A DNA stretch of 64,000 nucleotides from the NCBI RefSeq assembly GCF_000208385.1, contig NC_015436.1, positions 2,108,001-2,172,000 of the forward strand, written 5' to 3'. Shown here piece after piece: positions 1-64,000 of this stretch (its first letter is position 1; each line of letters opens with the position of its first letter). This stretch comes from Parasphaerochaeta coccoides DSM 17374. Lineage in GTDB: Bacteria > Spirochaetota > Spirochaetia > Sphaerochaetales > Sphaerochaetaceae. The notes beneath the pieces were generated by a model. The model saw only the letters and a list, made by a program, of their open reading frames with translations. It was not told the origin of the DNA and made no database searches. The position numbers and the translations under genes were made by a program.

Positions 1-709
1 GGATGGGACCGAAATAGTGATCCTCAAGCTCCTGCCCCTTGGGAGGTTTCGCTCCAACCAAGGTACGTCCGCAATGAACCAGGTCTTTGCGCTTGAGATA
101 AAGCTCACGGTCAACCAGGAAGTATTCCTGTTCAGGCCCTGCCGTGGTGATGACTCTCTTGACATCAGTCTTTCCGAACAGACGGAGCAGGCGTACCGCG
201 GAATCACTCAACGCTTCCATGGAACGAAGAAGCGGAGTTTTCTTGTCCAGTGCTTCACCGCTGTAGGAACAGAAAGCCGTGGGGATGCACAGCGTATTGT
301 CCTTGATGAAGGCATAACTCGTAGGATCCCATGCCGTATAGCCGCGAGCCTCGAAGGTAGCGCGGAGACCTCCCGAAGGGAAAGAAGATGCATCAGGCTC
401 TCCCTTAATCAGTTCCTTGCCGGAGAATACCATCAAGACCCGTCCGTCCTTGGTGGGAGAAACAAAGCTCTCATGCTTCTCAGCGGTGATACCGGTCATT
501 GGCTGGAACCAGTGGGTATAATGAGTCGCGCCCAGTCCAATCGCCCATTCCTTCATGGCATTGGCTACGGCGTTGGCTATGGTGATGTCCAAATCTTTGC
601 CGTCTCGAACCGTTTTCTTCAGCGCCTTGTAGATGTCCTGAGGCAATGACTCCTGCATGATCCTGTCATTGAAGACGAGTGACCCAAAATAACTGGAAAT
701 CGTATCCAT
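1..709 (-). CDS. glnN: Type III glutamine synthetase, N-terminal part
   Basis: Makes glutamine from glutamate, ammonia and ATP in the cytoplasm. Reading the minus strand from the ATG at 709 gives an uninterrupted 236-residue N-terminus that runs off the window edge; GSIII enzymes are about 700 residues. It contains the GSIII-type segment [18 protein letters not shown] near residue 125 and [15 protein letters not shown] near residue 200, which type I and II enzymes lack. The start is set by GGGGAG a few bases upstream. The 5' leader carries a terminator and a competing hairpin, and the divergent neighbour encodes an ANTAR antiterminator, so control at the RNA level is likely. The family call is firm; the rest of the gene is not visible. 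Confidence 0.95.
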
Positions 710-757
710 TGATGTTCTCCCCTATAAAAACCGGCTTCGCAATACCTGCATGATATG

Positions 758-805
758 AAAAAAGACGCCGTAGACCACATGGACTACAGCGTCTTTGCTG
801 ATGTC
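758..805 (-). promoter_or_regulatory. glnN leader: hexaloop antiterminator overlapping an intrinsic terminator
   Basis: On the minus strand, bases 796-784 pair with 773-761 (13 positions, one G-U) and are followed by six U (763-758): an intrinsic terminator about 50 nt before the glnN start. The same 5' arm can instead join a hairpin CAGC-AAAGAC-GCUG (800-787), whose six-base loop has A at position 1 and G at position 4, the ANTAR-target pattern. An outer GAC/GUC pairing (805-803 with 784-782) extends it past a 2x2 mismatch. The two folds share 796-784 and exclude each other. I could not find a clean second hexaloop (P1) upstream. Confidence 0.75.
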
Positions 806-809
806 GTTA

Positions 810-839
810 CTTTTACAGGAGACTGCCCGTTTCTGTCAA
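810..839 (-). promoter_or_regulatory. Candidate sigma70 promoter of glnN
   Basis: A perfect TTGACA lies at 839-834 on the minus strand, followed after 18 bp by TAAAAG (815-810, 4 of 6 matches to TATAAT). Transcription would begin near 803-806, right at the base of the hexaloop hairpin. If this is the real start there is no room for a second ANTAR hairpin. An alternative -10 (TATAAA at 894-889) further upstream lacks a good -35. Confidence 0.45.
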
Positions 840-1022
840 CTCCCAAGGAAAGTCATTTTTCATTTTTCCTTTTCTTTTTCATTTTTGTTTTATATGGGAA
901 ATCGGAAGCGCCATCACGCCTCCTACGCAAGCGCGTCTTGCGCCAAGCTCAACAGCATATTATCATGACGCGAAAGAACATCACGACCTGATTGTCTCCG
1001 AGCGGGAAAAAAAGGCGGAATT

Positions 1023-1592
1023 ATGAGTGGAAGTATTCTTGTCGCGTCCATCGCTCCTTCACAAAGCTGCCATATGGCAGCCATCAAAGACGCCGCGTCA
1101 TCTTCCATCCTGACCATTGTGCAGTCGGGAGCCGAGGCTCGCCGCCTCATCATGGATGAAGAATGGGATACCATCATCCTTGATCTCCCCCTGCCTGATG
1201 AGAAAGACAGCGACCTTTGCCGTATGATTGGAGAAAAAACCTTTGCATCGCTCGTGGTTATCGTGCCAGACGACCTTGTCGATACGACATCTTCTGTGGT
1301 AGAAGATTACGGGGCCGTGGTCATCGGCAGGCCATTGGATCCGGTCGCGTTTTCTTATGTGTTGAAATTCGCCCGGTCAATGAGACGCCGCATAGCCATG
1401 CTGCATCAGAAGAACTCCCGGCTTGAAAGTAAGCTGGATGAGGTCAAGCTGGTCGATCGCGCGAAAATCGCGCTCGTTCATTACCTTGACATGACTGAGG
1501 CGCAGGCTCACCGCTACATTGAGAAGCAGGCTATGGATCTGCGCATTCCGCGTATAGCGGTGGCGCGCCGTATCCTGAAGACATATGAATGA
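1023..1592 (+). CDS. ANTAR-domain antitermination regulator with degenerate receiver
   Basis: A 189-residue two-domain regulator. Residues 1-120 have a receiver-like fold, but the usual acidic pair after the first strand is replaced (ILVASIAPS). The hydroxyl residue of strand 4 is not evident, and the strand 5 lysine position reads GRPL. One plausible aspartate remains in [10 protein letters not shown] coiled-coil linker leads to an ANTAR domain at about residues 140-187, recognisable by the spacing of [19 protein letters not shown] and the A-R-R-I-L end. ANTAR proteins bind paired hexaloop RNA hairpins and prevent termination. The gene is divergent from glnN, whose leader has such a hairpin, and its end overlaps the region just before pyrG, so the two are probably cotranscribed. 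The missing pocket residues suggest control by a partner or ligand rather than phosphorylation (inference). Confidence 0.88.
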
Positions 1593-1626
1593 GCATAGGG
1601 AACTATCAGGGAAACGGGAGAAGATG

Positions 1627-3237
1627 ATGACGAAATATGTCTTTGTGACTGGTGGTGTTGTTTCTGGCCTGGGAAAAGGGATAACCGCTGCGTCCCTGGG
1701 GCGTCTGCTGAAAAACCGCGGGCTTAAGATAGCGGCGCAAAAGTTGGATCCGTACATGAATGTCGATCCGGGCACGATGAGCCCGTTCCAGCATGGGGAA
1801 GTCTTTGTCACCGATGATGGCGCTGAAACCGACCTTGACCTGGGACACTATGAAAGGTTCATTGATGAGGATCTCAACAAATTCTCCAACATGACCAGCG
1901 GGAAAGTATATTGGAATGTCCTGACCAAGGAACGGAACGGGGAATATCTGGGCAGCACCGTCCAAATCATCCCCCATGTGACCAACGAAATCAAAAGTTT
2001 CATTTATGCCGTAGGCCGCAAGACCAATGCCGACGTAGTCATCACCGAGATAGGCGGAACCATCGGCGACATAGAGAGCCAGCCTTTTCTTGAAGCTATC
2101 CGCCAGGTCAGCCGTGAAGTGGGAGAATCCAACTGTCTGTTCATCCATGTGACCCTTGTCCCCTATCTCCGCAGCAGCGGGGAGCACAAGTCCAAGCCCA
2201 CCCAGCATTCCGTCAAGATACTTCAGGGATCCGGCATCACGCCCCACATCATAGTGACGCGGAGCGATGAACCCCTCGACCAGTCCACCAAAGACAAGAT
2301 TGCGCTTTTCTGCAATGTGAAAAGAGATTGCGTCATAGAGAACCGTACTGTACCGGTCCTCTACCAAGCACCGGTCATGCTGGCTTCCGAGGGGCTGGAT
2401 GAAATCGTCTGCCGGGAGATGAACCTTGGCGCCGGCCCTTGCGACATGACGGACTGGAACCGCATGCTCAAGCAAATCGAAGCATCTGTCACTCCTGTCC
2501 GCATTTCCCTCGTGGGGAAATACACGCAGCTTCATGATGCCTATCTTTCCGTCATGGAGTCCCTCAAGCACGCTGGCTGGGAAAACCAGAGCCGTGTCTC
2601 CATTTCATGGATAGATTCGGAGTGCGTCACGCCGGATTCCGTTGACGACCTGCTTGCGGGGAGTGATGGCATCTTGATTCCGGGAGGCTTCGGCGACCGC
2701 GGTATTGAAGGAATGATTGTAGCTGCCCGCTATGCACGAGAAAACAAGATACCGTATTTCGGCATCTGCCTGGGAATGCAAATTGCCGTCATTGAATATG
2801 CCCGTGATGTCATGGGTCTTGTGGATGCAAATTCAAGCGAGTTCGCCCCGAATGGTCTTCATTCCGTCATAGACTTGATGCCCGACCAAATGGGCAACAT
2901 CCCCAAGGGAGGTACGATGCGTCTGGGAGAATATCCTTGTGCCATCGTTCCGGAGACTATCATGAATCGCGCATACAGGGGAGAGGCGGAAATCAAGGAA
3001 CGGCATCGCCACCGGTATGAATTTAATAATGTTTTCAGGGAACAGCTGGTGAAGGCCGGTCTGACTATATCCGGTCATTCTCCTGACGGTCATCTGGTGG
3101 AAGCCGTGGAGTTGCCTGAGCATGTCCATCCTTTCTACCTCGGCGTACAGTTCCATCCTGAATTCAAGAGTCGTCCAAACCGTGCCCATCCGGTATTCAG
3201 GGAATTCCTTGCTGCCGCATTGAAAAAGTCCCGGTAG
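1627..3237 (+). CDS. pyrG: CTP synthase
   Basis: Converts UTP to CTP using ATP and glutamine-derived ammonia. The 536-residue product has the N-terminal amidoligase domain with the P-loop-like [17 protein letters not shown] and the GGTIGDIES motif. Its C-terminal class I glutamine amidotransferase domain has nucleophile Cys in GICLGMQ and the His-Glu pair in FHPEF. The length matches the family. An in-frame ATG exists at 1585, but GGGAGA sits 6 nt before the ATG at 1627 and family members begin at this [10 protein letters not shown]. The gene follows the ANTAR regulator with only about 35 nt between, a link between glutamine sensing and a glutamine-consuming enzyme. No clear terminator follows. 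Confidence 0.97.
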
Positions 3238-3334
3238 TTTACCGTGATCCAACGTTCGGTGTAGAAAGTATTTTCGCTTTAGTGCTTTTCCGCTGGGTCG
3301 TCATATGTCATACAGGCATTTGTCATCCATTTTG

Positions 3335-3392
3335 TTGCCTTTTGCTTTTTCGTCATGTATATTCATTCATGCATAATGAATGTTTATTCAGT
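3335..3392 (+). promoter_or_regulatory. argR promoter with two ARG boxes 3 bp apart
   Basis: Two 18-bp arginine-repressor operators are visible. The first (3354-3371) has TGTAT-N4-ATTCA. The second (3375-3392) has TGAAT-N4-ATTCA, a perfect core. They are separated by 3 bp, the classical spacing for one ArgR hexamer. TTGCCT (3335-3340) and TATATT (3358-3363) are 17 bp apart, so the boxes cover the -10 and start site. This predicts arginine-dependent autorepression of argR. Confidence 0.8.
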
Positions 3393-3422
3393 ATGATTAT
3401 CCATCCAAGGAGAAGCTACGCC

Positions 3423-3893
3423 ATGAGAGGACGCCATAACCGGCTTGCGGTTGTCAAGGAATTAATCAAGAACAATAAGATCGACAACCAGGATGCTCTG
3501 CTTGAGATGCTGCGATTGGAAGGTTTTTCCGTCACACAGGCAACATTGTCCCGTGACCTCAAGATGCTCAAGGTGGGAAAGATATCTGACGGATGGTCGG
3601 GGTATTACTATGCCCTGCCAGAGAAAGACTTGATTTCTGAATCCGAGAAAAGCTACATCCAGGACGTGCGCCGCGGCATACTGTCCATTGAGTTCAGCGG
3701 CAATTTCGGCGTGGTGAAGACCCGACCCGGCCATGCGAACAGCGTTGGGATTGCCCTGGATATCCTTGCCCTTCCGGAAATCCTTGGTACCCTTGCCGGC
3801 GATGATACAATCTTCCTGATTCTCCGCGAGGGGATGACCAAAGAAGACCTTCTGGAAAGTTTCAAGATCCGCATCCCTGAAATCACGGACTGA
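3423..3893 (+). CDS. argR: Arginine repressor
   Basis: A 156-residue ArgR/AhrC-family repressor. The N-terminal winged helix (about residues 1-70) contains VTQATLSRDLKMLKV, matching the family SQATVSRDI recognition helix. The C-terminal oligomerisation and arginine-binding domain has KTRPGHANSVGIALD and the hallmark LAGDDTIFLI. The start at 3423 is preceded by AAGGAGAAG. Tandem ARG boxes overlap its promoter, indicating autoregulation. No arginine biosynthesis genes are in the window, so targets lie elsewhere. pgi follows 76 nt downstream in the same direction and may share the transcript. Confidence 0.95.
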   Translation: MRGRHNRLAVVKELIKNNKIDNQDALLEMLRLEGFSVTQATLSRDLKMLKVGKISDGWSGYYYALPEKDLISESEKSYIQDVRRGILSIEFSGNFGVVKTRPGHANSVGIALDILALPEILGTLAGDDTIFLILREGMTKEDLLESFKIRIPEITD

Positions 3894-3937
3894 AATCTCC
3901 TGTATGCCTTGCATCCCCTCCGCATGCAACGCTACAA

Positions 3938-3970
3938 TCCTGGGTGAGCATGAGACCCAGGAGGATATGA
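3938..3970 (+). promoter_or_regulatory. Hairpin over the pgi ribosome-binding site, with mini-ORF
   Basis: TCCTGGGT (3938-3945) pairs perfectly with ACCCAGGA (3955-3962) across a 9-nt loop. The 3' arm includes the first four bases of the AGGAGG ribosome-binding site (3959-3964) of pgi. A start codon inside the structure (3950) opens a six-codon frame, MRPRRI, whose TGA overlaps the pgi ATG as ATGATG/TGATG. Both features could limit or couple pgi translation. This is a structural reading only. Confidence 0.5.
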
Positions 3971-5553
3971 TGACCTATAAGAACCTTGACCAGAGCACGG
4001 CTTTCGCCGCCGTATCAGCCCTTGCCCCCGCAGACATCAGGACGACCCTGGATCCAGAGCGTTTCGCTTCCTGTTCCATCCCCGCGGGAGGAGGGCTTAC
4101 GTATTCCTATGCCGCCATGCCCGTGGTGAAGTCTCACATTGATGCTCTCCAGTCCCTGTCGGATGATCAAGAAGTCATAGCCAAATATACGGCTCTCCTG
4201 TCAGGAGAAATCATGAACACCGGAGAGAAGCGCCTGGTGCTTCATCATCTCCTGCGCGGTCGTGTGCCGGGAGCTTCCGAGACGGTCATGGCAGACGGAG
4301 AAGAAAAAGGGGCTTTCTATGCGGCGGAACTGGAGAAGACGCGCGCTTTCGCCGCCCAAGTACGTGATGGCAGGATTACTGGCTCGACGGGCAAGACTTT
4401 CCGTACTGTCGTCCAGATAGGCATAGGAGGCAGCGACCTCGGCCCCCGCGCCCTATATCTCGCCTTGAAGGACTGGGCTCTTGGAGAAGGCATCCAGCGT
4501 CTTGAGGCACGTTTCATCTCCAACGTGGACCCTGATGATGCCGCGGATGTTCTTGACGGGCTGGACATGGAACGGACTTTGTTCATCCTTGTGTCGAAAA
4601 GCGGCACGACGCAGGAAACCTTGACGAACCGTGATTTGGTAATCCAGGCGATGCACAAGAAAAAAATTACCGGTCTCAACCCTGCAAAACACATGGTGGC
4701 GGTCACCAGCAAGACCAGTCCTCTGGCGACAAGCAAGAATGTACTGGCATCGTTCTTCTTCGACGACTATATAGGCGGCCGGTATTCATCATCAAGCGCC
4801 GTTGGCGGCGTGGTGCTGTCCTTGGCTTTCGGACATGAGACATTCGCACGTTTTCTGGAGGGCGCTCATCAGGCCGATGCCAAAGCATTGGAAAAGGATG
4901 TCACCAAGAACGCCGCCCTTCTCGATGCCCTCATTGGCGTCTACCTGCGCAATGTCCTGAATTGTCCTGTGACCGCTGTCCTGCCCTATTCCCAAGCGTT
5001 GAGCCGCTTTCCCGCCCATCTGCAACAGTTGGACATGGAAAGCAATGGCAAGAGCGTGAACCGCGACGGTGTTCCTGTCTCCTACAAGACTGGGCCTGTC
5101 GTGTTTGGAGAACCCGGAACCAACGGACAGCATTCCTTCTATCAGCTCCTTCACCAAGGGACGGACATCATTCCGCTCCAGTTCATCGGATTTTCCCGGT
5201 CGCAGGCCGGTCAGGATATTGTTACCGATGGTTCGACCAGCCAGCAGAAGCTCAACGCAAACCTGTCCGCCCAAATCGTTGCCTTTGCCCGTGGCAAGGA
5301 TGACGGGAATCCGAACAAGAGGTTTGCCGGAGGACGCTGGTCTTCCCTTCTCCATGGCGAGCGTCTCACACCGGAAAGCCTGGGTGCCCTTCTTGCCCAT
5401 TATGAAAACAAGGTGATGTTCCAGGGGTTCCTGTGGAACATCAACTCCTTTGACCAGGAAGGCGTCCAGCTGGGCAAGGTTCTGGCAGGAAAAGTCTTGG
5501 CGGGAAGCCAAGGAGATCCTGTCCTGGCAGCCTGCGCAAAGATGCTTTCATAA
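3970..5553 (+). CDS. pgi: Glucose-6-phosphate isomerase
   Basis: Interconverts glucose 6-phosphate and fructose 6-phosphate in glycolysis. The protein is 527 residues, as in the longer bacterial/eukaryotic-type PGI. Visible family motifs are GIGGSDLGPRALYLAL (about residue 150), the SKSGTTQETL phosphate-binding loop (about residue 210), GGRYSSSSAVG, and GEPGTNGQHSFYQLLHQGT containing the conserved Glu, Gln and His. Two ATGs (3967, 3970) follow AGGAGG; the second has the better 5-nt spacing. Upstream in-frame codons lie within the regulatory hairpin and are unlikely to be used. It sits downstream of argR and converges on the phosphofructokinase gene. Confidence 0.96.
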   Translation: MTYKNLDQSTAFAAVSALAPADIRTTLDPERFASCSIPAGGGLTYSYAAMPVVKSHIDALQSLSDDQEVIAKYTALLSGEIMNTGEKRLVLHHLLRGRVPGASETVMADGEEKGAFYAAELEKTRAFAAQVRDGRITGSTGKTFRTVVQIGIGGSDLGPRALYLALKDWALGEGIQRLEARFISNVDPDDAADVLDGLDMERTLFILVSKSGTTQETLTNRDLVIQAMHKKKITGLNPAKHMVAVTSKTSPLATSKNVLASFFFDDYIGGRYSSSSAVGGVVLSLAFGHETFARFLEGAHQADAKALEKDVTKNAALLDALIGVYLRNVLNCPVTAVLPYSQALSRFPAHLQQLDMESNGKSVNRDGVPVSYKTGPVVFGEPGTNGQHSFYQLLHQGTDIIPLQFIGFSRSQAGQDIVTDGSTSQQKLNANLSAQIVAFARGKDDGNPNKRFAGGRWSSLLHGERLTPESLGALLAHYENKVMFQGFLWNINSFDQEGVQLGKVLAGKVLAGSQGDPVLAACAKMLS

Positions 5554-5924
5554 ACGTTGTTCTGGCTGCATATTCCAAGCGGAAAGTTTGCCGTTGTTCT
5601 GTACGAACAAGTGGATGAACAATCAACTGATCAGGCATGTCAATGATATGGTGCAGCGTCCGTGTCCCGCCACTTTTCAAGAGTTGTAGCTGGTTTTCGT
5701 ATTTTTATAAAAAAACCCCCTCAGGAAAAGGAGGTTAAACCTGAGGGGGAACAAAAGGAGGTTAGAAAAAACCCGATTTTGCAATTTCCAGTCCTGGAGG
5801 GACTTAAAACTACTGTCGTTCTCTTTCTGAACCCTAAAATACATATAAGAGAAAAAAGAATCAAGAGAAATCATAAAAAATTAACGTCCATCTTTAGAAT
5901 TTTTCTGACCTTCTTTGAATTTAT
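5554..5924. other. Convergent intergenic region, no gene
   Basis: This 371-bp A+T-rich gap lies between the ends of pgi (plus) and the phosphofructokinase gene (minus). The only clear element is the minus-strand terminator at 5709-5749. A short hairpin, AGTCC-TGGAG-GGACT, occurs near 5794-5810 without a T run. Short open frames here cross the terminator and have no ribosome-binding sites. Confidence 0.6.
5709..5749 (-). terminator. Intrinsic terminator of the phosphofructokinase gene
   Basis: A perfect 10-bp stem, CCCCCTCAGG (5716-5725) with CCTGAGGGGG (5740-5749), is followed on the minus strand by seven T (5715-5709). It lies about 175 nt past the phosphofructokinase stop. Confidence 0.85.
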
Positions 5925-7253
5925 TCAGTTTGCCATGGAATATGGCTGGCGCGTATTCTCCAGAACATCGCGCCACAACGTCCCTTCCAAATCAATGTGG
6001 TTGCGTCGGCTGACCGCCACCTTGATGGGAATGTGGACATACTTGTTGTTCCATTGACTGATTAACGCCTGCGTCTTCCCCGCCATTGCCGCATGGACAG
6101 CATGGGCGCCAAGCCGGGCACAGTAGATGGAATCAAAGGAATCAGCGGGTGCGCTGCGGATGATGTAGCTGGGATCAATATACTTTATGTTCACCTCTAT
6201 GCGTTCCTTCTTGAAATAAGCCTGGATGCGATCCTTGAGGAATATGCCGATATCCTGAAACTTCACGTTGCCGGAAGCGTCCCTTTCCGCAGTGGGAGGC
6301 AACAGGTTCTGACCTGCTCCCTCGGCAAGCAAAATGACAGCATGCCCACGATCCAGAATCCTTTTCTTCAAGTGGACAAGGAACCCATTCTCCCCCTCCA
6401 GGTCAAACGGATTCTCAGGAATCAGACAGAAATTGACATCACTCTGCGCCAGGGATGTATTGGCGGCTATGAAACCGGACTCCCTGCCCATCACTTTGAC
6501 CAGGCCAATGCCGTTGATAGAATTGCGTGCCTCGATATGCGCCCCACGCACCACAGGAACCGCCTGAGCGACAGCTGTATCAAAACCAAAGGAACTCTGG
6601 ATGAACGAAAGATCATTATCTATTGTCTTCGGCACGCCGATGACCGATATCTTCAGCCCGCGCTTCTTGATTTCTTCCCCAATATCCCAGGCTCCCCGCA
6701 AGGTTCCGTCCCCTCCGACCGCCACCAGGATGTTGACGTTCATCCTCTCCAGCGAATCTACGATTTCGGAAATCTGATCACCACCACCGCGTGAGGAACC
6801 GAGGATGGTTCCGCCCTTCTCCTGAATGTCATCGACAATGTCCGGATCAAGGGGGATGATAGGAAAGGAAGACTCCTCCAGCAGACCTTGGTATCCATAG
6901 GGGATGCCGCTGATGCGGCGCACGCCGTAGCGATACCAGAAACATCGAACCACCGCCCTGATTACATTGTTCAGACCGGGACAGATACCACCGCAGGTAG
7001 TAATGGCCGCATGGACATGGGCAGGGTTGAAATAGATGCGCTCACGGGGGCCTGCAAGCTCCAGGGTACCATCATCCACAGGAACGGAATGACCGTCAGA
7101 ACCAGCCTTGGTCGCCACGTTGAACAGGATTCGGGTGGAGTCAAGCACATAGTCGGCCATGCCATCTCCGGAGCTATGGCTCATCAGAATGGGAGAAGGT
7201 ATCTTTGCCTCTCCAAGATTCGGTATAGTAAAGTCTAAAACTGCACTGCTCAT
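5925..7253 (-). CDS. 6-phosphofructokinase, probably ATP-dependent (trypanosomatid-like clade)
   Basis: Phosphorylates fructose 6-phosphate in glycolysis. The 442-residue length exceeds the 320 residues of the E. coli-type enzyme and matches the long group that includes trypanosomatid PFK and many spirochaete enzymes. The N-terminal extension of about 80 residues precedes TCGGICPGLNNVIR. GGDGTLRGA has Gly at the position that selects ATP over pyrophosphate (PPi enzymes have Asp), while PKTIDNDL carries Lys as in PPi-type enzymes. That mixed signature is characteristic of the ATP-using trypanosomatid clade. The start is preceded by GGAGG at about 9 nt. Three 9-bp tandem repeats lie 23-49 bp upstream. 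The phosphoryl donor is inferred from residues, not known. Confidence 0.9.
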   Translation of the reverse strand: MSSAVLDFTIPNLGEAKIPSPILMSHSSGDGMADYVLDSTRILFNVATKAGSDGHSVPVDDGTLELAGPRERIYFNPAHVHAAITTCGGICPGLNNVIRAVVRCFWYRYGVRRISGIPYGYQGLLEESSFPIIPLDPDIVDDIQEKGGTILGSSRGGGDQISEIVDSLERMNVNILVAVGGDGTLRGAWDIGEEIKKRGLKISVIGVPKTIDNDLSFIQSSFGFDTAVAQAVPVVRGAHIEARNSINGIGLVKVMGRESGFIAANTSLAQSDVNFCLIPENPFDLEGENGFLVHLKKRILDRGHAVILLAEGAGQNLLPPTAERDASGNVKFQDIGIFLKDRIQAYFKKERIEVNIKYIDPSYIIRSAPADSFDSIYCARLGAHAVHAAMAGKTQALISQWNNKYVHIPIKVAVSRRNHIDLEGTLWRDVLENTRQPYSMAN

Positions 7254-7275
7254 GCCCTATTCCTCCACAATCTTT

Positions 7276-7302
7276 ACTGTAGCTACTGTAGCTACTGTAG
7301 CT
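7276..7302 (-). repeat. Three tandem 9-bp repeats in the phosphofructokinase promoter region
   Basis: ACTGTAGCT occurs three times head to tail, then GTATG. On the minus strand a TTGACG (-35-like) lies just upstream, so the repeats occupy the likely -35/-10 spacer and leader. A change in copy number would shift promoter spacing by 9 bp. Confidence 0.8.
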
Positions 7303-7386
7303 GTATGTCCCGTCAATGACAAGACAGCACCATGCGGGAAACGCTCCATATGGGAAACGTATGAACGTTGGAACCTTGCTCTGGAA

Positions 7387-8721
7387 TCATTCCCCCATGG
7401 CAGAGATTTCGTGAGCTGCCTGGTAAATCATGTCCACCAGCAGAGGGATGCCTTCCCTCGGTACACTGCAATACGCCACCCGCAGGACATCTATTGCCAA
7501 GCTGACCGTTCCTGCCCCATAGCTCTCAAGCAACCGGCGGCGGAGAGTTTCCGCGTCCACCTTGCCTACATTGCACTTGAAAGCAAAAAAGTATCCTGAA
7601 TTGAAAGGAAACGGAGTGAGGATGTTGTCATCCACATGTTTTGCCAAGGCATCACGCGCAGCCTGATACCGGCAGCGCATCTCCTCCCTGGCGGCATCTC
7701 TCTCTTGGTCGATTTTCGTCCCATTGGTCAAAGCTTCTATCAGGATTGACTGACCGGGACGCTGGCTGCTGGACACCGAACACCGTATCGCACCAAGAAG
7801 TTTTTGTTCGAGTGCTTCGTAGGCCGGACGGGGCAATCCCTTGCATGCGCAGGTGATGAAGCCGAGACGGAAGCCCCAGAGAAGGTCTTCCTTGGTCGGC
7901 CCGTCGCATTTGATGGCCAGGAGATTTGGGTGAGCATCAGCCAGATGCGCGAAAAGGGAGTTGGTTCCTATGCCGTCTTCATAGAAAAGCCCATGATACG
8001 CGTCATCACAAATCACCAACAAATCCTTCCCTTCCGCAGCGACTGCGGAAAGCGTCCGGGCAATGTCCTCAATCATGCTGTCAGGAGGCGTATAGCCGGT
8101 TGGGTTGTTTGGGAAATTGAGAATCAGGATGACCTTTGAGGCTTCCACACCATGGATTGCCTCCATCATGGCGGGAACATTAAATTCTCCGGCTGGAGAG
8201 AACAGCGGAAAGCTGTGGAGGACGGCTCCATGGCCTGTGCCGAAAATCAGGTCATAGTTGTCCCAACGGAGGGAAGGAACCACCACAGCATCACCTTCAT
8301 CAACGAAAAGCCGCGCGGCAAGGGAAAGGGCATGGGTCAGTGCTGCTGTGACCATGGGAACCGATGCGGGTATGCCATGCAGCGCGGGATTGTTCTTCAG
8401 CAGCCTCTGATGCCAGAGACTGCGCGCCTGGGCATCCCCTCCTGTCGGGGCATAGGAAAAGATGTCCCGTGGTTCATAAACCTCGGTATCGAAAGCATTG
8501 TACATCTCGGAAAGATACATCGGCTGACCATCCTGCATGGCCACCCCGGCGGTCGCGTTGTACCGGTATGCAAGACGTCCGGCCTCTACGCTCTGGAAGA
8601 CTATCCCCCTCGGAAAATAGATGCGTCGTCCAAATGAAGACAGCAGACGGAAGACCACTGTTTCAGAAAGATTTTCATTGAGTTGTCCGGCAATGTCCGT
8701 CATGTTGTTCTCCGCATTCAT
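7387..8721 (-). CDS. PLP-dependent aminotransferase, class I/II
   Basis: A 444-residue fold-type I aminotransferase. Supporting motifs are NFPNNPTGYT (about residue 202), ICDDAYHGL with the Asp that contacts the pyridine nitrogen, and CDGPTKEDLLWGFRLGF. In the last, the lysine is the expected PLP Schiff-base residue and the downstream Arg binds phosphate. The N-terminal 100 residues are less conserved, so the substrate cannot be named. The start codon overlaps the ligA stop as TGATG, with GGGAGG 8 nt before it; a second in-frame ATG six codons later also has a GGAG. It is translationally coupled to ligA. Confidence 0.85.
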   Translation of the reverse strand: MNAENNMTDIAGQLNENLSETVVFRLLSSFGRRIYFPRGIVFQSVEAGRLAYRYNATAGVAMQDGQPMYLSEMYNAFDTEVYEPRDIFSYAPTGGDAQARSLWHQRLLKNNPALHGIPASVPMVTAALTHALSLAARLFVDEGDAVVVPSLRWDNYDLIFGTGHGAVLHSFPLFSPAGEFNVPAMMEAIHGVEASKVILILNFPNNPTGYTPPDSMIEDIARTLSAVAAEGKDLLVICDDAYHGLFYEDGIGTNSLFAHLADAHPNLLAIKCDGPTKEDLLWGFRLGFITCACKGLPRPAYEALEQKLLGAIRCSVSSSQRPGQSILIEALTNGTKIDQERDAAREEMRCRYQAARDALAKHVDDNILTPFPFNSGYFFAFKCNVGKVDAETLRRRLLESYGAGTVSLAIDVLRVAYCSVPREGIPLLVDMIYQAAHEISAMGE

Positions 8722-10871
8722 CAGAACAGCCTCCCTTGAGTCTCAATTTCAGAGTCCTCATTGGCATCCTTCCCGGCATTCTCCCTGATATTCTCTTTAG
8801 CATCAGCGTCCAGCATCCCCAGAAATTCATCCTCGCTGACAATACGCGCACCCGCTTTCTGTGCCTGGGAAAGTTTACTCCCCGCCCCGCCTCCCGCCAG
8901 CAGATGGGTGGTCTTGCCGGTGACGGAGGACGTGACCCGGCCTCCCCGTTTTTTCACCTCGACCATTGCTTTTTCACGTGGGGAGAAATGTTCAAAGGAA
9001 CCGGTGACACACCATGTCTGTCCGGCGAAAATCTGCGGGACATCGGAAACCTGAGAGGCTTCCTCTTCAAAGGAAAGACCTGCTTCACCCAATGCATGGA
9101 TGCGCGCGCGCATCTCTGGCGCGGATAGTGATTCTATCAGGGTCATGGCCATCTTTTCTCCAATCTGGGGGATGGATGTCAACGTGTCCATATCGTGGGT
9201 ATCCACGATGTGAAGAAGCTGCTCCATTGACCGGATGCTGCCTGCATCAAGAAGCTGATCTACCGCCTTCCTGCCGAAATCAGGCAGACCAAGGGCAGAA
9301 AGAACAACACGGAACGGTCGGTTCCGACTGTCCTCCACTCCTGTGACAATGAGGCTGATCTTCTTTTTTCCGAAACCTGGCTGACCATCCAAGACCCTCC
9401 GGTAATCAAGCGTATAGATGTCCGGGATGTCGGACAGGGCATTGATGTTTCTCAGGACAGTGACTGTCTCCGGCCCGAAATTGGCAATGTCCATGCCGTC
9501 CTTGCCTACGAAGAACTGAATCCGTCCTCCTACCTGTGCGGGACAGCCGGAGGCATTGGGACAGAAGGTGTGCGCTCCCCGGATGACCAGGGTCGAGCCA
9601 CAACTGGGACAGATGGCGGGTATGCGCCAGGTGGTATTGCCTTCCTCATTCTTCTCCACGACACGCTCGACCGCAGGGATGACATCACCGCGCTTGGAAA
9701 CTTCCACAGTGTCGCCAATGGCCAGCTCCAGGAGGTCAATATAATCCTGGTTGTGAAGCGTGACGTTGGAAACCACGGAGCCGCCGATGGGAACGCTCCT
9801 GACCCGCGCCATTGGGGTAATCCTTCCGGTTCGGCCTACTTGGACATCTATGTCCTGCACCACTGTCTGGGCGGCGGGTGATTCAAATTTGTATGCAATC
9901 GCCCACCGGGGATGATGTCCTGTATAACCGAAGACGTCCCGGAGCGCAAGGTCGTTGACTTTCACTACCAAACCGTCAATCTCATAAGGAAGATTTCCCC
10001 TCTCCCTGGTGACGCCGGATATGTAGCCGGCAAGGTCGTCGAAGGCGCCGGAAAAGCCTTGTACGCCGGACGCGGACAAAAGAGCCTCGGCTTCCTGTCG
10101 GCCAGATGCGAATACCCCCAGGTGTGGATTGACCCGGAAGCCGAGACGAACCAACGCGGCAAGAAGTTCCACATGGTTGGGATAGAGGGTGGCATCACCT
10201 GCAAAATAAGCCTCGTAGACAAAAATGGTCAGGGGTACACGGGCAGTTTCGCTGCTCTTGATTCTCCTGATTGTTCCCGCGGCAAGGTTGCGAGGATTGG
10301 CATATGGGATTTCCATGGTCTTGTTCAACACGGAAAAGGATTCCTTGGGAAGATACACTTCTCCCCTGACCGCAATGTCCAGCGGTTCGGACAGTCGGAG
10401 AGGGACGGCCGCGATGGTTCTGATGTTGGCAGTTACATCATTGCCTACAGTTCCGTTGCCCCGTGTCACGGCACGGACAAGGATTCCTTTCTCATAGTAG
10501 AGAACCATTGATACGCCGTCGATTTTTTCCTCCACTATGAATGAGAGACCTGTGTCGGCCTTGAGCCCCGCCTTGTTCATCCAGGAGACGATGGCTTCGG
10601 CGCTGTATGCCTTGTCCAAGCTCAGCACGGGGATGGAATGGCGGACTTCGGGGAAATCGGAAGTGAGGTCGCTGCCGACGCGCTGCGTGGGAGAATCAGC
10701 TTCTTTCACATCAGGATGAGCTGCTTCAAGGGCGGCAAGTTCATCCATCAGGGTATCATATTCCTTGTCTGACATACTGGGGCGTCCCAAGACATAATAT
10801 TCATGCTGGGCGTCAAGAAGGATGCGGGAAAGTTCCGCCATGCGTCGTACTGCCGTTTCCTGTGTGTGCAT
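8721..10871 (-). CDS. ligA: NAD-dependent DNA ligase
   Basis: Seals nicks in DNA using NAD+. The 716-residue protein has domain Ia motifs (EYYVLGRPSMSDKEYD), the adenylated Lys in EEKIDG at residue 116, the OB fold, and a four-cysteine zinc site (CPSCGSTLVI...FCPNASGC). Helix-hairpin-helix repeats and a C-terminal BRCT domain (QIFAGQTWCVTGSF) follow. The last 30 residues are an acidic tail beyond the BRCT domain, making it longer than the usual 670. It is the first gene of a two-gene unit with the aminotransferase. Confidence 0.97.
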   Translation of the reverse strand: MHTQETAVRRMAELSRILLDAQHEYYVLGRPSMSDKEYDTLMDELAALEAAHPDVKEADSPTQRVGSDLTSDFPEVRHSIPVLSLDKAYSAEAIVSWMNKAGLKADTGLSFIVEEKIDGVSMVLYYEKGILVRAVTRGNGTVGNDVTANIRTIAAVPLRLSEPLDIAVRGEVYLPKESFSVLNKTMEIPYANPRNLAAGTIRRIKSSETARVPLTIFVYEAYFAGDATLYPNHVELLAALVRLGFRVNPHLGVFASGRQEAEALLSASGVQGFSGAFDDLAGYISGVTRERGNLPYEIDGLVVKVNDLALRDVFGYTGHHPRWAIAYKFESPAAQTVVQDIDVQVGRTGRITPMARVRSVPIGGSVVSNVTLHNQDYIDLLELAIGDTVEVSKRGDVIPAVERVVEKNEEGNTTWRIPAICPSCGSTLVIRGAHTFCPNASGCPAQVGGRIQFFVGKDGMDIANFGPETVTVLRNINALSDIPDIYTLDYRRVLDGQPGFGKKKISLIVTGVEDSRNRPFRVVLSALGLPDFGRKAVDQLLDAGSIRSMEQLLHIVDTHDMDTLTSIPQIGEKMAMTLIESLSAPEMRARIHALGEAGLSFEEEASQVSDVPQIFAGQTWCVTGSFEHFSPREKAMVEVKKRGGRVTSSVTGKTTHLLAGGGAGSKLSQAQKAGARIVSEDEFLGMLDADAKENIRENAGKDANEDSEIETQGRLF

Positions 10872-11050
10872 CTGGAATCCTCCCTGATGTGACAGATACC
10901 ATCTTACCTTGTTCGGTCAGGGGTTTCCAGAGGCTGGATATGTTCACCTTTCCGGGTATTTCAAAAAAGGCTGTTCATTTAAGAGCATCAACTCAAAAGA
11001 TACTATTTCACGCATAAAATAACCCTTGCAGTAATGCGTTTTCCACCAAA

Positions 11051-11068
11051 ATAATACTTTCGGGTAAT
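11051..11068 (+). promoter_or_regulatory. 18-bp GGGTAAT box upstream of the 11.1-kb membrane gene
   Basis: ATAATACTTTCGGGTAAT matches the element found before both fimbrillin-domain lipoproteins (24.0 and 63.1 kb), in the same orientation relative to its gene. It ends 76 bp before the start codon. A -10-like TATCAA lies 26 bp further on. A degenerate relative may sit near 10990. Twelve of the 18 bases recur inside the gene at 11248-11259. The remainder of 10872-11144 shows nothing I can name. Confidence 0.7.
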
Positions 11069-11144
11069 ATTCAGGATTCTTCCAGGTCTGTCAGTATCAA
11101 GACTCATGTAAAGCTATCGGAGTTGTTGAGAACAGGAGGCAGGT

Positions 11145-11648
11145 ATGATTTGGTTAAATGCTCTTCTTCATGGTTTGGTATGGTCGGGTATTTGGGTAAT
11201 TGCTCTGTATGTCACTTTCAGGCTCGTACCCCATACCCTGATCCATAATTACCCGAAAGAACTGCAAGAACTCGCTGACATACCCATAAAAAGCAAACGG
11301 CTGACGACATGTGTTTCCTTGTTGGTTTGGGTCGTGATTATCGGATATTATCTGTTTGCGGTTTTATGGACATTTCGCCACAGGACAGACGGCTTCCTGG
11401 ACATTATGGCATTTTCTTTTATGGTTTTCATGGTATGGAACATATGTGACTTGACCATAATGGATTGGTTGCTGTTCTGCACGGTTCAGCCATCTGTCAT
11501 GGTACTTAAAGGCACGAAGGGACACCCCGCATACAAGGATTATATGTTCCACTTCATCGGATTCTTGAAAGGAACCGGGATTGCTGCGATTTTTGCGTTT
11601 GTAATAGGCGGAATATCCTATCTGATCCTGAACTCTTTGGTGTGGTAA
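11145..11648 (+). CDS. Small integral membrane protein, unknown function
   Basis: A 167-residue protein with four predicted membrane segments (about residues 5-26, 54-76, 84-112 and 134-163). It has charged loops including a Tyr-Pro-Lys-Glu stretch after the first helix. GGAGG precedes the ATG. I do not recognise the family. It stands alone between ligA (divergent) and the molybdenum-hydroxylase-like operon, 183 nt before the latter. Its promoter region carries the 18-bp box shared with two surface lipoproteins, which suggests it belongs to the same regulon; that is its most informative property. Confidence 0.8.
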   Translation: MIWLNALLHGLVWSGIWVIALYVTFRLVPHTLIHNYPKELQELADIPIKSKRLTTCVSLLVWVVIIGYYLFAVLWTFRHRTDGFLDIMAFSFMVFMVWNICDLTIMDWLLFCTVQPSVMVLKGTKGHPAYKDYMFHFIGFLKGTGIAAIFAFVIGGISYLILNSLVW

Positions 11649-11831
11649 AGGGCTTTCTTTTGGATGTCCATACATCCAATTCGCTCCCTGTCTTGCCTCC
11701 GTTGTTCTGCTGTCCCTGTTGACGCGCACCACTGCTGTGCGCATGTCCTGTGTATTGCCCTTGCGTTGCGCCCGGCGTTGCAGTTTGCCGCGTGACATGA
11801 TACTGTATCCACACTGCGAAGGGGGACGACG

Positions 11832-13859
11832 ATGGAGAAAAAAACACAACTCGGCGACGTACCCCAGTACCATGGCATCGTCCTGTGTTCATCTGTATCA
11901 TCCGGTACCATCGTGGACATTTCCATGCCCACACTGCCCTATGGCTGCTTCCTCATTGAACCACGGGACTTCAGCGGAACCAATTCCATCCATATCCTGG
12001 ACACCCGCATGCCGGTACTGACATCATCATCCATCTCCTATGAAGGCCAGCCTGTCCTGGCTCTTTTCGGCCCTGACATTGAAACAGTCAGAAATACAGC
12101 TCGCTCTATCCGGTTTTCCTATTCCCTCCCTCCTGTCCCTGCTCCGGTTTCTGAACAGGAGAAGACAGATGGCGTTTCCAGTGAAGAAGGAACGCCCGGA
12201 CAACGAGAGGCCAACATAGCCGGAAGCCCCTTAACAGCAGCATGGGATAAAGGAGGCAATCCTCCCCCCGAAACGGAAACACAGGTGTTGGAGCAGACCT
12301 ATACATATCCGATACGTCACCCCGCGCGAGCGGAAGAAATAGTAATCCAAGCCATGTATGACCAGAAGGAACTGAACATGCATGTGCCGACCCAGTGGCC
12401 TTTTCATGTGCGGGAATCCATAGCGGAAGCTTTGGGAATCAGCAAACGGAAAATCACGCTCAAGAGACTTCCCTATTTCACTCATCGTGATGCTTATGTC
12501 ATATGGCCGTCCCTGCTTGGCGTCATTGCCGCTGCCGCCGCCATGAAGGTCGGAGGAAAAGTATCCCTCAGCCATGAACCGGCGCACGCCAATCCCCTCA
12601 TGACAATCCACCGCCGCACAGTCTTCGCCTCCAGCACCGGAAAACCCCTGGAAGAAACAGTGACGGCTGACATAGACCAGGGAGCCTTCCCTGTCTTCAC
12701 GCAAGAGATGCAACGTCAGGTCATGGCGGGACTCCTGCCGCCGTACAACCTGCCCAAAGGTTCAGTCATCGTCACCGCGCGTAAAAGCTCATCCCCACCG
12801 GCATCTTTCCATGGAGACCTGGGCTATGCCACGGCGGTATCAAGCACGGCTGTCCATTATAATGCAGTGGCCAGGGCGGCAGGTATTTCTCCCATCGACT
12901 GGAAGATAAAGAACCTGGGAGAATATCCCGTCCGTACAGGCTTCGTCACGTCCGAAAAATTTTCCATCTTGCGGGATATCATCAACGAAACCGCGGAAAA
13001 GTCCGGTTTCCAGCGCAAGCACGCCGCTTTCGAATTACAGAAGCAACGGAAAAACAGATATTCGACATTCCTCAACTACGCCAAAGGAATCGGATGCTCC
13101 GCGGGAGCCGGCATCAGCGGTTTCAGCTCATCCTTCGAACTCGCCGACAAGTTCTCCGTCTCTCTCAGGCTTGAGGAAAAAGACAAGGTTTCCTTCAACA
13201 CGTCCTTTCCTCTCAACGGCCCCAGCGAGAACATCTGGAAAAACATGATTACCCGTGAGCTGGACATTGACCCGGAGTCCATCCTCCCCGTGGATGAAAG
13301 CCGGGAGGAACTGCGGGACAGCGGACCAGCTGTCTTGTCAGCCAACAGCGGGCGTCTGCCGCGGATGTTCAGGAAACTTGCCCATGACATCAGGGAAAGA
13401 CGGTTCAAGGAACCGTTGCCTCTTGAAGCATCAATGACCTTCCGCAGCCCTGCCATGGCATCCCACACAGAATTTGAAGGAACCAGCGGAGCAAGCCTGG
13501 CGATAGAACTGGACATAGACACAATCACCTTGCATCCGGTCGTCCGGCATGTCTGGGCAGTATTCTCTTTCGGATATGTGGATGATGACAAGCTGCTGCG
13601 GACACGCATCCGCCAGACAATAGTGCATACATTGAGGGAAAGCGGCGCCTATTTCGACAATCGTGACGGGAACAAGCCATTTACCATAGACATCACCATC
13701 CACAATACCGAGGATGGCGCTCCCGCGTCGGTAAATTCAATACTCAGGGGATTGGTCATGGGAGCATTTCTGTCGGCGCTCGGACAAGCCCTGCCCTCCG
13801 GCATGAGTACAATCCCCGTCACCAGCGCCCTCATCCTCGACCATATCAGGGAGGAGTGA
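11832..13859 (+). CDS. Molybdopterin-subunit homologue of the xanthine dehydrogenase family, degenerate
   Basis: The 675-residue protein aligns in outline with large subunits of molybdenum hydroxylases: an N-terminal a/b-hammerhead-like region (VLTSSSISYEGQPVLALFG) and then the long molybdopterin-binding domain. The cofactor motifs are altered. The GGGFGGK loop is replaced by PYFTHRDA, and near the C-terminus the GVGEPP segment with the catalytic Glu reads like DGAPAS. Residues 115-150 are a low-complexity insertion. GGGGG precedes the start. The downstream genes are homologues of the iron-sulphur and FAD subunits in overlapping order, so the complex has been kept as a unit. Loss of cofactor residues argues against normal hydroxylase activity; the present function is unknown. 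Confidence 0.75.
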   Translation: MEKKTQLGDVPQYHGIVLCSSVSSGTIVDISMPTLPYGCFLIEPRDFSGTNSIHILDTRMPVLTSSSISYEGQPVLALFGPDIETVRNTARSIRFSYSLPPVPAPVSEQEKTDGVSSEEGTPGQREANIAGSPLTAAWDKGGNPPPETETQVLEQTYTYPIRHPARAEEIVIQAMYDQKELNMHVPTQWPFHVRESIAEALGISKRKITLKRLPYFTHRDAYVIWPSLLGVIAAAAAMKVGGKVSLSHEPAHANPLMTIHRRTVFASSTGKPLEETVTADIDQGAFPVFTQEMQRQVMAGLLPPYNLPKGSVIVTARKSSSPPASFHGDLGYATAVSSTAVHYNAVARAAGISPIDWKIKNLGEYPVRTGFVTSEKFSILRDIINETAEKSGFQRKHAAFELQKQRKNRYSTFLNYAKGIGCSAGAGISGFSSSFELADKFSVSLRLEEKDKVSFNTSFPLNGPSENIWKNMITRELDIDPESILPVDESREELRDSGPAVLSANSGRLPRMFRKLAHDIRERRFKEPLPLEASMTFRSPAMASHTEFEGTSGASLAIELDIDTITLHPVVRHVWAVFSFGYVDDDKLLRTRIRQTIVHTLRESGAYFDNRDGNKPFTIDITIHNTEDGAPASVNSILRGLVMGAFLSALGQALPSGMSTIPVTSALILDHIREE

Positions 13860-13861
13860 CC

Positions 13862-14410
13862 GTGAAACTTGATTTCCAGCTCGACAACAAGAAGATATCC
13901 GTGAACGTCAATGCGGACAAGCCACTTTCCCTCATCCTTGCCGAGGACATACCCAAGGACTTTTCCTGGAATCCCTTCTTTGGCTCGCTGACACGGGAAC
14001 CCGTCTTCATTGACGATGAACTTGTCCTGCCCGCCCAGATGCCTGCTTTCCGTGTACGGGGTACCACGATTCGTTCGTACAACGGATTCCGCAAGACCCG
14101 CCTCTGCCGGGATATTGAACGCGCCTACGCGTTCCATGAATGTTATCCGGATGGCGGAAGCTATGCCGCCATCACCATGATCCTTGAGTCGATGATTACC
14201 GACATAGACGCATCGAAAACTCCCGCCCGGATCTCCACGCCGGAGGAAAACCCCAACCGTCCGACGGCAGAACCCACAACCCTTGACATGGTGACCATAG
14301 AGCAGGACCTTGACGACATCGCATGCACCACAATGGATGTCGGTCAACTCATCCTCATTGCCCGCACGGCAGCGGAATACAGGAGACGCAGGAATGTACG
14401 AAGGAATTAA
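13862..14410 (+). CDS. [2Fe-2S]-subunit homologue lacking cluster cysteines
   Basis: The 182-residue protein begins like the small subunit of molybdenum hydroxylases (KLDFQLDNKKISVNVNADKP, then LSLILAEDI) and keeps the second-domain frame YAFHECYPDGGSYAAITMIL, which corresponds to the usual CGFCTPG region. The family needs eight cysteines for two [2Fe-2S] clusters; only three are present and none forms the CxxC patterns, so neither cluster can bind normally. The region after residue 125 is unlike the family. GTG at 13862 has AGGAG 6 nt upstream; GTG at 13856 overlaps the previous stop but is too close to the ribosome-binding site. The flanking genes are the other two subunit homologues. The homology rests on position and a weak motif fit. 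Confidence 0.65.
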   Translation: MKLDFQLDNKKISVNVNADKPLSLILAEDIPKDFSWNPFFGSLTREPVFIDDELVLPAQMPAFRVRGTTIRSYNGFRKTRLCRDIERAYAFHECYPDGGSYAAITMILESMITDIDASKTPARISTPEENPNRPTAEPTTLDMVTIEQDLDDIACTTMDVGQLILIARTAAEYRRRRNVRRN

Positions 14411-15278
14411 GTCTCCCACAATCCATAGCCCCCGTACCATTGGGGAAGCCCTCTCTATCCTGAACCGTACTCCTGATGCGCGTCTGTGGGCAGGCGGTAC
14501 GTATATCATGAGCAGACCGGATGCTTATCCTGGCAAGGACGCCAGTGCCATCATCGATCTGGCGGGGATTCCTGAATTGAAGAAAATCACGAGGAACGAC
14601 CGTTTTGTGGAAATTGGAGCCATGGTCACCGCATCTCAACTGACCAATACCGGCAAGCTGTTGCTTTCCGACCTGATGCTGGATACCCTCAAGTCCACGG
14701 CCTCCCCACTGTACCGGAGACAGCTTACCATTGGCGGAACCCTGTGTACTCCGGACATCCGCCTTTCCTTGCCGACGACCTTGGCAGTCCTTGAATCAGC
14801 CGCGGAAGTCCGTTACCTCCAACGTTCCCGCATCATCACCCGCTGGATTCCCATAGCCCGGCTCTATGGCAAGAACGGCGCTCTCCTGATGCCGCCAAAA
14901 AGCATCCTGTCCAAAATACGCATCAGCCTGGACATGCCTGGTTTCCAACGGTTCCGGGTCATTGATCACCCAATGCTTGCGCCGCGTGATTCCGTGCTGT
15001 TCGCTTTCCAATGCCAGGGAACCCAAGGAACCCTGTCCCGTGCGCGTTTCTGCTTCACCTATCCGACCGCCGGTTTCCACCAGAGCCGTGAGATGGAAGC
15101 CCTGCTCAGCGGACAGGATCTGCCCCTGTCACCGGACAAAGTACGGAAGTTTTCCTCACAGCTTGTCATGGAGATAGCCAGGATGCATCCTGGGGTGACT
15201 CCTCTCCAGCTTGAGAGAAGCCGCCGTCTTTTCGCGGAAGTCCTGCATGACATTGATGTCATGGCAATGGAAAAATAA
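14394..15278 (+). CDS. FAD-subunit homologue of molybdenum hydroxylases
   Basis: The 294-residue protein resembles the FAD-binding (CoxM/XdhB) subunit: HSPRTIGEALSILN, then LWAGGTYIM in place of the usual AGGTDL, and RRQLTIGGTLCTPD matching the family IRNVATIGGN segment. The C-terminal half has the CO_deh_flav-like pattern. Some FAD-contacting residues differ, so binding is uncertain. The start at 14394 follows AGGAG and overlaps the previous gene by 17 nt, so the three genes form one operon ending 72 nt before dnaE. An alternative upstream ATG has no ribosome-binding site. Confidence 0.8.
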   Translation: MYEGIKSPTIHSPRTIGEALSILNRTPDARLWAGGTYIMSRPDAYPGKDASAIIDLAGIPELKKITRNDRFVEIGAMVTASQLTNTGKLLLSDLMLDTLKSTASPLYRRQLTIGGTLCTPDIRLSLPTTLAVLESAAEVRYLQRSRIITRWIPIARLYGKNGALLMPPKSILSKIRISLDMPGFQRFRVIDHPMLAPRDSVLFAFQCQGTQGTLSRARFCFTYPTAGFHQSREMEALLSGQDLPLSPDKVRKFSSQLVMEIARMHPGVTPLQLERSRRLFAEVLHDIDVMAMEK

Positions 15279-15350
15279 CCGGAAGAAAATCCCGTAGCCC
15301 ATCACCAAAGCGTGGGAATGTGGTATGATGACTCGACAGGAGAGCGACAG

Positions 15351-18300
15351 ATGTCCGGATTCGTACACCTTCACAACCATACTGATTACTCCCTGCTCGA
15401 TGGCGCGGGTTCCATACCAAAATACATAGCCAAGGCAAAGGAACTGGGCATGAATGCCCTGGCAATCACCGACCACGGCAATATGTTCGGAGCCCACAAG
15501 TTCTACAAGGCATGCAAGGCAGCGGACATCAAGCCTATCATCGGCTGTGAGTTCTATGTCGCTCCTGAAAGCCATACCTTGCGCGAAGGCGTGGAAGGAA
15601 AGCCGCGTGCCTATCATCTGATTCTCCTTGCCATGAACGAGAAAGGCTATCACAATCTGATGGAACTGAACTCCATCTCCTATGTCGAAGGTTTCTACTA
15701 CAAGCCGCGTATCGATCATGAGCTGATAGAACAGCACAATGAGGGCGTCCTTTGCCTGTCCGCCTGCCTTGGCGGGGAAATTGCGTCCCTTCTGAAGGAC
15801 AATAGGTATGAGGACGCCAAGAAAGCCGCCCTGTGGCATGCATCAGTCTTTGACGGGGGACGCTATTACCTGGAAATCCAGGATCATGGCTTGCCCGAAC
15901 AGAAGACGGTGAACCAGGCTCTTGCCCGTCTTTCCACGGAAACCGGCATTCCCCTTGTAGCGACCAATGATATCCACTACATCAACAAAAGCGATGCCAA
16001 CGCCCACGACATCCTCCTGTGCATTGGCATGGGCAAGAAGAAGAATGAAGCCGACAGGATGCGTTTCCACTCGGCTGAATACTACATGAAAAGCGCTGAG
16101 GAAATGGAAAAACAGTTCCTCTGGTGTCCGCAAGCCGTGGAAAATACAGTGAAGATTGCAGATTTATGCAATCTGGAGATACATTTTCCCGGACCGCGCC
16201 TGCCCCGCTTCCGTGTCCCCAAAGGCTTCACGGATGACTCTTACCTCCGGCATCTTTCCCATGAAGGACTTGCCCGCCGGTATGCGGAAGTGACGCCTGA
16301 CTTGGAGAAAAGACTGGATTACGAGCTTGATGTCATCATCCAGATGGGTTTCCAGGGCTATTTCCTCATTGTCCGGGATTACATCTACTGGGCAAAGCAG
16401 CGTGACATCCCGGTAGGGCCTGGCCGTGGTTCCGGCGCAGGCTCGCTGGTGGCATACTGCACGGAAATCACTGATGTCGATCCCATCAAATATAACCTGC
16501 TGTTCGAAAGGTTCCTCAATCCTGAAAGAAAGACAATGCCTGACTTCGACATTGACTTCTGCTTTGAACACCGCCAGGAAGTCATAGAATATGTGACGGA
16601 GCATTACGGTGAGGATCATGTCGCCCAGATAGCCACCTTCGGAACCCTCAAAGCCAAGGCTGTGGTAAAGGATGTCGCCCGTGTACTGGACATTCCCTTC
16701 GAGGAGTCCAACCGCATAGCCAAGATGATTCCCGACGACCCCAAGATGACCTTGAAGAAAGCCCTTGAACAGTCCCCTGAGCTGAAACAGGTTGCTGATG
16801 CCGGAGGCATCTACGGAGAATTGTTCGACGCCGCCTTCCGCCTGGAAGGATTGAACCGACACACATCGACCCATGCGGCGGGCGTAGTTATTGGTGAAAA
16901 AAAGCTGCTCACCTATGTTCCGCTCTACCGTGATGCCAAGACTGGCGCAATCTCCACCCAGTTCACCATGGATCAGTTGGAGGAAAACGGCCTGGTCAAG
17001 ATGGACTTGCTCGGACTGAAGACGCTGACCCTCATCAAGCATACTGTTGATTTGGTTCACAAGACAAACCCCGGATTTTCCATTGAGGACATCAACGAAG
17101 AAGATGAAAAAACATTTGACATGCTCCGTCGTGGAGACAGCGCCTGCGTCTTCCAGTTTGAATCGACCGGCATGCAGAAGATTCTCCGTGATGCCCTTCC
17201 GAACAGCATAGAAGACTTGGTGGCCTTGAACGCCCTGTACAGGCCGGGGCCCATGGACTACATCCCCCAATTCGTTGAAAGCAAGAACGGCAGGATGCCG
17301 ATTACCTACGCTCATCCGGACTTGGAGGAAACGCTCAAGACGACCTACGGCGTCATCGTCTACCAGGAACAGGTCATGAAAGTCGCCCAAATCATTGGGG
17401 GATACACGCTGGGAGCCGCTGATATCCTGCGCCGCATCATGAGCAAGAAGAAAGCGGAGGAGCTGGCTGCCCAAGAAGTGAAGTTCGTTGAGGGAGCCTT
17501 GGCGAAAGGCTATCAGGAGAAGCTCGCACGCTACATCTTCAAGATGCTGGAACCTTTTGCCGGTTATGGCTTCAACAAGTCCCACGCGGTGGCTTATTCC
17601 GTCATAGCCTATCAGACAGCGTTCCTCAAGGCGAACTATCCCGCTGAATTTATGGCGGCGAACCTGACCAATGAGATTAACAATCCTGACAAGTTCTCGG
17701 AATACCTGAGAGAAGCCAAGCATATGGGAATAGAGGTACTTCCTCCTTCCATCAATTACTCGGAAAGGCAATTCAATGCCGTTGAAGGCAAGATTGTCTA
17801 TGGTCTGGCAGGCATCAAGAATGTCGGGGAAGGCGTGGCCGACCTGATTATCCGGGAACGTAACGAACACGGCCCCTATGAATCTTTCATAGACTTCCTT
17901 GTCAGGGTCGATTCGCGCGCAATGAATTCCAAGCTCCTTGAATCCTTGATAAAGGCGGGAACCTTCGACAGCATGGAGGAAAACCGTCCTACGCTGATAG
18001 AAAACATGGAAGCGGCGGTCATCTACGCCCAGAAACAGAAGGAAAGCAAGGAAAGCGGGCAGAGCTCCCTGTTCGAAGGCGATGACATTGATTCCTTCAC
18101 CATGACACGCCATCCTGATTGGGAGATGCGTGAGAAACTTGAGATTGAGAAAGCCCTGCTGGGTTTTTACATATCCGGACATCCCCTGGATCTGTACCGC
18201 GATGCCTGGAAACGCAGCGTCCTCGTGGATTTCTCCCGTCCTGAACGTTTTCCCCGCAACCGGCAGATTTCCCTGGTGGCCATGATCACTGACATCAGGA

Positions 18301-18863
18301 CGTTGATGACCAAGAAGCAGACTATGATGGGCTTCCTGGAATTGGTCGATTTCAGCGGTACATTGGAAGCTACCTGTTTCCCCAATGCATGGGCGGCTGT
18401 CTCCGGGAAAATCGAAAAGGACGGCATCTATGGTTTCCAGGGAAAGTTCGAGTACAATCCGAAAAGGGAGTCCATTGGATTCATCGTGGATGCTGTCTGC
18501 GACCCGTACAGCCTGGATCCGGTCGCCCTGAAAGAAGCTCATATCCAGATTGAGAAGCACATGTGTTCCGATGACATGATCGAGACTCTCAAGGATGTCA
18601 TTGTGGAAAACCTGGGACGGGGAAGATGCCGTACAATCTTCCACATTGAGGACTCTGCCGCCGCGCTGACCGCAGCGGCTCATAACGCGGAGGAAGCCGG
18701 ATTCGAGGCCAGCGAAGCTCCGGAGGATTCTGAGGAGACACTCTCCCTCCCGGCTCCGCAGACTGTCATTGCCGCAGGGTATGAGTTTTCCGTAGATTAT
18801 TCAGAGAAGCTCATTGAAGACTTGAAGAAAATCCCCGGAGTGACCGGTGTCTGGTTTGACTAG
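15351..18863 (+). CDS. dnaE: DNA polymerase III alpha subunit
   Basis: Replicative polymerase catalytic subunit, 1170 residues as usual for DnaE1. The N-terminal PHP domain starts HLHNHTDYSLLDG (about residue 6) with ITDHGNMFG. The active-site aspartates lie in PDFDIDF at about residue 397-403 and GPGRGSGAGSLVAYC precedes them. The tau/beta-binding and OB-fold (residues 980-1080) regions follow. There is a variable acidic stretch near residue 1110. AGGAG sits 8 nt before the ATG at 15351; an earlier in-frame ATG lacks one. The YggT-like gene begins 8 nt after the stop, so they are cotranscribed. Confidence 0.97.
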   Translation: MSGFVHLHNHTDYSLLDGAGSIPKYIAKAKELGMNALAITDHGNMFGAHKFYKACKAADIKPIIGCEFYVAPESHTLREGVEGKPRAYHLILLAMNEKGYHNLMELNSISYVEGFYYKPRIDHELIEQHNEGVLCLSACLGGEIASLLKDNRYEDAKKAALWHASVFDGGRYYLEIQDHGLPEQKTVNQALARLSTETGIPLVATNDIHYINKSDANAHDILLCIGMGKKKNEADRMRFHSAEYYMKSAEEMEKQFLWCPQAVENTVKIADLCNLEIHFPGPRLPRFRVPKGFTDDSYLRHLSHEGLARRYAEVTPDLEKRLDYELDVIIQMGFQGYFLIVRDYIYWAKQRDIPVGPGRGSGAGSLVAYCTEITDVDPIKYNLLFERFLNPERKTMPDFDIDFCFEHRQEVIEYVTEHYGEDHVAQIATFGTLKAKAVVKDVARVLDIPFEESNRIAKMIPDDPKMTLKKALEQSPELKQVADAGGIYGELFDAAFRLEGLNRHTSTHAAGVVIGEKKLLTYVPLYRDAKTGAISTQFTMDQLEENGLVKMDLLGLKTLTLIKHTVDLVHKTNPGFSIEDINEEDEKTFDMLRRGDSACVFQFESTGMQKILRDALPNSIEDLVALNALYRPGPMDYIPQFVESKNGRMPITYAHPDLEETLKTTYGVIVYQEQVMKVAQIIGGYTLGAADILRRIMSKKKAEELAAQEVKFVEGALAKGYQEKLARYIFKMLEPFAGYGFNKSHAVAYSVIAYQTAFLKANYPAEFMAANLTNEINNPDKFSEYLREAKHMGIEVLPPSINYSERQFNAVEGKIVYGLAGIKNVGEGVADLIIRERNEHGPYESFIDFLVRVDSRAMNSKLLESLIKAGTFDSMEENRPTLIENMEAAVIYAQKQKESKESGQSSLFEGDDIDSFTMTRHPDWEMREKLEIEKALLGFYISGHPLDLYRDAWKRSVLVDFSRPERFPRNRQISLVAMITDIRTLMTKKQTMMGFLELVDFSGTLEATCFPNAWAAVSGKIEKDGIYGFQGKFEYNPKRESIGFIVDAVCDPYSLDPVALKEAHIQIEKHMCSDDMIETLKDVIVENLGRGRCRTIFHIEDSAAALTAAAHNAEEAGFEASEAPEDSEETLSLPAPQTVIAAGYEFSVDYSEKLIEDLKKIPGVTGVWFD

Positions 18864-18871
18864 GAGGATTT

Positions 18872-19507
18872 ATGCCCGTATATAGCAATCACCCCACTTT
18901 CCTGATGAACCTTGCCCTGACAGCGGCAGGGGTTATCTCCATCTATTCCCTTGTTATCTGGCTCCGCATCATCATGACATGGATGCGCTCCCCGTCTTTT
19001 CAGGCTTTCAGCGCCAGCCCGTTCTTCCGGTTCATCGCTTCTATCACCGACCCGTATCTACGCCTGTTCTCCGGGGTAAAGTTCCTCAAGCTCCGCCGTA
19101 TCGACCTGACCCCTCTCATGGCACTGCTGGCGCTGAACCTTGCCAGAAGCATACTCACGCTTTTCGGCAACACCGGCATCCTGACCTTGGGCATGGTGCT
19201 TGCCCTGCTGATCCGGATGCTCTGGCAGTCACTGTTCAACCCCGCCTTCATCTTCTTCCTCATCCTCCTTATCATCCGCTTGGTCTTCTGTTACAGGAGA
19301 ACTCCCAATTCTTCCAACTATGTCATGATTCTCGATTCCGCGCTGGGTTGGTTGTTCAATGGAATCCAACGGCGTTTCTACAAGGATCGGATAGTTCCTG
19401 ACAGGACTTTGGTCATAGCCTCCCTGGTCGCGCTGCTCGTCACCTGGGCCGTCAGCTTCCTTCTGGTCATCCTGCTCGCCAATCTGGTGACGCGCATACC
19501 TTTCTGA
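18872..19507 (+). CDS. YggT-family membrane protein, two domains
   Basis: A 211-residue membrane protein with two successive YggT-like halves, each with a pair of hydrophobic helices. The first half has the family hallmark SPFFRFIASITDPYLRLF; the second, from about residue 110, is more divergent (FNGIQRRFYKDRIVPDRT). YggT proteins are linked to cell division or osmotic functions in some bacteria, but the role is not settled. TAGGAGG lies directly after dnaE, and recG follows 35 nt later. Confidence 0.85.
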   Translation: MPVYSNHPTFLMNLALTAAGVISIYSLVIWLRIIMTWMRSPSFQAFSASPFFRFIASITDPYLRLFSGVKFLKLRRIDLTPLMALLALNLARSILTLFGNTGILTLGMVLALLIRMLWQSLFNPAFIFFLILLIIRLVFCYRRTPNSSNYVMILDSALGWLFNGIQRRFYKDRIVPDRTLVIASLVALLVTWAVSFLLVILLANLVTRIPF

Positions 19508-19542
19508 GAGTCCATCTGAGAACCAGGGAAAGAGAGAAGCAT

Positions 19543-21642
19543 ATGTTCATCCGCCAATTGCAGGAACCAATAGCCAGCCTTCCGGGAGTCGGAAAAAGCG
19601 CCCGGCTCGGTTATGATGCCTTGGGAATCCGTACCCAAGGGGATGTCCTTCTCCTTTCACCCCGGTCATGGGAGGATCGCTCCATCATTGTCCCTTTGGG
19701 AAGCGTAGCGCGGAATACAGGAGAAAATACGGTTGTCAACACCTTCGTCCAGGTTCTTTCCCAGTCATGGTTCGGCGGCCGCACACGCGGGAAAAGGACG
19801 CTCAAGGTCATTGTCCGTGATATCAGCGGCAATGGGGACGGACGGTTGTCCCTTCTCTGTTTCGGACGGGATTTTCTGGAAAAGGTTCTTGTCACAGGAC
19901 GGACATTCTATGTGTACGCTCAGGCCGCCTATCATATGACCGAACTGCAAAGCTCGCAATTTGAGGTCATCCCCATGCGGGATGATGGTTCCCCGCCCGC
20001 CGAGTTCGGCGCAGTCCTGCCAATCTATCCTTTGTCCGGCTCCCTTAGCCAGAGAATCATCAGGCGTGATGTGGCGGCTGTACTGGCTGCCCGCAGTTTT
20101 GACGACGAACTTCCTCCGTCTCTGATGGACGCGTATGCCCTTCTGCCCACCGACCGCGCCATCCGCATGTGGCATCAGCCTTCATCCCTGGAAGATGTGA
20201 AGAAAGCACGGCAGACCCTTGCCTTCACGGAGCTTTTTTATCTCCAGCTTGTCACCCGCCGCAGGGCTGTGCGTACCGACTCTTCTACGCTGAAATCTCC
20301 GGGAGAGATTACCGGCAGCGAGAAAAGGTTCATCTCCCTGCTTCCTTTCTCCCTGACCGCCGACCAAGAGACGGTTCTTAAGGAAATCAGGATGGATTTG
20401 GACTCATCTTCTCCTATGAACAGGATGCTCCAGGGAGATGTAGGAAGCGGCAAGACATTGGTAGCATGGATCAGCGCTTTGCATGTGCTTTCCCATGGCG
20501 GGCAGGTAGCTTTCATGGCTCCCACCGAACTGCTCGCCCGTCAGCATGCGGAAAATGCGGCGCGTCTCCTTGCTCCGGCGGGCGTGCGGCTTGCTTTCCT
20601 CACCGGTTCAGTGAAGGGCAAGGAGAGGAAGCTCATCCTGGACAACTTGAAGGCGGGGAACATAGACGTAATCATTGGCACCCACGCGCTTTTTTCAAAG
20701 GAAGTGGAATTCCGCCGCTTGAGGTTTGTGATCATAGACGAACAGCACCGTTTCGGCGTCGGTCAGCGGCTTGCCCTGATGGATAAGGCGGCCACGCCTG
20801 ATGTCCTCCTGATGACCGCCACCCCGATTCCCCGTACCCTTGCGCTCACGGTGTTCGGCGATCTCAATGTATCGACTATCCATACCATGCCTCCGGGAAG
20901 ACTCCCTGTCATCACACATCTGGTCTCTGACGCCAGCAGGGAAAGGATGTACAAGGCTGTTGGCATTGAGTTCTTCCGCGGCCATCAGGGGTATTTCGTC
21001 TATCCCCGCATTGATGATTCAGGGACAAGCGATATTCGCGATGTCACCAACATGTTTGAGTATCTTTCCACCCGTGTTTATCCCGGCATCCCCTCCGCAC
21101 TGCTGCACAGCCGCATTCCTGAGCAGGAGAAAATGGACATCCTGGAACGTTTCAGGAGAAAGGAGCTGATGTACCTTGTCTCGACCAGTGTGGTGGAAGT
21201 GGGCATTGATATCCCCGAAGCTACCTGCATGGTGGTAGAACATGCCGACCATTTCGGACTTTCCGCCCTCCACCAGCTCCGTGGACGCGTAGGTCGCGGG
21301 ACTCTCCAGTCGTACTGTTTTCTTGTCTATGGGGAGCCTTTGAGCGATGACGCACGCCAGCGTCTGTTGGTCTTGCGGGAATCTACCGACGGTTTCCGTA
21401 TAGCGGAGCAGGATCTGCTGATCCGTGGTCCGGGGGAGATGACCGGAACCCGTCAGTCAGGATTCCTCCGTCTCCAGTTCGCCGACCTTACCACCGACGT
21501 AGAGATAATTGTGGTCGCCCGCAAGGAAGCCGATGCCGTCCTCCAGGCAGATCCGGCGTTCCTCTCCCTGTCACATTCGGTCATCAGGGATGTCCTGATG
21601 CACGCCCCTCCTTTCCCTGAAGATGTAATAGATGCTTCGTAG
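19543..21642 (+). CDS. recG: ATP-dependent DNA helicase RecG
   Basis: Branch-migrating helicase that processes stalled forks and Holliday junctions. The 699-residue length fits. The N-terminal wedge/OB domain precedes superfamily 2 motifs: Walker A GDVGSGKT at about residue 298, the DEQH box (IIDEQHRFGVGQR) at about 398, TATPIPRTLAL, and the C-terminal LHQLRGRVGRG. The ribosome-binding site is a purine run rather than a perfect GGAGG. It is the third gene of dnaE-yggT-recG. Confidence 0.96.
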   Translation: MFIRQLQEPIASLPGVGKSARLGYDALGIRTQGDVLLLSPRSWEDRSIIVPLGSVARNTGENTVVNTFVQVLSQSWFGGRTRGKRTLKVIVRDISGNGDGRLSLLCFGRDFLEKVLVTGRTFYVYAQAAYHMTELQSSQFEVIPMRDDGSPPAEFGAVLPIYPLSGSLSQRIIRRDVAAVLAARSFDDELPPSLMDAYALLPTDRAIRMWHQPSSLEDVKKARQTLAFTELFYLQLVTRRRAVRTDSSTLKSPGEITGSEKRFISLLPFSLTADQETVLKEIRMDLDSSSPMNRMLQGDVGSGKTLVAWISALHVLSHGGQVAFMAPTELLARQHAENAARLLAPAGVRLAFLTGSVKGKERKLILDNLKAGNIDVIIGTHALFSKEVEFRRLRFVIIDEQHRFGVGQRLALMDKAATPDVLLMTATPIPRTLALTVFGDLNVSTIHTMPPGRLPVITHLVSDASRERMYKAVGIEFFRGHQGYFVYPRIDDSGTSDIRDVTNMFEYLSTRVYPGIPSALLHSRIPEQEKMDILERFRRKELMYLVSTSVVEVGIDIPEATCMVVEHADHFGLSALHQLRGRVGRGTLQSYCFLVYGEPLSDDARQRLLVLRESTDGFRIAEQDLLIRGPGEMTGTRQSGFLRLQFADLTTDVEIIVVARKEADAVLQADPAFLSLSHSVIRDVLMHAPPFPEDVIDAS

Positions 21643-21782
21643 GTGCGTCATTCGCAAACGCATCACCGGGCAGTGTGGTTTTGGACTGTTCTGTTGCACA
21701 GGACAGGAGCTTTGCGTATCATGGAGTGATACTGGGAATTAGCGCATCGTGCGCGTCCCATCATCCGCCGGAGGAAAAATAC

Positions 21783-22385
21783 ATGCGCATAACAGGAGGA
21801 CGGTATCGCGGACGAACCATTCTTTGTCCGCCCGGAGTCATCCGTCCTGCAATGGATCGCATGAGGGAATCACTTTTCTCCATCCTTGGATCTCTTGACG
21901 GGCATTCCTTCCTGGATCTTTTCTCCGGCAGCGGATGCGTCGGCATTGAAGCCGCCTCACGCGGGGCTGAACCAGTCCATCTGATTGAGATGGACAAGCT
22001 GAAGAAAGATGTAATCCTCAAGAACATCTCTTTTGTGGAAAGCCCGATTCGTCTGTTCATGGCCGATGCCTTGCGTTTCATCAGGGCTTCAAAGAACACC
22101 TATTCCATAATCTACGCCGACCCTCCTTTCCCCCGGAACGGCAAGGTTAGGCTTGCTCAGGCTGTGGCGGATTCATCCGTCCTTGAGGATGGCGGCCTGT
22201 TCATCATTCATTATCCTGCCGAGGAAAACGCCCAGTGGCCGCAAAGCATCGGAAATCTTGTGTTCACCGATGAGAGGGTTTACGGACGCAGCCATCTGAG
22301 GTTCTACCGAAAGGATGCCTCACGGCAGGAAGCCATGCAAGAAACATCACAAGAAGCGATAACGGAGAAAATATCCCATGAGTGA
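21783..22385 (+). CDS. rsmD: 16S rRNA (guanine966-N2)-methyltransferase
   Basis: The 200-residue RsmD/YhhF-type SAM methyltransferase begins MRITGGRYRGRTI, has the SAM-binding loop DLFSGSGCVGIEAASRG and the catalytic DPPF motif at about residue 117. It modifies G966 of 16S rRNA during 30S assembly. An earlier in-frame ATG (21675) exists, but GGAGG lies before 21783 and the family starts there. A Gln/Ser/Glu-rich tail of about 20 residues overlaps the thioesterase start by 8 nt, indicating translational coupling. Confidence 0.93.
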   Translation: MRITGGRYRGRTILCPPGVIRPAMDRMRESLFSILGSLDGHSFLDLFSGSGCVGIEAASRGAEPVHLIEMDKLKKDVILKNISFVESPIRLFMADALRFIRASKNTYSIIYADPPFPRNGKVRLAQAVADSSVLEDGGLFIIHYPAEENAQWPQSIGNLVFTDERVYGRSHLRFYRKDASRQEAMQETSQEAITEKISHE

Positions 22386-23250
22386 AACACTGCGCCCTGA
22401 CAATGTATTCTCAACAAACTACAAGACCTATACCCACCATGTCGATCCCTTCTTCCATGCCAAGGAAACTTTCCTCTTTGAGGTCCTCCAGGAAGCCGCC
22501 GGACGCCACGCCAGCCTAAAGAAACTCAGCATTCCCGACCTGAACCGGGAAAGACGGACATGGATGATTACCCGTACCCGTCTGGAAATTGACCGCTACA
22601 CTATCTGGCCGGAGGATATCCATGTACAGACGTGGGGACAGGAACCGGTGAAGCTGTTCTTTACCCGCGGTACGAAAGGCTGCCTTGCCGACGGGTCGCC
22701 CCTGTTCACCGCCATCTCGTGGTGGGCGGTCATCGACACGCTCAGCGGTCGGCCTGTGCGACCACAGGAAATCAACGACAGGCTTGGCATCCCACCGGTC
22801 GATAATGACCATCCACGGATTGATTCTTCATACAATAAGCGTCTCTTTTTCGCCGACCAGGATCTCATTCCTTTGAAGGAGTTCACGCCATCCGTCAGAT
22901 ATGAGGATACGGACAGCAACCATCACGTAAACAACGTGGCCTATGTGAACTGGTTGATGGAGGCTCTGCCCGATGAGTTCCGCAATACGTATAAGATGAG
23001 TTGGATCGATGTGTCTTGGCTCAACCAGACGTACCGGCATGACACTGTGCGCATGCTCACCGGAATATTCCCCGGCGAGGGCCTTGACAGTCCCGTTCCC
23101 CATCTCTTTCATCAATTGTTGCGGGTGGAGCAGGATGGCTCACAGACTCCGCTGTTCATTGCGGAGACGCGTTGGAAGCACAGGGCAGAACTGGTACCAG
23201 CCTATTGTGAACAGAAAACACAGCCGAACATCTCCGAGACAGCCCGCTGA
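22378..23250 (+). CDS. Acyl-ACP thioesterase (FatA/FatB type)
   Basis: Hydrolyses acyl-ACP to release free fatty acid. The 290-residue protein has the double hot-dog layout of plant-type thioesterases seen in many anaerobes. The first half contains RRTWMITRTRLEIDRY and WGQEPVKLFFTRG. The second half contains the conserved DTDSNHHVNNVAYVNW, whose Asn-His pair is catalytic in the family. It is expected to act in the cytoplasm on fatty acid synthase products. The start overlaps rsmD by 8 nt. The last 25 residues are variable. Confidence 0.9.
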   Translation: MSETLRPDNVFSTNYKTYTHHVDPFFHAKETFLFEVLQEAAGRHASLKKLSIPDLNRERRTWMITRTRLEIDRYTIWPEDIHVQTWGQEPVKLFFTRGTKGCLADGSPLFTAISWWAVIDTLSGRPVRPQEINDRLGIPPVDNDHPRIDSSYNKRLFFADQDLIPLKEFTPSVRYEDTDSNHHVNNVAYVNWLMEALPDEFRNTYKMSWIDVSWLNQTYRHDTVRMLTGIFPGEGLDSPVPHLFHQLLRVEQDGSQTPLFIAETRWKHRAELVPAYCEQKTQPNISETAR

Positions 23251-23258
23251 ACGCAACC

Positions 23259-23286
23259 GCCGCTTCATTTTCAATAATGGGGCGGC
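23259..23286 (+). terminator. Possible bidirectional terminator hairpin
   Basis: GCCGC (23259-23263) pairs with GCGGC (23282-23286), with an inner CATT/AATG pairing, followed on the plus strand by TTTCTC. It lies between the converging ends of the thioesterase and SlyX-like genes and includes the SlyX stop codon. The T run is weak. Confidence 0.4.
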
Positions 23287-23483
23287 TTTCTCTCCGGACG
23301 GGAAGATCCTTCAATCTCCATCAGGTCGGAGACTTTCCCGCTGAGGAACTTCACTTCTTTCTTCAGAATTTCAAGCTCATCATGGTGACCGCGCACAATG
23401 GCATCCAAGGTTCTCACCGTATCTTCAAGGTAGGAAATCTTCGTCTCCAGAGCAGTGAACCTCTCGTCTTGTTCCATATGCAT
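23271..23483 (-). CDS. SlyX-like coiled-coil protein
   Basis: A 70-residue protein that is almost entirely a heptad coiled coil (ALETKISYLEDTVRTLDAIV, then HDELEILKKEVKFL) and ends in PPHY, the characteristic end of the SlyX family. The biochemical function is unknown. Two start codons (23483 and 23477) follow AAGGAG; the first is given. It is convergent with the thioesterase gene and divergent from rubredoxin. Confidence 0.8.
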   Translation of the reverse strand: MHMEQDERFTALETKISYLEDTVRTLDAIVRGHHDELEILKKEVKFLSGKVSDLMEIEGSSRPERKPPHY

Positions 23484-23666
23484 GGTTCTCCTTGGACTGG
23501 CATTCTGCCAGCGTCCACATCATACGTGAGAAACAAAGGGAGGAAAAGCATCTTCAGCTTCTCCGTCCCAAAAAGGGAAAAATTTTGAAATGCATTGTCG
23601 TTGAAACCTAAGCATAGTATCATAAAAGTGTATTCAGATACTTCGTCATGAAGTTTGGAGGACAGA

Positions 23667-23831
23667 ATGAAGAAATACGTTTGTGATTTGTGCGGCTATA
23701 TCTATGATCCTGCTGACGGTGACCCGGATGGCGGAGTTGCCGCAGGAACCGCTTTCGCTGATATCCCTGATGACTGGGTATGCCCAGAGTGTGGTGCTGG
23801 CAAAGACGATTTCTCCCCTGTGGAAGACTAA
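23667..23831 (+). CDS. Rubredoxin
   Basis: A 54-residue redox protein carrying one Fe bound by four cysteines in two CxxCG knuckles: CDLCGYIYD at residues 6-14 and CPECGAGKD at residues 39-47. The family residues WVCPECG and [10 protein letters not shown] are intact. It shuttles electrons to oxygen- or peroxide-detoxifying proteins in anaerobes; its partners are not adjacent here. TTTGGAGG lies before the start, and a clear terminator follows, so it is a single-gene unit. Confidence 0.97.
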
Positions 23832-23849
23832 TCGAATCTCACGTCTATA

Positions 23850-23887
23850 AAGGGGTTGTCGCACATTGGCGGCAGCCCCTTTTCTTA
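23850..23887 (+). terminator. Rubredoxin terminator
   Basis: AAGGGGTTG (from 23850) pairs with CAGCCCCTT (ending 23881), with one G-U, followed by TTTTCTT. It lies 19 nt past the rubredoxin stop. Confidence 0.85.
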
Positions 23888-23968
23888 TAACCTCCATTTT
23901 CTTGCTTTCTTGTGTTTATACACCTAAAAATGAAAAAATCCACAATATTCGCATCCAAAATCACCAAC

Positions 23969-24019
23969 TAACCCGAAAGTATTATATGCTTTTCATGCAA
24001 AATAATACTTTTGGGTAAT
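23969..24019 (+). promoter_or_regulatory. Two inverted GGGTAAT boxes and candidate -10 of the RCC1 lipoprotein gene
   Basis: Box B2 (24002-24019, ATAATACTTTTGGGTAAT) points at the lipoprotein gene. Box B1 (23969-23985, TAACCCGAAAGTATTAT) is the reverse orientation, 16 bp away. A -10-like TATACT at 24042-24047 follows B2 by 22 bp with no recognisable -35, so B2 would occupy the place of a -35 or activator site. The rest of 23888-24120 is A+T-rich leader. Confidence 0.65.
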
Positions 24020-24116
24020 AGCTTTCTGCCATCACCACGTTTATACTATTTCCTAATTACTACCATATGCGTAAGCTGGCATGTCATCATCTTCTTCATG
24101 GAGAAAGGAAAAGATA

Positions 24117-24173
<57 letters not shown>

Positions 24174-24194
24174 GAAAATCTGAGAGAACTGCGT

Positions 24195-26396
24195 ATGAAC
24201 AAATCTAGCAGACCAGTCTTTTTGGTTCTTACAACCATTCTGATACTACTTGTCGCCCTTGTTTCATGCGACAACAAACTGAATGTTTCACATACCAACG
24301 AAGTACGCTTCTCCACGGAAATCGGACGCAAGGCCACGGCAAATTCCGAATGGCAAGCCGATGATGACGTCGGCATCTACATGCTGGAACATGGTACCGG
24401 CACGGCAGCTACTGCCACCCCGGAACGTGCCAACAGACACTACACGGCTGACACGGCCTCCCAGACTTCCGGCTTCTCTCCTGCTGATAATGCCAACACC
24501 TTAAAGTGGAATGACATTGCCGCTAATGCCAACGACACGTTCGACTTCATCTCCTACTATCCGTGGGCGTACCTGGCTCATACCGAAGATGGCGCCGGTA
24601 CGACATCCTTCTATGACACTGATACCTTGTACATAGATATCAACCGGGACAGGGGGACACATGAACAGGATACCGGAAAGGCCGATGTCCTGTGGGGACG
24701 CACCGACACCGTACAGAACAATACCTCAACGGTGCATCTGAAGCTTGACCATATGCTCTCCCGCCTGATTGTCAACATAACCCCAAGCACGACCGTTGAT
24801 GCTGTGGCCATCAATGATGCCACCGCATTTGTGGCTACGGTCAAAGGCTTGGACAACATAACCACGATGAGTCTGGATGACGGTTCTTTGGCTGATGTAT
24901 CCGGTCTCACTGCGCCTATTGCCATGAAGGACATTTCCGACACGCTTACGACCACGGAAAGAGCCGAGGGAAAGCGCAGATTCGAGGCTGTGCTGATACC
25001 TGTGGGCAACACTGATGCCCTGGCTAACGTGAGCCTGGAGTTTACCCTGACCGGTGGGACTGGCGCTGGTACATACACATGGAAGCCAAGTACCACAGGT
25101 GCTGTAGCTGACGGAGACAAACACCTGATTCACTTTGACAAAGGCAAGCAGCATATCTACAACATGACGCTGAACACGGAAGCGGATGAAGTAGCCATCG
25201 CCGCTATTGAGATTGAGATAAAGGACTGGGACACCGGAGATGGCATAAACGCACCTGCTGTCAAGCTGGGAGTCAGATCAGTCTCCGCCGGAGGTTATCA
25301 CACGATGATCCTGAAAACGGACGGCACGCTCTGGGGGGTAGGATACAACGACAATGGTGAACTGGGTATCGGCACTTCAGGCGATATGGGCAACGAACGC
25401 ACGCCTGTGCAGGTCTGGGATTCTACCAATGGTTCCAGGTTCATGACTAATGTCGCGGCTGTCTCCGCCGGATGGGATTATACGATGATTCTGAAGAAGG
25501 ACGGCACGCTCTGGGGGACTGGACACAACTATTATGGTCAACTGGGTATCGGTGGTACTACCGACATAAGCACGCCCGAGCAGGTCAAGGCCAGTACCGC
25601 TGATAACGACTTCATGACTAATGTCAAGGCCGTCTCCGCCGGACAGGAGCATACAATGATCCTGAAGAAGGACGGCACGCTCTGGGCGACTGGAGACAAT
25701 CAGCATGGTCAACTGGGTATCGGTAATTATGAAGCCAAAGATACGCCCGTGCCGGTTTCGTCCATGGGAAATCAGGTCGCGGCTGTCTTCGCCGGAGAGT
25801 TACATACGATGATTCTGAAGAAAAACGGTACGCTCTGGGCGACAGGATACAACGCTTCTGGACAACTGGGTATCGGTGGTACTACCGACATAAGCACGCC
25901 CGAGCAGGTCAAGGGTTTGGGTGGGGCCGGGGTCATGACTGATGTCGCGGCTGTTTCCGCCGGATGGAAGCATACGATGATCCTGAAGACAGACGGTACG
26001 CTCTGGGCGACTGGAGACAATCAGCATGGTCAACTGGGTATCGGTAATTATGAAGCCAAAGATACGCCCGTGCCGGTTTCGTCCATGGGAAATCAGGTCG
26101 CGGCTGTCTTCGCCGGAGAGGAGTATACGATGATCCTGAAGAAGGACGGCACGCTCTGGGCGACAGGAAGCAACCAGTTTGGTCGACTGGGTGTCGGTGA
26201 TTATGCCGACAAAGACACGCCCGTGCCGGTTTCGTCCATGGGTTCTGATGTCAAGGATGTCTCCGCCGGATACGGTCATACGATGATCCTGAAGAAGGAT
26301 GGCACGCTCTGGGCGACTGGAGACAACGAATATGGTCAACTGGGTGACGGATCTACGAACATCAACAGCAACACGCCCGTGCCGGTAATTTTTTAG
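24195..26396 (+). CDS. Surface lipoprotein: fimbrillin-like domain plus RCC1 repeats
   Basis: The 733-residue protein starts with a type II signal peptide (basic n-region, LTTILILLVALV, lipobox LVSC with Cys25). Residues 30-350 resemble fimbrillin/Mfa-like domains of Bacteroidota: W-A-D-D-VGIYM, FDFISYYPW and HLKLDHMLSRLIVNI are typical. From about residue 355, seven RCC1-type blades repeat the pattern VSAG..HTMILKKDGTLWATG.N..GQLG, giving a probable closed propeller. Paired blades recur as a 107-108-residue module with near-identical DNA. The likely role is surface binding or adhesion (inference). The only ribosome-binding site near the start is a weak GAGAG next to the (GA)26 tract, so expression is probably phase variable. 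The 18-bp boxes upstream link it to the GLUG lipoprotein at 60-63 kb. Confidence 0.85.
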   Translation: MNKSSRPVFLVLTTILILLVALVSCDNKLNVSHTNEVRFSTEIGRKATANSEWQADDDVGIYMLEHGTGTAATATPERANRHYTADTASQTSGFSPADNANTLKWNDIAANANDTFDFISYYPWAYLAHTEDGAGTTSFYDTDTLYIDINRDRGTHEQDTGKADVLWGRTDTVQNNTSTVHLKLDHMLSRLIVNITPSTTVDAVAINDATAFVATVKGLDNITTMSLDDGSLADVSGLTAPIAMKDISDTLTTTERAEGKRRFEAVLIPVGNTDALANVSLEFTLTGGTGAGTYTWKPSTTGAVADGDKHLIHFDKGKQHIYNMTLNTEADEVAIAAIEIEIKDWDTGDGINAPAVKLGVRSVSAGGYHTMILKTDGTLWGVGYNDNGELGIGTSGDMGNERTPVQVWDSTNGSRFMTNVAAVSAGWDYTMILKKDGTLWGTGHNYYGQLGIGGTTDISTPEQVKASTADNDFMTNVKAVSAGQEHTMILKKDGTLWATGDNQHGQLGIGNYEAKDTPVPVSSMGNQVAAVFAGELHTMILKKNGTLWATGYNASGQLGIGGTTDISTPEQVKGLGGAGVMTDVAAVSAGWKHTMILKTDGTLWATGDNQHGQLGIGNYEAKDTPVPVSSMGNQVAAVFAGEEYTMILKKDGTLWATGSNQFGRLGVGDYADKDTPVPVSSMGSDVKDVSAGYGHTMILKKDGTLWATGDNEYGQLGDGSTNINSNTPVPVIF
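25678..26120 (+). repeat. Perfect 122-bp direct repeat within the RCC1 blades
   Basis: Bases 25678-25799 and 25999-26120 are identical and 321 bp (107 codons) apart. A second identical block of about 52 bp starts at 25539 and 25863 (324 bp apart). Recombination between copies would remove or add about two blades in frame. Confidence 0.85.
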
Positions 26397-26404
26397 ATAC
26401 TCTG

Positions 26405-26480
26405 AAGTGACCTCCACCATGCACAGTGCAACGCGCGGGAGTTATCTCTCTCCCCGTATGCGTTCTGCCACATGCAAATG
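26405..26480 (+). terminator. Long inverted repeat after the RCC1 lipoprotein gene
   Basis: AAGTGACCTCCA (26405-26416) pairs perfectly with TGGAGGTCACTT (26469-26480). The 52-nt intervening segment can form smaller hairpins (GCACAGTGC). TTTTC follows. It begins 9 nt past the lipoprotein stop and probably acts as terminator or 3' stabiliser, though the loop is unusually long. Confidence 0.5.
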
Positions 26481-26597
26481 GAGGTCACTTTTCACGACAA
26501 CGGTAATCCACAGTCGCATCTATGTCACATGCCTCGTGACAGAAAAGAACACTTATGGCAAAATGGCAGTATATCATGCGGATAATGAGGAATCTTT

Positions 26598-27404
26598 ATG
26601 AAAACACCCCTGGAAATACTTCTGGAAAGAAGAAGCATACGGTCTTTTGAAGCCCGTCCGGTTGAAGCCGATGTGATAGCACGTCTCAAGGAAGCTACGC
26701 TGCGTGCCCCTACGGCGGGGAACATGGTTCTCTGGTCAGTGATTGACGTACAAGATCCTGAAAGGAAAAAAGCTCTATCCGTCTTGTGTGACAACCAGCC
26801 CTTCATCGCCAAGGCTCCTCTGATATGGGTATTTCTCGCTGACACTCAGAAATGGATTGACGGCTTTGAATCCGGTGACTCACGGGGAAAAAGTCCTGAC
26901 ACCCCATGGCGTGCGCCAGGATGGGGAGACTTGCATCTCTGTATGCAGGATGCCATCATAGCTGCCCAAACCGCTGTCATCGCCGCTGAAAGCCTTGGCC
27001 TTGCATCCTGTTACGTAGGAGACATCATTGAGAACTACGAAAAAGTCGCCAGTCTTCTTTCCTTGCCCCGCTATGCCGCGCCTGCGGCCATGCTTGTCTT
27101 TGGCTATCCCCCCGAAGCGGCATTACACAGACCGCTGACTCCTCGCCCTCCCCAAGAAGCCTTGTTCATGATTGATGCGTACCGGCACATGGACGCCCAT
27201 GACCTGGAAAACGCTTTTTCCGTCCACACTGAGCAATTGAGGGAAAGAGGCGTACTGCCCTACGGCAACACTGGCAGCTATGCGGATTTGTATTACATCA
27301 AGAAGTATTCCAGTGGTTTCATGCGGGAAATGAACCGTTCCGCCAAAGCGTTCTTCGAGAGATGGGGAGATGGAATGGAAACATCGGAGTCCCAGGAAGG
27401 ATAG
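26598..27404 (+). CDS. Nitroreductase-family FMN oxidoreductase
   Basis: The 268-residue protein begins with the family signature LLERRSIRSFEARPV, then RAPTAGNMVLWSVIDV (FMN phosphate contact region), GLASCYVGDIIENYE and MLVFGYPPE. Members reduce flavins, quinones or nitro compounds with NAD(P)H; the substrate cannot be deduced. The C-terminal 70 residues extend beyond the core with an aromatic helix. GAGG lies before the ATG. It stands alone, following the RCC1 lipoprotein and converging on the S66 peptidase gene. Confidence 0.88.
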   Translation: MKTPLEILLERRSIRSFEARPVEADVIARLKEATLRAPTAGNMVLWSVIDVQDPERKKALSVLCDNQPFIAKAPLIWVFLADTQKWIDGFESGDSRGKSPDTPWRAPGWGDLHLCMQDAIIAAQTAVIAAESLGLASCYVGDIIENYEKVASLLSLPRYAAPAAMLVFGYPPEAALHRPLTPRPPQEALFMIDAYRHMDAHDLENAFSVHTEQLRERGVLPYGNTGSYADLYYIKKYSSGFMREMNRSAKAFFERWGDGMETSESQEG

Positions 27405-27584
27405 GACGGAACCTGCGTCCGGATATCTTTTCGAAACCAGCAGGAAAATCGATGCAAAGAACAGGCTGATATACAGTACCGGACATTATGAAGATCATTG
27501 ATTGGGATTAAATCGGACGATGAACCATAAGGAATTTTCCGAGATTTTTCATTTGAAATTGAGAACAAGACTAGATACAGGCAA

Positions 27585-28628
27585 TCAAAGCGTCGCGGAT
27601 TCCACAAGCGTCAACGTCCTTCTGTCTGCATCAAGGCTACACGTAATACCATAAGGAATGATCCCTATTGGTTCCGCATGACCAAAATTTACATTGAACA
27701 TTATAGGAAGTTCAGGATGTTCCGCTTCAAACCCCACTACTTGTCTGAAGACTTCCTTGTATGGTTCATACTTGCTGCGTCTCGCTGGTTTTCCGACTAT
27801 TATCCCTTTCACTACATCAAAAATACTTTGGGCGGCAAAGTTACGTAAAATCTGGACAAGATAATCACAGGACATGTCTTCCTCACTGGTTTCAAGAAAC
27901 ATTATCTTGTCTTTCCATTCGCTCACGGACGGCCAGATTGATGTTCCGGTTATTCCTAAAATCGTATCAAGGCATCCCCCTAATAATCTGCCTTCTGCAA
28001 TTCCTGACCCCTGTATCATCTCGTATCCGATTTCTTCGGGATGATACTCCTTGAGCCTGTGGCTGTTTTCTTCCTTCCACCATATCTTGTCATCTTCATC
28101 ATCGTACCAATAGGGTGATGATGTGATTTCAAGTTTATCATGGGTTTCAAACAGAATTGATTTTATGGCATGGGACGTATAATCATGTATCTTCACATAC
28201 TCTGCAAAATTGGTCATGAGAGACGCACCGTAGTAAGAGATCAGACCGGCCTTGTAGAGCATCAGATGGACACTGGTGCTGTCAGAAAAACCAGTGAATA
28301 TCTTTGGGTTGTTTCTTATGACATCAAAATCCATGTACGGGAGCAATCGTATTGAATCATCTCCGCCGATTGAATTGATGATTCCTTTTATTGACCCATC
28401 AGAGAACGCTTGCATGAGATCATCCGCACGCGCCTTTGGATTCCTGTACAGATAATCGATACCTTTGAGAGCATTCGGCATCACTTCAACGACAAGGTGA
28501 AAGTCATTTTCAAGACGCTTTCTTGCAATATCAAGTTTATGAATAGCCCAGTCTTCTCCTAGTGTTCCTTTTGAAGAACTCACTATAGCGACTTTATCAC
28601 CAGCTTCCAGATGTCTTGGTTTTAGCAT
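27585..28628 (-). CDS. S66 peptidase family (LD-carboxypeptidase / MccF-like)
   Basis: Serine peptidase of the LD-carboxypeptidase fold, 347 residues. The N-terminal GDKVAIVSSSKG and the nucleophile region FTGFSDSTSVHLML (Ser at about residue 112), followed by EGRLLGGCLDTILGI and NFGHAEP supplying Glu and His, fit the Ser-Glu-His triad. Family members trim L,D-peptides of peptidoglycan or, in the MccF branch, cleave microcin-type conjugates; the length and insertions fit the MccF-like branch better. The start at 28628 has GGGAGG 5 nt upstream; the earlier ATG lies within that site. The gene is visibly more A+T-rich than its neighbours, which hints at separate acquisition. Confidence 0.85.
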   Translation of the reverse strand: MLKPRHLEAGDKVAIVSSSKGTLGEDWAIHKLDIARKRLENDFHLVVEVMPNALKGIDYLYRNPKARADDLMQAFSDGSIKGIINSIGGDDSIRLLPYMDFDVIRNNPKIFTGFSDSTSVHLMLYKAGLISYYGASLMTNFAEYVKIHDYTSHAIKSILFETHDKLEITSSPYWYDDEDDKIWWKEENSHRLKEYHPEEIGYEMIQGSGIAEGRLLGGCLDTILGITGTSIWPSVSEWKDKIMFLETSEEDMSCDYLVQILRNFAAQSIFDVVKGIIVGKPARRSKYEPYKEVFRQVVGFEAEHPELPIMFNVNFGHAEPIGIIPYGITCSLDADRRTLTLVESATL

Positions 28629-28728
28629 GAATTCCTCCCTCAATTATTGGTAGAATTGCAAACTGCCAGTCTTTCTACAGCGCCATTTACAGTGTCACCT
28701 ACAATACCGCAATATACCTGATCTTATG

Positions 28729-28756
28729 AAAAAACCGCACGAGCGAACCCGTGCGG
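28729..28756 (-). terminator. Terminator of the PFOR gene
   Basis: CCGCACG (28735-28741) pairs with CGTGCGG (28750-28756), then six T on the minus strand (28734-28729). It lies 28 nt past the PFOR stop. Confidence 0.9.
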
Positions 28757-28783
28757 CGAAATAAAGTTTCTGGAATCCAGATC

Positions 28784-31700
28784 CTAGTTCTGCATGATCT
28801 CCCCACAGTTCTTGTAGAAGGCAAGACGCCGCTTCGCATCAGCTTCCGCGGCAGCGAACAACTCGTCCGCTTGAGCAGGATTGGCCTTGTACAGAGATGT
28901 GTAGCGAGTCTCACTCTTGATGAACTGCTGATAGTCAGAGGAAGGATCCTTGGCATCCCAACTGAACCGCTTCCCTGCCTCCGCAGCGGGATTGAAGCGA
29001 TAAAGAGGCCAGTAGCCGGATTCAACCGCCTGCTTCTGGATTACTTGGGTATAACGCATGTTGATACCATGGTTGATACACGGAGCATACGCAAAGATAA
29101 TTGAAGGGCCATCATAGGCGACAGCTTCCTGAATGGCTTTCTGGGCATGCATGCGGTTTGCACCCAAAGAGATGGACGCGACATACACATGACCATAGCT
29201 CATGCACATGAGTCCCATGTTCTTCTTGCCCACCTTCTTGCCAGCCGCAGCGAACTTGGCTACAGCTCCAATGGGAGTAGCCTTGGAAGCCTGTCCGCCT
29301 GTATTGGAATACACCTCGGTATCGAGTACCAGGATATTGACATTCTTGCCGCTTGCAACGACATGGTCAACGCCACCGTACCCAATGTCATATGCCCATC
29401 CGTCACCGCCAATGATGAAGACAGTCTTGTCAGCAAAGTAATCCTGTAGCTCGACAATCTTCTCCAGCAACGTCCGAGCCTCACCCGTGGCGGCCTTGAG
29501 CGCGGCAGGCAGCAAAGCCTGGGTTTCGCTCTGGGCATCCAAGGAAGCCTGGGTAGCATCGCCCCACAGCTCCAGGTTTTTCCGGAGAGCCGCGTCCAGT
29601 TCGGAGGCAGTCCCCAGCTCAAGAAGCTTCTCAATCTTCAGCTTGAGGAGAGTGCGGTTGCTTTCGACGGCAAGACGCATACCCAGACCATATTCGGCGT
29701 TATCCTCGAAAAGGGAATTTCCCCAGGCCGGTCCGCGTCCGTCCGCCCTCTTGGTATAAGGAGTCGTCGGGAAAGTACCGGAATAGATGGAAGAACATCC
29801 GGTTGCATTGGCGGTAATCATTCTCTCTCCACAAACCTGAGTGACCATCTTGACATATGGAGTCTCACCACAGCCTGCGCATGCACCGGAGAACTCGAAC
29901 AACGGTTGCTTGAACTGCAAACCCTTCAACGTCGTGACGGAAACCCCGTCAAGGACATCATAGGGCAGCTCTTCAAAGAACTCGGAATACTTCCGTTCCC
30001 CTCTCTCACGCTCCACATCAATGGGGCTGAACTCAAGGGCTTTGGTCTTGGCAGGACACGTCTCAATGCACACGCCACACCCTTGGCAGTCTTCGGTATA
30101 AATCTGAATCTTGAACTGGAGGTTCTTGTCATTCTTGGTGTTGGACTTGAGGGTGATGAATCCTTCCGGAGCATCCGCCAGAAGCGCGGGATCAATCTGC
30201 TTGGCGCGAATGGCAGCGTGAGGGCAGGATTGTACGCACTGGTTACACTGGATGCAGCTCTCGGCAATCCAATGGGGGATGAACGGAGCGACGCCACGCT
30301 TTTCCAGCTTGGCGGTTCCCGTGGGCAGGGAGCCGTCGTAAGACATCTTGGACACCGGAATGTCATTGCCTTTCAGATGCATCACTGGTTCAATGATGTC
30401 CTTGGCAAAGTCATCAGCATCATCGGCGATCAGCTTGGGAGCCACGAAGCTCTTGGTGATCGATGCGGGCACAGTGACCTGATGCAGGGCAGCGCTGGCG
30501 CCGTCTACCGCAGCCCAGTTCATCTTGACCACATCCTCACCCTTCTTGATGAAAGTCTTCTTGATGTAGTTCTTGATCAGCTCGATGGCTTCCGCCTCAG
30601 GCAAGACATTCGATATTTTGAAGAACGCAGCCTGCATGACCGTATTGATGCGGGAACCAAGTCCGACTTCCTGGGCAATCTTCAGGGCATTGATGTTGAA
30701 GAACTTGATTTTCCGACCAATGATGATTTCCTGGTCATGACGGGTCAGATGCTCGAATACTTCCTCGGAAGGAATCTGGCTGTTCAAAAGGAACACCCCG
30801 CCTTCCTTGAGAGGCCCCAGCATGTCATAACGACCGATGTACGCCGGATTGTGACAGGCAACGAAATCAGCGCGGTCAATCAGCCACGGCATGTCCAGCC
30901 GTCCCTTGCCAAAACGCAAATGGGAAATGGTGATGCCGCCGGATTTCTTTGAATCATAAGAGAAATATGCCTGGGCATTGAAGTCGGTATTGTCACCGAT
31001 AATCTTGATGGAGTTCTTATTGGCGCCGACAGTACCGTCGGATCCGAGCCCCCAGAACATGCATGATACAACACCCTTGGGTACGACATCGACATGTCCG
31101 GCGACCGGAATGGAACGCTTGGTTACATCATCAATGATGCCGACGGTGAAATCATGGAAAGCGGAACCTGCCAGATGGTCGAACACGGCGGAAGCATGGG
31201 TAGGCGTGAAATCCTTGCTGGACAGGCCGTACCTGCCGCCGATTACTTTGATGCCGTCCCGACCTTCCTGGCTGAGAGCGGTGATCACATCCTGGTACAA
31301 AGGCTCTCCCAAAGCTCCCGGCTCCTTCGTGCGATCAAGGACGGCTATGCGTTTGACGCTCTTGGGCAGGGCGGCAATGAAATGCCTGGCACTGAATGGG
31401 CGGTACAAGCGAACCTTGAGGAGACCTGTCTTCTTTCCCTTCTTGTTCAGGTAGTCAACGACCCACTCGAAAGTATCGGCGGCACTACCCATGACAATCA
31501 CCACGTCAGTGGCTTCGGGATCCCCGACATAATCAAACAGGTGGTACGCCCTGCCGGTCAGCGCGGCAACCTTGTCCATGTACTCCTGGACAATCGCGGG
31601 AACCGCTTCATAATAGGGGTTTACCGTCTCGCGTCCCTGGAAATAGACATCTTCGTTCTGGGCGGCGACCTTCAGACGGGGATGCTCCGGACGCTGGGCA

Positions 31701-32320
31701 CGGGAACGGAAGCGTTCGATGTATTCAGGTTCGACGAGAGGCAGGATGTCTTCATAGGAAATCTCCTCGACCTTCTGGACTTCATGGGAAGTCCGAAAGC
31801 CATCAAAGAAACTGAGGAAAGGAACCTGTGTCTTCAGCGTCGCAAGATGAGCGACCAGAGCCATGTCCATTGTTTCCTGGATGCTGGACGCCGCAGTCAT
31901 GGCAAAACCAGTGTTGCGGCAGGCCATGACATCAGAATGGTCGCCGAAGATGGAGAGCGACTGCGCGGCAAGTGAGCGGGCTGACACATGGAAAACAGTC
32001 GGCGTCATCTCTCCCGCAATCTTGTACATGTTAGGAATCATAAGCAGAAGCCCCTGCGAGGCCGTGAACGTCGTGGTCATGGCTCCGGCGGCAAGCGCGC
32101 CGTGGACGGCTCCGGCTGCTCCGGCTTCTGATTGCATCTCGATAAGATCGACCTTCTTGCCCCAGAGATTCTCACGGCCACTGCTGGCCCAGGAATCAGC
32201 GTATTCTCCCATGGGGGACGAGGGGGTAATCGGATAAATCGCAGCGACTTCACTGAAAGCATACGCAATATGCGCCGCAGCGGTATTCCCGTCGATAGTA
32301 ACCATCTTTTTCGTACTCAT
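28784..32320 (-). CDS. nifJ: Pyruvate:ferredoxin (flavodoxin) oxidoreductase
   Basis: Oxidises pyruvate to acetyl-CoA and CO2 while reducing ferredoxin, a central step of anaerobic energy metabolism. The single-chain 1178-residue enzyme shows the domain order of the homodimeric type. Domain I has AYAFSEVAAIYPITPSSPMGE. Two [4Fe-4S] motifs follow, CIQCNQCVQSCP near residue 690 and CQGCGVCIETCP near 745. The C-terminal thiamine diphosphate domain has CAGCGETPY near 813 and GGDGWAYDIGYGG. GGAGTG precedes the start and a strong terminator follows, so it is monocistronic. Confidence 0.97.
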   Translation of the reverse strand: MSTKKMVTIDGNTAAAHIAYAFSEVAAIYPITPSSPMGEYADSWASSGRENLWGKKVDLIEMQSEAGAAGAVHGALAAGAMTTTFTASQGLLLMIPNMYKIAGEMTPTVFHVSARSLAAQSLSIFGDHSDVMACRNTGFAMTAASSIQETMDMALVAHLATLKTQVPFLSFFDGFRTSHEVQKVEEISYEDILPLVEPEYIERFRSRAQRPEHPRLKVAAQNEDVYFQGRETVNPYYEAVPAIVQEYMDKVAALTGRAYHLFDYVGDPEATDVVIVMGSAADTFEWVVDYLNKKGKKTGLLKVRLYRPFSARHFIAALPKSVKRIAVLDRTKEPGALGEPLYQDVITALSQEGRDGIKVIGGRYGLSSKDFTPTHASAVFDHLAGSAFHDFTVGIIDDVTKRSIPVAGHVDVVPKGVVSCMFWGLGSDGTVGANKNSIKIIGDNTDFNAQAYFSYDSKKSGGITISHLRFGKGRLDMPWLIDRADFVACHNPAYIGRYDMLGPLKEGGVFLLNSQIPSEEVFEHLTRHDQEIIIGRKIKFFNINALKIAQEVGLGSRINTVMQAAFFKISNVLPEAEAIELIKNYIKKTFIKKGEDVVKMNWAAVDGASAALHQVTVPASITKSFVAPKLIADDADDFAKDIIEPVMHLKGNDIPVSKMSYDGSLPTGTAKLEKRGVAPFIPHWIAESCIQCNQCVQSCPHAAIRAKQIDPALLADAPEGFITLKSNTKNDKNLQFKIQIYTEDCQGCGVCIETCPAKTKALEFSPIDVERERGERKYSEFFEELPYDVLDGVSVTTLKGLQFKQPLFEFSGACAGCGETPYVKMVTQVCGERMITANATGCSSIYSGTFPTTPYTKRADGRGPAWGNSLFEDNAEYGLGMRLAVESNRTLLKLKIEKLLELGTASELDAALRKNLELWGDATQASLDAQSETQALLPAALKAATGEARTLLEKIVELQDYFADKTVFIIGGDGWAYDIGYGGVDHVVASGKNVNILVLDTEVYSNTGGQASKATPIGAVAKFAAAGKKVGKKNMGLMCMSYGHVYVASISLGANRMHAQKAIQEAVAYDGPSIIFAYAPCINHGINMRYTQVIQKQAVESGYWPLYRFNPAAEAGKRFSWDAKDPSSDYQQFIKSETRYTSLYKANPAQADELFAAAEADAKRRLAFYKNCGEIMQN

Positions 32321-32501
32321 TGTTCACTCCATTATTTTTTTGCAGGCAACAAAGAGTGTCGCCTGCTCTACAATGATCCCTGGAGCCAGTTTGGGGAAAA
32401 ACCGGACAGAAACACTCCATATGACATCCTAGTCCAAAGACATGCGGCTTTCAACCTTAAACTTACAAAAGGGCATCATAAACCCTATCCTTGCAAGCCA
32501 A

Positions 32502-33581
32502 CTAAATATCTTTTAAGGACACATTGCAGAATGCGGAAAGAAGGCGCACCAGTTCATTGAAATCAAAGAGGCTTGCCGTGCTTTCATGGGAATGAGCGTA
32601 TCGTACCGGTACGCCGGTGACTACAGCGGGAATCCCGCGCTGTGCCACGGAAAGCTTGACCGCATCAGTGCCGCCGCCCTTGCGCACCGCTTCCTGCACC
32701 TGTATCCCCTGGGCATGCGCAATCCCACGCAACAGGTCAAGGACTCCCCGATGCCCTATATGAGTCGGGTCAAAAATACGCACATGGGCTCCCTTGCCCC
32801 GCCGTGTCTGAGCAATCGCCGGGCCGCCGGGCATATCGTCAGCAGGGGCTCCTTCAACGATTATCGCTGCATCCCCATCCAGATAGTTCGCCACTACGCC
32901 TGCCCCTCTGGTTCCGACTTCTTCCTGCACGGTGAAGGCCAGGATGACAGTAGATACAGGTCTTTTTCCGTCTTGGGTGAGAGCATATGCCAGTTCGATG
33001 AGCGCAGCGACACCGATGCGGTCATCCATCGCCTTGCCCATCATCACCCCGGTTTCCCGTACCCAGGTGAACGATGCTTCGGGTACGACGATGTCCCCCC
33101 TGCGGATGCCAAAGATTTCCTCGACATCCTTGTCAGATGAGGCTCCGACATCAACGAACAGATCATCGAGGGAAGGAACGGACGGAGGAGCCCCCTTTGG
33201 CTGGAAGTGAGGCGATAGCTGGCCGATTACTCCATGGTGACGTTTCCCGTCACGGGTGATTATAGTCACTGGAGAAGATGGGAGCGTAACAGGATTCCAT
33301 CCACCAATGGCGACCAGACGCAGAAAACCGCCCTTCTCCACGACATCCACAAGGAAGCCTACCTCATCCTGATGCGCGGCAAAAATAACTCGCCCGTTTC
33401 CGGGGTCGGTTCCCTTGATGGTCATGATGATGTTGCCGACGGCATCTTCTTCCACCTGGTCAACCCGTGAGCCGATCATATCCTTGATGATAGTGCCGAC
33501 TTCCTTTTCAAAGCCGGATATGCCACTCGCCTGAACGAGCCGTCCAATACGCTCTACGACAATTGCGTCGCTGTCCATCAT
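32502..33581 (-). CDS. M42-family metallo-aminopeptidase
   Basis: A 359-residue cytoplasmic peptidase of the M42 (glutamyl aminopeptidase/cellulase M) family, which forms large dodecameric shells. Metal-binding and catalytic residues are visible: AAHQDEVGF, KAMDDRIG with the bridging Asp, VQEEVGTRGA with the catalytic Glu pair, IVEGAPADD, and the C-terminal His in RYAHSHES. GGAGG precedes the start. It lies downstream of the M81 and CutC genes in the same direction, but after a 191-bp gap (33582-33772) in which I see no clear terminator. Confidence 0.93.
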   Translation of the reverse strand: MMDSDAIVVERIGRLVQASGISGFEKEVGTIIKDMIGSRVDQVEEDAVGNIIMTIKGTDPGNGRVIFAAHQDEVGFLVDVVEKGGFLRLVAIGGWNPVTLPSSPVTIITRDGKRHHGVIGQLSPHFQPKGAPPSVPSLDDLFVDVGASSDKDVEEIFGIRRGDIVVPEASFTWVRETGVMMGKAMDDRIGVAALIELAYALTQDGKRPVSTVILAFTVQEEVGTRGAGVVANYLDGDAAIIVEGAPADDMPGGPAIAQTRRGKGAHVRIFDPTHIGHRGVLDLLRGIAHAQGIQVQEAVRKGGGTDAVKLSVAQRGIPAVVTGVPVRYAHSHESTASLFDFNELVRLLSAFCNVSLKDI

Positions 33582-33772
33582 TCTGCCTCCATCCTTTCCC
33601 TGCGCAAGGTGAAATGCCTACGGCAATCACTCCGTGCGGTTTTGCCGTACTCGTGTTGTCCGCACGTACGCATCCCAATCATACTCCAATAACAGGGAAA
33701 AGAAAATGATGGAAGGATGCACGGCTCCCCGCGCATCCCCGTGGAAACTCCCGCAGAAACATCAGACAAACA

Positions 33773-35245
33773 TCACAGACGGACAGGATTGCAGGGAAAA
33801 TCCTGGACAAAGGGGAACATAGGCTCAGGAAGATTCCTGTAAGGAAGGCGCGTGAATATTTCGTTTGAACTTCCGTCCGTCAAGGCCATGATGGAGGAGC
33901 GGGCTATAGCGCGTATCTCCGGTTCCAGATATCCCAGCTTGACGATTATCAATTTCCTTTTCTCCGGCTCCACTCCCAGCGCACGCATCATGTCGGGATC
34001 ATAGCAGCCTACATGGGCGCTGGTCACAACCACATCCACCCCTCCGACATCAAGCAAAGCCAAATCAGCATTATGGGCATCCGGCCATGATGCTACGGTT
34101 GCCTTGACCGTTGCATCGACTACGAGAGGTGTGCTGGTACGGGTGTCGAACGCCGCTCCCAGCCTACAGGAAATGACAGCTCCTGAACCGGCCTGGAGCG
34201 CTTGCCGACAAACGGCGGGGTCATAGAAACCCTGATAGACCACGGGAGGATCCAGTGATGTGAGGCGGGAATCAGCAAGGATCATCTTCAGGAAGTTCGT
34301 CACATCCTGTGAAGAACCGGCGGTCGGATTGTCTCCTGAGTCAGAGATAACGACAGGCCACATCCCCTTGCCGATATATTCCAGGGCGCCATCAAGTGCT
34401 TCCCGCGGCTCCCTGGTGTCATTGTAGAAATGAAAGTCCTTGCGGATATCCCAGAAGCGACGAGCCAACGTGATTGCCTCATCGTCCGCCTGTTCCTGAC
34501 TTTCCTCCGTCACGACCAAGGCGGTGACTCCGTTCTCCGGTACATCCGCCCACGGGAAACCAAGAAGGATGGAAGCCGCCATGATGCCTTGTTTCTTTTC
34601 GAGGTTCCTCACATGGGTCATGAAGGAGAGCATGGGTTCAACGCTCGTCTCACTCTGCTCCCCGGCAATCAGTACAGGAATCTTATAGGCTGCCATCCGG
34701 GGTTTCAAGCCTTCTTCAAGCGTCCTTATGGTCATCTTTGCCGCATGGATTCCTGTCTCCAGGGTATCCGTATGCGGAGCGCATTTATACCCGACGAAAC
34801 CGTTCACATTCCGTACCATCGCCTCTGTCATGGTCGCATGCATGTCCAGGGAAGAAAACAAAGGGATGTCAGGATAGACCGTGCGGATGGAAGAAAGGAG
34901 ATCCCCTTCCGCCTCTCCCAAGCCATGAACCCGCATGGAGCCGTGGAGTGAAAGGCAGATGGCATCCAGTTTACCCGCTGAGCGTACCGCCGCCATCAAT
35001 TCTTCTTTCAGCTTTTCGTAATGCGTCCTGTCCCATTCCCCGTTGGGAACTGCCCTGGCGAGCAGCGTGGGGACGACTTCATATCCCGCTTCCATGAGAG
35101 TGGTGACAATGCCCGTAATGCTGCTTTGTCCTTTCTGCTTGAGTATTTCATCGCCTCTCAGCACCCAGATATCAGATGGTCCGGTCAGGATGGGATTAAA
35201 GGTATCCGATTCATGATGCAGGCCGCCGACCAATACGCGTTTCAT
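33773..35245 (-). CDS. M81-family (MlrC-like) metallopeptidase
   Basis: The 490-residue protein matches the MlrC/DUF1485 family: the start MKRVLVGGLHHESDTFNP, then LSLHGSM and SSLDMHATMTEAM, in which the Asp and His are expected zinc ligands, GYKCAPHTDT, and SDSGDNPTAGSSQD. MlrC itself cleaves linearised microcystin, but most homologues are in non-cyanotoxic bacteria with unknown peptide substrates. The ATG at 35245 has GGAGGG 8 nt upstream; a longer frame begins inside a tandem repeat and is unlikely. It follows cutC by 55 nt, probably cotranscribed. Confidence 0.88.
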   Translation of the reverse strand: MKRVLVGGLHHESDTFNPILTGPSDIWVLRGDEILKQKGQSSITGIVTTLMEAGYEVVPTLLARAVPNGEWDRTHYEKLKEELMAAVRSAGKLDAICLSLHGSMRVHGLGEAEGDLLSSIRTVYPDIPLFSSLDMHATMTEAMVRNVNGFVGYKCAPHTDTLETGIHAAKMTIRTLEEGLKPRMAAYKIPVLIAGEQSETSVEPMLSFMTHVRNLEKKQGIMAASILLGFPWADVPENGVTALVVTEESQEQADDEAITLARRFWDIRKDFHFYNDTREPREALDGALEYIGKGMWPVVISDSGDNPTAGSSQDVTNFLKMILADSRLTSLDPPVVYQGFYDPAVCRQALQAGSGAVISCRLGAAFDTRTSTPLVVDATVKATVASWPDAHNADLALLDVGGVDVVVTSAHVGCYDPDMMRALGVEPEKRKLIIVKLGYLEPEIRAIARSSIMALTDGSSNEIFTRLPYRNLPEPMFPFVQDFPCNPVRL

Positions 35246-35274
35246 ACGTTTTTCCCTCCACAGATGATTGCCAT

Positions 35275-35304
35275 GCTCCAAATTTCTACGCTCCAAATTT
35301 CTAC
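35275..35304 (-). repeat. Tandem 15-bp duplication at the end of cutC
   Basis: GCTCCAAATTTCTAC occurs twice in direct succession. The second copy contains the cutC stop codon (35301-35303). It may be a simple slippage duplication. Confidence 0.8.
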
Positions 35305-36050
35305 GCCCCAAGGACACTTTTCAATTGATGTGAATCAGTGCGGGAAAGGGAGAACTCAGGTTGCCTGAGCGTGCCTCCCATGTAGATATGCCCCGGCCGC
35401 CATGTCATCCGGCTTTCAGTTTCCTGAGGAAGGAACACATGGTATTCACACGCGTTTATTGCCTTGTGCATGCGGGCAAAATTTCTTTCTGTCAGCCCGC
35501 ATCCGGGCATGACAATGATCTTCTCCCCCGCTTCCCTCACCAAGTCGGCCAAAACTTCTTTTCCTTCCGGGACGGTAGCCTCGCCTCCGCTGGTAAGGAC
35601 TCTGTCCACCCCCAGGGTAATCAGCGTCTGGAGCGATGCGTGGATGTCGCGGCTCATGTCAAAGGCGCGATGGAACGTGACGCCCATGGGACGCGCCATG
35701 GCAATGAGCTGCGCCGTGCGGTCATAATCAATAACGGCATCAGGTGTCAATATCCCGAAAACCACGGCATCAGCCCCTTCCTCACGGAAAACATGGATGT
35801 CTTCCTTCATGATGTCAAATTCCGCCTGGCTGTAGCAGAAATCTCCTCCGCGGGGACGGATCATCACATTGATGACTATTCTCTCCGTGCTACGCCGGGC
35901 AATGCGGAAGGCCCCTGGTGTGGGAGTCAGCCCCCCCTCGAAAAGATCGGAACACAACTCGACCCGATGCGCCCCAGCTTGTTCCGCGATTACCACGGAT
36001 TCCGCTGATTCAAGGCAAACCTCTATCAGTGGTTTTGTATTTTTGTCCAT
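35301..36050 (-). CDS. cutC: CutC-family TIM-barrel protein
   Basis: The 249-residue protein belongs to the CutC family: IEVCLESAESVVIAEQAGAH, RVELCSDLFEGGLTPTPG, NVMIRPRGGDFCYS, FHRAFDMSRD and VLTSGGEATVPEG are diagnostic. CutC was proposed to act in copper homeostasis, but evidence for a direct role is limited and the barrel suggests an enzyme. GAGG sits near the start at 36050. It is the first gene of a minus-strand cluster with the M81 and M42 peptidases. An imperfect palindrome at 36083-36107 covers its likely promoter. Confidence 0.92.
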   Translation of the reverse strand: MDKNTKPLIEVCLESAESVVIAEQAGAHRVELCSDLFEGGLTPTPGAFRIARRSTERIVINVMIRPRGGDFCYSQAEFDIMKEDIHVFREEGADAVVFGILTPDAVIDYDRTAQLIAMARPMGVTFHRAFDMSRDIHASLQTLITLGVDRVLTSGGEATVPEGKEVLADLVREAGEKIIVMPGCGLTERNFARMHKAINACEYHVFLPQETESRMTWRPGHIYMGGTLRQPEFSLSRTDSHQLKSVLGA

Positions 36051-36082
36051 AGAGCCTCGCTTCCCCTTCTCACGCGCAACGC

Positions 36083-36107
36083 AATTATTTCATTCAATGA
36101 ATAAATT
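36083..36107. promoter_or_regulatory. 25-bp dyad in the cutC promoter region
   Basis: A perfect TTCATT-C-AATGAA core (36089-36101) is flanked by further paired AATT arms, giving an operator-sized dyad 33-57 bp upstream of cutC. The binding protein is unknown. It resembles an ARG half-site but lacks the TGAAT-N4-ATTCA spacing. Confidence 0.5.
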
Positions 36108-36262
36108 GAGTCTATCCTGACTCTCCTGTTCCGTCAACTTATTTTCAGCGCTTCCTTTTCTTTGGTTTGTCACGCGTCTTTCATTCAGGATGTCTGCGTT
36201 TCTGCCCTTGTGTTTTGATTACCTCTCCGGGTTCCTTCCGGGTTCCTTCCTGTCCGTTCCAA

Positions 36263-36298
36263 TTGTTTCCTGAATCTTTTTGCCCTATACTGGTTTCA
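36263..36298 (+). promoter_or_regulatory. Promoter placing the transcription start at the ATG
   Basis: TTGTTT (36263-36268) and TATACT (36286-36291) are separated by exactly 17 bp. Standard spacing puts +1 at 36298, the A of the start codon. No ribosome-binding site is present, so a leaderless mRNA is predicted. Confidence 0.55.
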
Positions 36299-39234
36299 TG
36301 ACGACGCTTGACCAGACATGGGTTCCCTTCAACAATCTCATGCTCAGACATATCTACAATGTCCTGCTGATTTGCAGCGACTACGACCGTTTCCTCATTG
36401 AGGAGGATGGACGGGTCGAGGAAGAATTGTACCATGAGTATACCCAGCTCGGTTTGAGCAATCCGCCGAAGATTACTCATGCCCCCGATGCTGAAAGCGC
36501 GCTTGTCCTTTTGGAGAACCGCCCTTTTGAACTTGTCATCACCATGCTGGACATTGGGCCGGAAAAGATGGACGACCTTGCCTTGGGCATCAAGTCCCGC
36601 TATCCGGACATGCCGGTGATAGCCCTGTCGCCCTCTCCCGGTCATCACAGGAACAAGAGCCTGAAACACGCATCAGGCAAGAGTTTTGACTATGTATTCT
36701 ACTGGCAAGGCAATCCTTCCATATTCCTTGCCATGGTCAAGCTGGTCGAGGATGCCATGAACGCGCCGCATGATACGTCAGTCGCTGATGTTCCGGTCAT
36801 CCTTCTTGTTGAAGACTCAGTCCGATATTATTCCTCGTTCCTTCCTCTCCTGTATACGTCGTTGATCACAGAGAACCGTACCAGCATCCTGGAGGCGCTC
36901 AATACATGGGGACGCACTCTCCGAATGCGCGGACGACCCAAGATTCTGTTGGCCAGGACGTATGAGGATGCCTATGGGCTGTATGAAAAATACCGGCACG
37001 CCATGCTGGGTGTCATCAGTGATGTTGATTTTCATTGTGATGGACAACCTAATCCCAATGCCGGGTTGGTTCTGTGCAGAAGCATACGGGAAAACAGTCC
37101 GGATCTGCCCTTCCTCCTACAGAGTACACGGGATGATGTGCGGGAAAAAGCGGAAGACGCCGGCGCGACTTTCCTGTGGAAGCGGGATCCTTCTCTTGTC
37201 GCCGAGCTGCGGATGTACATGAGGCGGGAATATGGCTTCGGACCCTTCGTCTTCCGCGATCCCTCTACCGGCGCGGTGGTGGCGCAGGCGGAGACCATGA
37301 AGGATCTGCAACATCTGCTTCCATCAATTCCTGATGACTCGTTTGCCTGGCACTGCCGGCGCAACGATATCTCAAAGTGGCTCCGTTCCCAGAGTCTCTA
37401 CCGTCTGGCGACCAAAATCAAGACACGCACTTTAGGCTCCTATGATTCAGTCCGTGATGAGAAGCTCAGGGTTGCATCGATCATCAAGGACTACAGGATG
37501 GAACGGAACAAAGGGGTCATAGCCCAGTTCAGTCCGTCATCCTTTGACGAGACAAGTTATTTCACCCGCATAGGGAGGGGTTCACTGGGAGGAAAAGGCC
37601 GTGGTCTTGCTTTCATTGACATGGAACTGCGTTCAAGCGGCATAGTAGAAAACTATCCCAGGATGTCCGTCTCCATTCCACGCACTATCGTGATAGCCAC
37701 GGACATCTATGAGCAGTTCATAGAACAGCATTGCCTGCATGAAATGGCATATGGTTCCTATAGTGACCATGAGATACTGGAAACTTTCCTTTCCCACCCG
37801 TTGCCATCACGTCTGACGAACGACCTTCAGGCAATATTGAAAATCCTTGATGCTCCCTTGTCGATACGTTCTTCATCTTTGCTGGAGGATTCGTATTCAC
37901 AGCCTTTTGCCGGGGTATACCAGACGTGCATGATTGCCAATAGGGGGAGCGAACAGGAACGGTTTGATGAGCTTTCCCAGGCTGTCCGATGCGTATGGGC
38001 GTCGGTCTTCTTCTCAAAGGCCAGGGAATACCTGGCTGCGACGAATCATGTCCCAGAAGAAGAAAAGATGGCCGTCATCATCCAGAATATCGTGGGAGCC
38101 GCTTACGGGGACTATTGGTATCCTCATGTTTCAGGCGTGGCCAGATCGTTGAATTTCTATCCGCTTCCCGGTGAGTCTCCCCATGACGGCATTGGAGCCA
38201 TTGCATTCGGTTTCGGAAAATCAGTCGTTGACGGGGAAGTTTCCTTCCGGTTTTCACCACGTCATCCCCACCGACCGGTGAACAACCTGGATGGAGCGGC
38301 ACGAAGTTCGCAGGAAGCGTTTTACGCACTGGCTCTCAATAAGCCGTTCAATCCCATTTCCGGCAATCACGATAATCTTCTCCTTCTTCCCCTGTCGTGG
38401 GCGGCAGAGAATCATCCCCGGAGTCTTGCGGCCATTGCGTCAACGTATGACGGTGACACGGGAGAGATCAGCGAGAGTTTCATGTCACGGGGTACAAAGG
38501 TCATCACGTTCAACGGCATCCTTAAATATGATGCGTTTCCTCTTGCCTCAATCGTCCACGATGTTCTGGAGCTGGGGACACGAGCAATGAACGGGTCTGT
38601 CGAAATTGAGTTTGCCATGAATCTGTCTCCTTTGCGGGAGATGCCTGAGTTCAGTCTGCTCCAGATCAGGCCGATTGTGGCAGGGAGCGAGAATGAGGAT
38701 GTGGCCATTGATGATGAGGACAGGAAAAAAGCCGTCATCCATTCCCGTGCGGTCATGGGCAATGGCCGCATAGAACATGTCCGTAACATCATCATGATTA
38801 AACCGGGTTCCTTTGACACCACACGCACCATGGAGATGGTAAGGGAGCTTCGGGAACTCAACGCATCCTTCTCCCGCACTGATGGTGATTATGTCCTGGT
38901 AGTCGCCGGTCGGCTGGGTTCCAGTGATCCGTGGTTGGGGATTCCCGCTGTCTGGTCGGATATTTCCCAGGCACGTGTCATTGTGGAAACTGGTCTGCCC
39001 TCCATCCATGTCGAACCGAGCCAAGGGACGCATTTCTTCCAGAACATCACCAGCTTTGGCACTGTCTACATGACGGTCAATCCTTCTTTCGGGGATGGAA
39101 CGTGCGACTTTACTGCTCTTTCTTCCCTTCCCCGAATCAGGGAAACCGAGTATTTCCTCCATGTTCAATCCTCCGCCGACCTTGATATCCGTGTCAAAGG
39201 CCGGGATCAGGAAGGCGTGGTACTGTTGCCATAG
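36298..39234 (+). CDS. Double-receiver protein with PEP-synthase ATP-binding domain
   Basis: The 978-residue protein has an unusual order. Residues 20-130 form a receiver-like domain without the phosphoacceptor pattern. Residues 160-310 form a second receiver with a plausible acceptor in VISDVDF. From about residue 425 comes the nucleotide-binding domain of PEP synthase/pyruvate phosphate dikinase: GSLGGKGRGLAF, SIRSSSLLEDSYSQPFAGVYQT-type segment and the closing LLQIRPIV near 800. A 170-residue tail follows. The swivelling phosphohistidine domain and the PEP-binding barrel of true PEP synthases are absent, so it cannot be a complete PEP synthase. A phosphotransfer or signalling role is an inference. 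The start lacks a ribosome-binding site (see the promoter entry). Homologues of this form are, to my knowledge, mainly in Bacteroidota. Confidence 0.82.
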   Translation: MTTLDQTWVPFNNLMLRHIYNVLLICSDYDRFLIEEDGRVEEELYHEYTQLGLSNPPKITHAPDAESALVLLENRPFELVITMLDIGPEKMDDLALGIKSRYPDMPVIALSPSPGHHRNKSLKHASGKSFDYVFYWQGNPSIFLAMVKLVEDAMNAPHDTSVADVPVILLVEDSVRYYSSFLPLLYTSLITENRTSILEALNTWGRTLRMRGRPKILLARTYEDAYGLYEKYRHAMLGVISDVDFHCDGQPNPNAGLVLCRSIRENSPDLPFLLQSTRDDVREKAEDAGATFLWKRDPSLVAELRMYMRREYGFGPFVFRDPSTGAVVAQAETMKDLQHLLPSIPDDSFAWHCRRNDISKWLRSQSLYRLATKIKTRTLGSYDSVRDEKLRVASIIKDYRMERNKGVIAQFSPSSFDETSYFTRIGRGSLGGKGRGLAFIDMELRSSGIVENYPRMSVSIPRTIVIATDIYEQFIEQHCLHEMAYGSYSDHEILETFLSHPLPSRLTNDLQAILKILDAPLSIRSSSLLEDSYSQPFAGVYQTCMIANRGSEQERFDELSQAVRCVWASVFFSKAREYLAATNHVPEEEKMAVIIQNIVGAAYGDYWYPHVSGVARSLNFYPLPGESPHDGIGAIAFGFGKSVVDGEVSFRFSPRHPHRPVNNLDGAARSSQEAFYALALNKPFNPISGNHDNLLLLPLSWAAENHPRSLAAIASTYDGDTGEISESFMSRGTKVITFNGILKYDAFPLASIVHDVLELGTRAMNGSVEIEFAMNLSPLREMPEFSLLQIRPIVAGSENEDVAIDDEDRKKAVIHSRAVMGNGRIEHVRNIIMIKPGSFDTTRTMEMVRELRELNASFSRTDGDYVLVVAGRLGSSDPWLGIPAVWSDISQARVIVETGLPSIHVEPSQGTHFFQNITSFGTVYMTVNPSFGDGTCDFTALSSLPRIRETEYFLHVQSSADLDIRVKGRDQEGVVLLP

Positions 39235-39273
39235 GGGCAGTGCCAATCAACAACAGAGTACTGGTATTTCAAT

Positions 39274-40263
39274 TCATTTTGTCATCAGCGCAGCATCGAA
39301 CGCGATTGATGATGGTTCAAAGTTGATTTTTTTCACATACGCACAACTTTCCGTCGCGCCAAATTCCCGTTCCATGCCGGAATCTTCCCATTCCACCGAC
39401 AAAGGCCCTGCATATCCTGCCTCGTTCAAAACACGGATGATACCATCAAAATCAACATCGCCATGCCCGACCGAAACAAAATTCCATGCTCTCCGGCTGT
39501 CTCCGAACGGTAGGAATGAACCAAGTATGCCAGCATTCTCATGCTTGTTCATCTTCACATCCTTCATATGGACATGATAGATGCGGTCGGCAAAATCCCT
39601 GGCGAACGTGACCTCGTTCACACCCTGCCATACCAAATGGCTGGGATCAAAATTCAACCCCAACGCGGGACGTCTGTCAAAGACAGAAAGAAGCCTCCGT
39701 GTCGTATAATAGTCAAAAGCTATCTCCGTTGGATGCACTTCAAGGGCAAACAGAACGCCTTGCTCATCAAACACATCAAAGATAGGCGTCCACAGTTCTT
39801 TTATGAGCTGGAAACCATGTTCAATCATTGCCTCTGATGTCTGCGGATATGAATACCATCGCGCCCAGATGGGAGACCCGGTGAACCCCGTGACCACCTT
39901 CACCCCGAAAAGAGCCGCCGCCCGTGCCGTGTCCTTCATTTCCCCGATGGCCCATTCACGGATTTCCCGTGGCTTTCCGGCAAGGCGGGACGGAGCAAAA
40001 TTATCAAGGCGTTCATCGTACAGGTCGCCGACACATTGCCCGGTCAGGTGCGCGGAAATTGCCCGGCACTCCAGCCCGTTATCTGACAAAACTTTCTTCA
40101 CATAAGGGATGTAGGAAGAATCCGAAAGAGCTTTTTGAACATTGAAATGAGCATGCGTTGCCAACTCAAGTCCTTCATACCCCATCTTACGAGCCAAGAC
40201 ACAGAGTTTCTCAAGAGAAAGATCTCCAAATTGACCGGATGCCAATGTTATTAATCGTGACAT
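39274..40263 (-). CDS. Sugar phosphate isomerase/epimerase-family TIM barrel
   Basis: The 329-residue protein has the xylose isomerase-like barrel: KMGYEGLELATHAHF, ISAHLTGQ, LEVHPTEIAFD with a metal-binding Glu, LNFDPSHLVWQG, and YHVHMKD, with VEWEDS near the end giving the last Glu. The metal site (Glu, Asp, His, Glu) appears intact. It is the last gene of the sugar ABC transporter operon, just after a Gfo/Idh/MocA oxidoreductase. These two families commonly work together in oxidation and isomerisation of sugars or inositols. The exact substrate is unknown. Confidence 0.87.
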   Translation of the reverse strand: MSRLITLASGQFGDLSLEKLCVLARKMGYEGLELATHAHFNVQKALSDSSYIPYVKKVLSDNGLECRAISAHLTGQCVGDLYDERLDNFAPSRLAGKPREIREWAIGEMKDTARAAALFGVKVVTGFTGSPIWARWYSYPQTSEAMIEHGFQLIKELWTPIFDVFDEQGVLFALEVHPTEIAFDYYTTRRLLSVFDRRPALGLNFDPSHLVWQGVNEVTFARDFADRIYHVHMKDVKMNKHENAGILGSFLPFGDSRRAWNFVSVGHGDVDFDGIIRVLNEAGYAGPLSVEWEDSGMEREFGATESCAYVKKINFEPSSIAFDAALMTK

Positions 40264-40276
40264 GATTCACCCCTTC

Positions 40277-41371
40277 TCATGATTCAAAAGCAACAGGCTT
40301 TCCCGTACGCGCCGATTCATACATGCAGTCAACAATCTTCATCAGGAGCAAAGCCTGGTCAGGAGTATTCAGAGCCTCTGCCTTTCCTTCGATTGCCCGG
40401 ATGAAATTGATTGCGTTGGCGACCCGGCCCATGGATTCTTCACGCGGAACGACTATTGAACGATTGACCTGAAGCCCATTTTCTTCTGTAAAAAGCATGC
40501 AGGAGTCATGGCTGGTAGCATCAATTCCATCTTGGTCAAAAACCCTCTCAATCTTTGCCCCGGCTTTCTGTCCCTGGAATGTGACCGAAGCGACTTCCCG
40601 TTCCACCATCTCTGCCCATGCGGTACGGACACTCAGGCACTGACCGGAAGAAAACGTGATGAATGCGTGGCAGGCACTTTCAACATCCATCCGCCCATCC
40701 TTGACATCGGCGAATCCCCAAGGGCCTTTGAATGCGGGATTCCCCATGAAGTCGTCAAAGGTACTTGCCATGATGTATGCCGGTTGTGGATATTCCATAA
40801 GATACAATGCCAAGTCCAGCATATGGATGAGATCAATGACCGGACCGCCGCCTGACATGTCCTTGCGCGTGAACCATCCGCCGAACCCTGGGATTCCGGC
40901 ACGTCTCACCCATACCGCTTGGGCAGAATTGATACGTCCCGCTTCTCCGCCGCGGATATACTTCATGATTGCCTGGGATTCAGTACGTGCGCGATTATTA
41001 AAATCAAACATGAGTCTTTTTTCTGAAGAACGCGCAGCCACGGCCATCTTTGCCATTTCTCCGGCATTCAGCGCGGGAGGTTTTTCACAATAGACATGGA
41101 GAGAATGATTCAAAGCCTCGACCGCCAGGGGCATATGGAACCTGTTGGGAGTCGCAATGGAAACAGCCGCCACATCCGCACAGAGTTTCAGCCCTTCATC
41201 CAACGTCGTACATGCGTGGGTTATTGCATGTCTCCTGCTGAAAGCGGATGCCCTGTCCAAATCCGCGTCAATGATGAGGGCAACTTCTGCCCCTGCTTTA
41301 CGGAAACCTTCCACATGGTATTCCGCCATGCCTCCGGCTCCGATGATTCCTACTTTCATCTTGTTGCCCAT
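40277..41371 (-). CDS. Gfo/Idh/MocA-family oxidoreductase
   Basis: NAD(P)-dependent sugar or inositol dehydrogenase family, 364 residues. The Rossmann N-terminus reads KVGIIGAGGMAEYHVEGF, and the EKP motif (HVYCEKPPALN) carries the catalytic Lys. GGPVIDLIHMLDLALYLM supplies the conserved Asp and His of the substrate site. The start at 41371 has GGGAG 8 nt upstream; another ATG at 41359 is possible and a longer frame has no support. It lies 19 nt after the permease gene and 13 nt before the isomerase, within one operon, so it probably acts on the sugar imported by the transporter. Confidence 0.92.
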   Translation of the reverse strand: MGNKMKVGIIGAGGMAEYHVEGFRKAGAEVALIIDADLDRASAFSRRHAITHACTTLDEGLKLCADVAAVSIATPNRFHMPLAVEALNHSLHVYCEKPPALNAGEMAKMAVAARSSEKRLMFDFNNRARTESQAIMKYIRGGEAGRINSAQAVWVRRAGIPGFGGWFTRKDMSGGGPVIDLIHMLDLALYLMEYPQPAYIMASTFDDFMGNPAFKGPWGFADVKDGRMDVESACHAFITFSSGQCLSVRTAWAEMVEREVASVTFQGQKAGAKIERVFDQDGIDATSHDSCMLFTEENGLQVNRSIVVPREESMGRVANAINFIRAIEGKAEALNTPDQALLLMKIVDCMYESARTGKPVAFES

Positions 41372-41390
41372 CCCCCTGCTCTCCCTGTTC

Positions 41391-42368
41391 CTACTTGTTC
41401 TTTCTCTTGCTTTGAGCCAAGACCGCGACAATGATGATGATTCCTTGAACCAAACCATTGAGGAAGGGAGGGACATTCGCCATGATGAGGACCGTATGGA
41501 TGATTCTCAGCATGAGTATGCCCAGGAAAGTTCCGATGATCTTTCCTTTCCCCCCATCCATCGACGTACCGCCTATCGCGACCGCTGCAATGGCGTCCAT
41601 TTCATATCCGCTTCCTGCGCTGGCGGCCTGGATTGAAGTAAGACGGCTCGCCAAAAGAAACGCCGCCAAACCGTACAATGTCCCGGCATACATGAATATC
41701 AAAGCCTTGACGCGATCGACGCTGATGCCAGACAGTCGTGCCGCCTGCTGATTGGAACCTACCGCATAGACATATCGCCCGAATTTCGTCTTGCTCATGA
41801 GAAGCGCGGTAATGACGGAAATGATAATCAAAAATATCATCAAGTGAGGGATGCCCAAAATGCGTCCGGCGGCGACATTACGGAACCCCTGATACATTGC
41901 CGGGCTGACGGTGAACGGGCCTCCTTGTCCCAACTGGTTGATGACCGAACGCCAGGCGCTCATGGTCGCCAGGGTGACAATGAAGGGCGCTATGCCACCT
42001 TTTGTCACCAACAGGCCATTGATGGTACCGACCAGCAGTCCTCCGACCAGACAGAACAATAAGGCAACCAGCAGGCTTCCGCTTGAATTGAGAACCACGA
42101 CGCCCAGACCGGAAAGCAAGGCGACGGAAGATCCGGTGGACAAGTCTATCATACCTGCGGAGATGACCAAGCTCATTCCCATGGCACAGATTCCCACGAT
42201 TGCCCCTTGGACAAACAAGTTCGTCAGATTGCTCCAGGACAAAAAGGCGGGACTCACGACTATGGCTACTACGAACAAAAAGACAAAACTCAGCCAATGG
42301 CTGTAATTATTCGTTATCTCATGCCACAATTCTTTTTTATTACTAAAATCAATTATCGGATGTTTCAC
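41391..42368 (-). CDS. Ribose-type sugar ABC transporter permease
   Basis: Membrane subunit of a carbohydrate-uptake (CUT2/RbsC) transporter, 325 residues with about eight to ten hydrophobic helices. Family features include GMSLVISAGMIDLSTGSSVAL and the GLLVTKGGIAPFIVTLATM segment, then YAVGSNQQAARLSGI and AAVAIGGTSMDGGKG near the C-terminal loop that contacts the ATPase. The start codon is GTG at 42368, overlapping the ATPase stop by 4 nt. It partners the genes at 42365 and 43935. Confidence 0.95.
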   Translation of the reverse strand: MKHPIIDFSNKKELWHEITNNYSHWLSFVFLFVVAIVVSPAFLSWSNLTNLFVQGAIVGICAMGMSLVISAGMIDLSTGSSVALLSGLGVVVLNSSGSLLVALLFCLVGGLLVGTINGLLVTKGGIAPFIVTLATMSAWRSVINQLGQGGPFTVSPAMYQGFRNVAAGRILGIPHLMIFLIIISVITALLMSKTKFGRYVYAVGSNQQAARLSGISVDRVKALIFMYAGTLYGLAAFLLASRLTSIQAASAGSGYEMDAIAAVAIGGTSMDGGKGKIIGTFLGILMLRIIHTVLIMANVPPFLNGLVQGIIIIVAVLAQSKRKNK

Positions 42369-43870
42369 GTAGATTCCCCCTGAATGCTCCCTGTTGAATA
42401 TTCCATGACCTTGACCTCGCTCAACTCCGTGCGGTTCAGGATTCCTGATATCCTGCCTTTATACATGATCAGGCACCTGTCGGCGATTTGATGTATTTCA
42501 GGATATTCATTACTGAACACAATGATTGACTTGCCACTTTTCGCCATGTCGTCAATCAGCTCATAGATGGCGAACTTGGTTCCGACATCGATACCTTGGG
42601 TAGGATTGTCCATGATATAGACATCCGCATCTATTTCCAGCCATTTGCCAATGATGACTTTCTGTTGGTTTCCTCCGGATAAGGATGTGATGGGATTGCT
42701 TTGGGAACCAGACCTGATATCCATTTTCAGCTTGTTCCGTTCAAATCTCTCACTTTCTTCCTTATCAGAAATGAACAATTTCTTATGTTTGACCGTGAAG
42801 TATGCCAAGGATGTATTATCCCGGATGCTTAGATCCGGCAATATGCCGCGTTCCTTTCTGTTGCGCGGAACCATCCCGACACCATTGCGCATGAACTGCT
42901 TGATTGTTCTCCCGTGCAGAGCCTGCCCGTGCAGCATGATTTCTCCGGCAGTCAGCGGACTTGCGCCGAACAGAGCCATGGCCAACTCATTTGTGCCGGA
43001 TCCCTGTAATCCGGTGATAAAAAGAATTTCATTCTTGTACAAGTCGAACGTCACATCATGAAATGCCTGTCCGCGAAGGCCCTTCACCGCCATGACGACT
43101 GAATCTTCTACGAAAGAAGGTTGCCCTTCCTTGATATTCCTGTCGATGTGAACCTTGCCGATCAGAAGTTCCGTGGCTCGGTGGACATCAATATCCCGGA
43201 ATCTTCCGGTTTCTATGAATTCTCCATCCCGCAGGACAGTGTACTTGTCACAGATGGCAAACAATTCCGGCATCTTGTGGGAGATATAGATGAAGCTCAC
43301 TCCCTGGCCTTTTAATTCCCTCATGATGGAAAATAAGTTTTCAATCTCTTGGTTATTCAGCGCTGTCGTCGGTTCATCCATGATGATCAGCTCAGATTGG
43401 AACAACAGGGCACGCGCAATTTCAACAAGTTGCTTCTGCGCCGTCTCCAGCCCGTCTACATTCGCATTGGCGTCAATCGGAGCTTTCATGCTGTCAAGCA
43501 CCGCCTGCGCCCGTTGTATCTGCGTCTTTTTGTCAACGATGAATTTCTTTTTTGTCAGCTCCTCTCCCAGGAACATGTTCTCATAGACCTTCAGGTCATT
43601 GCAGAGGTTCAATTCCTGATGGATGAACCGGATTTTCAAATTCATCGCCTTCATGGGAGTCATATTGCTGACTTCCTCGCCATTGAGAAAAATATGGCCT
43701 GAGTCGGGAGGGAAAGTTCCCGCCAGTATGTTCATCAATGTTGTTTTCCCAGCACCGTTCTCACCCAAGATGCCATGCACTTCACCTTGCCCGACATGCA
43801 AGGAGACTCCTTTCAGAGCCTGGACTGAGCCGAATGCTTTAGAAATATCCTGCATATCGAGAATCATCAT
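42365..43870 (-). CDS. Ribose-type sugar ABC transporter ATPase
   Basis: A 501-residue double ABC ATPase of RbsA/MglA type. The first half has intact Walker A GENGAGKTT and Walker B LIIMDEPTTAL. The second half has the degenerate Walker A GLQGSGTNE usual in this family, with a signature LSGGNQQKVIIGKWL and Walker B-like VYIMDNPTQGID. In that last motif, Asn replaces the usual Glu after Asp. It powers uptake through the adjacent permease. A hairpin lies between it and the binding-protein gene, suggesting lower expression than the latter. Confidence 0.95.
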   Translation of the reverse strand: MMILDMQDISKAFGSVQALKGVSLHVGQGEVHGILGENGAGKTTLMNILAGTFPPDSGHIFLNGEEVSNMTPMKAMNLKIRFIHQELNLCNDLKVYENMFLGEELTKKKFIVDKKTQIQRAQAVLDSMKAPIDANANVDGLETAQKQLVEIARALLFQSELIIMDEPTTALNNQEIENLFSIMRELKGQGVSFIYISHKMPELFAICDKYTVLRDGEFIETGRFRDIDVHRATELLIGKVHIDRNIKEGQPSFVEDSVVMAVKGLRGQAFHDVTFDLYKNEILFITGLQGSGTNELAMALFGASPLTAGEIMLHGQALHGRTIKQFMRNGVGMVPRNRKERGILPDLSIRDNTSLAYFTVKHKKLFISDKEESERFERNKLKMDIRSGSQSNPITSLSGGNQQKVIIGKWLEIDADVYIMDNPTQGIDVGTKFAIYELIDDMAKSGKSIIVFSNEYPEIHQIADRCLIMYKGRISGILNRTELSEVKVMEYSTGSIQGEST

Positions 43871-43889
43871 TGCCTCGCTTCATGACATT

Positions 43890-43916
43890 CTGCCCACCCA
43901 TGTGACGGATGGGCAG
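43890..43916 (-). promoter_or_regulatory. Intercistronic hairpin between binding protein and ATPase genes
   Basis: CTGCCCA (43890-43896) pairs with TGGGCAG (43910-43916), extended by CC/GG with one bulge. It has no T run. It sits in the 64-nt gap after the binding-protein stop, where such hairpins typically stabilise the upstream mRNA. Confidence 0.6.
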
Positions 43917-43934
43917 TTGTGTCTGGAGTATGGT

Positions 43935-44936
43935 CTAAAGACTGTAACGTGTCGTATACAAGTCGCCCTGCATGTACGCTTTGTAATTTGTCTTGTCAAT
44001 CATTTCGGTAGGAACCTTGTATTCCTTCTGGAGAGTCTCTCCCTGAAGAACCTTTACGCCGAGATCGACGGCATCCCTGACCATGGACGGGGAGAACGTG
44101 TACGTCATGAACTCAATTCCTGTAAGCCCGGAATTTTCAAACAGCTTCATGAAGCCTTCTCCGGCGGAAACGCCTGTGATAAGCCTTATGTTAATCTTGG
44201 CAGGTCCGCGGTAGTTTTTCAACGCCTCAACGAGACCGAATACTATTTCGTCATCATGGGTGAAGATAGCCTTGATTGACTCGATTTCAGCAACACTCTT
44301 TGTATTCAGATAGTTTTCCATCTGTTCCATGGAAGTCTGCTGGCTCCAGTTCGTCACAAAAGATTGAACCACCGTGAATTTCGGATCAACCGTGCTCAAG
44401 AAGCCATTTGTCCTTTCCATGGGTACGGTAGAAGAATCTCCCTTGAACTCAAGATAGTTTACTTTTCCTTGTGCCAGTTCAGCTTTGAAGTATTCATTGA
44501 AATACCGCCCAACCCCCTCGCCGATGGCTACATTGTCTCCGGAAATCTCGGCGTTCGGAACCAAGCCTTCAATGAAGCGGTCATAAACGACAAGCGGTAC
44601 ACCGGCATCCATGACGGACTGGGCGGCACTGCGCAATTCGTCACCGGTCACAGGCCACAGAACTATGACGCCCGGCTTCATTCCCAGAATAGTTTCAACG
44701 GCATTGCTCTGCTCCCCGGATTCAGCGGCGGTCATGAACCGGTAATCATAGCCATATTGCGCAGAAACTTTCTTTACGTGCGCTTCAGCATGCTGGATGG
44801 ATTCCGCGGTGAATCCGTGGTCGGCACTGGGTGTGACGACTCCTATTAATTTCTTTCCTGCTTCTTTTGTTCCACCGGCAAAAATCATACCGGCAACAAG
44901 CATCACCATGATAAGAACCAATGCAAATTTTTTCAT
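43935..44936 (-). CDS. Periplasmic sugar-binding protein of the ribose type
   Basis: A 333-residue substrate-binding protein. The signal peptide (MKKFALVLIMVMLVAGMIFAG) is followed by the periplasmic-binding-protein type I fold: GVVTPSADHGFTAESIQHAE, the ribose-binding-like GVPLVVYDRFI, AIFTHDDEIVFGLVEAL. The cleavage region has no cysteine, so it is probably soluble rather than a lipoprotein. GGAGG is 5 nt before the ATG. It is the first gene of the operon and faces the divergent LacI regulator across palindromic operators. Its ligand is an unidentified sugar. Confidence 0.94.
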   Translation of the reverse strand: MKKFALVLIMVMLVAGMIFAGGTKEAGKKLIGVVTPSADHGFTAESIQHAEAHVKKVSAQYGYDYRFMTAAESGEQSNAVETILGMKPGVIVLWPVTGDELRSAAQSVMDAGVPLVVYDRFIEGLVPNAEISGDNVAIGEGVGRYFNEYFKAELAQGKVNYLEFKGDSSTVPMERTNGFLSTVDPKFTVVQSFVTNWSQQTSMEQMENYLNTKSVAEIESIKAIFTHDDEIVFGLVEALKNYRGPAKINIRLITGVSAGEGFMKLFENSGLTGIEFMTYTFSPSMVRDAVDLGVKVLQGETLQKEYKVPTEMIDKTNYKAYMQGDLYTTRYSL

Positions 44937-45075
44937 CTCAACCTCCTAAAATTTCCCTGGCATAGGCCAACTCCATGTTTGAGAGTATATCTTTCCGAAA
45001 ATCTGTCAATCATTTTCTTTTTATATTTCAATATAGAAATACATAATTATTTATTATAAATATAATTACTTGTAT

Positions 45076-45119
45076 TTTTCTCATGAGAAAATTTTTCATA
45101 ACAATGAAAACTTTTCATT
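45076..45119. promoter_or_regulatory. Two palindromic operators between the sugar operon and lacI-type gene
   Basis: TTTTCTCATGAGAAAA (45076-45091) is a perfect 16-bp palindrome. AATGAAAACTTTTCATT (45103-45119) is a perfect 17-bp palindrome, centred 27.5 bp away. A weaker dyad (TATTTC-N6-GAAATA) lies at 45024-45041, nearer the binding-protein gene. All are in the A+T-rich divergent promoter region, where a LacI-family protein would bind. Confidence 0.65.
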
Positions 45120-45219
45120 CGTATTCCATTTTTCTCTTTCAAAGAATATAAAAATGACGTATTGTTTTCCGCAGGAAGCTGTCATGAAGGAGCCACCGCC
45201 CCTGCGCAAGGATGTATGT

Positions 45220-46239
45220 ATGAATAAGAAAAAACCAACCTATTCCGATATTTCCCGCATTACAGGGGTTTCCATGGCTACGATTTCCCGTATCATCAAT
45301 AATTCCGGCTCAGTGAAACCGGAAACACGTCAGAAAGTCATGGGAGTGATGAAATCACTGGGAATCGATACCTCGGAACTCAGCATCATCCCGCGTGAGA
45401 GCAATCTGATCATCTTCAATGTCCCGTCTTTTGATAACCCTTTCTACAGTACAATCATCCACGGTGCCAAAGCATCTGCCAAGCGTAATTCTTTCACTTT
45501 GTTAATCAATGAAGAAAATATACAGGACAGGAATGTCGATGAATTTACAGCTCTCCTGAAAAAGTCAAAAGCGACAGGACTCATCACGACCAATCAGCTA
45601 GCCCCCCATATCCTGGAAAAGCTGGACAGGACAGTTCCTGTCGTACAATGCTGTGAATGCATCAGGGATCTGGACATTCCGTTTGTCACGATCAATGATG
45701 TCGCCACTGCGCACATGGCCATGGAACATATCATTGCCCTGGGGCGGAAGAAAATTGCTTTCATCAATGGCCCCATCCGCTACAAATATGCTCAGGACAG
45801 GCTGAAAGGGTACATTCAAGCCCTTGAATACGCAGGAATACAAAAAGACCAGGACATGATCATCCAGCTTTCGGAAATCAATTTTGACATGGCCGTCTCC
45901 GCTGCCATCCAGATATTGAACTCCCCCAAACGTCCGGACGCTTTCTTTACGTCCTCTGATGTCTATGCCGCGGCAGTCATCAAAGCGGCCAAACGTCTGG
46001 GCATCCAGGTTCCCAGGGATGTTGTTGTCGTCGGATTCGACAATGTTGAAATATCCTCGATGTGCAATCCCTCCATCACTACCGTCAATCAACCTCGATA
46101 CCAGCTCGGTTTCCTTAGTTGTGAAATCTTGGTAAAGAGAATCAACAACGACCCGACCATAGTAGGAAGCATGTACCTTGAGACGGAACTGATCATCAGG
46201 GAGTCATCAAGCATCAGCCTGAACTATCAGGAATCATAG
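45220..46239 (+). CDS. LacI-family transcriptional regulator
   Basis: A 339-residue repressor. The N-terminal helix-turn-helix TYSDISRITGVSMATISRIINN and the hinge helix region (PETRQKVMGVMKSLGI) are typical. The C-terminal ligand domain contains NPFYSTIIHGAKASA, FINGPIRYKYAQDRLKGY and VVGFDNVEISSM. The start at 45220 (AAGGA upstream) places the helix-turn-helix right at the N-terminus as in the family. An ATG at 45184, also with AGGA, would add 12 residues and cannot be excluded. It is divergent from the sugar ABC operon, with two palindromes between, and very likely controls it. Confidence 0.92.
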   Translation: MNKKKPTYSDISRITGVSMATISRIINNSGSVKPETRQKVMGVMKSLGIDTSELSIIPRESNLIIFNVPSFDNPFYSTIIHGAKASAKRNSFTLLINEENIQDRNVDEFTALLKKSKATGLITTNQLAPHILEKLDRTVPVVQCCECIRDLDIPFVTINDVATAHMAMEHIIALGRKKIAFINGPIRYKYAQDRLKGYIQALEYAGIQKDQDMIIQLSEINFDMAVSAAIQILNSPKRPDAFFTSSDVYAAAVIKAAKRLGIQVPRDVVVVGFDNVEISSMCNPSITTVNQPRYQLGFLSCEILVKRINNDPTIVGSMYLETELIIRESSSISLNYQES

Positions 46240-46290
46240 GTTCTCCCTGTTTCTCAGGATACGGGATCACCGGAACCCCGGCTTCATCAA

Positions 46291-47418
46291 TCAATCTTCA
46301 AGTTCACGAATCATTGTCAACAATGCCCGTCCATCAACAAGGTCAATCTTGCGTACCTTGGATTTCTCAGTGGCGATGCGTCCAAAGAGCGATGTAGCAA
46401 CGAAGACAGCCATCTGTACGTTGGTCTTTTTCCGGTCATCGGCAAGGCGACGTATCAGGTTTTGCCCAGCGCGGTATTTTTCCGCATAGGGTTTGGCACG
46501 CAGGATTACGGATGGTCCGTTGTCTGGGCTGTCAAGCAGGGCGTAATTTTCCTTTTTGTTCAGGGAGTTTGTGGTATAACCGTTCTTTGCGTAGAGACTC
46601 ACGACAAATTCCAGGAAAGCTCCTTCTTTTCCGGAATATCTCTCATGAAGCCGTTTGAGGGCGATTCGATCTTCTTCTGTCAGAGCTTCAATTTCCTCAT
46701 CGTCGTCTGCCTGCGTTCCAGCATCTTCCACGACAGCATTTTCATGTTCCTGCTGTTCGGCAATCTGCGCCATGCGCTGGGCTTCCGCTTTCAAGCGAGC
46801 TTCACGATCCGCCTTGGCCTGTGCGACACGAGCAGCTTCCGCGGCAGCGATACGAGCGGCTTCCTTTTCAGCGGCTTCCTTTTCAGCGGCTTCCTTTTCA
46901 GCGGCTTCCTTTTCAGCGGCTTCCTTTTCAGCGGCTTCCTTTTCAGCGGCTTCCTTTTCAGCGGCTTCCTTTTCAGCGGCTTCCTTTTCAGCGGCTTCCT
47001 TTTCAGCGGCTTTCTTTTCAGCGGCTTTCTTTTCAGCGGCTTTCTTTTCAGCGGCTTCCTTCTCAGCGGCTTCCTTTTCAGCGGCGGCCTTTGCCTGTGC
47101 CTCACGAGCCGCTTGGTCAGCTTTTGCTTTCCTTTCGGCATCTTCCCGTGCTTTATTTTCAGCCGCTTCCTGCTCTTGGCGAGCCTTTTCCCGTGCAGCT
47201 ACCTTTGCCGCCCGAATCTCAGCTCGGCTTGGCGCCACGGCATCAGGATCACGGAGTATATAAGCAAAAAAAGATGCGACAATAGCGAAAATCGAAACCA
47301 GAATCAACGCTGGCTGACCAATCAGGATAACCACAACGCCGAATGCCACGGAAAGTATCCATAAGGCTACATATCCAAGAGGGAGACTGCTCTTTCCAGA
47401 GTTCTTGTCGTTTGCCAT
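46291..47418 (-). CDS. Membrane protein with charged repeat helix and nuclease-like C-terminal domain
   Basis: A 375-residue protein in three parts. Residues 10-55 form two membrane helices (LPLGYVALWILSVAFGVVVI and PALILVSIFAIVASFFAYIL). Residues 65-240 are a long Ala-Glu-Lys helix including fifteen AAEK(E/K) pentapeptides; the i,i+4 Glu-Lys pattern should form a stiff single alpha-helix. Residues 255-375 resemble the Mrr-type restriction endonuclease fold (GAFLEFVVSLYAKNGYTT, then VILRAKPY where QxK is expected, and a closing DGRALLTMIREL). The QxK position reads RAK, so catalysis is doubtful. GGAGG is 5 nt before the ATG at 47418. The pentapeptide DNA is a perfect minisatellite. Confidence 0.75.
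   Translation of the reverse strand: MANDKNSGKSSLPLGYVALWILSVAFGVVVILIGQPALILVSIFAIVASFFAYILRDPDAVAPSRAEIRAAKVAAREKARQEQEAAENKAREDAERKAKADQAAREAQAKAAAEKEAAEKEAAEKKAAEKKAAEKKAAEKEAAEKEAAEKEAAEKEAAEKEAAEKEAAEKEAAEKEAAEKEAAEKEAARIAAAEAARVAQAKADREARLKAEAQRMAQIAEQQEHENAVVEDAGTQADDDEEIEALTEEDRIALKRLHERYSGKEGAFLEFVVSLYAKNGYTTNSLNKKENYALLDSPDNGPSVILRAKPYAEKYRAGQNLIRRLADDRKKTNVQMAVFVATSLFGRIATEKSKVRKIDLVDGRALLTMIRELED
46856..47080 (-). repeat. Fifteen 15-bp repeats coding AAEKE
   Basis: The unit GCGGCTTCCTTTTCA repeats fifteen times exactly in register (225 bp). A few units have T for C, giving AAEKK, and one has C for T. The unit is a multiple of three, so copy-number change alters helix length by 5 residues without a frameshift. 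Confidence 0.9.
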
Positions 47419-47663
47419 GAAATCCTCCATAAAGTCTTGTTATTCATACATAAGACACAATGATACGGAAAACAGCTCACAAAACAATAACACAAGAACA
47501 TACACATGAAATCATGAACCATCTTCACCTGCGCATGATGCGCATAGTGTACCTATAGACAGGATAAGAAGTAAACAAAAGAAATAGGGAAAACATCCAT
47601 TTTTGGCACCAATTATCAGTCAAATGACCGGAACGCTCCCTTTCGCTTCTGGAAAGCGGGACA

Positions 47664-48365
47664 TCATTCAGCAAAGACATCCCACACAGCATCATGAGGG
47701 GGACGCGCAATCACCGTCACGACATCTTCCTTTTTCACCGGATGGGGAAAGCTGATGGAACGGGCATGGAGATGTATGCCGCCGTCAGGGTTGGAACGCG
47801 CCGCGCCATATTTTAAATCACCTTTTATATGAAGCCCAATGGCGGCCAACTGCGCCCTGATTTGATGGTGTCTGCCGGTATGAAGCACTATTTCAAGAAG
47901 ATGATAGTTCCGTGACGCTCCGATTATCCTGTAGTCAAGCTTGGCAAACTTGCTACCGACCGTCTCCACCGGACGGGCAACTGACTTATTGGTGCGGGTA
48001 TCCCTGAAAATATAATGAACCAACGTACCTTCCGTATTCTGAGGCAGCGCGTCCACCACCGCCCAGTAGACCTTGCTCACATCGCTGCCCCGGAACATTT
48101 CATTCATGCGGCCAAGAGCCTTCTCTGTCCGGCAGTACAAGACAACCCCGCTGGTCGGACGATCAAGCCTATGGGGAATGCCCAGATAGACATTTCCCGG
48201 CTTCCCGTATTTTACTTTCAGGTAATCACGCACGGCATCCGCCAAAGTGACATCCCCTGTCTTGTCCCCTTGCACCAACTCTCCCGGCAATTTATTGACG
48301 GCTATCAAATGATTGTCTTCATACAAGACCCGTGATGCCACGGAAACTGACGCTCCAGCCATCAT
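47664..48365 (-). CDS. RluA-family pseudouridine synthase
   Basis: A 233-residue pseudouridine synthase without an S4 domain. The catalytic motif HRLDRPTSGVVLYCRTEKA contains the nucleophilic Asp; RxxLxEIxLxTGRHHQIRAQL and LVQGDKTGDVTL are further family blocks. It isomerises uridine in rRNA or tRNA; the target site cannot be assigned. The start overlaps the parC stop (ATGA), so it is the third gene of parE-parC-rluA. The 245-bp gap after it (47419-47663) shows no convincing terminator. Confidence 0.9.
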   Translation of the reverse strand: MMAGASVSVASRVLYEDNHLIAVNKLPGELVQGDKTGDVTLADAVRDYLKVKYGKPGNVYLGIPHRLDRPTSGVVLYCRTEKALGRMNEMFRGSDVSKVYWAVVDALPQNTEGTLVHYIFRDTRTNKSVARPVETVGSKFAKLDYRIIGASRNYHLLEIVLHTGRHHQIRAQLAAIGLHIKGDLKYGAARSNPDGGIHLHARSISFPHPVKKEDVVTVIARPPHDAVWDVFAE

Positions 48366-50365
48366 TCACCATCCTCATCCACATCAGAGGAAGCGACTTC
48401 CGGTTCATCCTCAAACAATTCCGGCACATTTTCTGGCGGAGGCGCGGCCTCCATCCTCTGTATCCTGAGAGACTCAATGTCTTTTGTGGAAAGACGGACG
48501 CCCTGCGACCGTGCGCCCTTAATCAGGAAGTCTGAGAAATGGAAGGTTTCTTCCAATATTTTGATGCCACGGGACGGCTTATACTTGGCCGTCAGATCAG
48601 CGTAGAGGAACGTGGAAAGCTTCAGGAGTTTGTACGATCCCTCAGGCAGGAGAGCATACTTCTTGTCCAGGATAAATTGCGTGATGCGGCATCTCTTGAT
48701 GAACAGAGCCTTGGAGTCCTTGTCCTGATAGATGGTCGTGAACACGATGTTCGCCAACTCATCCTTGTCAGCATACCCGCAGTACTGGAGTCCCTTGCCC
48801 ACAAAAATCTTGTCCGGGGCATCCTGGACAAAGTACGTTCCATCCTTCAAGATGAGCAGCAACCGATCATAAAGAGAGACCATGGCCATGGCATTGCCTG
48901 TCTTGATGTCATAGCCGAGATAGCCAGTCTTGGGATCATAACGGAGCGTCAGGTCACGCTGCGCGACGGACTTGGCATCGACAAGCTCGAACTGCTTGAT
49001 GCTTGAACGCCGGGCATGTTCCTTCACTCCGAGCAGAGTCTTCAGTTCATCAAGATACCCCAGGGCGTAGTCAGTCAGATGGGACAACTTCCATTCAATG
49101 TCCTTCAGTTTTTCATGGATGTTCTCAATCTCCGCACGGTTCTTCTCAATGTCGAACAAGCTGATGCGACGAATGGGAATCTTGAGCAGACGCTCGACAT
49201 CATCATGAACCAGGGGGCGTATCAGTTCGGAACCATAAGGCTCGAAGCCGCTTACTACCGCGGCTTCTACCGCGTCGGCACTTCGCTTCTGCTCAATGCG
49301 TTTATAAATTCTTTCCTCGACGAATATCCTCTCAAGAGTGCGGGCGTGCAGGGTATCGAACAGATGTCCCTTCTCCAATTCAAGCTCAGCCTTGAGGACA
49401 TCAAGAAGCTGACGGACATGGAAGCGGACAATGGCGGACACCGGCATGATTTCCGGCATGTTGTCCTTGATAACCAAGGCATTGACTGAAATCTTCTGCT
49501 CACAAGAGGTGTGGGCGTACAGGGCGTCCTCGATATCCTTGGAATACGTACCACGGGCAAGACAGACCTCGATGTTTGCTTTATCACTGGTGTAGTCATT
49601 GATTGCGGCGACCTTGAGGCGGCCTTTGCGGGCGGCGGCCTCAATTGATTCAATCATAGCCTCGCTGGTGACACCATAGGGCAACTCCGTAATCACGATG
49701 CGCTTGGGATCAGAGGTATCCAGCTTTGCCCTGACAGATATGGATCCCGTCCCATCGCCATATTCCTGTACATCAAGGATGCCGCCGGTAGGCAGGTCAG
49801 GGAAAAGCATGAAGCTTTCACCTTTCAGGACGGACTTCATGGCGTCCAGTACCTCAATGGCGTTATGGGGGAGCATCTTGGTGGACATGCCCACCGCAAT
49901 ACCTTCCGCTCCCTGGATCAGAACCACGGGAATCTTGGCAGGGAACGCAACCGGTTCCCTGTTGCGCCCGTCGTATGAATCCACATATTCGGTCAGCTCA
50001 GGATTGTACAAGACCCGCTTGGCAAACGGGAATATCCGGCATTCTATGTACCTCCCCGCCGCGGCGCGGTCGCCTGTGAGCGCATTGCCGAAGTTCCCCT
50101 GCCGTTCTATGAACAGGTCGAAGTTCGCCATGTTGACCAAAGCCTCATAGATCGAGGCATCCCCGTGGGGATGATAGCGCATTGAGTGTCCGACGACATT
50201 GGCGACCTTGTGGAATTTGCCATCGTCCATCTCGAACAAAGTATGAATGATACGCCTCTGGACAGGCTTGAGCCCATCGACGACATCAGGAATCGCGCGT
50301 TCCTTGATGACATATGAAGCGTATTCGAGATAGTTATGCCTGTATATTGTTTCCGCGTGTGCCAT
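48362..50365 (-). CDS. parC: Type IIA topoisomerase subunit A (ParC-type)
   Basis: A 667-residue DNA-cleaving subunit of topoisomerase IV. It is shorter than typical GyrA/ParC because the C-terminal propeller is reduced. The quinolone-determining region GHSMRYHPHGDASIYEALVN, the catalytic Tyr in AAAGRYIECRIFP (about residue 105), and the GMSTKMLPHN loop are present. An acidic tail (VASSDVDEDGE) ends the protein. The start overlaps the parE stop as TGATG. The acidic end and short form resemble the ParC of Bacteroidota and spirochaetes. Confidence 0.92.
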   Translation of the reverse strand: MAHAETIYRHNYLEYASYVIKERAIPDVVDGLKPVQRRIIHTLFEMDDGKFHKVANVVGHSMRYHPHGDASIYEALVNMANFDLFIERQGNFGNALTGDRAAAGRYIECRIFPFAKRVLYNPELTEYVDSYDGRNREPVAFPAKIPVVLIQGAEGIAVGMSTKMLPHNAIEVLDAMKSVLKGESFMLFPDLPTGGILDVQEYGDGTGSISVRAKLDTSDPKRIVITELPYGVTSEAMIESIEAAARKGRLKVAAINDYTSDKANIEVCLARGTYSKDIEDALYAHTSCEQKISVNALVIKDNMPEIMPVSAIVRFHVRQLLDVLKAELELEKGHLFDTLHARTLERIFVEERIYKRIEQKRSADAVEAAVVSGFEPYGSELIRPLVHDDVERLLKIPIRRISLFDIEKNRAEIENIHEKLKDIEWKLSHLTDYALGYLDELKTLLGVKEHARRSSIKQFELVDAKSVAQRDLTLRYDPKTGYLGYDIKTGNAMAMVSLYDRLLLILKDGTYFVQDAPDKIFVGKGLQYCGYADKDELANIVFTTIYQDKDSKALFIKRCRITQFILDKKYALLPEGSYKLLKLSTFLYADLTAKYKPSRGIKILEETFHFSDFLIKGARSQGVRLSTKDIESLRIQRMEAAPPPENVPELFEDEPEVASSDVDEDGE

Positions 50366-52185
50366 CAGATTAAATTCTCCACAATGAAATCACGCCTCTC
50401 CGGCGTATTGCCGCCCATATAGAACGCCACAGCCTTGTGCGCCTCGTTCATGCTGGATATGGACACGGGGACAAGTTTCATGTCCTCCCCAATGAACTGC
50501 CCAAATTCACTGGGATCAATCTCTCCCAAACCCTTGAAACGGGTCACTTCGGCTCCTCTGAGCTGCGCCATGGCTTCATCACGGCTGACCTCGGTGTAAC
50601 AGTAGATGGTCTTCTGCTTGTTCCGCACCCTGAACAATGGTGTCTCCAGAATGAAAAGTCTGCCGCTAAGTACCAAGTCTTCAAAGTACGTAAGGAAATA
50701 TGTCATCAGGAGAATACGAATATGAAAGCCGTCATTGTCCGCGTCAGTAGCTATGATAACCTTGCCGTAACGGAGACCGGAAATATCATTCTCTATGCCG
50801 AGAGCCACCATCATATTGTACAGCTCTGCATTCTTGTATATTTCCGTCTTCTTCTTCCCGCAGACATTGGGTACTTTGCCCCGGAGACTGAAAACGGCCT
50901 GGGTGCGGACATCCCGCACCTTGGTGATCGTACCGGAGGCAGAGTCTCCTTCCGTCAGGAAAATCATTGACTGTTCGCCTTGTTCCGGATGAGAACCCTG
51001 GTTGAGATGATACTTGCAATCCTTGAGCTTGGGGATGTTCAACGACACCTTGCGGGCGGCATCACGCGCCGTTTTCTTGACCTCATTCAGCTCCTTGCGC
51101 AGCTTCTCATTCTGGATGATTTTTGTGTTAATCCGGGAAGCGTCATCAGGGTTGCGGAGAAGGAAGCTCTCGACTGCCTCTTTGACCTCCTGGACAATCC
51201 ACGTGCGAATCTCAGTATTGCCCAGCTTGTTTTTCGTCTGACTTTCAAACAAAGGATTCTGCAACTTGACCGCTATGGCGCCAATCAGCCCTTCCCTCAC
51301 ATCCTGGGCGGACCAATTTTTCTTGAAATGATCGTTGATTCCTTTGAGCAGTCCTTCCTTGAAAGCGGCCACGTGAGTACCGCCGTCATTGGTATGCTGT
51401 CCGTTCACATAGGAAAAATAGGTCTCCCCGTAGGAACCGGGAGTATGGGTGAAGGCGAACTCCATTTGTTTTCCCCGGTAGTGGATGACCTTGTACATCT
51501 CATCATCTCCCACTTCCTTCTCCAGCAGGTCTAGAAGGCCATGGGCGGAACGGTAGCTCTTGCCATTAAATTCCATCGTCAGGCCGGTGTTCAGATAGGC
51601 GTAGTTCCACATCCTTTCTACTATGTAGTCAGGATTGAAGGTATAGTCGCTGAAAATATCATGGTCGGGAATGAATTCTATATATGTCCCGTCCGCTTCG
51701 TCAGCCTTCCCTTTCTTTTCGCTTTTCAGGATTCCTCTCTCAAAGACAGCCTCAGCAAAGATTCCCGCGCGGAAGGCCCTGACCACGAAATGGGAAGACA
51801 AGGCGTTCACTGCCTTGGTTCCCACGCCGTTGAGCCCTACGGAAAACTGGAAAACTTCATCATTGTATTTTGCCCCGGTATTGATGACGGAGACGCATTC
51901 CACCAGCTTGCCCAGGGGGATGCCACGTCCATGATCACGCACCATCACGGTCTTGTCCCGGAGGCTCACCGAAACGCGGGTTCCATTGCCCATGATAAAT
52001 TCATCAATGCTGTTATCCACTATCTCCTTCAAAAGGACATAGATGCCGTCATCGACATGGCGACCGTCTCCCAGCCTGCCTATATACATCCCTGGGCGCA
52101 AGCGGATATGCTCCAACGCGCTTAAAGTCTGTATTTTTGATTCATCATATGTCGTATCACGTCGTATCTTGGGGTCTGTTGCCAT
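50365..52185 (-). CDS. parE: Type IIA topoisomerase subunit B (ParE-type)
   Basis: A 606-residue ATPase subunit. GHKL motifs are KEIVDNSIDEFIMG, DHGRGIPLG and GLNGVGTKAVNALS; the Toprim domain has LTEGDSASGTI and the DADNDG metal site (ATDADNDGFHI). It pairs with the overlapping parC gene to decatenate chromosomes. There is no ribosome-binding site before the ATG. A good -10 hexamer ends only 9 nt upstream, so the mRNA probably has a leader of only 3-5 nt. Confidence 0.94.
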   Translation of the reverse strand: MATDPKIRRDTTYDESKIQTLSALEHIRLRPGMYIGRLGDGRHVDDGIYVLLKEIVDNSIDEFIMGNGTRVSVSLRDKTVMVRDHGRGIPLGKLVECVSVINTGAKYNDEVFQFSVGLNGVGTKAVNALSSHFVVRAFRAGIFAEAVFERGILKSEKKGKADEADGTYIEFIPDHDIFSDYTFNPDYIVERMWNYAYLNTGLTMEFNGKSYRSAHGLLDLLEKEVGDDEMYKVIHYRGKQMEFAFTHTPGSYGETYFSYVNGQHTNDGGTHVAAFKEGLLKGINDHFKKNWSAQDVREGLIGAIAVKLQNPLFESQTKNKLGNTEIRTWIVQEVKEAVESFLLRNPDDASRINTKIIQNEKLRKELNEVKKTARDAARKVSLNIPKLKDCKYHLNQGSHPEQGEQSMIFLTEGDSASGTITKVRDVRTQAVFSLRGKVPNVCGKKKTEIYKNAELYNMMVALGIENDISGLRYGKVIIATDADNDGFHIRILLMTYFLTYFEDLVLSGRLFILETPLFRVRNKQKTIYCYTEVSRDEAMAQLRGAEVTRFKGLGEIDPSEFGQFIGEDMKLVPVSISSMNEAHKAVAFYMGGNTPERRDFIVENLI

Positions 52186-52187
52186 AG

Positions 52188-52223
52188 ATGTGGAATTATA
52201 ACGTTAAAAATCATTAAGTGCAA
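52188..52223 (-). promoter_or_regulatory. parE promoter with almost no leader
   Basis: On the minus strand TTGCAC (52223-52218) and a perfect TATAAT (52200-52195) are 17 bp apart. The predicted start is near 52188-52190, 3-5 nt before the ATG, and no Shine-Dalgarno sequence is present. Confidence 0.55.
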
Positions 52224-52263
52224 ATCAAGAAGCCCTTCGGGACGCCTTCGGGATGCCTCAGAT

Positions 52264-53187
52264 TTACACTCTGTTTTTCGGCGTCTCCACAGGATTACCG
52301 GCAGCATCGAGAAGGAGGACGTTCAGAACAGAACGCGGCGCATCAACACCCAGTTCTTCCATCTTCTGGTAAATATCCACCTGGAAGCGGAAGAAAATCC
52401 GCCAATAATTTGCTGGCAGAACCCACGGGCGGGCGATAATCTTCACCGTGGACGCATCCAGGGCAAGAACCTCCACAACAGGAGCAGGTTCTTTCAGAAC
52501 TTCCTCATATCCCCCCAAGATGGAGGCGACGACAGACTTCATCATAATCAGGTCAGTACCATAAGGAACCGCCACCGTCATATCCACCCGCCGCCTGTCA
52601 GTGAACGAATAGTTCACAATCGGAGCGCTCCACACCAGTTTGTTTGCTATGGTGATATGCTTGTTGTCCGCAGCGGCGAGTGTTATGCACATCATGTCCA
52701 TGCTGAGTACCGTACCGCTGAAAGAACCAGTGTCTATCCAGTCACCGATGCGTATCGGCTCATTAATCACAATCATGACCCCGGCAAGGAGATTGCCCAG
52801 CGATTCCTGGAAAGCCAAGCCGGCAATGACCCCGGTGATACCCAAGCCGGTGATGACAGGAACCATGTTAATGCCTAACTGTTGCAGGCACATGATACCC
52901 GCAATGGCCCATCCGATGGTATTGATCACCTTGATGATGAAACTTGCCATCAACGGCGTAATCTTCCGTGAACGGGAAAAAGTCCTGCGGAAGAAACCGG
53001 TGACAAGCATCAGCAGGAACTTACCGATGATTATGGTGACGATAATCCCAAGTACAACGCCGAGGGTACTGACAATGCCTTCCCCGAACCATGATATGAG
53101 CGTGTCCTTGAGAGGGGCGAAAAACCGGGTGACGACAGGTTCCTGTCCAATCGAAACATCCATGGATATGGCTGCCAATGGTATCAT
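52264..53187 (-). CDS. mscS: Small-conductance mechanosensitive channel
   Basis: A 307-residue MscS-family channel with three membrane helices in the first 150 residues and the pore-helix signature GLAFQESLGNLLAGVMIVINEPIRIGDWI-type region (residues about 130-160), where the pore-lining helix is rich in Gly and Ala. The cytoplasmic beta and alpha/beta vestibule follows. It opens under membrane tension to release solutes after hypo-osmotic shock. AAGGAGG precedes the ATG. It is between parE and htpG, all on the minus strand. Confidence 0.93.
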   Translation of the reverse strand: MIPLAAISMDVSIGQEPVVTRFFAPLKDTLISWFGEGIVSTLGVVLGIIVTIIIGKFLLMLVTGFFRRTFSRSRKITPLMASFIIKVINTIGWAIAGIMCLQQLGINMVPVITGLGITGVIAGLAFQESLGNLLAGVMIVINEPIRIGDWIDTGSFSGTVLSMDMMCITLAAADNKHITIANKLVWSAPIVNYSFTDRRRVDMTVAVPYGTDLIMMKSVVASILGGYEEVLKEPAPVVEVLALDASTVKIIARPWVLPANYWRIFFRFQVDIYQKMEELGVDAPRSVLNVLLLDAAGNPVETPKNRV

Positions 53188-53264
53188 GGCTGATTCCTCC
53201 TTGTGAAAAGGGGAAGGACGCAGGGGAAAACCCCGGCGTCCTTCCTATATATGAAGTCCTCGCC

Positions 53265-55145
53265 TCAGCGGGACAGAAGACCATGCACTATGCGCGCAAA
53301 CTTCACGGGATCCTTGGGTAATATGCCCGTGGCCAACAACGCTTGGTCGAGAAGGACACTGGACATATCGCTGATGTAGGAATCATCATTGCTCGCATCA
53401 ATCTTCCTGAGCATTGCGTCATCAATATTGATTTCCAGAACAGGCAGGACATCAAGTCCATCCCCCTGTCCCATTGCCTTGAGCATCTGCTGCATCCGAA
53501 CTGTCGGGGCATTGTCTTCAGTGACCACCACGGCGGGAGAATCTGTGAGGCGGGAGGAGACAACGACATCCTTGACGCGGCCATCCAAAGCCTTCTTGAT
53601 TTTCTCTACCAAAGGTGTCGCTTCCTTTGCCTTTTCCTTCTGCACTTCATCCTGCAAGTCATCCACCGCGCCAGTCCGGTTGATGGCTTTGAAGGGCAAA
53701 TCCTTGTACGTCCCCACGGAGCTGATTACCAAATCATCCACGTCGTCGGTCATCAACAGGACTTCATAGCCCTTCTTCTTGTACGCGGCAAGGAGGGGGC
53801 TGGCATGCAGGGAGGTTTCATCTCCTCCAGCAAGGTAGTAGATAGACTTCTGGCTTTCCGGCATATGTTCCTTGTAGGAAGCAAGACTGACAAAACCATC
53901 CCGTTCAGAGCTTTGGAAACGAACCAGCTCCAGCAACGTCTCCCTGTTGGCATAATCGCTGTAAAGACCTTCCTTCAAGGGTCGGTTGTACTCGGTGATG
54001 AACTTCACATAGAGGTCGGGATTCTTCTCGGCGATGGATGAAAATTCGGAGAGCAGTTTCTTCACGGAAGCATTGCGGATGGAGTTCATCACCCGGTTTT
54101 GCTGGAGGATTTCGCGGCTTACGTTGAGGGGCAGGTCTTCGCTGTCTATGATGCCCCGGACGAAACGCAGGTAGGTCGGAAGCAGTTCCTTGTCATCATC
54201 AGTGATGTAGACACGTTTGACATACAGCTTCACTCCCGGCTTATAGTCAGCGTAGTTCATATCAAAAGGAGCTTTCCCTGGAATGAAAAAAAGCGTGGTG
54301 TACTGGATGGTTCCTTCCGCCTGGGTATGGATGTAGAACAACGGATCGGAGGAATCATAGGTCATGCTCTTGTAGAAAGAATTGTAGTCATCCTCTTTCA
54401 GTTCGCTCTTGGCTCGACGCCACAATGCCGCCGCAGCGTTAATCTGCTCGACCTTGCGCTCCACGGTCTTGAGGGGATTCCCCTCGGCGTCCTTTTTCTC
54501 GTTGTCGTAGTTGGTCTTATCATAGGCCAGATAGATGGGATAGGCGATGTGATCACTGTATTTCTTGACCAGTTGTTCAAGTTGCCACCGGTTGGCAAAC
54601 TCATTCCCGTCTTCATTGAGGTACAAGGTTATCGTGCTGCCCTGGCTCTCGCGTTCCGCTTCCTCAACCGTATATGTCCCCTTCCCTGTGCTGATCCATT
54701 TCCAGGCTTGATCCTCACCTGCCTTGCGGCTGATGACTTCCACCTTGTCGGCAACCATGAAAGAGGAATAGAAACCTACGCCGAACTGTCCGATCAAATT
54801 GGAATCTTTCTTCTGATCATCGGTCAGATTGGCAAGGAACTTCCTTGTCCCGCTGCTGGCTATGGTTCCCAGGTTATCGTTCAAATCGTCATGGCTCATG
54901 CCGATGCCGTTGTCGCTGATGGTCAGGGTGCGCTTGTCGCCTTCGGTGAAGGAAAGGTCAATGCGCGGGGTATAGCTGATTTCCCTCAGCTTGTCATCGA
55001 CCAGACTCTGGTACTTCAGCTTGTCCAAGGCGTCGGACGAGTTGGAAATCAGTTCTCTCAGGAAAATTTCTTTGTTTGAATAAAGAGAATGGATGATCAA
55101 GTTCAACAATTGGGATACTTCCGTCTTGAACTTCTTTTGTTCCAT
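53265..55145 (-). CDS. htpG: Chaperone HtpG (Hsp90)
   Basis: A 626-residue bacterial Hsp90. N-terminal ATP-site motifs are NSSDALDKL, DNGIGM, GTIASSGT and GQFGVGFYS. The middle-domain Arg region (LPLNVSREILQQN) and the C-terminal dimerisation domain follow. It folds and remodels client proteins in the cytoplasm. The ATG at 55145 has GGAGG upstream; an earlier in-frame ATG lies before that site. It is divergent from the ROK regulator. Confidence 0.97.
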   Translation of the reverse strand: MEQKKFKTEVSQLLNLIIHSLYSNKEIFLRELISNSSDALDKLKYQSLVDDKLREISYTPRIDLSFTEGDKRTLTISDNGIGMSHDDLNDNLGTIASSGTRKFLANLTDDQKKDSNLIGQFGVGFYSSFMVADKVEVISRKAGEDQAWKWISTGKGTYTVEEAERESQGSTITLYLNEDGNEFANRWQLEQLVKKYSDHIAYPIYLAYDKTNYDNEKKDAEGNPLKTVERKVEQINAAAALWRRAKSELKEDDYNSFYKSMTYDSSDPLFYIHTQAEGTIQYTTLFFIPGKAPFDMNYADYKPGVKLYVKRVYITDDDKELLPTYLRFVRGIIDSEDLPLNVSREILQQNRVMNSIRNASVKKLLSEFSSIAEKNPDLYVKFITEYNRPLKEGLYSDYANRETLLELVRFQSSERDGFVSLASYKEHMPESQKSIYYLAGGDETSLHASPLLAAYKKKGYEVLLMTDDVDDLVISSVGTYKDLPFKAINRTGAVDDLQDEVQKEKAKEATPLVEKIKKALDGRVKDVVVSSRLTDSPAVVVTEDNAPTVRMQQMLKAMGQGDGLDVLPVLEINIDDAMLRKIDASNDDSYISDMSSVLLDQALLATGILPKDPVKFARIVHGLLSR

Positions 55146-55294
55146 AGGTAAAAACCTCCACATATCCATGCATGATGATTCGGGTTCCCCATGAAGAAAA
55201 CCCGCTCCTAGAACATAGTGAAATATTCGCTGCTCGGCAATGTCCCTTTCTCTGTCGGCTTAACAAAAAAAAGATGATGTATTATGCTTTCACC

Positions 55295-56440
55295 ATGCGG
55301 TTTTCTCTACCTTCCAATGCACGGGCCATAAACCGCCTGCGCATCCTGAATATCATTGCCACGAAAGACGGACTGTCGCGAGCCCAGATTGCACGTATCC
55401 TTGGGCTGAACAAAGTTTCCACCGGAGAGATAGTTGAAGGGCTTATCGGAGATGGCCTTGTGGTGGAGACAGGCAAGGTGACGACTGCCAACGGCCGCCG
55501 TCCGGTCGCCCTCTCATTGGTGAAGGACGCGCGTTCCTTGCTTGCCATAGACATTGCGCCAAAAGCGACCAGCTTTGCCTTGGCCGACCTTTCAGGTACG
55601 CTTCTCCGCTTTGAACGCTCTCCCAATACCCTCCTGGCAGGAGAGTCCCCGGAAGATGCTCTCTCCCGCCTGATCAAGGGATGCCGCCGTCTGTTGGATT
55701 TCATCAAGAACAGACAGCATCCCGTCGGTCTGGCTGTCTCTCTGGCCGGTAGTGTCGATGATGAAGGCTGTACTGTCTCCATTCCGTCGCTTGGATGGAC
55801 GGATGTTCCCCTGGCCGCCCTGTTGAAGCAACATTTGGACATTGATGTGGTGCTGGTTCCCCGTGTCACGGCTATGGTAGCCGGAGAAAAGTGGTTCTCA
55901 TCTGTTTTCTCCGCGCCTTCCGTCTACTATGTGAACTGGGATGACGGCATTGATTCCGCATGGGTGCTGGATGGAGTGACGGCAAGCCGCGGCATGTCTG
56001 TCTCATCTCTTTTCACGAGTACAGGCACTTTGGCCGAGACCGCCTCCGGCATGGCTCTCTCCCAAAGGGCACTCTCCATTTTGGGTGGTGATGACCTGTC
56101 GCTCCGGGTTCTCCTCCAGAAGTTGCCCGACATCCCCGCGCTCGATGGGTTAATGGAACACGCCTGTGTCGCCATGGGAGAAGCCTTGGCAACCATCTCT
56201 TGCGTAAGTGGATGCGATACACTGGTATTGGGGGGTGCGTTGAGCGGCTTGCCTGACTCGTACTTCGACATCATACAGGAAAAATACGCCGCATCATCTC
56301 CGCAAGAACGCACGTGCGTGGAGATAGTCCGTTCCCCTCTTGCTGACAAAGCCGCGCTGATGGGAGCCGTGGCTTCCGTCCTTGATCTGTTCATGTTCCG
56401 CCGTTCACTGCTTGACCAGTTGGACAGGCAGGAAAAATAA
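55295..56440 (+). CDS. ROK-family transcriptional regulator, sugar-kinase site degenerate
   Basis: A 381-residue NagC/XylR-type protein. A winged helix-turn-helix (RLRILNIIATKDGLSRAQIA, then RILGLNKVSTGEIVEGL) occupies residues 8-60 and a ROK domain follows. The ROK kinase loop DxGxT reads DIAPKAT and the zinc motif CxCGxxGCxE is missing, so sugar phosphorylation is not expected and inducer sensing may differ. No ribosome-binding site precedes 55295; a TATTAT ends 9 nt upstream, as at parE. A start at 55274 is possible. It is divergent from htpG and its targets are unknown. Confidence 0.82.
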   Translation: MRFSLPSNARAINRLRILNIIATKDGLSRAQIARILGLNKVSTGEIVEGLIGDGLVVETGKVTTANGRRPVALSLVKDARSLLAIDIAPKATSFALADLSGTLLRFERSPNTLLAGESPEDALSRLIKGCRRLLDFIKNRQHPVGLAVSLAGSVDDEGCTVSIPSLGWTDVPLAALLKQHLDIDVVLVPRVTAMVAGEKWFSSVFSAPSVYYVNWDDGIDSAWVLDGVTASRGMSVSSLFTSTGTLAETASGMALSQRALSILGGDDLSLRVLLQKLPDIPALDGLMEHACVAMGEALATISCVSGCDTLVLGGALSGLPDSYFDIIQEKYAASSPQERTCVEIVRSPLADKAALMGAVASVLDLFMFRRSLLDQLDRQEK

Positions 56441-56586
56441 TATATCGGCAATCAGGTCGCGCCATGAGAATGAGCATTACATGGGTCCGTCACCATCGGG
56501 ATTGATGCCGACGTACTTGATGCCGGAATTTTATTATCCGGCAGAATAGCAAATCCCTCTGTATCAAAAATCGTCCGCTAAGTTTT

Positions 56587-57135
56587 TCAGCTCTTTTCCG
56601 TTCTTTTCAAGACATCCAAATCTTTCAGGTAATCAGTACGCCAAGAAGAAAACAAAGCCCTGTTTTCCTGACTGCCATAGTCAGCATACGTCCAGGGAAA
56701 TGCCTGGAAACCCCCTTTGAAATAGATGAGCGTCACCTCGCCATATATGCCATCCGAAAGAGCTATGCGGTGGCTCCGGTTCTTGGTCGTCGCCAGGATG
56801 AGACTGCCTCCGGAGAGAAGCCCAGGATCCAGATTAACCATCCTGCCGCCATTTTCATTAAGGAATCGCTTCTCCAGGCCATTGGTCAGATGCTTTATCC
56901 GTGCCAAGGAAGAAGGATCTACCAAGGTCTCAAACACGCAGAAGGAACGCTTTGGCCGAGTTCCCATCTCATGGTCATAATAATCTGTCTGGGAAAAAGG
57001 AACAGGAGTTGAACATGCCCGCAGGGAGCCGTATTCCCCGGAGAGAACGCTCATGGCCGCATCAGCAGCCGCGTCATCACAGGACAGCACGCCCATGAAC
57101 AAGCGGACGGGAACAAAAAGCTGGACTTCCGCCAT
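56587..57135 (-). CDS. DUF4416 protein
   Basis: The 182-residue protein fits the DUF4416 family by its N-terminal VPVRLFMGVLS, YYDHEMG, KHLTNGLEKRF, NLDPGLLSGGSLILATTKN and the ALSDGIYGEVTLIYF block. The family is conserved in anaerobes and spirochaetes; no function is established. It is compact, single-domain and without signal or membrane segments, so cytoplasmic. GGAGG precedes the start. It stands 128 nt after the DAHP synthase fusion gene's stop in the same direction. Confidence 0.8.
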   Translation of the reverse strand: MAEVQLFVPVRLFMGVLSCDDAAADAAMSVLSGEYGSLRACSTPVPFSQTDYYDHEMGTRPKRSFCVFETLVDPSSLARIKHLTNGLEKRFLNENGGRMVNLDPGLLSGGSLILATTKNRSHRIALSDGIYGEVTLIYFKGGFQAFPWTYADYGSQENRALFSSWRTDYLKDLDVLKRTEKS

Positions 57136-57263
57136 GATTCCTCCTCATGCCCTTTTCGCATCCTATCTTTTTCATCCGCCCGGTTCTTCCTGCGGGACGA
57201 TAATGTCCGCCGGACAAGGATGACCACCGGACGATGTTGACCTCCAGAAGGGGTTGGAAAACC

Positions 57264-59174
57264 TTAATGGACAGCCGTGAAAAGCCCCAGAACCCTCAAC
57301 GACATGGAAGCTTCCCTGACCTGTTCAAGGGTCACAGAAAAAGCTCCGGGCTCTCCCAGCTCGGTTTCCACAAAGAAAGAATATTCCCATGGCTTGCCGG
57401 GGATGGGACGTGATTCCAGCTTCTTCATGCTCAGTCCATTGCGCGACAAGATTTCCAGAACATGGAACAAGGCTCCGGGTCGGTCATTCACCGAGAACAC
57501 CATGGCGGCACGGTTCACTTGACTCTGACTACGGTAGACATCAGCGTTCTCCTCGCGGGAAACAATATAGAACCTCGTGTAGTTGCGGGGGTTTGTCTCA
57601 ATGGACTCGGCAAGGACGGACAACCCGTAGACACTGGCCGCCGGAGCCCCTGCAATCGCGGCAAGGGTCGGATCTCCCTGTTCACCCACAAATTTGACTG
57701 CCCCCGCGGTATCAAAAAACGACACGGCTTGCGCGTGGGGAAGATGTGAACGCAGATATTCAACGCATTGGGCAAGTCCCTGGGGATGGGAATAGACCTT
57801 ACGGATATCCTCAAGACGGGTTCCCGGCAGGCCGATGAGATGATGAATGATCCTCACTTGTTGTTCCCCTACCACGGTAAGCGACGGATAGCTGTTCAGC
57901 AAATCAAGAGTCTCGTTTATCGTCCCTCCAAGAGTGTTTTCCACCGGTAGGACACCATAAGCAGCTTGGCCGCTGGCTACGGCTTCAAAGACATCACGGA
58001 ACGTCGTACTCGGCAGGACGGAGACATCTTCATTGAAGCTACGGTATACGGCCAGCTCACTGAACGCCCCTGGAACACCTTGATATGCCACGACTGAGGT
58101 TCCCTGGGGAGACCGCTTGTCCACAGGAGACTCCATGGCGCTGGGAAGGATGCGGGGAATCCGTTCAAGGCTTTTTCCCACCACGGGGGCAAGAGCCTGT
58201 ACATCACGCGCCAACTTTTCAAATTGGGCAGGATACAGGGACTGGGGGCCATCACTCAAGGCTTTCTCCGGATGGTCATGGACTTCGACCGTCAGACCGG
58301 ATGCTCCGGCTGCCACAATGGCAAGGGAAACTGGAGATACCATGTCACGTATGCCAGTGGCATGGCTGGGATCACCGATGATTGGCAGATGGGTCAACTT
58401 CTGTATGACCGGGATGGCACTCACATCCAGGGTGTTCCGGGTCGCTCTTTCATAGGTGCGGATTCCCCTTTCACAGAGAACCACCCCGTCAGTGCCACTG
58501 CTCATCAAGTATTCGGCAGCCATCAACCATTCCTCAATCGTGGCGGACAGTCCTCTTTTCAGAAGCACCGGCATGCCAGTCTTCCCTACGACCTTGAGAA
58601 GCTCGAAGTTCTGCATGTTGCGAGCCCCAATCTGGAACATGTGTACATAGTCCTTCATCATGTCCACGTCGGTGGTGCTGACGATTTCGCTGACCACCGG
58701 CATGCCATAGGCGTCTCCGGCTTCCCGCAGGTATTTCAATCCTTCCTCACCCAAACCTTGGAACGCATACGGGGAGGAACGGGGCTTGAACGCGCCGCCG
58801 CGCAGGATGACGGCTCCCGCTTCCCTCACCGCGCCACCGATCGACAGCATCTGCTCACGGGACTCCACGGCACAGGGGCCAGCAATCATCACGATGCGAT
58901 TTCCGCCAATCTTGACCGCCCCTACCTGGACAATGGTGTCATCCGGCTTGAGTTCGCGGGACGCCAGCTTGTACGGCTTGCTAATTGGAACGACACTTGC
59001 CACGCCTTCCAAAAGTTCAACTGAACGCAAATCCATCCGGGCAGTGCCCACGGCACCAATGATGGTTTCTTCCTTCCCGACTATTTCCTTGACCCTAAAG
59101 CCCTGTTTCTTCAGAAAGTTCCTGATAAAGTCCTTCTGGGCATCTGTCGCTGTTTTCTTGAGTACTATGATCAT
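57264..59174 (-). CDS. Fusion: DAHP synthase plus prephenate dehydratase
   Basis: A 636-residue bifunctional protein for aromatic amino acid synthesis. Residues 1-70 are an N-terminal regulatory ACT-like domain as in Thermotoga-type enzymes. Residues 85-345 are DAHP synthase (GPCAVESREQM, KPRSSPYAFQGLG, GDPSHATG). Residues 360-545 are prephenate dehydratase (QGVPGAFSE, ENTLGGTINETL, NYTRFYIV). Residues 556-636 form the Phe-binding ACT domain (GALFHVL, ESRP). All catalytic motifs look intact and the reading frame is continuous. It joins the first pathway step to the Phe branch, which implies joint feedback control by phenylalanine (inference). It has a weak AAGG upstream. Confidence 0.93.
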   Translation of the reverse strand: MIIVLKKTATDAQKDFIRNFLKKQGFRVKEIVGKEETIIGAVGTARMDLRSVELLEGVASVVPISKPYKLASRELKPDDTIVQVGAVKIGGNRIVMIAGPCAVESREQMLSIGGAVREAGAVILRGGAFKPRSSPYAFQGLGEEGLKYLREAGDAYGMPVVSEIVSTTDVDMMKDYVHMFQIGARNMQNFELLKVVGKTGMPVLLKRGLSATIEEWLMAAEYLMSSGTDGVVLCERGIRTYERATRNTLDVSAIPVIQKLTHLPIIGDPSHATGIRDMVSPVSLAIVAAGASGLTVEVHDHPEKALSDGPQSLYPAQFEKLARDVQALAPVVGKSLERIPRILPSAMESPVDKRSPQGTSVVAYQGVPGAFSELAVYRSFNEDVSVLPSTTFRDVFEAVASGQAAYGVLPVENTLGGTINETLDLLNSYPSLTVVGEQQVRIIHHLIGLPGTRLEDIRKVYSHPQGLAQCVEYLRSHLPHAQAVSFFDTAGAVKFVGEQGDPTLAAIAGAPAASVYGLSVLAESIETNPRNYTRFYIVSREENADVYRSQSQVNRAAMVFSVNDRPGALFHVLEILSRNGLSMKKLESRPIPGKPWEYSFFVETELGEPGAFSVTLEQVREASMSLRVLGLFTAVH

Positions 59175-59296
59175 AGTAAGATAACCTTGTACTTTTCCAA
59201 AGGAAAAATCAAGAATCCGGGAGAAAAAGCATCTTGGTGAGCATTGAATATTTCACCATTCCTCCTCACAATCTTTTCATAAAGGACAGATGAGGC

Positions 59297-60019
59297 ATGG
59301 AAACTATGAAAGAAAACAAGAAACAAATCATGGATGAAAAATACTGGGAGGATATCTTCCACGGATTTTCCTGTGCTATCACCGGCTCCGGAGAGACTCT
59401 GCATGGTTGCGGAACCCAGTCCCTCCTGCCTTCGGTATCTCAGATAGCGGAGGAAGATTCCTCCCCCTTCCGTGTCCTCATTGCCACGCTCATATCCTTG
59501 AGGACAAAGGACGCCGTCACCTATGCGGCGAGCCGCAGGCTTTTCAGTGTGGCGAATACTCCCCGTGCCATGCTTGCCCTAAGCCAGGAGCAGATTGAAA
59601 CTGCCATAGCCCCGGCTGGATTCTTCCGAACGAAGGCACGGAACATCCTGGAGATATCAAAAAAACTGGTAGAAGAACATGGAGGGCTTGTTCCTCCTGA
59701 TAAAGAAGCCCTTGTCTCCCTGCCAGGAGTCGGAACCAAGACAGCAAACCTGACGCTGAACCTTGGATTCGGCATTGATGCCATCTGCGTAGACTGCCAT
59801 GTCCATACCATTGCCAACAGAACCGGCTGGGTCAGCACAAAGAACCCTGAACAGACAGAAAAGGAATTGGAGAAGATACTTCCCCGCAGGTTCTGGATTC
59901 CCCTTAATGAACTTCTGGTCTCCTATGGCCAGAAGATATGTACATCGGTAAGTCCACGTTGCAGCATCTGCCCCATTGCTTCTACATGCCCCTGTATTGG
60001 AGTAAAGAAAAGCCGGTAA
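59297..60019 (+). CDS. nth: Endonuclease III
   Basis: A 240-residue base-excision glycosylase/AP lyase for oxidised pyrimidines. The helix-hairpin-helix LPGVGTKTAN contains the catalytic Lys, and VDCHVHTIANR contains the conserved Asp. The C-terminal cluster spacing C-X6-C-X2-C-X5-C (from about residue 215) binds [4Fe-4S]. The N-terminal 30 residues extend beyond the usual length. Starts at 59297 and 59306 are both possible. It is convergent with the GLUG lipoprotein gene. Confidence 0.95.
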   Translation: METMKENKKQIMDEKYWEDIFHGFSCAITGSGETLHGCGTQSLLPSVSQIAEEDSSPFRVLIATLISLRTKDAVTYAASRRLFSVANTPRAMLALSQEQIETAIAPAGFFRTKARNILEISKKLVEEHGGLVPPDKEALVSLPGVGTKTANLTLNLGFGIDAICVDCHVHTIANRTGWVSTKNPEQTEKELEKILPRRFWIPLNELLVSYGQKICTSVSPRCSICPIASTCPCIGVKKSR

Positions 60020-60115
60020 CTGGCAAATCCAGCACCGGCGTCATGTTTATCTCTTGCCCAGGCCATGGAGACGAATCCTTACATCTGCCCGTCTTTTTCT
60101 CACAACCCATTCTTC

Positions 60116-63016
60116 TCAGGGAGAAGGAGCATTCTGCAACACGGGATAACCGTCAGCGGTATTAACATCCCAGATTGCAAGATCCCATAGTTCGTTCTGC
60201 GTCCAGTTGGCGGATGTAGTCCAGAAACCCGAATTTTGGAATGTCGTGTTTGGCATCACAATCACTATCGGGAAAGTAATCACAACCTCCTCATAACCGG
60301 ATGGGTTCGTCGCCACCAAGGTTGGCGGCCCTACTACGGAGAAGTCGGAGACATACCGTTTGTATGTGAGGTCGGAAGTGGCAGCGCTGATATCTCCCGA
60401 AAAAGTCCCCAGGGACGGATTAGAGGACGTTTGCGTCCCCTCTACCTTGCCTGTGATTACTGCCACGACGCTCTTCATTTCATTGAAGTTATTGCTCATG
60501 GAACCGCCGAACCCACCGACTTGGGAGTTCCCCGTCACGGTTTCCACGACCACGTACACATTCCTGATGACTACCGATGTCTCATGTATTTTCCCAGCAT
60601 AGCCACCGGCAAGGTTTTTGTTGCCGCTGCTGACAGTTCCCACACGGGCGTAAGAGTCATATACGCCTCCGCTGGCATGTCCCCCGACAAAACCGCCCGT
60701 CATAGGCCCTCCGGCAATCGTCCCGCTCACATGGACGGAACTCTCCTTGATGTCCGCGTAACCCAAGTACCCGACGAACCCACCGATGATCCCAGTGTTC
60801 CCGCTCCCCGTGTATGTGATGCTGCCGATAATCGCCGCGCTCTTGGCTATCAGCCTCCCTGTCGGAGGCCCCGAAGCGGTCATGCCTCCTACAAAACCGC
60901 CGGTGTAGTCTTTCCCATGAATGTTCCCGACTTCCACAAGGCTGTCAGTGATTACAATATTGCTTCCGTTCATGTATGCGACGAAACCGCCGACCATTCC
61001 TGTTCCCTTGATATCCCCACTGACATGGACGCTGCTTCCTTTAACCTGTGCGTTGTCCTTGATTTCTCCTACGAAACCGCCGACATACTTCCCTCCTTCC
61101 ACAAAAGAAGCCGCGCTCCTGCCTTTGGCACTGCTGTCCTGTATGATGGCCTGAATTCCTATGCTCCTCCCTACAAAACCTCCCGCAAAATTGGAGTTCG
61201 CATCAGCAGCCGTACAAATCACCCGGTCAAAGACCACCGATGAGTTCTCAATGGAGGATGCCGTATTCTGACCGGCAAAACCTCCGACATATCCGCCGCT
61301 TCTCACGCTTCCAACCACGACATAACTGTTCTCTATCGTCCCGTGTGATGTATGACCAACAAATCCTCCGGCATAACTCCCGGCCGCGCCCGTGTTGGCG
61401 CTCACCTCCCCGATAATGACATGACTGTTTATTATCGCAGAGGTTTCGCTGTACCCTACCAAGCCTCCGACATGCCCTGCGCCACGGACGCTCTCGGCAA
61501 TGACCTTACAGCCCTCTACCTGTCCTTGTGTGCTGGCACCGACTAAACCGCCCACATGGGCTCCCGTCCCTCCGACCGTCGCATAGCTCGTAGAATTCAA
61601 AATGGTGCCTTGGTTGCTTACTCCGACCAGTCCGCCTACATAAGCAGCTCCCTCCACATACCCGCTCACGAAACAGTTCTCTATTATCCCTACATTCTTA
61701 CCCGCCAAGCCGCCAATTCCATAACTGCTACTTGTATTAGTTCCTCTGACCATCACGTTCGTCAGGCCAAGGTTATTCACGTTACCGTTCATCGACTCAA
61801 AGAAACCTACATTTTCCGCCGAAGACGTGATCCGCAGCCCGTTGACCACATGCCCTTTCCCATCGAACTTCCCCATGAAATTTATAGTCGGCCATGTCAG
61901 GGAATTTGCAGCCAAGTACTCGCCCAGCTCTATGTCACGGGCCAGCTCGTAGTAACTGCCGGCCGTACTGCCGTGAGTCTCCAGCACTCCCTTCAACCCA
62001 CGGGCGGTATATATCTTATAGGGGTCTGTCTGCGTACCTGTGCCGGTGTAGTCCGGGATGTTCTCCTGTTTGAACGAGCCGTTCCCCCCGTCCGTCCACG
62101 CCGCCACGCCCACCGGATTCACATCAATACCCCACCCCGTGAGCTTCACGCTGTAGGTGCTGTGGTACCCCGCCTCGAAAACCTTAGCGTCCAGGATGTT
62201 CCACGTATATGTCTTTCCCGTGCTGGGGAGCGTGAAGATCATTTTCCTATGTGGATAGGTGACTCCGTCATGCGGTACAATAATCGCCACTCCTGCCGTC
62301 CCCTCCGCGTTCACCGGCACTTTTCCTCCTGCCGCATCCGTCTGCCTGTTGCTTATGCTCCCGTCTTCAAAATTAATCTCAGCCATGGTAGGCATGCTCT
62401 GGTAACGCACACTCAGCCCCGCAAGGTCGCTCGTTTCCAGCCCTTCCCCCGCACTAATCTCCAGCGTCAGCTTGGAAAGCTTGTGCTGGAAGGTGAGATC
62501 AACGTCTACGGGCACGTCCTTGCCCACCCCGTCCACTCGCGCGAAGATCAGGTCATCCTCATACGGATCCTCCTGGTTCCTCACGTCTACCTTGTAGATG
62601 TATGCGGACCCTCCGTTCAGGATTGGGGTATTTCGGTAGGGATAATAGGCAAACAAACCCACCTCGGTGCCGTCTGCCGGAAAGAAGGCGTCCCCCCAGA
62701 ACTTCCCCGTCAGGGAATCATATGTGTAGGGGTAGTTCACCACGTCGTTCAGGATGTTGGCAGGGTTCACGTCGGTACCTGTGGAGACCATGTACAGTCC
62801 TATCTCATCTCCCTCCTCCCACGTCCATGAGCCGTCAGGATTCCCCACCACACGAGCGGAGAAGGCTATGCCCTCCTTCTGTGCGACCGGCGGATGCAGA
62901 TCCTGGATGCAGGAGACCAGCACTAATACGAGTACAACAAGAACTAACAATACTATAGGAAGCGTCTTCCCAGGACGCAACAAAACTCTGGAACTCAGAG
63001 ACTTTAATTCATGCAT
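60116..63016 (-). CDS. Surface lipoprotein: fimbrillin-like domain plus GLUG repeats
   Basis: A 966-residue protein. A type II signal peptide (basic n-region, long Val/Leu core, lipobox LVSC with Cys36) is followed by a fimbrillin-like domain to about residue 310 (WTWEEGDEIGLYM, VGLFAYYPY, TFQHKLSKLTLEIS). From residue 340 about a dozen GLUG-type repeats follow, with the recurring pattern YVGGFVG....G.I.NS.V..G.V, which build right-handed beta-helix-like surfaces on adhesins. The final 80 residues contain W-T-Q-N-E-L-W and a P-V-L-Q end. It resembles the RCC1 lipoprotein at 24 kb in its N-terminal half. GGGAGG lies 15 nt before the ATG, longer than ideal. A four-copy 33-bp array precedes it. 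The likely role is host or surface adhesion. Confidence 0.85.
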   Translation of the reverse strand: MHELKSLSSRVLLRPGKTLPIVLLVLVVLVLVLVSCIQDLHPPVAQKEGIAFSARVVGNPDGSWTWEEGDEIGLYMVSTGTDVNPANILNDVVNYPYTYDSLTGKFWGDAFFPADGTEVGLFAYYPYRNTPILNGGSAYIYKVDVRNQEDPYEDDLIFARVDGVGKDVPVDVDLTFQHKLSKLTLEISAGEGLETSDLAGLSVRYQSMPTMAEINFEDGSISNRQTDAAGGKVPVNAEGTAGVAIIVPHDGVTYPHRKMIFTLPSTGKTYTWNILDAKVFEAGYHSTYSVKLTGWGIDVNPVGVAAWTDGGNGSFKQENIPDYTGTGTQTDPYKIYTARGLKGVLETHGSTAGSYYELARDIELGEYLAANSLTWPTINFMGKFDGKGHVVNGLRITSSAENVGFFESMNGNVNNLGLTNVMVRGTNTSSSYGIGGLAGKNVGIIENCFVSGYVEGAAYVGGLVGVSNQGTILNSTSYATVGGTGAHVGGLVGASTQGQVEGCKVIAESVRGAGHVGGLVGYSETSAIINSHVIIGEVSANTGAAGSYAGGFVGHTSHGTIENSYVVVGSVRSGGYVGGFAGQNTASSIENSSVVFDRVICTAADANSNFAGGFVGRSIGIQAIIQDSSAKGRSAASFVEGGKYVGGFVGEIKDNAQVKGSSVHVSGDIKGTGMVGGFVAYMNGSNIVITDSLVEVGNIHGKDYTGGFVGGMTASGPPTGRLIAKSAAIIGSITYTGSGNTGIIGGFVGYLGYADIKESSVHVSGTIAGGPMTGGFVGGHASGGVYDSYARVGTVSSGNKNLAGGYAGKIHETSVVIRNVYVVVETVTGNSQVGGFGGSMSNNFNEMKSVVAVITGKVEGTQTSSNPSLGTFSGDISAATSDLTYKRYVSDFSVVGPPTLVATNPSGYEEVVITFPIVIVMPNTTFQNSGFWTTSANWTQNELWDLAIWDVNTADGYPVLQNAPSP

Positions 63017-63117
63017 ATATTTATGTTATATCCTCCCAAGATAATTAACAGCTTTCACCAGATATATTGGTATCAATAGTGTATCCTGATAGTAATACTA
63101 CCAAAGAACTTTGTATA

Positions 63118-63234
63118 TTACCCGAAAGTACTATTTATAGAAAATAGGCATTACCCAAAGGTACTATTTATAGGGTATGGGTATTACCCGAAAGTATTAT
63201 TTATAGGAAACAGGCATTACCCAAAAGTATTATC
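63118..63234 (-). promoter_or_regulatory. Four GGGTAAT boxes in a 33-bp periodic array
   Basis: Boxes begin at 63118, 63151, 63184 and 63217, exactly 33 bp apart, all facing the GLUG lipoprotein gene. Types alternate: CCCGAAAG at 63118 and 63184, CCCAAARG at 63151 and 63217. A -10-like TATTAC lies at 63098-63093, 19 bp past the nearest box. CAAAG-AA-CTTTG (63102-63114) is an extra dyad. The rest of 63017-63390 holds only the upstream terminator. Confidence 0.75.
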
Positions 63235-63332
63235 TTGCACATACGGCGGCATATTCAGCACTGGCCTGGCTTTTTTGAATAAATATCCTGTGAAAATAAC
63301 CCATCTACGCAGTCATGAAACAAGACGAGAAA

Positions 63333-63371
63333 TACAAAGGGGATGCCGCGAACTTTTTCACAGCATCCCCT
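63333..63371 (-). terminator. Terminator of the 63.4-kb membrane protein gene
   Basis: AGGGGATGC (63338-63346) pairs with GCATCCCCT (63363-63371), followed on the minus strand by TTTGTATTTC. It lies 20 nt past the stop. Confidence 0.75.
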
Positions 63372-63390
63372 GAAAACATCTCTCCGGATA

Positions 63391-63807
63391 TCAGCTCTTT
63401 ATGCTGGCGATAGCCGAGAGTACAATCAAGTTGACGATCAAGCTGTACAGCCAACCGATGAAATCCTTGCTCAGAGCACCATCGAACGCCGGAACAATGT
63501 TGCCCAGGAAGACGACTGCAAGCCATACAATCAGGATGACCAGACCACTCACCTTCTTCAAGGATCCAGGCAACGCGGAAACAAACAGAGGAAGCAACTG
63601 GAGGAGGCCCGCCACCAGAATGATCACCGCAAGAACCATCTGGAGGAACCGGAGGTCTCCCTTGAACAAGTCATATACCTGTGAAACAGCGCTTGCCTTT
63701 TCCTGCAAACCAAGAATTCCCAAAATCAAGAACAGAACCCCCACCAGAATCTGTAATACCAGTGGATTGTTCATATTCTTCGTGACATCTGCCTTTCCTT
63801 TCGCCAT
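63391..63807 (-). CDS. Small four-helix membrane protein, unknown function
   Basis: A 138-residue protein with four predicted membrane helices: NPLVLQILVGVLFLILGILG, then FLQMVLAVIILVAGLLQLL, SGLVILIVWLAVVFLGNIV and FIGWLYSLIVNLIVLSAI. Loops are short and basic. AAGGAAGG precedes the ATG at 63807; an upstream in-frame ATG lacks one. It ends at a strong terminator and is separate from the GLUG lipoprotein gene. I do not recognise the family. Confidence 0.8.
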   Translation of the reverse strand: MAKGKADVTKNMNNPLVLQILVGVLFLILGILGLQEKASAVSQVYDLFKGDLRFLQMVLAVIILVAGLLQLLPLFVSALPGSLKKVSGLVILIVWLAVVFLGNIVPAFDGALSKDFIGWLYSLIVNLIVLSAIASIKS

Positions 63808-63868
63808 TGCTACCTTCCTTTGGCCAGAATCCCTTCCCGGCCTGCACATTCTTTATACCTACGCCGGA

Positions 63869-64000
63869 CTAAGCCAGCGGTATAAGCATAGATACAGGTT
63901 CCTCGTAAGGATGGACGCCTTTCACTGCCGCCAAAGCAGCATCCGCATGAACTTCGGAAACAATGAACTCGATGCGCCATTCCTTCACACTCACAGGCTT
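63869..64000 (-). CDS. NIF3-like / YqfO-type protein, C-terminal end
   Basis: The last 43 residues of a gene entering from the right edge. The sequence KEWRIEFIVSEVHADAALAA followed by the signature HPYEEP matches the C-terminal domain of the small NIF3-like (NGG1-interacting factor 3) and YqfO-insert family, which resembles CutA. The stop TAG is at 63871-63869. It is 61 nt upstream of the small membrane protein gene and in the same direction. Confidence 0.75.
   Translation of the reverse strand, partial: KPVSVKEWRIEFIVSEVHADAALAAVKGVHPYEEPVSMLIPLA

Follow-up and report, generated by a model that had tools for sequence, protein, structure and literature searches.

The molybdenum hydroxylases of the xanthine dehydrogenase/xanthine oxidase (XDH/XO) family, including bovine xanthine oxidase, CO dehydrogenase (CoxLSM) and nicotinate dehydrogenase, consist of a large, an Fe-S and an FAD subunit that are homologous across the family and share its folds, and are characterized by a Moco loop with active-site Arg and Glu residues, two [2Fe-2S] clusters held by eight cysteines, glycine-rich FAD loops in the medium subunit, and Moco biosynthesis in the host. 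A molybdoenzyme-fold subunit that stayed in its complex after Moco was generally lost is found in respiratory complex I (NuoG/Nqo3); NuoG differs from an XDH-like trio in belonging to another fold family, in keeping its Fe-S clusters, and in having a known redox role. A survey of molybdenum use identified 292 bacteria (nitrogenase-free group) that have molybdoproteins without a complete Moco pathway, and reported no sequence feature distinguishing these orphan molybdoproteins (PMC6147048).

Here, a three-gene locus was analyzed in a 64,000-nucleotide stretch (the window; contig NC_015436.1, positions 2,108,001 to 2,172,000) of the genome of Parasphaerochaeta coccoides DSM 17374, a single contig of 2,227,296 bp. 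The trio resembles the three-subunit XDH/XO family in its subunit set, full-length folds and FAD-loop signature; unlike that family, it lacks the Moco loop and the cluster ligands, key active-site residues are changed, and the genome has no Moco pathway. Like the orphans of PMC6147048, the spirochaete trio consists of molybdoprotein homologs in genomes without Moco synthesis; unlike them, it belongs to a subfamily with a clear, class-wide sequence feature, namely the lost Moco loop. Part of the orphan-molybdoprotein question thereby receives a concrete answer defined by sequence. Within the library covered, a literature search on the trio genes in spirochaetes (Treponema, Sphaerochaeta) found nothing specific. 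The reading to which we give about an even chance is that the trio is an ancient pseudo-xanthine-dehydrogenase, whose hydroxylase activity was lost in an ancestor of a Spirochaetia subfamily and which purifying selection has since maintained for some other role.

The trio and its cofactor sites

The trio lies between ligA (8721..10871, minus strand), a conserved divergent neighbor in Sphaerochaetaceae, and dnaE (15312..18863, plus strand), a conserved downstream neighbor across the class, as determined from neighbor clusters. All three frames are intact on the plus strand, in the order large subunit (11832..13859), Fe-S subunit (13862..14410) and FAD subunit (14394..15278). The preliminary description of the locus had reported intact subunit homologs in overlapping order; frames and order stand, and the overlap is confined to the Fe-S/FAD pair (14394-14410). 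The first possible GTG of the Fe-S ORF is at 13856 in the ORF list, and alignment with relatives places the start at GTG 13862, 2 bases past the large-subunit stop. A 167-aa hydrophobic ORF (11145-11648, plus strand) between ligA and the trio has no Pfam match and is not a conserved neighbor in relatives.

The 675-aa large subunit has the MoCoBD fold: it matches Pfam MoCoBD_1 (E 1.3e-11), and its AF2 model (pLDDT 90.8; built from 90 aligned sequences) aligns with xanthine oxidase in VIA-align over 617 residues (Z 35, rmsd 3.5), a modeled likeness that is far beyond chance. The Moco loop GGxFGGK is replaced by FTHRDAY (aligned window segment YFTHRDA), confirming the reported absence of GGGFGGK. 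By alignment, Gly stands at the Arg912-like position and Ser at the Glu1261-like position, the latter in agreement with the suspected loss of the catalytic Glu, while the Gln767-like residue is kept within a conserved PTQWP; residue numbers were mapped via alignments and follow the bovine numbering.

For the Fe-S subunit, three of the eight cluster cysteines had been thought present. The protein does contain three cysteines, of which C157 alone occupies a ligand position; 7 of 8 [2Fe-2S] ligands are gone, leaving one rather than three. No Pfam model is matched by this subunit. It nevertheless aligns over its full length with relatives that carry clusters, with the beta-grasp and helical domain retained, and its predicted fold (AF2, pLDDT 85, residues 43-45 of the former cluster-I loop being among the low-confidence stretches) finds its best Foldseek match in Fe-S subunits of the xanthine oxidase family. 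The structure predictions indicate that a complete xanthine-dehydrogenase fold is kept in the trio.

The 294-aa FAD subunit matches Pfam FAD_binding_5 (E 6.5e-23) and keeps both glycine-rich FAD loops (WAGGT and TIGG), as do nearly all of the 66 relatives compared. The earlier impression of altered loops therefore applies to their flavin-ring side, which is changed, and not to the glycine-rich loops. FAD binding by this subunit is plausible from its sequence, and FAD is probably retained in the complex. The term "cofactor-less", previously applied to the operon, thus fits the Moco and cluster sites, both of which are gone, and is overstated with respect to FAD.

A check for molybdopterin biosynthesis genes, suggested in the preliminary description, agreed with the loss of the Moco site: MoaA, MoaC and MoeA are absent from the P. 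coccoides genome in a search whose controls were positive in 11 of 14 genomes. Across the family of this species, MoeA was found in 0 of 37 genomes, and MoaA and MoaC in two only (G006 and G010). A second XDH elsewhere in the P. coccoides genome was ruled out as a source of redox function, since no other Fer2_2 or MoCoBD gene was found there.

Cofactor loss across the Spirochaetia

The large subunit is present in all 37 genomes of the family and in most other sampled families of the class. GGxFGGK occurs in 0 of 86 non-redundant large subunits of this Spirochaetia subfamily versus 10 of 10 canonical ones, and in the tree the subfamily forms one clade apart from the canonical enzymes (support 0.88), to which the window trio, with the same gene order, belongs. 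The Moco-site loss described for the P. coccoides operon is real, and it is not special to this operon. In the same 86 sequences, the loop and the Arg912-like, Q1040-like and usually also the Glu1261-like positions are changed; 62 of them retain the Gln767-like residue. The clade includes a 1,139,633-bp genome (G114), which by its size fits Treponema pallidum and in which MoaC was not found. Among plasmid relatives, the only match was a single weak one to an ordinary XDH.

The cluster ligands have a different history. All eight cysteines are in register in 84 of 104 aligned Fe-S sequences, and most of the remainder only shift CxC to xCC (Treponema-type). This xCC, a shifted spacing in the second half of the cluster-II ligands, is seen in Treponema-type Fe-S subunits at L149, L154, L155, L160-L163, L165, L166, L168, L170 and L172-L174. 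A subfamily-wide absence of every cofactor was accordingly rejected. Real ligand loss is confined to five lineages: 7 of 8 ligands are lost in the window and in L138 (the two lineages lacking both clusters), cluster I in L133/G114, and cluster II in L073 and L075. The five losses look independent because four of these lineages adjoin Cys-complete sisters in the tree and L138 branches alone. The sequence comparison thus places Moco-loop loss as ancient and common to Spirochaetia, a class in which the cofactor is mostly not synthesized, and Fe-S loss as lineage-specific. Such lineages would be living intermediates of a multi-cofactor enzyme whose complex persists as the cofactors drop out in succession.

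Selection and possible roles of the complex

Selection on an intact complex, as the preliminary description had proposed, is upheld by conservation across the class, by the absence of broken relatives, by low dN/dS, and by evolutionary rates that are normal for the P. coccoides large and FAD subunits. No broken frames occur among about 110 loci, and dN/dS is about 0.01-0.2 for all three genes (60 close pairs within the subfamily); the sequences nearest to the window trio are ~41% identical, and no species close enough for an own-lineage dN/dS was found. The terminal branch of the P. coccoides Fe-S subunit is 1.58 versus a median of 0.29, compared with 0.94 versus 0.60 for the large subunit, 0.55 versus 0.39 for the FAD subunit, 0.44 versus 0.25 for dnaE, and 0.50 versus 0.43 for ligA. 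Acceleration in this species is limited to the Fe-S subunit, with the large and FAD subunits keeping pace with dnaE and ligA, and in Fe-S acceleration the first and second places among 74 genomes go to the two lineages that lack both clusters. The loss of 7 of 8 ligands from a strongly accelerated subunit could be taken to mean that the P. coccoides trio is losing its function and that its intact frames are merely a lag. Such decay in progress is improbable, however, given the housekeeping-like rates of the other two subunits, the about 1150 codons without a stop, and the contrast within the Fe-S subunit, where 19 of the 26 most conserved non-ligand positions survive but only 1 of the 8 ligands does (Fisher p 0.004). 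Neither broken frames nor relaxation in all parts, as expected of a decaying operon, is seen; what occurred is a specific release of the cluster sites, and simple decay was rejected as the main reading on the basis of the intact frames and evolutionary rates. The contrary signs named in advance were likewise absent: no relatives were frameshifted, and no Moco or Fe-S sites were preserved.

The eight cysteines and FAD loops of most members argue, at the sequence level, that the usual function is redox. A cluster-based redox role in the Cys-complete majority is a serious rival: in most species, electrons would travel among FAD, the pair of [2Fe-2S] clusters and some new site or partner, and P. 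coccoides would have an FAD-only short version. The upstream operon partner is, moreover, a DegT-family aminotransferase, and some members of that family work with flavin/[2Fe-2S] reductases. This account, possible but less likely than the reading favored here, has to explain why the complex persisted in five lineages that separately lost one or both clusters, and it cannot apply unchanged in the two lineages without any cluster site; the best match of the aminotransferase is also PseC and not the RfbH dehydrase type. A hydroxylase that still works with scavenged Moco, or with another metal cofactor held by a different loop, is conceivable in that canonical GGAFGGK enzymes persist in some genomes of the family that lack Moco genes and that the Gln767-like residue is commonly kept, yet it is highly improbable with the loop and the Arg912-like, Q1040-like and usually Glu1261-like positions all changed.

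Under the pseudo-xanthine-dehydrogenase reading, Moco binding and hydroxylase activity would have been lost in the ancestor of the Spirochaetia subfamily, and the heterotrimer would then have been kept under purifying selection for another role. The three proteins may still assemble and bind FAD, and the former Mo domain, with its conserved PTQWP beside the vanished loop, may now bind a ligand or partner; a flavoprotein that binds a ligand or acts as a scaffold, using the frame of a dead molybdenum hydroxylase, is favored over an electron-transfer enzyme. For the P. coccoides complex itself, a non-redox function is likely from the sequence evidence, a view strengthened by the repeated independent Fe-S losses elsewhere. 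Its extension to the entire class, as a pseudo-molybdoenzyme complex with a non-redox function (ligand-binding scaffold or regulator) that shed Moco, then one cluster, then both, is more tentative and falls somewhat short of even chances. If true, a non-redox pseudo-molybdoenzyme complex is kept even in the 1.14-Mb genome G114, which fits the syphilis spirochaete. The retention of the trio in this strongly reduced pathogen genome makes it a worthwhile target. Annotation of the trio genes as "xanthine dehydrogenase" or "quinoline oxidoreductase" would mislead.

Gene neighborhood and orphan molybdoenzymes

Outside Sphaerochaetaceae, most families in the class have the trio directly 3' of an aminotransferase gene (PseC-like) and a dehydratase gene (PseB/CapD-like), often with dnaE next. 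Nearly overlapping genes for dehydratase, aminotransferase and Moco-less trio form an operon at L133-L143, L071-L075 and L077-L082, and this arrangement is present in G114. This apparently ancestral context suggests a link to sugar-nucleotide chemistry, which would not be obligatory, and hints at surface or flagellar glycan synthesis. As a universal explanation, the glycan-operon link is weakened: in Sphaerochaetaceae the trio sits between ligA and dnaE and a close dehydratase orthologue is missing, and G047 has a close dehydratase orthologue without the trio.

A conserved neighbor in Sphaerochaetaceae without Moco genes encodes a small ModE N-terminal-like HTH protein lacking a molybdate-binding domain (L053:12080-12460 and L055:2074-2436); it was not found in the P. 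coccoides genome in a search run without a positive control. At L083, L086-L089, L091-L093 and L101 (genomes G005, G014, G016, G052, G028, G039, G021, G032 and G031), there is a second XDH trio of canonical appearance that carries GGAFGGKEHFPD, in each case in genomes without MoeA, MoaA and MoaC; these are orphan molybdoenzymes with an intact Moco motif. In genome G041, in-frame stops interrupt the dehydratase gene (G041:C6:19577-21035) that lies upstream of an intact trio.
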